Shown here: positions 1-22,378 of the stretch, in pieces
Layout of the letters: every line of letters begins with the position of its first letter
Position numbering within the stretch: position 1 is the stretch's first letter
IMG/VR virus record: IMGVR_UViG_3300030110_002702
Coordinates: 743-23,120 of that record
Origin: a virus
DNA: 22,378 nt
Strand: one strand, 5' to 3'
Notes under the pieces: generated by a model
The model's database searches: none
What the model was told of the DNA's origin: nothing
The model's input: only the letters and a program-made list of their open reading frames with translations
Made by a program: the position numbers and the translations under genes

Positions 1-210
1 TGGAGACACAGAAATAGAACTACTATAATGTACTCTGTATTTAAAACCTCGTGGAAATGCTCTCAAATGATAAGTAGAATTTACAGAATACTTTTAGGCG
101 AGGAAGATCTTCCTACATCAGAACGAAGTATATTTTATAAGAATAAATCATATACAGATAAAGTTTATAATAAAGCTATAGATGATATGATAAAAGATAA
201 AGATAGATAA
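1..210 (+). CDS. C-terminal part of an unknown phage protein (5' end outside window)
   Basis: The frame is open from base 1 to a TAA at 208-210. An ATG at 28 would give a 60-residue protein, but the nine codons before it are also open, so this is more likely the tail of a longer gene that starts upstream. The product is basic and polar, ending in a Lys/Asp-rich helix-like stretch (DDMIKDKDR). I do not recognise a family and see no membrane segment or catalytic motif. Its stop overlaps the next start as TAATG, which places it in the same translated unit as the HExxH gene. The function is unknown. Confidence 0.5.
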   Translation, partial: WRHRNRTTIMYSVFKTSWKCSQMISRIYRILLGEEDLPTSERSIFYKNKSYTDKVYNKAIDDMIKDKDR

Positions 211-638
211 TGGGATTTAAACTAGGTAAAGAAAGAGGTAATTATGCTTCACGTGGTGTTATCAAAAACAAAATGCGTTTTGGTAAACAAGCTGGAGAAG
301 ATGGCTCTGTACCTGGAACACCTGTTATTAGAGTACCATTAGAAGAAGGAGTTATGGGTGAGGCTAATATGGATGGTAGTATATATGTTAATAAAAATAT
401 AACACCAGGGAGTAAAGAAGATAAGCAAGTAATAAACCATGAAATGAGACACGCTACGGATATGAGACTTGGTAAGTTAGCTTATGATGATAATAGTATA
501 ACTTATAATGGTAAAGTTTTTCCTAGAGAAACTATAAATGGTAAAGATATGATTAAAGTTGACGGAAAATGGAAAGAAGCTGGTGATCATGGTTTCCCGT
601 GGGAAGAAGACGCAAACGAAGGAAATGGAAATATTTAA
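210..638 (+). CDS. Small putative zincin-type metallopeptidase (HExxH protein)
   Basis: This 142-residue protein carries HEMRH at residues 77-81, preceded by VIN and followed by ATD, a good match to the zinc-binding HExxH helix of zincins. H77 and H81 would bind zinc and E78 would act as the general base. Near the C-terminus, PWEEDAN (130-136) offers a glutamate that could be the third ligand, as in gluzincins; this part is inference. The N-terminus is basic and glycine-rich, and no signal peptide is visible. The start overlaps the upstream stop as TAATG, and the 3' end overlaps the next gene by 14 bases. It lies beside the holin genes, so roles in lysis or in processing a virion protein are both possible. 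Similar small HExxH proteins occur in marine phages, to my recollection, without known substrate. Confidence 0.6.
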   Translation: MGFKLGKERGNYASRGVIKNKMRFGKQAGEDGSVPGTPVIRVPLEEGVMGEANMDGSIYVNKNITPGSKEDKQVINHEMRHATDMRLGKLAYDDNSITYNGKVFPRETINGKDMIKVDGKWKEAGDHGFPWEEDANEGNGNI

Positions 639-837
639 AGATAATAACGATTGGAATGAAAAATCTGTAGTAGGATTTATTGCATTTGCGATAATGTGTG
701 TGATTATGATAGTAGATCTTATTACTGGTTACGTTGGAAAAGATTTAATAATTAATGAATTTGTTTATGATTCATTTGTATTAGTAGTACTTGGGTGCTT
801 TGGTATAAGTGGAATAGAAAAATTCGCAAAGAAATAA
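625..837 (+). CDS. Two-helix membrane protein, possible holin or antiholin
   Basis: I chose the ATG at 625, giving 70 residues. The in-frame ATG at 559 would force an 80-base overlap with the HExxH gene and add a polar extension. The sequence GAAGGAA lies just upstream of 625 and could serve as a weak ribosome binding site. Residues 15-38 and 48-64 form two hydrophobic helices separated by a short acidic turn. The N-terminus is polar and acidic, and the C-terminus ends in lysines. Size, topology and position directly before a typical holin suggest a partner holin, antiholin or other lysis membrane protein. No family was recognised, so the role is inferred from context. Confidence 0.65.
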   Translation: MEIFKDNNDWNEKSVVGFIAFAIMCVIMIVDLITGYVGKDLIINEFVYDSFVLVVLGCFGISGIEKFAKK

Positions 838-840
838 AAT

Positions 841-1227
841 ATGTTAGGACAACTATTTTCCGGAGGAGCAGCAGATCTTGTAAAAGGTGTGGGTGGAGTA
901 ATAGATAACTTACATACGTCTAAAGAAGAAAAGCTTGAGGCAGAAAGAAAAATAAAAGAAATAATAGCTAACTACGAGATTGAAATGGAAAAGAACATTA
1001 CATCTCGTTGGGAGGCAGATTTAAAATCAGATTCATGGTTAAGTAAAAATGTAAGACCATTAGTGTTGATTTTTTTAATAGTATGTACTATGTTGTTAAT
1101 ATTTATTGACGCGGGTACAATAAAATTTGAAGTCAAATCCTCTTGGGTTGACTTATTACAACTAGTATTAATAACCGTGATCGGCGCTTACTTTGGCGGT
1201 CGATCATTTGAAAAAGTAAAAAAATAA
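841..1227 (+). CDS. Phage holin, 3TM/GTA-holin-like
   Basis: This 128-residue protein has an N-terminal Gly-rich amphipathic stretch (residues 6-22), a charged helical region with coiled-coil character (27-62), then the motif SWLSKNVRP followed by hydrophobic segments at about 72-90 and 103-120. The ending GAYFGGRSFEK is characteristic of the Pfam family once called GTA_holin_3TM. Holins of this type accumulate in the inner membrane and open it at the end of infection so that the endolysin can reach the wall. No endolysin is seen in the window, so it must lie elsewhere. The gene begins three bases after the preceding stop, implying co-expression with the two-helix protein. Confidence 0.8.
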   Translation: MLGQLFSGGAADLVKGVGGVIDNLHTSKEEKLEAERKIKEIIANYEIEMEKNITSRWEADLKSDSWLSKNVRPLVLIFLIVCTMLLIFIDAGTIKFEVKSSWVDLLQLVLITVIGAYFGGRSFEKVKK

Positions 1228-1231
1228 AATT

Positions 1232-1570
1232 ATGGGAATAAATTCAACAGAAGTCGCTTATAACTTCGGGCAAATGGGTAGTGCACATAGTCAAACGGCT
1301 GCTAATACGATAACACCACCAACAGGTAAAGTTATAGTTGCAGTACAGTTTTTAGACGATATATCTTTATCAACGTTGACTCCAGAGCAAATTTATGGTG
1401 TAGATGCTTTTATAGGTATAGATAGTACATTATCAAAAACAGATGGTGGTAGTGAGGTTATAGATTCAAGTGTAGTTTTTCCAGCTGGTAGTACTATTGT
1501 TGGTAGATGGACTCATGTGAGTTTACAAGCTAATAATGATAGTGGTATCATCTGTTACTTTGGTCAATAA
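1232..1570 (+). CDS. Small unknown phage protein, probably virion-associated
   Basis: The 112-residue product is rich in Ser, Thr, Gly and Val with alternating hydrophobic residues, which suggests an all-beta fold. The phrase VVFPAGSTIVGRWTHVSL (residues 81-98) resembles small structural proteins I recall from marine phages, but I cannot assign a family. It has no signal peptide, no membrane segment and no catalytic motif. The ATG at 1232 follows AAAAAAATAAAATT, with no Shine-Dalgarno sequence. The stop overlaps the next start as TAATG, linking it to the first LamG gene. It could be a fibre accessory, a decoration protein or a baseplate-like piece; I cannot choose among these from sequence alone. 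Confidence 0.6.
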   Translation: MGINSTEVAYNFGQMGSAHSQTAANTITPPTGKVIVAVQFLDDISLSTLTPEQIYGVDAFIGIDSTLSKTDGGSEVIDSSVVFPAGSTIVGRWTHVSLQANNDSGIICYFGQ

Positions 1571-2832
1571 TGTTAGGGTTAGGATCTTCTTTAACTAAAT
1601 CAAGTAAAATTCGTAAACGTATAGTTCGTAATAATTTAGTGTTAAAGCATGATTATAACGCTGGAGGAGTAGAACAAGTAAGTACTGGTGCTGCAAGTTT
1701 TGTTAGATCTGGTGTAGACTCAATTTCAACAGGTTTTGGAACTGCTTTAACTCCAAAAACCACAGGTTTTACCACTTGTTTCTGGGCAAAAACCAACGAC
1801 CTTAGTAGTACCCAAATGGTGTTAGCTTGTGACAATGGTACTAATCAAAGAATGTATATAGGAATTCATTTGGGTTATTGGAGATTTGGATGGGGAGATA
1901 CTGCTTGGGGTAGTGGAACAGCAAGCGCGACAACAGAATGGACTCATATAGCATTAATCCACACAACCTCTACAGATACAACTCAAATGTATATTAATGG
2001 ATTAAAAGATAATACTAGAACAGACACTGGTTCTGGTACTTTTAACGATGGAACATTTGGAGGTGATTTTGTAATAGGAAAACATGGGGCAAGTGGAGAT
2101 GTTACATATGCTTGGGATGGGTATATATGTAATACGGGAATATGGACTAGAACTCTTACACAAGAAGAAGTAAAATCTATATGGTATAAAAATTACGCAG
2201 ATCTTACAGCTGCGGAAAAAACAAGTTTAGTATCATGGTATAATTTAGATAGCACGATAGGAGAATCGACTGATACTGATGTCGGACCCCAAACTGGCAC
2301 TGGCACTTCTACTAGAGTTAATTCGTTTGTTTTAGATAATCATGGATATTCTTTAGGTAGCGAAATGGTAGAGAATTTTGGATTTGAAGATTCATCTCAA
2401 ACAAGTTATACAACTCTAAGAGCTACATATGAGTATGTCCCTGGTAACAACGGTTTAGCGGTAACAACAACTGGAACTATACCCGGTGGTGGTGTAGCTG
2501 CAAATCAATACGTTACAATTCCAGTGTCGCCAAACGTTGATGCTGCTAAAAAATATTTACTTTCATTTGATATAGTTAGCACAAACACAACAACTAACGC
2601 GGGTGTAATTGTCGGTGGTATTTCGGGAACTGATATACATGTTGATAAGGGAGGAACTGGAGATCACTATTGGTATCCTAATACAGTTGGTTCCCACTCA
2701 TCTATAGTTACGTTTTCAAGTGGCGGAACGATAACATTAAGTTTACACGCTGGTACAGCTATAGGAAGCGTTGCTACATTTGACAATTTATCATTTAAAG
2801 AAATAACAGGTAATTTAGGAACTTTATCATAA
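1570..2832 (+). CDS. LamG/concanavalin-like plus jelly-roll protein, probable tail-fibre or surface-binding protein
   Basis: The 420-residue product has two beta modules. Residues about 35-235 look like a LamG/concanavalin A-like lectin domain: the strands around FTTCFWAKT, the EWTHIALIH segment, MYINGLKD, and a closing TGIWTRTLTQEEVKSIW are its usual landmarks. Residues about 262-413 resemble a carbohydrate-binding-module (CBM4/9-like) jelly roll, opening with MVENFGFED and closing with FDNLSFKEI. Such domains bind glycans or proteins and are common in adhesins and phage fibres. The N-terminus is basic (SSKIRKRIVRNN), with no signal peptide. The gene joins both neighbours through TAATG overlaps. 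The same LamG/jelly-roll architecture continues in the next gene, so the two probably act in one fibre. Confidence 0.75.
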   Translation: MLGLGSSLTKSSKIRKRIVRNNLVLKHDYNAGGVEQVSTGAASFVRSGVDSISTGFGTALTPKTTGFTTCFWAKTNDLSSTQMVLACDNGTNQRMYIGIHLGYWRFGWGDTAWGSGTASATTEWTHIALIHTTSTDTTQMYINGLKDNTRTDTGSGTFNDGTFGGDFVIGKHGASGDVTYAWDGYICNTGIWTRTLTQEEVKSIWYKNYADLTAAEKTSLVSWYNLDSTIGESTDTDVGPQTGTGTSTRVNSFVLDNHGYSLGSEMVENFGFEDSSQTSYTTLRATYEYVPGNNGLAVTTTGTIPGGGVAANQYVTIPVSPNVDAAKKYLLSFDIVSTNTTTNAGVIVGGISGTDIHVDKGGTGDHYWYPNTVGSHSSIVTFSSGGTITLSLHAGTAIGSVATFDNLSFKEITGNLGTLS

Positions 2833-5800
2833 TGGCAAGTACAATACAAACAATAGAAACACCGAAACGCGCAAGAGCGTTGGATACATCTACCGGATGG
2901 CAAATAGTTAGTGCAGAATTAATAGCATCTAATGCTGCTAATAATCGTACGTTTGATAGTGGCGTTGGTGATTGGATAGTGTATGATGGTGATCATCCGG
3001 ATGATACAGCAATAGCTAATGCAAGTAATAAATTACAAGTTACAACTACAGTTGACGATGCGGATGAAGGAGCTCAACTTCCTATTGCTCACGTAGGTGA
3101 CGGTAGTACCACGTCGATAGTAGCGGGAAGAAGTTATAGAGTTAGTATGGATTTAGATTTAACAACACCAGGTTCAGGAACTTTTGCAATGAGAATGACT
3201 TTTGCTGGAGATACTAGTAGTTCCTTTGATATCACCACAACAGAAACAACTTATACTAAAGATTTTGTAGCTCAAAATAATACAGGTGGTTTGTTTATAT
3301 ATAATACATCTAGTACAAACACTGTGTTTACAGTAGATAATGTATCTGTAAAAGAAATAAGAAATTTCCCAAATAACAACCACGGTCAAATATATTCTGG
3401 TAGAGGATTAGAGTTTGATGGTGTTACAGATTATTTAGATACACCTATAAAATTTGATTCAACTAATTTTACTTTCGCCGCGTGGATTAAAGCAAATGAT
3501 GATAGTGTTAATAAAGTAATAATAGATTGTAGAGACGGGGATAATGATGGTATTATGCTTCAATGTACTACTGCTGAAACAATTAAACTTGGTTTAAATG
3601 CAGTAGATACAACAGGTAGCGCTATAGTAGCGAACAAATGGGCGAGAGTTGTAGCCACATACGATGGTTCAACGGTAAATATATATGTAAATGGTGTTTT
3701 AGACGTAACAGCAAGCGTATCACAAACCTTTTCCGCAGATACAAAGACGCTTAGAATAGGTCGTAAAGCATATGGAGATTCTAATTATTTTAATGGACTT
3801 ATGTCAGATGTTCAAGTTTGGACTACAGCTTGGACAGCAGACGATGCATCTTATGATTACTTAAATCCAGAATCTATAGTATTAAACAGAGGCGGTACAT
3901 CACTTACCAACTCTAATCTCAAACTATGGTATCCAATGCAAGGTGGGCATAGAGGCCAGCAATCATATATTTTAGATGCATCTAATACTGGACTTGGAGA
4001 TAATATGCTTACAGATCGTGATGGAAATTATTACGCAGATATGGAAGGATTAACAAGTAACAGTACTGATGCAACAGGTTACGATACTATAGATAATGCT
4101 GCTGGCTATGAGGTATTTAAAGCATATGGTACCACTACAGTTGTAAGTCTTTCTAGTGATATTAAATATTCTGGAAGTTCTTCTTTAAAATTTGTAACTG
4201 ATGCTACCGATACTAATGCTGGAGTATATACTGCTTATACAAATAATAGTGATAGAATTTTAGGAATTAAAACTGGGACTACGTACAAAGTGTCAGGTTA
4301 TATATACAGAGAATCAGGTTCTGGTGCAATAGATGTTTTTGTTAAGAAAGCAGACGGCGGTGGTGGTGGTAGTGCAAACTGGGGTATGACAGCGCACCGA
4401 ATAACACCATCATCAAATGGAGTTTGGGAATATTGGGAAAATTATTATACGTCAGCAGAGTCAGGTGATCTAGCTTTTATATTATTTTCTAATAGCCAAT
4501 CCGTTGATACTTATTATTTAGATAATATAAAATTTGAACCCGTAAACGATAAAAACCACGCAACAACTTTATTTTATGGGGATGATATGTGGGATGCTGC
4601 TGATAATAGTACTTCGATATGGACGGTTTCAAGTAATAGTTCTAGCGCAGTAATCGATGGTACTAACGAAGGGGTTAAGTTAGTTTTTGGAAATGCTACT
4701 AGTCCACACGGTTCGTTTTCACAGCTTAGAGAGACAAAAGGTTTAAATAGCGATTTAACAATTGGAAGACAATACAGAGTAACTGGTTTGTTTGCTACTG
4801 ATGTAGCGGGACATTATGACACTGGAAACAGTATCAATAATGGCGCTGCGGTTAGTGTTTATAATGGTTCTCACGTATGGCCTAATGAAGCTTCAGGATA
4901 TCGTAACGTAACGGCAACTAATTTAGTTGCTAATGGTACTATGGAAGCTAATGATAATTGGAACGCGTATGGTAGTGGTACGATTTCACAAAGTACTGTT
5001 CAAAAACACAATGGCAGTAACTCTTTTAAATTTGTTGTAGCAAATGGAGGAGAAAATGATGGTATACAATCAGATACTTTTACAGTTACAGCAGGCACTA
5101 CATATTTACTTAGTGCTTGGATTTATCCAGATGACACCACTACAATAACCATGAAAGTACTACAAGGTGATGGTAGTACATTATCAGAAAGTATAACAGG
5201 TCTTACCGAAAACGCTTGGAACCATGTTGTTAGACAGTTTACAAATGCTACCGCTGGTAGTAGCGCTGCCGTACGTTTTACTAATACCGGAACAAATAGT
5301 TCAGGTACTGACGATAATTATTATATTGATGATGTTGTATACACTGCATTTTTAGAAAGAAATATTGATTTTACCGCAACTGATGCTACAACTAATTATA
5401 TAGCCCACCACAGTACTGAAATGTCTACGGCAAATTCTATGATTGCTTTAATAAATGATAGAAATGCAATTTTTGATGAAGCAGGACAATGGGTGGAATA
5501 TGTAGAAAATGCTACCAATCCCACTAATCCAGCTATTACAGATCCAGGAGAAAGATTACAATTTTATGGAACATCAAGTACAGATAAAGAAGGTGTTAAA
5601 TTACTTGTTGCTAATTTTGAAGCTTTAGAATTAGGTAGAAGTTATGTTGTACAAGTTAATTTAGAAGCAGGAGCTGGAACCCCTACGGTTTACGTTGGTT
5701 TAGGTGGAGCTGAATCAACAGCAGGTCAAGCAATAAGCACAACTGCTACTGATTATGCTTTTAACATAACACCAATTAACACAACTGGATCTCTCTTGGT

Positions 5801-7319
5801 TTATACAAAAGAAGATTATACAGGTGGTAGTAATCATATATTTATGGATAATATAAGATTATATCCTACTGCTAATTTATATGTTGATGATTTATCAGTG
5901 AAAGAAATAGGTGTTGCTTCTGGTTGGACAGACGCAGATCAACAATTACATATACCGCAAACAGTGTTACAGTCGTATAATGAGTTATTATGGTTTCCTG
6001 GAAATGATGCTCTTGCACACGCTACTAATGATTATGATGTAAGCATAAGTGCTCATTCTGATTTAGCAAATATATTTGATACTGGTGGTAGCGTTAGTGT
6101 TTGGGTTTTCTGCAATGGAGCTGGTGCTGGTACGTTTGGTAGAATTATAGAAAAAGACTCTTGTTGGGAATTATATACACATAACGAGTCTAACGAACAA
6201 GTTCAATTAACTTTTCAACTTTTAACTAGTAGTACTAATTCAATAACTAGAACTGACGGTAGACTACTTAATATGGGGCAATGGAATCATATAGTTGTAA
6301 CTTATAATTCTAGTACTGTTGGTACTGCGGCTAAGATATATATAAACGGTGAAGAAGTAGATCCTGATCACGCTCAAACAGGTTCAGGAACAAGAACTGA
6401 TGATACTACTAAAGTTCTTACTATAGGTAATAAAAAAGATGGAACAAGAACCTTTGATGGTACTATAACAGAAGTTTCTTTATGGACAAACACGCTTACT
6501 CATACGGAGGTTAATGAATTGTATAACGATGGTAAAGCTTTAGATGTTATGACTAGTTCTTCTTATTTAGCGAATAATGGTCACGTGAAAGGTTATTGGA
6601 GAAATAATGGATTAAATACTTGGACAGACTTATCTGATAATTCAAATAACGGTACTGTAAATAATATTACGGAAACAATGTTAATCCCACAAGGTGTAGA
6701 TGGTTCTAGAGATTCACAAGGGTTTATAATGAATAGACAAAGAAACATTAGTAGTTTGAATTTTCCCGCGGTAACATCATCACCAATTACGCTTAACGAA
6801 GGTTCTTATGTAGAAATACAAGATAACCCAACATTAAATTTTGGAACAGGAGTATTTTCAATAGAAGGTTGGGCAAAAGCTAAATATAGAGCTAAACCAA
6901 ATGCAGCCGGAACCGCTAGTACTCTAAACACTATATTTCATCTTGGAGATGGTATTTCTGATAGTGATACTTCTGGTATTTGCTCTGTTAGTACTATAAA
7001 ATTAGGTTTTTATGTAGGAGGCCAACTTTGCCATGCGAACGCAACTTTTACAGAGGGAAATTGGTATCATATTGTTGGTGTTAGAGAAGGTACTGGCACT
7101 GATGAAATAAAATTATATATAGATGGAGTCTTACAAAGCGACACAGAAACTTATGCTGGCTCTATAACTAACACACATAATCCTGGTATTAGTTTTGACA
7201 GTAATTCAACGAGACGTTATGAAGAAGCTATAGATGGTATTAAAGTGTATAATAAAGCTTTAAGTTTAGCGGAAGTAAAAAGAAATTACAATGCTACCAA
7301 AAGTAGTCACAGAAATTAA
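2832..7319 (+). CDS. Giant multi-domain LamG/CBM-like jelly-roll protein, candidate receptor-binding tail fibre
   Basis: This is the largest complete gene, with 1,495 residues and no signal peptide or membrane segment. Modules in order, with approximate boundaries: jelly roll 30-176 closing with VDNVSVKEI; LamG 190-350; jelly roll 427-571 closing with LDNIKFEPV; a partial jelly roll 577-693; CBM4/9-like 695-842 opening with NLVANGTMEANDNW and closing with IDDVVYTAF; jelly roll 842-1027 with MDNIRLYPT and VDDLSVKEI; LamG 1047-1240 with WNHIVVTYN and KIYINGEEV; LamG 1321-1495 with WYHIVGVRE and KLYIDGVLQ. These folds typically bind sugars. The composition is Thr/Ser/Asn/Gly-rich, as in extracellular fibres. 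The start overlaps the previous stop as TAATG. A glycan-binding tail fibre is the best reading; a head fibre or non-receptor decoration is possible. No catalytic residues for a depolymerase were identified. Confidence 0.75.
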   Translation: MASTIQTIETPKRARALDTSTGWQIVSAELIASNAANNRTFDSGVGDWIVYDGDHPDDTAIANASNKLQVTTTVDDADEGAQLPIAHVGDGSTTSIVAGRSYRVSMDLDLTTPGSGTFAMRMTFAGDTSSSFDITTTETTYTKDFVAQNNTGGLFIYNTSSTNTVFTVDNVSVKEIRNFPNNNHGQIYSGRGLEFDGVTDYLDTPIKFDSTNFTFAAWIKANDDSVNKVIIDCRDGDNDGIMLQCTTAETIKLGLNAVDTTGSAIVANKWARVVATYDGSTVNIYVNGVLDVTASVSQTFSADTKTLRIGRKAYGDSNYFNGLMSDVQVWTTAWTADDASYDYLNPESIVLNRGGTSLTNSNLKLWYPMQGGHRGQQSYILDASNTGLGDNMLTDRDGNYYADMEGLTSNSTDATGYDTIDNAAGYEVFKAYGTTTVVSLSSDIKYSGSSSLKFVTDATDTNAGVYTAYTNNSDRILGIKTGTTYKVSGYIYRESGSGAIDVFVKKADGGGGGSANWGMTAHRITPSSNGVWEYWENYYTSAESGDLAFILFSNSQSVDTYYLDNIKFEPVNDKNHATTLFYGDDMWDAADNSTSIWTVSSNSSSAVIDGTNEGVKLVFGNATSPHGSFSQLRETKGLNSDLTIGRQYRVTGLFATDVAGHYDTGNSINNGAAVSVYNGSHVWPNEASGYRNVTATNLVANGTMEANDNWNAYGSGTISQSTVQKHNGSNSFKFVVANGGENDGIQSDTFTVTAGTTYLLSAWIYPDDTTTITMKVLQGDGSTLSESITGLTENAWNHVVRQFTNATAGSSAAVRFTNTGTNSSGTDDNYYIDDVVYTAFLERNIDFTATDATTNYIAHHSTEMSTANSMIALINDRNAIFDEAGQWVEYVENATNPTNPAITDPGERLQFYGTSSTDKEGVKLLVANFEALELGRSYVVQVNLEAGAGTPTVYVGLGGAESTAGQAISTTATDYAFNITPINTTGSLLVYTKEDYTGGSNHIFMDNIRLYPTANLYVDDLSVKEIGVASGWTDADQQLHIPQTVLQSYNELLWFPGNDALAHATNDYDVSISAHSDLANIFDTGGSVSVWVFCNGAGAGTFGRIIEKDSCWELYTHNESNEQVQLTFQLLTSSTNSITRTDGRLLNMGQWNHIVVTYNSSTVGTAAKIYINGEEVDPDHAQTGSGTRTDDTTKVLTIGNKKDGTRTFDGTITEVSLWTNTLTHTEVNELYNDGKALDVMTSSSYLANNGHVKGYWRNNGLNTWTDLSDNSNNGTVNNITETMLIPQGVDGSRDSQGFIMNRQRNISSLNFPAVTSSPITLNEGSYVEIQDNPTLNFGTGVFSIEGWAKAKYRAKPNAAGTASTLNTIFHLGDGISDSDTSGICSVSTIKLGFYVGGQLCHANATFTEGNWYHIVGVREGTGTDEIKLYIDGVLQSDTETYAGSITNTHNPGISFDSNSTRRYEEAIDGIKVYNKALSLAEVKRNYNATKSSHRN

Positions 7320-7332
7320 AAAAAAATAAAAA

Positions 7333-7692
7333 ATGGCACATTACGAATTATATATATGCTTAACTAAAGCAACTTACGAATCAGCGGTACCAAGTGTATT
7401 ACAACCTAAATTAGGTTGGAATAACTATACTTACGAGGCAGATGGTGAAACTATAAAAACTACAACAGCTTATACTCCAACATGGGAAGAAGCTGCTTTT
7501 AAAGGTAAATTAGGCGCACCAAGAAAAAGTTTAGATGGTGGACTTGTAATAGTTAAAGGAGAGTTTAGCTTAATAACTGGTGAGTTATCTGCAATAATAG
7601 CTTTAGGTAATAGCTTAGCATATCCAAATAATTCTGTATTAACAAAAACAGAAGCACAAACATTAGTAAATGGTGAATTATTCACCGAGTAA
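7333..7692 (+). CDS. Unknown small phage protein following the fibre gene
   Basis: The 119-residue product starts 13 bases after the long fibre gene, behind an A-rich leader without a Shine-Dalgarno sequence. It is soluble, with a Trp/Tyr-rich N-terminal half (WNNYTYEADGE) and a hydrophobic, probably helical, region around residues 76-95 (GEFSLITGELSAIIALG) that is too broken for a confident membrane span. I do not recognise a family. Its place directly after a giant fibre would suit a fibre-assembly chaperone or small tip protein, but that is context only. The next gene follows after 25 bases. Confidence 0.6.
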   Translation: MAHYELYICLTKATYESAVPSVLQPKLGWNNYTYEADGETIKTTTAYTPTWEEAAFKGKLGAPRKSLDGGLVIVKGEFSLITGELSAIIALGNSLAYPNNSVLTKTEAQTLVNGELFTE

Positions 7693-7717
7693 ATAACAAT
7701 TAATTAAATTAAATAAA

Positions 7718-8029
7718 ATGGCAACAACAAAATTAAAAGGTACAAGTAAAAAAATAAAAGAACTAAAAGGTATAAAACCTGAAAAAATAACTGACGAACA
7801 GTTGAAAAAAGTTCAAGATACAGTTAATGGTATAAATAGAGCACAACTAGAAATAGGATCTATAGAAGTTAAAAAACATGAAATGATGCATAATATTGCT
7901 AGTTTTAGAGATCAATTAACTTTACTGCAAACTGAATTTGAAAAAGAATACGGTACATTTGATATAGATATACAAACTGGTACTATAAATTATACTGAAG
8001 AAAATGGCGAAGTTAATAAGAAAGATTAG
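7718..8029 (+). CDS. Small coiled-coil phage protein of unknown function
   Basis: The 103-residue product begins with a lysine-rich region (residues 4-26) and continues with a long helical stretch (about 28-84) whose hydrophobic spacing suggests a coiled coil. The acidic C-terminus contains FDIDIQTGTINYTEENGE. The ATG at 7718 follows TTAATTAAATTAAATAAA, a leader typical of Bacteroidetes genes and lacking a Shine-Dalgarno sequence. The 3' end overlaps the next gene by 26 bases in another frame. I recall similar small proteins beside terminase modules in marine phages, but no function is known to me. A structural or assembly role is inferred from location only. Confidence 0.6.
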   Translation: MATTKLKGTSKKIKELKGIKPEKITDEQLKKVQDTVNGINRAQLEIGSIEVKKHEMMHNIASFRDQLTLLQTEFEKEYGTFDIDIQTGTINYTEENGEVNKKD

Positions 8030-8225
8030 TGTAGGTAAAGACTATAAGAACGACGCTATGCACTACGCTGTAGGACAAGAGGTTTATGGTGGACATACTA
8101 TTTGTGATATAATAGAAGAAGATGATAAGTATTCTATTTATATTAAAAAGAAAAAAGATGTATTACCATGGAAAGACTTTAATAAAAACATGGCTGTATC
8201 TGTAGAGTATAATCTCGAATACTAA
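8004..8225 (+). CDS. Unknown 73-residue protein overlapping its neighbours
   Basis: The product is short, basic and compact: an N-terminal basic patch (MAKLIRKISVGKDYKND), a central HYAVGQEVYGGHTICDIIEE segment likely to form beta strands, a Lys-rich loop, and a C-terminal MAVSVEYNLEY strand. The pattern 'GQEVYGGHTI ... SIYI ... SVEYN' suggests a small SH3- or Tudor-like barrel, which is inference. It starts inside the previous gene (26-base overlap) and its TAA overlaps the next start as TAATG, so it is embedded in a tightly coupled cluster. I do not know a function. Confidence 0.6.
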   Translation: MAKLIRKISVGKDYKNDAMHYAVGQEVYGGHTICDIIEEDDKYSIYIKKKKDVLPWKDFNKNMAVSVEYNLEY

Positions 8226-8818
8226 TGAAAAGTGTTTACAACTTTGTTGTAGCGCCAAAAGGAAAAAGATATAATAATATTAAAAAAGTTGGTGATTCAG
8301 AGTTAATCCTTAACACTGAGATATTTAACCACCAATATGTTAATAGAGAAGCTAAAGTTATATCAACTCCAATTGTTGGTGATACAGATATAAAAGCTGG
8401 TGATACGGTTATAGTACACCACAATGTGTTTCGTAGATGGCATAACGTAAAAGGAAAAGAAAAAAATAGTAAGAGTTATTTTAATGAATCTACTTATTTT
8501 ATAAACCACGATCAAATTTTTTTGTATAAAAGAAAAGATAAGTGGATAGCTCCAAAAGGTTATTGTTTTGTAAAACCTTTAAAAGCAATAGATCAATTTA
8601 ATATTGAATCTGAAAAACCACTACAAGGTATTGTTAAGTATTCAGATAGTACAGTAAAGGTTAATGATCTAGTTGGTTTTAGACCAAATAGTGAATATGA
8701 ATTTATAGTTGATGGTGAAAGACTATATAGAGTTTTATCTAATTTTATTACAATTAAATATGAATATCAAGGAAACGAAGAAGAATATAATCCTAGCTGG
8801 GCAGAAAGCAGTAGATGA
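8225..8818 (+). CDS. Putative tandem GroES-like (Cpn10) co-chaperonin
   Basis: This 197-residue protein appears to hold two diverged copies of the GroES beta-barrel. Copy 1 (about 5-103) has AGDTVIVHHN, matching the GroES 'VGDIVIF' strand, and STYFINHDQIFLYKR, matching its closing 'VLIMSESDILAIVE' strand. The loop at about 25-45 would be the mobile loop. Copy 2 (about 109-182) has APKGYCFVKPL, GIVKYSD, VKVNDLVGFRPNSEYEF and ERLYRVLSNFITIKYEY in the same order. GroES caps GroEL; phages such as T4 (gp31) and RB49 (CocO) encode substitutes needed for capsid-protein folding. The gene lies just before the packaging and capsid genes, in keeping with that role. It starts at a TAATG overlap. The assignment rests on motif order, not a search, and the duplicated form is unusual. 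An unrelated beta-barrel protein is the main alternative. Confidence 0.55.
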   Translation: MKSVYNFVVAPKGKRYNNIKKVGDSELILNTEIFNHQYVNREAKVISTPIVGDTDIKAGDTVIVHHNVFRRWHNVKGKEKNSKSYFNESTYFINHDQIFLYKRKDKWIAPKGYCFVKPLKAIDQFNIESEKPLQGIVKYSDSTVKVNDLVGFRPNSEYEFIVDGERLYRVLSNFITIKYEYQGNEEEYNPSWAESSR

Positions 8819-9035
8819 GTTGATTAAAGTTGCTAAAGAACCTATTGTAGATTCAGATGACGATATATCAGCAGATAGATTAAAAAATGCCGCGGCTACT
8901 AAAAAACTAGCTATATTTGACGCATTCGAAATACTTAACAGAATCCAAGAAGAAGAACAATTACTTGAGGGCAAAACACCTGAAGAGAGAAAGGAAAAAG
9001 TCTTTAAAGGATTCGCAGAAGGCAGATCTAAGTAA
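8760..9035 (+). CDS. Small helical protein, candidate small terminase subunit
   Basis: I chose ATG 8760 (91 residues). The in-frame ATG at 8709 adds residues that overlap more deeply with the GroES-like gene and look unlike a protein start. Even so, the first 59 bases overlap that gene. The product is almost wholly helical and charged: residues 1-27 amphipathic, a DSDDDIS acidic turn, then ADRLKNAAATKKLAIFDAF and a Glu-rich helix ending in a basic tail (KVFKGFAEGRSK). Its TAA overlaps the large-terminase start as TAATG. Small terminase subunits are short helical oligomers encoded immediately before the large subunit, so position and character fit. No helix-turn-helix motif is clear, and the call is tentative. 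Confidence 0.4.
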   Translation: MNIKETKKNIILAGQKAVDELIKVAKEPIVDSDDDISADRLKNAAATKKLAIFDAFEILNRIQEEEQLLEGKTPEERKEKVFKGFAEGRSK

Positions 9036-11248
9036 TGTACGAGCAAAGTTTAGTTAAAGTAATAGAACCAATTAAAAAGACAACTATTAGTCGTCTTAAT
9101 AAATCTAAAAAATGGAAATATGGATACAATAAAGAACATGATGTTATCGTTATATCAAAAACTGGGCAAATTGGTGAAATACTTGAAATCCAAAATTTGC
9201 GAATTGCGCTGCCAAGAGTGCCAAGGAGCGTGTATAGCAACGACAAAAACAAATGGATAAAACAAGAATATCCTAAAGAACTTAGTAGGATAAAAAATAT
9301 ATTTGATTGGAGAAATTATCCTGAAGAAAAAAAAGATCAGTGGTACGATTATATAGACGAAGAGTTTAAAAGAAGAGATGAAGGGTTTTGGTTTACTAAT
9401 AATGATAAACCAATATATATAGTAGGAACTCATTACATGTATTTACAGTGGAGCAAAATAGATGTTGGTGCACCTGATTTTAGAGAAGCAAATAGATTGT
9501 TCTTTATATTCTGGGAGGCATGTAAAGCAGATAAAAGATGTTACGGTATGTGTTACCTAAAGAACAGAAGATCAGGGTTTTCGTTTATGTCATCTGCAGA
9601 AACAGTTAATTTAGCTACTATATCGAGTGATAGTAGATATGGTATACTATCTAAAACAGGTGCAGATGCTAAAAAAATGTTTACTGATAAAGTAGTACCT
9701 ATTAGTATTAACTATCCATTTTTCTTTAAACCAATACAAGACGGTATGGATCGTCCTAAATCTGAACTAGCATATAGAGTGCCAGCTAGTAAGTTTACAA
9801 GAAAGAAAATGGCTGCTACTGATGGTTTAGAAGAAATAGAAGGATTAGACACTACTATTGATTGGAAAAACACAGGTGATAATAGTTATGATGGTGAAAA
9901 ACTAGCGTTACTAGTACATGATGAAAGTGGTAAATGGGAAAGACCTGATAATATATTAAACAACTGGAGAGTTACAAAAACTTGTTTAAGATTAGGTAGT
10001 AGGATTATAGGTAAATGTATGATGGGGTCAACTTCCAACGCCCTTGATAAAGGTGGAGATAATTTTAAAAAATTATATAATGCATCAGATGTCACTAAGC
10101 GAAATAGAAATGGTCAGACAAAGTCTGGTTTATACTCTTTGTTCATCCCAATGGAATGGAACTACGAAGGATTTATTGATGAGCACGGAGTTCCAGTATT
10201 CACTACTCCTGACAGCGATGTGTTTGCCCCAGACGGTGAACTAATAGATATAGGTGTAATAGATAATTGGCAAAATGAAGCTGATGGCTTAAAAGATGAT
10301 CAAGATGCTTTAAATGAATTTTATCGTCAATTTCCTAGAACTGAAGAACACGCATTTAGAGATGAGACTAAAAATAGTATTTTTAATCTTATTAAAATAT
10401 ACGAACAGATAGATTATAATGAGGAATTATCTAGAAGCTTAGGAATAACTACTGGTAATTTTCAGTGGGTAAATGGAATAAAAGATTCACAAGTAATATT
10501 TTATCCAGATCCAAAAGGTAGATTTAAAGTTAGTTGGGTTCCACCTTCTGGAATACAAAATAGAGTGGTATTAAAAAATGGTATAAAATATCCTGGTAAT
10601 GAACACATGGGAGCATTTGGTTGTGACTCTTATGATATATCAGGAACCGTAGATGGAGTAGGTTCTAAAGGAGCATTACACGGCTTAACCAGGTTTAGTA
10701 TGGAGGACGCTCCTGCGAATAGTTTCTTTTTAGAATACTTATCAAGACCACCTACGGCAGAAATATTCTTTGAAGATGTTTTAATGGCATTAGTATTTTA
10801 CGGTATGCCAATACTAGCAGAGAATAATAAACCTAGACTTTTATATTACTTAAGACGTAGAGGTTATAGGGGTTTTAGTATGAATAGACCTGATAAATTA
10901 TGGAATAAACTATCTGTAGCAGAAAAAGAAATAGGTGGAATACCAAACTCTAGCGAAGATATAAAACAAGCTCACGCAGCAGCTATTGAAATGTATATTC
11001 AAGATCATGTTGGTATGAAACAAGATGGTACATTTGGTGATTTGTATTTTAACGAATTATTAAATGATTGGAGTAGATTTGATATAAACAAAAGAACAAA
11101 GTTTGACGCAACAATAAGTAGTGGTTTAGCTATTATGGCTAATAATAGACATTTGTATGCGCCAAACGCTAAGGTTGAAAAACCTAAATTAAACATAAAT
11201 ATTTCCAAGTATAGTAATACTGGAACTAATTCACAAATAATAAAATAA
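9035..11248 (+). CDS. terL: Terminase large subunit (DNA-packaging ATPase/nuclease)
   Basis: The 737-residue protein powers genome packaging at the portal and cuts concatemeric DNA. The ATPase half shows a deviant Walker A motif KNRRSGFS at residues 176-183 and a Walker B motif with catalytic glutamate, LLVHDE, ending at 297. The region after it (about 300-345) includes MGSTSNA, which fits the coupling motif (motif III). The nuclease half has GAFGCDSYD with D531 and D534 as likely metal ligands, and an acidic FFEDV at 578-582. An RNase H-like nuclease fold is expected from the family. The length exceeds that of many TerL proteins because of the roughly 170-residue N-terminal region. It starts at a TAATG overlap with the helical small gene and is followed four bases later by the portal gene. 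Confidence 0.9.
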   Translation: MYEQSLVKVIEPIKKTTISRLNKSKKWKYGYNKEHDVIVISKTGQIGEILEIQNLRIALPRVPRSVYSNDKNKWIKQEYPKELSRIKNIFDWRNYPEEKKDQWYDYIDEEFKRRDEGFWFTNNDKPIYIVGTHYMYLQWSKIDVGAPDFREANRLFFIFWEACKADKRCYGMCYLKNRRSGFSFMSSAETVNLATISSDSRYGILSKTGADAKKMFTDKVVPISINYPFFFKPIQDGMDRPKSELAYRVPASKFTRKKMAATDGLEEIEGLDTTIDWKNTGDNSYDGEKLALLVHDESGKWERPDNILNNWRVTKTCLRLGSRIIGKCMMGSTSNALDKGGDNFKKLYNASDVTKRNRNGQTKSGLYSLFIPMEWNYEGFIDEHGVPVFTTPDSDVFAPDGELIDIGVIDNWQNEADGLKDDQDALNEFYRQFPRTEEHAFRDETKNSIFNLIKIYEQIDYNEELSRSLGITTGNFQWVNGIKDSQVIFYPDPKGRFKVSWVPPSGIQNRVVLKNGIKYPGNEHMGAFGCDSYDISGTVDGVGSKGALHGLTRFSMEDAPANSFFLEYLSRPPTAEIFFEDVLMALVFYGMPILAENNKPRLLYYLRRRGYRGFSMNRPDKLWNKLSVAEKEIGGIPNSSEDIKQAHAAAIEMYIQDHVGMKQDGTFGDLYFNELLNDWSRFDINKRTKFDATISSGLAIMANNRHLYAPNAKVEKPKLNINISKYSNTGTNSQIIK

Positions 11249-11252
11249 ATAT

Positions 11253-13673
11253 ATGGCAGAGTCTGGCATAAAAAGTTATTTTCCTAGTCAAACCGTTAGT
11301 GACGCTGAAAAGCTAAGCTATGATTATGGTTTGAAAGTAGGTAAAGCTATAGAACATGAATGGTTTAACGAAGAAAGAAGTCTTAATAGATATAAATCTA
11401 ATCAAAACAATTTTCATAATTTAAGATTGTACGCTAGAGGTGAGCAATCTATACAAAAATATAAGGATGAGTTATCTATAAACGGTGATTTGTCCTATTT
11501 AAATTTAGACTGGAAGCCTGTTCCAATTATTGCAAAATTTGTAGATATAGTTGTTAATGGTATAGCTGAAAGAACTTATGATGTTAAAGCGTTTTCTCAA
11601 GATAGATATGGTATTAGTAAACGTACGGAATATATGGAATCTATACTAGCTGACATGAGAGTTAAAGATTTAGATGCTTTTACTCAACAAGCTTTTGGTA
11701 TATCTTTAGCACAAAACGATCCAGCTACTTTACCTGATTCAGAAGAAGAATTAGGATTACACATGCAACTTAATTATAAACAAGCTGTTGAATTAGCTGA
11801 AGAACAAGCTTTAAGTGTATTGTTTGAAGGAAATAAATATGAATTAACAAAGAAAAGATTTTATTATGATTTAACAGTTTGTGGTATAGGCGCTGTAAAA
11901 ACTTCTTTTAATACTTCTGAAGGTGTTATTATTGATTATGTTGATCCTGCTGATCTTGTGTATTCTTATACTGATTCACCTTATTTTGATGATATATACT
12001 ATGTTGGTGAGGTTAAATCAATTCCAGTAAATGAATTAGCAAAACAATTTCCTCATTTAACAGAAACTGATTTACAAGATATAATGGATAATAAAAGTTA
12101 TAATAGAAATAATTATAACACTAGGTATTCTGCTAAAAAAGAAGATAATAATACAATACAAGTTTTATATTTTAATTATAAAACTTACATGAACGAAGTA
12201 TATAAAATAAAAGAAACCGGAACAGGTGCTGATAAAATTATACCTAAAGATGATAACTTTAATCCACCAGAAAATAAAGAAGGTGGTTATTCTAAATTAT
12301 TAAGATCAATAGAAGTTTTGTATGATGGTGCAATGATTTTAGGTACTAATAAATTACTTAAATGGGAAATGGCATCAAACATGATGAGGCCAAAGAGCGA
12401 TTTTACAAAAGTTAAAATGAATTATGCTATAGTAGCACCAAGAATGTATGATGGTAGAATAGATTCATTAGTAAATCGTATAACAGGTTTTGCTGATATG
12501 ATTCAATTGACTCATCTAAAGTTACAACAAGTAATGTCAAGAATGGTTCCAGATGGTGTTTATTTAGATGCTGATGGTTTAGCTGAAATTGATTTAGGTA
12601 ATGGTACTAACTATAACCCACAAGAAGCATTAAATATGTTCTTCCAAACTGGTTCTGTTATAGGTAGATCATTTACACAAGATGGTGATATGAATCCTGG
12701 TAAAGTACCTATTCAAGAAATTACATCAGGGTCTGGTGGAAACAAAATACAAGCTCTTATAGGTAATTATAATTATTACTTACAAATGATAAGAGATGTA
12801 ACCGGATTAAATGAAGCTAGAGATGGTAGTATGCCAGATAAAAATGCTTTAGTTGGTGTTCAAAAACTAGCAGCAGCTAATAGTAATACAGCTACAAGAC
12901 ATATACTACAAGCTGGATTATTTTTAACAGCTGAAACAGCAGAGTGTTTATCACTTAGAATATCAGATATTATAGAATACTCTCCAACAAAAGATGCTTT
13001 TATTCAAGCTATCGGTGCTCACAATGTAGCAACTTTAGATGAAATGAAAAATCTTCATTTATATGATTTTGGTATATTCATAGAGTTAATGCCTGATGAA
13101 GAGGAAAAAATGATATTAGAAAATAATATTCAAATGGCTATTCAACAACAAAGTATAGATCTTGAAGACGCTATTGATCTTAGAGAAATAAAAAATGTAA
13201 AATTAGCAAATCAAATGCTAAAAATACGTAGAAAGAAAAAACAAGAAAGAGACAGAAGGTTACAGTTAGAAAACATTCAAGCTCAAACACAATCCAATAC
13301 ACAAGCAGCTCAAGCGGCGGCACAAGTAGATGTTCAAAAAAACCAAGCTTTAGCGCAAAGTGAAGCTCAATTGGAACAAGTTAAAGCTCAATTAGAATCT
13401 CAAAAAATAGCTCAAGAAGTTGCGTATAAAAAAGAGTTGATGCAGTTAGAGTTTCAAATGAATATGCAATTGAAAGGTATGGAAGTTAATGCCGCAAAAG
13501 AAAAAGAAAAAACAAAAGAAGATCGTAAAGACGAAAGAACAAAAATACAAGCTACACAACAATCAGAAATGATTGAACAAAGAAATAGTGGAAAACCACC
13601 TAAAAACTTTGAGTCCGCAGGTAATGATATACTAGGCGGAGGATTTGATTTAGGTTCGTTTGAACCTAAGTAG
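11253..13673 (+). CDS. Portal protein
   Basis: The 806-residue product forms the dodecameric ring through which DNA enters and leaves the capsid. Landmarks are an N-terminal segment with NLRLYARGEQS, a clip/wing region, a long stem-like helix around MIQLTHLKLQQVMSRMVPDG (about 416-435), and the motif RDVTGLNEARDGSMPDKNAL starting near 518, followed by a helix with LAAANSNTATRHIL. This motif recalls portals of Bacteroidetes phages, including crAss-like ones. Residues about 650-770 form a Gln/Ala/Lys-rich coiled coil (barrel), and the tail ends in a Gly-rich segment. The gene lies between terL and a scaffold gene, the usual order. A perfect 8-bp inverted repeat overlaps its last codons. Confidence 0.88.
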   Translation: MAESGIKSYFPSQTVSDAEKLSYDYGLKVGKAIEHEWFNEERSLNRYKSNQNNFHNLRLYARGEQSIQKYKDELSINGDLSYLNLDWKPVPIIAKFVDIVVNGIAERTYDVKAFSQDRYGISKRTEYMESILADMRVKDLDAFTQQAFGISLAQNDPATLPDSEEELGLHMQLNYKQAVELAEEQALSVLFEGNKYELTKKRFYYDLTVCGIGAVKTSFNTSEGVIIDYVDPADLVYSYTDSPYFDDIYYVGEVKSIPVNELAKQFPHLTETDLQDIMDNKSYNRNNYNTRYSAKKEDNNTIQVLYFNYKTYMNEVYKIKETGTGADKIIPKDDNFNPPENKEGGYSKLLRSIEVLYDGAMILGTNKLLKWEMASNMMRPKSDFTKVKMNYAIVAPRMYDGRIDSLVNRITGFADMIQLTHLKLQQVMSRMVPDGVYLDADGLAEIDLGNGTNYNPQEALNMFFQTGSVIGRSFTQDGDMNPGKVPIQEITSGSGGNKIQALIGNYNYYLQMIRDVTGLNEARDGSMPDKNALVGVQKLAAANSNTATRHILQAGLFLTAETAECLSLRISDIIEYSPTKDAFIQAIGAHNVATLDEMKNLHLYDFGIFIELMPDEEEKMILENNIQMAIQQQSIDLEDAIDLREIKNVKLANQMLKIRRKKKQERDRRLQLENIQAQTQSNTQAAQAAAQVDVQKNQALAQSEAQLEQVKAQLESQKIAQEVAYKKELMQLEFQMNMQLKGMEVNAAKEKEKTKEDRKDERTKIQATQQSEMIEQRNSGKPPKNFESAGNDILGGGFDLGSFEPK
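13650..13669 (+). other. Perfect 8-bp inverted repeat at the 3' end of the portal gene
   Basis: TTAGGTTC (13650-13657) is followed by a GTTT loop and GAACCTAA (13662-13669), a perfect palindrome that ends just before the portal stop TAG (13671-13673). It lies on codons for the final Gly-Ser-Phe-Glu-Pro-Lys part of the protein. No long T-run follows, only the T/A leader of the scaffold gene. It could be a weak terminator, an mRNA-stability hairpin or a coding coincidence. Confidence 0.4.
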
Positions 13674-13674
13674 A

Positions 13675-13700
13675 TTTATTAATTATTATTATATTATATT
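13675..13700 (+). promoter_or_regulatory. A/T-only translation leader of the scaffold gene, near-copy of the leader at 16450-16476
   Basis: The 26 bases before the scaffold ATG contain only A and T. They share TTTATTAATT at the 5' end and ATATTATATT directly before ATG with the leader at 16450-16476. There is no Shine-Dalgarno sequence. Both genes flank the capsid region, so the leader may be a shared initiation or promoter element. No clear Bacteroidetes -33/-7 promoter pair was identified. Confidence 0.4.
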
Positions 13701-14879
13701 ATGGAAGAAAAAGATGAAAAAGTAGTTGAAGAAACTACACAAGAAAATGTTACAAAAGTTGAGATAAAAAACAATCAAGAAGATAATAACATTACAAAAG
13801 TAAATTTAGATAAACCACCAACACCAAAAGAAGAAAATGAAACTAAAGAAGATAACGCTGACGACAGCGGAGTGGTTGCAGAGTCTGAAAATGCCGAGCC
13901 CACACAAGAACAAGAAGAAGTACAACCGGAAGCAGAAACACAAGAAGCTCCAGCACTAGAAGAAATTACTGAAGAATCTACTGAAGAAGAAGTTGCGGAG
14001 GTAGAAGAAAAAATTGAAGAAGCTGTAGCTGAATCAGAGGCTACTGGAAAACCATTACCAGAAAATATTCAAAAGTTAATAGACTTTATGGAAGAAACTG
14101 GTGGTGATATAAATGATTATGTAAAAATTAATCAAGATTATAGTAAGTTAGATGATGACTCTTTATTAAGAGAGTATTATAGACAGACAAAACCTCATCT
14201 AAACGCAGAAGAAATTAACTTCCTTATGGAAGACTCATTCTCTTACAACGAAGAAGAAGACGAAGAAAGAGATATACGAAGAAAAAAATTAGCGTTAAAA
14301 GAGCAAGTTGCCGACGCTAGAAGCCACTTGGACGGGCAAAAGTCCAAATACTATGAAGAAATTAAAGCTGGTTCAAAGCTAACGCCTGAACAACAAAAAG
14401 CTGTAGACTTCTTTAATAGATATAACAAAGAGTCAGAAGAGACTAAAAAAATAGCTGAATCAAGTAAGTCTAATTTTTTAAATAAAACTAATAAAGTTTT
14501 TAACGATAAGTTCAAAGGTTTTGAATATAACGTCGGTAACAAAAAATATAGATTTAACGTAAACAATGCTAACGAGGTTAAAGAAGCTCAAAGCGACATC
14601 AATAATTTTGTCAAAAAGTTTTTGAACGAAAAAAATGAAATGTCAGATGCTGCAGGTTATCATAAATCTTTATATACAGCAATGAATGCTGACGCTATTG
14701 CAAAACACTTTTACGAACAAGGAAAAGCTGACGCTATGAAAGATAGTGTTGCTAAGGCCAAAAATGTAGATATGAATCCAAGACAAGCTCATGGAAAAAT
14801 AGAAGCAGGTGGTTTAAAAGTAAAAGTGTTAGGTGATAATTCTTCTGATTTTAAGTTTAAAATTAAAAACAATAAATAA
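13701..14879 (+). CDS. Capsid assembly scaffold protein (acidic)
   Basis: The 392-residue product begins with about 115 residues of extremely acidic, Glu/Gln/Thr-rich low complexity sequence, then the segment PLPENIQKLIDFMEETGGDI and a helical region (about 118-210) with RDIRRKKLALKEQVADARSH, and a basic C-terminus ending DFKFKIKNNK. Acidic, helical, poorly conserved proteins with a basic C-terminal capsid-binding end, coded between portal and major capsid genes, are usual for scaffold proteins that guide procapsid assembly and are then removed. No protease motif is visible in it. The gene starts 27 bases after the portal stop, behind an A/T leader, and is followed 20 bases later by the capsid gene. 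Confidence 0.75.
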   Translation: MEEKDEKVVEETTQENVTKVEIKNNQEDNNITKVNLDKPPTPKEENETKEDNADDSGVVAESENAEPTQEQEEVQPEAETQEAPALEEITEESTEEEVAEVEEKIEEAVAESEATGKPLPENIQKLIDFMEETGGDINDYVKINQDYSKLDDDSLLREYYRQTKPHLNAEEINFLMEDSFSYNEEEDEERDIRRKKLALKEQVADARSHLDGQKSKYYEEIKAGSKLTPEQQKAVDFFNRYNKESEETKKIAESSKSNFLNKTNKVFNDKFKGFEYNVGNKKYRFNVNNANEVKEAQSDINNFVKKFLNEKNEMSDAAGYHKSLYTAMNADAIAKHFYEQGKADAMKDSVAKAKNVDMNPRQAHGKIEAGGLKVKVLGDNSSDFKFKIKNNK

Positions 14880-14899
14880 CAATTTAAAATTACAAAATT
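14880..14899 (+). promoter_or_regulatory. A/T-rich translation leader of the major capsid gene
   Basis: The short leader before the capsid ATG is nearly all A/T (AATTTAAAATTACAAAATT) with no Shine-Dalgarno sequence. In Bacteroidetes, highly expressed genes often start behind unstructured A-rich leaders, and this fits that pattern. The string TACAAAATT recurs at 17340-17348 before the 54-residue gene. Confidence 0.4.
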
Positions 14900-16408
14900 A
14901 TGGCAATTTCAAATCCTGGTGGTTTGTTAAATAGTGTTGCTGCTCCATTGAAGCAAACATTATCTACAAACTACTTAGACTTAGCTGGCACAGCAAACGA
15001 AGGTTGGGCACAGCAATACGTTCCAGATTTAATGGAAAAAGAAGCTGAGGTTTTTGGACCTCGTACAATTTCAGGTTTTTTAGCACAAGTTGGCGCTGAA
15101 GAAGCTATGACAGCTGATCAAGTTGTTTGGTCAGAACAAGGTAGATTACACCTTTCATTTAAAGGTCACGTAGAATCAAACGCTGGTGGTACAGCATCTG
15201 GTGGACAAATTCAATTAGAAAAAGATATTGATGGTTTAGCGGTTACTTCTGGTTCTTTACCTATACGTGTTAACGATACTGTTTTAATAGCAAACTCTGA
15301 GGGAGTTGTTAGATGTATCGTTGAAGCTGTAGCTACTGACATTATCGATGTACAACCTTATTCTCACGCTTCATTAAACACTGCTGGTTTATCAACAACT
15401 GGTGGTTCTGAAACTACAACTGTATTAGTTTATGGTTCTGAATATGGTAAAGGTATGAGCTACTTGACTGCTGGTGACGGTAGTGCTACTGACACTAGAG
15501 GTGCTAACGAACCAACTTTTAAATCTTTTAGTAACAAACCAATTATAATGAAAGACTACTACGAAGTTTCAGGATCTGATGCTTCTAGAATTGGTTGGGT
15601 TGAAGTTTCTACTGAAGCTGGGCAATCTGGTTACTTATGGTACTTAAAAGCTGAAGCTGATACTAGAGCTAGATTTACTGACTACATCGAAATGTCAATG
15701 TTAGAAAGTGAGCTTAACCTTGTTGCATCTACAATTGATGGTTCTGATCTAGTTGCTGGTTCTGCAGCTGGTGCTGGAAACGTTGGTACAGAAGGTTTGT
15801 TTGCGGCTATTGAATCAAGAGGTAACGTTACTACTGGTGTAACTGGTGTTAACGCTGCTACTGATTTAGCTGAATTTGATGCTATCTTAGCTGAGTTTGA
15901 CAAGCAAGGTGCTATTGAAGAGTACATGATGTTTGTTAACAGGTCAACTAGCTTAGCTATTGATGACATGTTAGCTTCAATGAACTCTTACGGTGCTGGT
16001 GGTACATCTTACGGTGTATTCAACAACTCTGAAGATATGGCTTTAAATTTAGGTTTCACTGGTTTCAGAAGAGGTTCTTACGACTTCTACAAGTCTGACT
16101 TCAGATATTTAAATGACAAAGCTACAAGAGGTAGTATTAACGATGCTAACGCTACTAACGCAATTAGAGGAGTTATGATTCCTGCTGGTACTTCTTCAGT
16201 TTATGATCAAACTGTTGGGGCAAGCATGAAGCGTCCTTTCTTACACGTTAGATATAGAGCTTCACAAACTGATGACCGAAGAATGAAAACTTGGACTACT
16301 GGTTCTGTGGGTGCTGCTACAGCGGCTCTTGATGCAATGCAAATACATTTCTTATCAGAAAGATGTTTAATCACTCAAGGCGCAAACAACTTTATGTTAA
16401 TGAAGTAA
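14900..16408 (+). CDS. Major capsid protein (HK97-fold expected)
   Basis: The 502-residue product is the expected shell subunit: right length, right place after portal and scaffold, and Gly/Ala/Thr-rich composition without cysteine-rich or membrane parts. The N-terminus (NYLDLAGTANEGWAQQYVPD) reads as an N-arm, with no separate delta domain since scaffold is encoded apart. Residues about 97-195 form a beta-rich insertion (IRVNDTVLIANSEGVVRCIV) that could be an I-domain-like barrel. The ending HFLSERCLITQGANNFMLMK is compatible with the P-domain strand. C-ending codons for Phe, Tyr, Asn and Asp are more frequent than in adjacent genes, as expected for very high expression. A strong terminator follows. 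The fold is inferred from context and family habit. Confidence 0.85.
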   Translation: MAISNPGGLLNSVAAPLKQTLSTNYLDLAGTANEGWAQQYVPDLMEKEAEVFGPRTISGFLAQVGAEEAMTADQVVWSEQGRLHLSFKGHVESNAGGTASGGQIQLEKDIDGLAVTSGSLPIRVNDTVLIANSEGVVRCIVEAVATDIIDVQPYSHASLNTAGLSTTGGSETTTVLVYGSEYGKGMSYLTAGDGSATDTRGANEPTFKSFSNKPIIMKDYYEVSGSDASRIGWVEVSTEAGQSGYLWYLKAEADTRARFTDYIEMSMLESELNLVASTIDGSDLVAGSAAGAGNVGTEGLFAAIESRGNVTTGVTGVNAATDLAEFDAILAEFDKQGAIEEYMMFVNRSTSLAIDDMLASMNSYGAGGTSYGVFNNSEDMALNLGFTGFRRGSYDFYKSDFRYLNDKATRGSINDANATNAIRGVMIPAGTSSVYDQTVGASMKRPFLHVRYRASQTDDRRMKTWTTGSVGAATAALDAMQIHFLSERCLITQGANNFMLMK

Positions 16409-16417
16409 ACTATTTTT

Positions 16418-16450
16418 AAAAGACCGAGGCTTCGGCCTCGGCCTTTTATT
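16418..16450 (+). terminator. Intrinsic terminator after the major capsid gene (cUUCGg tetraloop)
   Basis: CCGAGGC (16424-16430) pairs perfectly with GCCTCGG (16435-16441) across a TTCG loop closed by C-G, the very stable cUUCGg tetraloop. One mismatch outward, G16422 pairs with C16443 and the A-run 16418-16421 pairs with TTTT at 16444-16447, which also gives the U-tract. It starts nine bases past the capsid stop. It should end, or partly reduce, transcription from the capsid gene into the downstream unit. Confidence 0.85.
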
Positions 16451-16476
16451 TTATTAATTTTATTATATATTATATT
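16450..16476 (+). promoter_or_regulatory. A/T-only leader of the 273-residue gene
   Basis: These 27 bases contain only A and T and lie between the capsid terminator and ATG 16477. They match the scaffold leader (13675-13700) at both ends, over TTTATTAATT and ATATTATATT. Because a strong terminator lies just upstream, this is where a new promoter would be useful, but the space is small and no consensus promoter was identified. Confidence 0.35.
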
Positions 16477-17298
16477 ATGGCAAAAAAACAAAAAACAGAA
16501 AAGAAGGTAGAGGTACCTGTTGTTGAAACACCAGTTGTTGAAACACCAAAACCTAAAAAAGTTGAACCTAAAAAACCTAAATGGGAAGTAAAAGATCGTT
16601 TATATAATTTAAAGGGACACAAAAAACCTATATCTTATATGTTAAGAAGTTCTAATATTTATTGGTTTGACAAAGAAAAAGGATATGAAAGAGAGCTAAA
16701 ACATTGTGAAAATCAAATAACACCTTTTGTTGATGAAATGAAAGGTGACCAAAGATTAGCTCATATAATTTTTAGAGACGGTAGTTTGTTTGTTCCAAAA
16801 GAAAAAACTGTTTTACAAAAATTATTATCAATATACCATCCTCATAAAGATAAGTTATACCAAGAGTACAAACCTGAAGTTGACGCAGCTGAAGATATAG
16901 AAATTTTAGAACTAGAAGCAGATGCAATATTAATGGCTAGAGAATTAGATATTGACTTAGCAGAAGCTATTATGCGTGTAGAAAAAGGTTCTGAAGTATC
17001 TAAAATGAGTTCTAAGGAGCTTAAAAGAGATTTACTAGTATTTGCTCGTAATAACCCAGCTTTATTCTTAGAATTAGCCGCTGACGATAATGTTCAACTT
17101 AGAAACTTTGGTATTAAAGCTGTTGAGCTTGGTATTATTAAATTATCTCAAGATCAAAGAAACTTTTTATGGGGTTCTAACAATAGACCTATAATGACAG
17201 TACCATTTGATGAGCATCCATATACTGCTTTGGCACATTGGTTTAAAACTGATGAAGGTATGGAAATATATTCAAATATTGAAAAAAGATTAAATTAA
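16477..17298 (+). CDS. Unknown phage head/packaging-region protein with a Lys-Pro-rich N-terminus
   Basis: The 273-residue product begins with about 35 residues of Lys/Glu/Val/Pro-rich sequence containing a tandem VVETP repeat (15-24), which is likely disordered. The folded part holds LYNLKGHKKPISYMLRSS (43-60), an acidic helical region around 135-165, and a C-terminal part with NNRPIMTVPFDEHPYTAL. I recall homologues in Bacteroidetes-infecting and marine phages in this position but know of no assigned function. It is flanked by hairpins on both sides (16424-16441 and 17311-17336), so it may be its own transcript unit. A head-vertex or minor virion role is plausible from context only. Confidence 0.65.
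   Translation: MAKKQKTEKKVEVPVVETPVVETPKPKKVEPKKPKWEVKDRLYNLKGHKKPISYMLRSSNIYWFDKEKGYERELKHCENQITPFVDEMKGDQRLAHIIFRDGSLFVPKEKTVLQKLLSIYHPHKDKLYQEYKPEVDAAEDIEILELEADAILMARELDIDLAEAIMRVEKGSEVSKMSSKELKRDLLVFARNNPALFLELAADDNVQLRNFGIKAVELGIIKLSQDQRNFLWGSNNRPIMTVPFDEHPYTALAHWFKTDEGMEIYSNIEKRLN
16519..16548 (+). repeat. Perfect 15-bp tandem duplication inside the 273-residue gene
   Basis: GTTGTTGAAACACCA occurs twice in direct succession (16519-16533 and 16534-16548), encoding the repeated VVETP unit. Both copies are identical at DNA level, including codon choice, which suggests a recent slippage duplication that keeps frame in a flexible, Pro-rich linker. Confidence 0.9.
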
Positions 17299-17304
17299 TC
17301 TAAC

Positions 17305-17343
17305 TGTAGATGCAGTCGCTCTACGGGGCGATTGCAAACTACA
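17305..17343 (+). other. Extended hairpin with UACG tetraloop in the leader of the 54-residue gene
   Basis: TGCAGTCGCTC (17311-17321) pairs with GGGCGATTGCA (17326-17336) over all 11 positions, two as G-U, around a TACG loop closed by C-G (UNCG family). Flanking TGTAG (17305-17309) and CTACA (17339-17343) add a second 5-bp stem separated by one base on the left and two on the right. No T-run follows; the 3' side is AAATTTAATTAT. It may be a partial terminator, a processing or stability element, or a translation-control structure for the gene at 17356. Confidence 0.75.
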
Positions 17344-17355
17344 AAATTTAATTAT

Positions 17356-17520
17356 ATGGAAAAGAATAAATCAAAAGGATTAGGTGACTCAATAGAAAAA
17401 ATAACAAAAGCAACGGGAATAAAAAAAGTTGTTGATACCGTTGCTAAAGCAACTGGTAAAGACTGTGGGTGCGGTAAAAGAAAAGAAACTTTAAATAGAT
17501 TATTCCCGTATAATAATTAA
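17356..17520 (+). CDS. Small conserved Bacteroidetes-phage protein with a CGCG motif
   Basis: I chose the ATG at 17356 (54 residues) because the alternative TTG at 17332 lies within the hairpin stem. The protein has a lysine-rich N-terminus, an imperfect repeat (KITKATGIKKVVD and TVAKATGKD), and a C-terminal DCGCGKRKETLNRLFPY. That last motif recalls small proteins in other Bacteroidetes phages in which two nearby cysteines precede RKE-LN-LFP. The cysteines could bind metal or be redox-active, but one CxC alone is too little for a full zinc site unless the protein oligomerises. The function is unknown. It sits among head-completion genes, eight bases before the next start. Confidence 0.65.
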   Translation: MEKNKSKGLGDSIEKITKATGIKKVVDTVAKATGKDCGCGKRKETLNRLFPYNN

Positions 17521-17528
17521 AAAAAATT

Positions 17529-18239
17529 ATGGTTAGTATAAACGAAGTATATCAAAAAGTTTTAATGTTTGCTAATAAAGAGCAAAGAGGTTATATAACT
17601 CCTCAAGAATTTAATATGTTTGCTGACCAAGCACAAAGAGAAATATTTGAACAATATTTTTATGATTTAAATCAATTTGCTAGAGTTCATGGTAATTCAT
17701 ATGTACATTCTGATATTGATCAGTTATTACAAGAAAAAATGTCAGTATTTGAAGATGGCGATAGTTCTGCTACTATTTCTACTTACGCTGGTGGTACAAC
17801 TAAAACTCTTCCAAGTTATATATATAGAGTATATCGTGTAGAATATAATAATATTTTATGTGAACTATTAAACACTAACGATTTTAATGATCGTATAAGT
17901 GGTGGACCTTTAACAGGACCTACTTCAACTATGCCTATAGCGAATATTAAAAAAAATAAAATTAAAGCAGCTATTAATACTACAAACTTTGTAACACCAA
18001 CTAATATTTTATACTTTAAAAACCCATCAAAACCTAATTGGGGATATGTTGTTGTAAATAAAAAAGCTATGCACAATCCAAATCCATCAGCAACCACTGA
18101 TTTTCAATTACACAAAGCTGAAGAAGTTGAGTTAGTTTATAAAATATTAAAATTTGCTGGTATATCGATGAAAAGAGAAGATATATTAGGATCTGCACAA
18201 TTACTAGAGCAATCACAAGTACAACAAGAAAAACAATAA
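17529..18239 (+). CDS. Head-tail connector-like virion protein
   Basis: The 236-residue product opens with a helical segment containing ITPQEFNMFADQAQREIFEQ (residues 23-42), a pattern shared by adaptor-type proteins of short-tailed phages, where an N-terminal helix bundle docks on the portal. A beta-rich middle (PSYIYRVYRVEYN, then NWGYVVVNKKAM) follows, and a helical, Gln-rich C-terminus ends EQSQVQQEKQ. The C-terminal helix-plus-extension suits insertion into a portal cleft. The gene lies after the capsid and directly before a second connector-like gene, with only three bases between. The exact ring (adaptor or nozzle) cannot be told from sequence alone. Confidence 0.55.
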   Translation: MVSINEVYQKVLMFANKEQRGYITPQEFNMFADQAQREIFEQYFYDLNQFARVHGNSYVHSDIDQLLQEKMSVFEDGDSSATISTYAGGTTKTLPSYIYRVYRVEYNNILCELLNTNDFNDRISGGPLTGPTSTMPIANIKKNKIKAAINTTNFVTPTNILYFKNPSKPNWGYVVVNKKAMHNPNPSATTDFQLHKAEEVELVYKILKFAGISMKREDILGSAQLLEQSQVQQEKQ

Positions 18240-18242
18240 TAA

Positions 18243-19736
18243 ATGGGATTATTAGACAACACTACACATCAACAATATTATCAAGGAAGTGATTTTGGTA
18301 ATTATCAATTTACTTCTTTGCAAGATATTATTAATCAGTTTATGATTGCTTACGTAGGTGAAGATAAAATAATTTCTAAAGTACAAAGAGGTGATGTTCA
18401 GTTTCACGCTATGCGCGCTTTACAAGAATTATCTTTTGATACATTTAAGTCTATTAAAGCTCAACAAATTGATATTCCTGCAACTTTAGTAATGCCCCTT
18501 CCTCATGATTATGTTAATTATACTAGAGTAATGTGGACAGACAGTGCTGGAATAAAACACCCTTTATATCCAACTCGTGATACTCAAAATCCTTTTCAAA
18601 TAGCTCAAGATGAAGACGGTGCATATACATTTGTGTCTGAAAACGAAGAAATTATAAATGGAGATTTTAGTGATACAAATATAAATGATACTTGGACTAA
18701 GTGGTCTCAAGGAAATGGTGGTAAATGGAAAATAAAAAACTCTGGTTTTGAATTTAAATCTCAAGGTGCTGACCCTTTTGGATGGAATGCTGTAATGCAT
18801 CAAGAGATAGACGTTAGTGATAAAACCATTATATCGTTATCTGCTGATGGTTTAGCTGTTGATATTCAAGACGCAGGGTCTAACAATGCCCCAGGTACAT
18901 TAAGAATAGGTTTAGCAACATCTGCTGATGTAAATACTATATTAAAAAACGATCCAAGTGATTCTAACGCTAATAGTAGTAGTGTGGTGCATATCGCTAG
19001 TAATCTTTTTGATATTTCAGATACTAATGGAGATTTAGCATTTTTAGAGTGGACTGTAAGTGCTGATGGCACAACTTCTACTACTAAAGAAATAGGAAGT
19101 ATTGATGTTACTTCAGAAAACGAAATATACGTAATTGTTATGGCTTTTCATGATTTTAGTAATACAACAACTGCTATTGCTAGTTTTACAGATTCTTGTG
19201 TTATGGATAATATATCTGTAATAGCAGACAATGTAAATACCAGTTTAGTAAGTCCCGCAGGTAATGAATTTGAATCATCTACTTGGAAAAATTACAAATC
19301 TCATAATCCTTCAGAAAATAATCTTAATGATTATCAAGATTATCAAAATGATATATTTTGGCCAAATGAAGGTAAAAGATATGGATTAGATCCAAAACAC
19401 GCTCAAGTAAATGGATCATTTTATATAGATCAAAGATTAGGAAAAATACATTTTAGTTCTAATGTTTCTGGAAAAACAGTTGTATTAGATTATATAAGTG
19501 ATAGTCTTGGTACAGATGAAGAGATGCAAGTGCATAAATTTGCAGAAGAAGCAATGTATAAATGGATTATGCATGCTGTATTATCAACTAGAATTAATGT
19601 TCCAGAATATCAAGTTCGTAGACTAAAAAAAGAAAGATTTGCCGCTATAAGGCAAGCAAAATTAAGATTATCAAATATTAAATTAGAAGAATTAACTCAA
19701 ATTTTAAGAGGTAAATCAAAACAAATAAAACACTAG
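18243..19736 (+). CDS. Head-tail connector-like protein with an apparent inserted jelly-roll domain
   Basis: The 497-residue product has a connector-like outer part. The N-terminal part (1-133) includes QRGDVQFHAMRALQELSFDT and LPHDYVNYTRVMWTD; the C-terminal part (about 335-497) includes NEGKRYGLDPKHAQVNGSFY, ISDSLGTDEEMQVHKFAEEA, and a basic helix ending RGKSKQIKH. Between them, residues about 134-330 form an independent beta module that begins INGDFSDTNINDTWTKW and ends VMDNISVIAD, the same start and end pattern as the CBM4/9-like jelly rolls of the fibre genes. Related phage proteins, as I recall them, join the outer parts through a short loop, so the jelly roll looks inserted. It might project from the neck and bind glycan or other virion proteins. 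The following gene begins four bases after the stop. Confidence 0.6.
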   Translation: MGLLDNTTHQQYYQGSDFGNYQFTSLQDIINQFMIAYVGEDKIISKVQRGDVQFHAMRALQELSFDTFKSIKAQQIDIPATLVMPLPHDYVNYTRVMWTDSAGIKHPLYPTRDTQNPFQIAQDEDGAYTFVSENEEIINGDFSDTNINDTWTKWSQGNGGKWKIKNSGFEFKSQGADPFGWNAVMHQEIDVSDKTIISLSADGLAVDIQDAGSNNAPGTLRIGLATSADVNTILKNDPSDSNANSSSVVHIASNLFDISDTNGDLAFLEWTVSADGTTSTTKEIGSIDVTSENEIYVIVMAFHDFSNTTTAIASFTDSCVMDNISVIADNVNTSLVSPAGNEFESSTWKNYKSHNPSENNLNDYQDYQNDIFWPNEGKRYGLDPKHAQVNGSFYIDQRLGKIHFSSNVSGKTVVLDYISDSLGTDEEMQVHKFAEEAMYKWIMHAVLSTRINVPEYQVRRLKKERFAAIRQAKLRLSNIKLEELTQILRGKSKQIKH

Positions 19737-19739
19737 TAC

Positions 19740-22378
19740 ATGCCAGATATGAAGCGTAATTTTACCGGTGGTAAAATGAATAAAGATCTCGATGAGAGAC
19801 TTATTCCTAACGGAGAATATAGAGATGCGATGAATATACAAGTGTCAACTTCAGAAGAATCTGATGTTGGTACAGTTCAAAATATATTAGGAAATGTTCC
19901 AGGTTGTACTTACGTACCTTTAACTGATAATCCTATAGTTGAAGGTTCAACTACTGTAGGTTCTATTTCGGATGAAAAAAATGATTCTCTTTACTGGTTT
20001 GTTGCTGGTCCTGAAATAAGTATAAGTAATATAATTTTAGATTTAGGTGAAACATTATCACTTAAAGATATGATAATGAGAACCAATAATGATATTGGTA
20101 GTGGATGTGAACCTGTTTTTGTTGATAAACATACTTTTTGTACTGGTTACGAAAACACTGATTCATCTACTCTTTCAGATACTTTATATATAGATGATGT
20201 TAGTTTATATCCTAATATCTTAATAGGTATGAGTGTAACTGGTTTTGATGCTAATGGAGATATAGTTTGGGGTGGTGGTGATGTACTTGTAAATCAAGTC
20301 GGAACAATATCTACTATACCAATTGATTATCAAGTTGCAACAACAACAACGACAAGTCAAATAAGTGATCCTTCCGGTATGGCTTTCTTAAGAACTTTTG
20401 ATAACAATGGTACTAATGATCCATTTGTTGATTGGCATGTAGATAATTGGTTTAGTGGTGGTTATGATGGCAACCAACAAAACTTACCACCAGTAACAAG
20501 TGTTGTTAGTAATCCTATTTTCATACAAATTATTTTGCCAACTTTACCCCCAGCTTGGCAGGTTGGCGCTGTAGTAGAAGATTTAGGTCAAACAAATGGT
20601 TTTCTTATAAAACAAACTTGGGGTAGTGGTGGTGGTGAAGCAACAATTACTAATATAGTATATGATTTTGTTTGTTCCAATGGTAACCATATAGATCCAA
20701 ATAATTATGGCGCTTCTTGTCTACAAGCTTATATAGTGACTTTAAAAAAGAAGATTTCGTCAAAGTTTAATTTTGCTTGGATTAACAATAGTGCAAACCA
20801 AAACACTTCTATGCAAGCTTGGGGTGGGGTAAATGAAAATGGAGAAACTGGACAATACATACCACTAAGTAATCTTCAAGCAACAGTAGATATAGATACA
20901 GTTAATCTTACTAACACTATGCTTATAGATAGTTATTCTGATCAATGGCTTAACGAAATCTATAATGCGCTATGGATTGACACAGTTACACCTACTGGTA
21001 ACGTTTTATCAATAAACGAAACCTTTGGAAGTAGTGGTGTTTGGCCACCAAATTCTTGTATTGATCCAGACTCTGTTATTGACGCAGTAAATTTTGATCC
21101 TGATAATGGAGTTTACGATAATAGCATTAATATAGTTGCTTGTGATCTCTCGAATGGTACTGTAGATGCTAGTACGCTTCATACCGCGGTATCTCAAAAT
21201 AATACTTTCCAACCCGTACAATTTGATATATCATATCCTTCTTCTTTAGACGCTGTGTTTTTAAACCAAGCAGTAGAGATATCCAATACAACAGCCGTAT
21301 GTTTTCAAGCAGAAAAAGTTTTAAATTTTAATTCAAGTAGATTAATTACAGGTGTAAATATTATTGACGATATGTTATTTTGGACTGATAATTTTTCAGA
21401 ACCAAAAAAAATAAATATACCACGTAGTGTTCAAGGCACAGATCCATCAGGTAACATACATACTAATATTATAAACGCAAGTACAGGTGTAAATGTACCA
21501 GCTAAAGAGGAACACGTTACAGTTATAAGAAAAGGACCAAAATCTACTCTCTCTGTAGATTTAAAAACATCAAGAGATCCAGAAAAAAATTATTCTGGTA
21601 TAATGAGGATTTCAACTATTACGAATTTTACAGACTCTACTTTATGGGATCAACGTACCGACGCGGCATTTCCTAGTTTAACTGGTGATCCTACTTTACC
21701 TTTTGATTTTTCTTCTTTTACCACGGAAGAAGGTAACAATATATTTAGAACACAAGTTGTTAGTGATTTAGATGGTAATACAACTTTTGATTTAGATGGT
21801 TTAAAAATAGGATCAAAGGTTGTGTTAAGAGAATTTGATTCTACAGGTGTCCCACCTTCAATACCAATTAATGATTATACTATAAAAGGAACTATAGTGC
21901 CTTGGGAATATACAAATCCTAGCACATTAGTAACTACAGATGCTAATAGCTTTACTTCTGATACAGCTAATGTTTGGGGTGCTAAACTAGCTATTAAAAT
22001 AACTAGTATGCCAGCACCACCACCGATAGTGCCAGCTGGTGTTAATACATTAGATTATGCTATTGATTTATATGATGAAGATGAAAAATTATTTGAATTT
22101 AAGTTTCCTAGGTTTTCTTATAGATATAAATATGAAGATGGTGAATATTCAACTTTTGCTCCTTGGACAAATGTAGCTTTTTTACCAAGTAGTTTTGATT
22201 ATCATCCTAAAAAAGGTTATAATTTAGCAATGGTTAATAGTATAAACCATTTATATCTTAGAGATTTTGTAACTGCAGACATGCCTAGCGACGTAGTAGA
22301 AATTGATTTATTATATAAAGAAGATTTATCTCCAAATGTTTATGTAATAGAAACTTTAAAACCAAATTCAGAAGCAAC
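19740..22378 (+). CDS. Large tail protein, 'stabilization'/muzzle-like (3' end outside window)
   Basis: The frame is open from ATG 19740 to the window end, giving 879 complete codons with no stop. The N-terminus MKRNFTGGKMNKDLDERLIP followed by NGEYRDAMNIQVSTSEESDV matches the conserved opening I recall from the large 'stabilization' or muzzle proteins of crAss-like and other Bacteroidetes podophages. Two segments resemble beta-propeller blades: NDSLYWFVAG near residue 81, and DDMLFWTDNFSEPKKINI with LFWTD at 546-550, which is YWTD-like. The N-terminal domain also has VFVDKHTFCT and LYIDDVSLYPNILIGM. It probably forms the distal tail tube closure in a podovirus-type tail. It follows two connector-like genes, as expected for that role. 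Confidence 0.65.
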   Translation, partial: MPDMKRNFTGGKMNKDLDERLIPNGEYRDAMNIQVSTSEESDVGTVQNILGNVPGCTYVPLTDNPIVEGSTTVGSISDEKNDSLYWFVAGPEISISNIILDLGETLSLKDMIMRTNNDIGSGCEPVFVDKHTFCTGYENTDSSTLSDTLYIDDVSLYPNILIGMSVTGFDANGDIVWGGGDVLVNQVGTISTIPIDYQVATTTTTSQISDPSGMAFLRTFDNNGTNDPFVDWHVDNWFSGGYDGNQQNLPPVTSVVSNPIFIQIILPTLPPAWQVGAVVEDLGQTNGFLIKQTWGSGGGEATITNIVYDFVCSNGNHIDPNNYGASCLQAYIVTLKKKISSKFNFAWINNSANQNTSMQAWGGVNENGETGQYIPLSNLQATVDIDTVNLTNTMLIDSYSDQWLNEIYNALWIDTVTPTGNVLSINETFGSSGVWPPNSCIDPDSVIDAVNFDPDNGVYDNSINIVACDLSNGTVDASTLHTAVSQNNTFQPVQFDISYPSSLDAVFLNQAVEISNTTAVCFQAEKVLNFNSSRLITGVNIIDDMLFWTDNFSEPKKINIPRSVQGTDPSGNIHTNIINASTGVNVPAKEEHVTVIRKGPKSTLSVDLKTSRDPEKNYSGIMRISTITNFTDSTLWDQRTDAAFPSLTGDPTLPFDFSSFTTEEGNNIFRTQVVSDLDGNTTFDLDGLKIGSKVVLREFDSTGVPPSIPINDYTIKGTIVPWEYTNPSTLVTTDANSFTSDTANVWGAKLAIKITSMPAPPPIVPAGVNTLDYAIDLYDEDEKLFEFKFPRFSYRYKYEDGEYSTFAPWTNVAFLPSSFDYHPKKGYNLAMVNSINHLYLRDFVTADMPSDVVEIDLLYKEDLSPNVYVIETLKPNSEA

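Follow-up and report, generated by a model that had tools for sequence, protein, structure and literature searches.

A predicted CBM-type jelly roll in a putative tail-barrel ring protein of a phage related to phi38:1, and the variably filled site that holds it

Introduction

Ring and adaptor proteins of the phage neck are usually treated as conserved assembly parts, and a neck protein that carries a domain resembling those with which phages adhere to their hosts raises the question of what such a domain is, how it came to be there and what it does. The window analysed here is the whole 22,378-nucleotide stretch of a marine phage that spans positions 743 to 23120 of a virus record 23,120 bases long (IMG/VR IMGVR_UViG_3300030110_002702). 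It contains a 497-aa ORF on the + strand, running from an ATG at 18243 to a stop at 19736, in which a first-pass annotation had placed a CBM-like jelly roll at 18640-19235, inserted into a head-tail connector.

Conserved core and gene order

Gene order in the window runs terminase (9035), portal (11253), scaffold-like protein (13701), major capsid protein (MCP; 14900), a 273-aa protein (16477), a 236-aa protein (17529), the 497-aa protein (18243) and a muzzle-like protein (19740), and is the same in phi38:1 (Pervagoviridae) and Maribacter phage Panino. The 497-aa ORF matches PHROG 13977, a 'virion structural protein' family, in two separate stretches (E 1e-47) that lie on either side of the insert, bearing out the earlier view of its flanks as one continuous connector; judged from sequence, both ends are a single conserved protein of a two-part neck/ring type. 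The N-terminal half of this core comprises residues 1-130 (18243..18632, + strand) and is delimited by alignments, the two PHROG stretches and AF2 modelling, while the C-terminal half comprises residues 345-497 with the stop included (19275..19736, + strand) and keeps the motifs STW..YKS, YISDSLGT, KLRLSN and RGKSK.IKH across homologues. AF2 supplied with 23 sequences modelled the core poorly (pLDDT 55.7); a 97-sequence alignment resolved it and gave a mean pLDDT of 79.1 for the window protein. In this model the N-terminal half is predicted to contain helices at residues 26-37 and 49-62 and β strands across 71-110, and the C-terminal half helices at 432-449, 455-476 and 481-491, giving a helix-helix-beta...beta-helix-helix topology.

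Both core halves are homologous to gp96 of phi38:1 and the PHROG 13977 family (36-42% identity over the core), with the order terminase-portal-MCP-ring-ring-muzzle shared. Unlike the 497-aa window protein, gp96 of the cultured Cellulophaga phage phi38:1 and its equivalent in Panino are insert-free, at 283-290 aa. A more distant likeness is seen with crAss001, in which dodecameric rings of four paralogous proteins are stacked between portal and muzzle, two of these proteins (R1 and R2) bearing fibre hubs (PMC10172136). In the window, too, the ring gene stands directly before a gene resembling the muzzle, and the upstream neighbour (17529..18239, + strand; PHROG 14543), a 236-aa ring/adaptor protein that is insert-free here, matches the crAss001 ring protein gp34 (R4) at an hhalign probability of 90. 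The crAss001 R1-R4 proteins are insert-free at 225-238 aa. The core of the 497-aa protein showed no R1-R4 match by sequence, with hhalign probabilities below 1 against gp34, gp35, gp40 and gp43, and PDB sequence-profile searches with the core and with the insert gave no useful match. The muzzle/nozzle-like protein (19740..22376, + strand) runs off the window and is recognized by PHROG 14478 and by Pfam crAss_MUZ at E 2.1e-6, just under the cut-off.

Two further ORFs of the window may be recorded alongside this gene order. A 142-aa ORF at 210-638 carries the motif NHEMRHATDM, which looks like an HExxH zinc-peptidase site, and a small 62-aa ORF at 17332-17520, which separates the upstream ring gene from the 273-aa protein, carries the motif KDCGCGKRKE.

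The inserted domain and its predicted fold

The window protein has 258 aa between its two conserved core halves. Among 136 homologous ORFs the length of this inter-core segment is bimodal, at 49-69 aa in some and 124-290 aa in the rest and never intermediate, and the segment is therefore an insert rather than a product of chance. The extra segment covers approximately residues 131-344, with the folded domain within about 134-330 (18642..19232, + strand), so that both limits agree with those first proposed; NGDFSD begins at residue 139 and MDNISV falls at about residues 322-327. This jelly roll, assigned to sequence class c1, is identified by its absence from about half of the homologues, by AF2 and by Foldseek. 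AF2 predicts it to be all-beta, with strands across residues 152-329 and block pLDDT mostly 60-96. The best Foldseek match in the PDB is 2xom, TmCBM61 with galactotriose (E 2.8e-6, target TM 0.64), and further matches include a porphyran-binding CBM, CBM16, CBM27, CBM4, an alginate-binding CBM and phage tail-fibre modules. AF2 and Foldseek together give a two-sheet jelly-roll fold matching solved CBMs, in line with the CBM-like jelly roll of the first-pass annotation; Pfam CBM families were matched neither by the window protein nor by 10 members of its class. By predicted fold, the insert is a CBM-type jelly roll.

Occupancy of the site among relatives

The site was followed through 293 distinct loci, namely those having both the ring protein and its upstream neighbour. 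It is filled in 148 and empty in 145, and the inserts of the 148 filled relatives cluster into about 10 sequence classes at the one site. The largest, c0, is a GMxV...IPxGT repeat (88 relatives), followed by the window-type jelly roll c1 (41) and the classical CBM-like jelly rolls of c2 (9, L011 among them); c3 and c4 are also jelly rolls (2 relatives each), c5 is short and not jelly-roll-like (2 relatives), and the remaining classes are four singletons. A FastTree phylogeny built from the cores requires at least 32 changes of insert class, against a mean of 127 with shuffled labels. Since only 8 of these are switches between empty and filled and 24 are changes of content, filled sites mostly swap what they hold. 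With IQ-TREE (118 rows), jelly-roll, GMxV and empty forms adjoin in one small supported clade (L011, L022, L074 and L041). The loop appears to be a modular insertion site, or 'plug-in socket', in the β part of the ring protein. The single inserted domain of the earlier reading is real, but the many different domains held at the site, and at the adjacent ring protein too, had been missed.

The neighbouring ring protein

In relatives, one loop of the upstream ring protein may hold a jelly roll, as in L027 (whose insert matches CBM_4_9 at E 1e-4, below the cut-off), or a different loop may hold a GMxV repeat, as in L053. Some inserts of the neighbour are homologous to inserts of the ring protein itself (R_L344 versus U_L198, E 7e-12). 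Both proteins are filled in only 4 of the 293 loci, 2 of them clear. A contingency test on the whole set (p 2e-10) was set aside because loci had been sampled on insert status; separately selected sets and simulation were used instead. Among loci picked by the neighbour protein alone, ring and neighbour inserts stood at 3/34 versus 52/89 (odds ratio 0.07, p 4e-7); among those picked by the ring protein alone, they stood at 1/16 versus 110/181 (odds ratio 0.04, p 2e-5). A two-state tree simulation with ring states fixed gave p 0.005-0.0075 for avoidance. When each cluster was allowed one vote per state, p was 0.03 at 80% identity and the signal was gone at 75%. Avoidance between the inserts of the two proteins is taken as likely.

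Of the double cases, L128 and L288 have a neighbour that by eye shows no discrete extra domain, and L211 and L244 are exceptions to the one-decoration pattern. The upstream ring protein of L211 (2932-4689) has a further insertion point holding two tandem jelly rolls, and that of L244 (2950-4047) has one near 'IYFYPD'; the ring gene is also filled in both loci.

Exchange at domain edges and the origin of the inserts

The exchange of inserts can also be followed in the DNA. L029 and L011 share a stretch of 5,631 bp at 99.6% identity, capsid gene included, which extends as far as about nt 329 of the ring gene; beyond this point their inserts are unrelated, and the switch falls at the domain edge. 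L029 could be an assembly chimera, as its contig stops inside its own insert. Other sister pairs with differing inserts break at the same two places, for example L257/L263, in which the downstream flank is 91% identical. Within the window's own class, L130 and L016 have cores that are 96% identical and inserts that are only 39% identical.

A separate observation concerns the capsid gene. When the DNA of relatives is aligned in pairs, the alignments often break in one and the same stretch of approximately 350 bp, at about 15150-15590 in the major capsid ORF (14900-16408), indicating that the MCP has a hypervariable region of its own, which is perhaps an exposed insertion-type domain.

As to where the window's insert came from, the first-pass annotation had suggested acquisition from the phage's own fibre genes. 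The two adjacent fibre-like ORFs at 1570-7319 contain four Laminin_G_3-type stretches and a CBM_4_9, and by eye at least five jelly rolls, four of which form two sequence pairs. With a cut-off of E<=5, a profile of the window-type insert matched nothing but ring genes, both in the window, its two fibre-like genes included, and in 137 loci, and the insert alone had no match among GenBank phages. None of the five fibre jelly rolls gave a significant match to the insert, either pairwise or by hhalign, in a small database with imperfect trimming and with the C-terminus of the insert cut short. A few c1 matches outside ring genes appeared in a larger set, in ORFs running off contig ends right after the neighbour gene; by position, these are truncated ring genes. 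The boundaries NGDF...DN(I/V)SV are general among CBM-like jelly rolls, and so the resemblance of insert and fibre domains at these edges is no evidence for a local copy. A fibre origin is thereby left unsupported.

Across the whole group, inserts are likely to have been exchanged among virion proteins, because other classes have relatives in neighbouring virion genes. Jelly rolls of c2, c4 and c8 are also found at the muzzle position, as profile matches 3' of the ring gene in L198, L211, L250, L372 and L365, and c3 recurs in another ORF of L014. In the window's muzzle-like protein, the motif IGMSVTGFDANGD at about residue 160 resembles the GMxV class of ring inserts, and this muzzle may carry a module related to that class.

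Comparison with known virion decorations

The closest parallel is found in the lactococcal 936 siphophages, which carry CBMs on neck, tail tube and Dit (PMC6669499). In both groups, domains of jelly-roll or other CBM type, multicopy in 936 and presumably so here, sit on non-fibre parts, which in 936 are the neck passage structure (NPS), major tail protein extensions and evolved Dit, and in both there are several exchangeable classes, with a 936 neck decoration generally excluding others (PMC6669499). One CBM of a 936 NPS bound host cells with low affinity, for which compensation by copy-number avidity has been proposed (PMC6669499). The scaffolds differ: in these siphophages of Gram-positive hosts the neck CBM is carried terminally, on a coiled coil, by a collar protein of its own, whereas here the domain lies in a loop of a putative tail-barrel ring protein, the alternative sites lie in two or three consecutive barrel proteins, and the phages are related to short-tailed flavobacterial ones. 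A 936-type NPS protein, that is, a separate collar with a BppU-like N-terminus and a C-terminal CBM, was considered for the window and rejected, the insert being internal and the core that of PHROG 13977. The domain shuffling described for NPS proteins (PMC10684548) is similar in that a near-identical flank gives way abruptly to a non-homologous domain, although that exchange is C-terminal and the present one involves an internal cassette with both flanks conserved. CBM decoration of phage virions and domain shuffling are therefore already known, and it is the scaffold of tail-barrel ring proteins and the breadth of the phenomenon that are unusual; CBM inserts in podovirus adaptors were not found in the openly accessible literature.

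Proposed function and alternative readings

The reading favoured here, at a probability of roughly 60%, is that the insert is an interchangeable, externally displayed and probably glycan-binding accessory module in a socket that relatives fill in various ways. The ring protein would belong to the short tail barrel, with portal/adaptor on one side of it and muzzle on the other. If it is dodecameric as in crAss001, twelve domains of about 22 kDa (about 200 aa) could not fit the DNA channel, and for this reason they would be placed outside as a multivalent collar. Such a collar could act as a low-affinity, high-avidity glycan-binding accessory that holds the virion to host-surface polysaccharide, and recombination in the conserved flanks would replace the insert when surface glycans change, host glycans being the presumed selecting agent; the same loop would then come to hold other jelly rolls, the GMxV repeat or nothing, or the insert would move to the adjacent ring protein. 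By analogy, the simplest reading is that of the 936 CBM decorations' function on a different scaffold, and the glycan-binding second adhesion site suggested earlier is plausible. Counted against a glycan collar are the negative Pfam CBM result for the window-type domain, the negative crAss001 ring comparison for the core, the loss of the avoidance signal on clustering at 75% identity, the chance that L029 is a chimera, and the half of the relatives that lack any insert. The GMxV domain of c0, moreover, belongs to no known type of CBM, so that the classes may not have glycan binding in common.

The strongest competitor, to which about one chance in four may be given, gives the insert a structural or docking role, in which it would brace the neck to the capsid or anchor a fibre hub, vary with its partner and bind no host glycan. 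Docking has precedents in the fibre hubs carried by crAss001 R1 and R2 (PMC10172136) and in the roseophage R4C adaptor, whose N-terminal Ig-like domain contacts the capsid (PMC10276861), and the lack of a CBM match for the GMxV domain suits it as well. A capsid partner, however, is made less likely by L029 and L011, which share the capsid gene within their near-identical 5.6 kb and hold unrelated inserts; empty forms are common, and the nearest solved structures to the jelly roll are CBMs.

Less probable still is a nearly neutral insert, carried as a passenger in a permissive loop that has gathered β domains of no fixed function by illegitimate recombination. The many unrelated contents, several insertion points and numerous insert-free relatives would be expected of such a loop, but content changes outnumber empty/filled changes by 24 to 8, reading frame and fold are preserved, and neighbouring sites are seldom both filled, patterns that neutral gain would not obviously produce. 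That the domain is an ordinary integral part of the connector family, or arose through faulty annotation or assembly, is very improbable, for although some insert is present in 148 of the 293 relatives, intact empty homologues exist in phi38:1, Panino and the other 145 loci, by which an integral domain is rejected, and the ORF is matched at 100% in a second, longer contig (L001).

Implications

On the glycan-collar reading, a wider and more tentative proposal, somewhat more doubtful than not, is that in marine short-tailed relatives of Pervagoviridae the ring-protein loops are a standard socket following a rule of 'one decoration per barrel', with glycan-binding collars exchanged independently of the fibres and the neck acting as a fast-evolving host-range determinant. 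In this large set of phage contigs the contents of the plug-in loop turn over like receptor-binding domains, and the ring-protein loop naturally tolerates foreign domains. The approximately 10 natural inserts at one site make the question of glycan binding directly testable. If these domains do bind glycans, host-range prediction from fibres alone would miss a second determinant.
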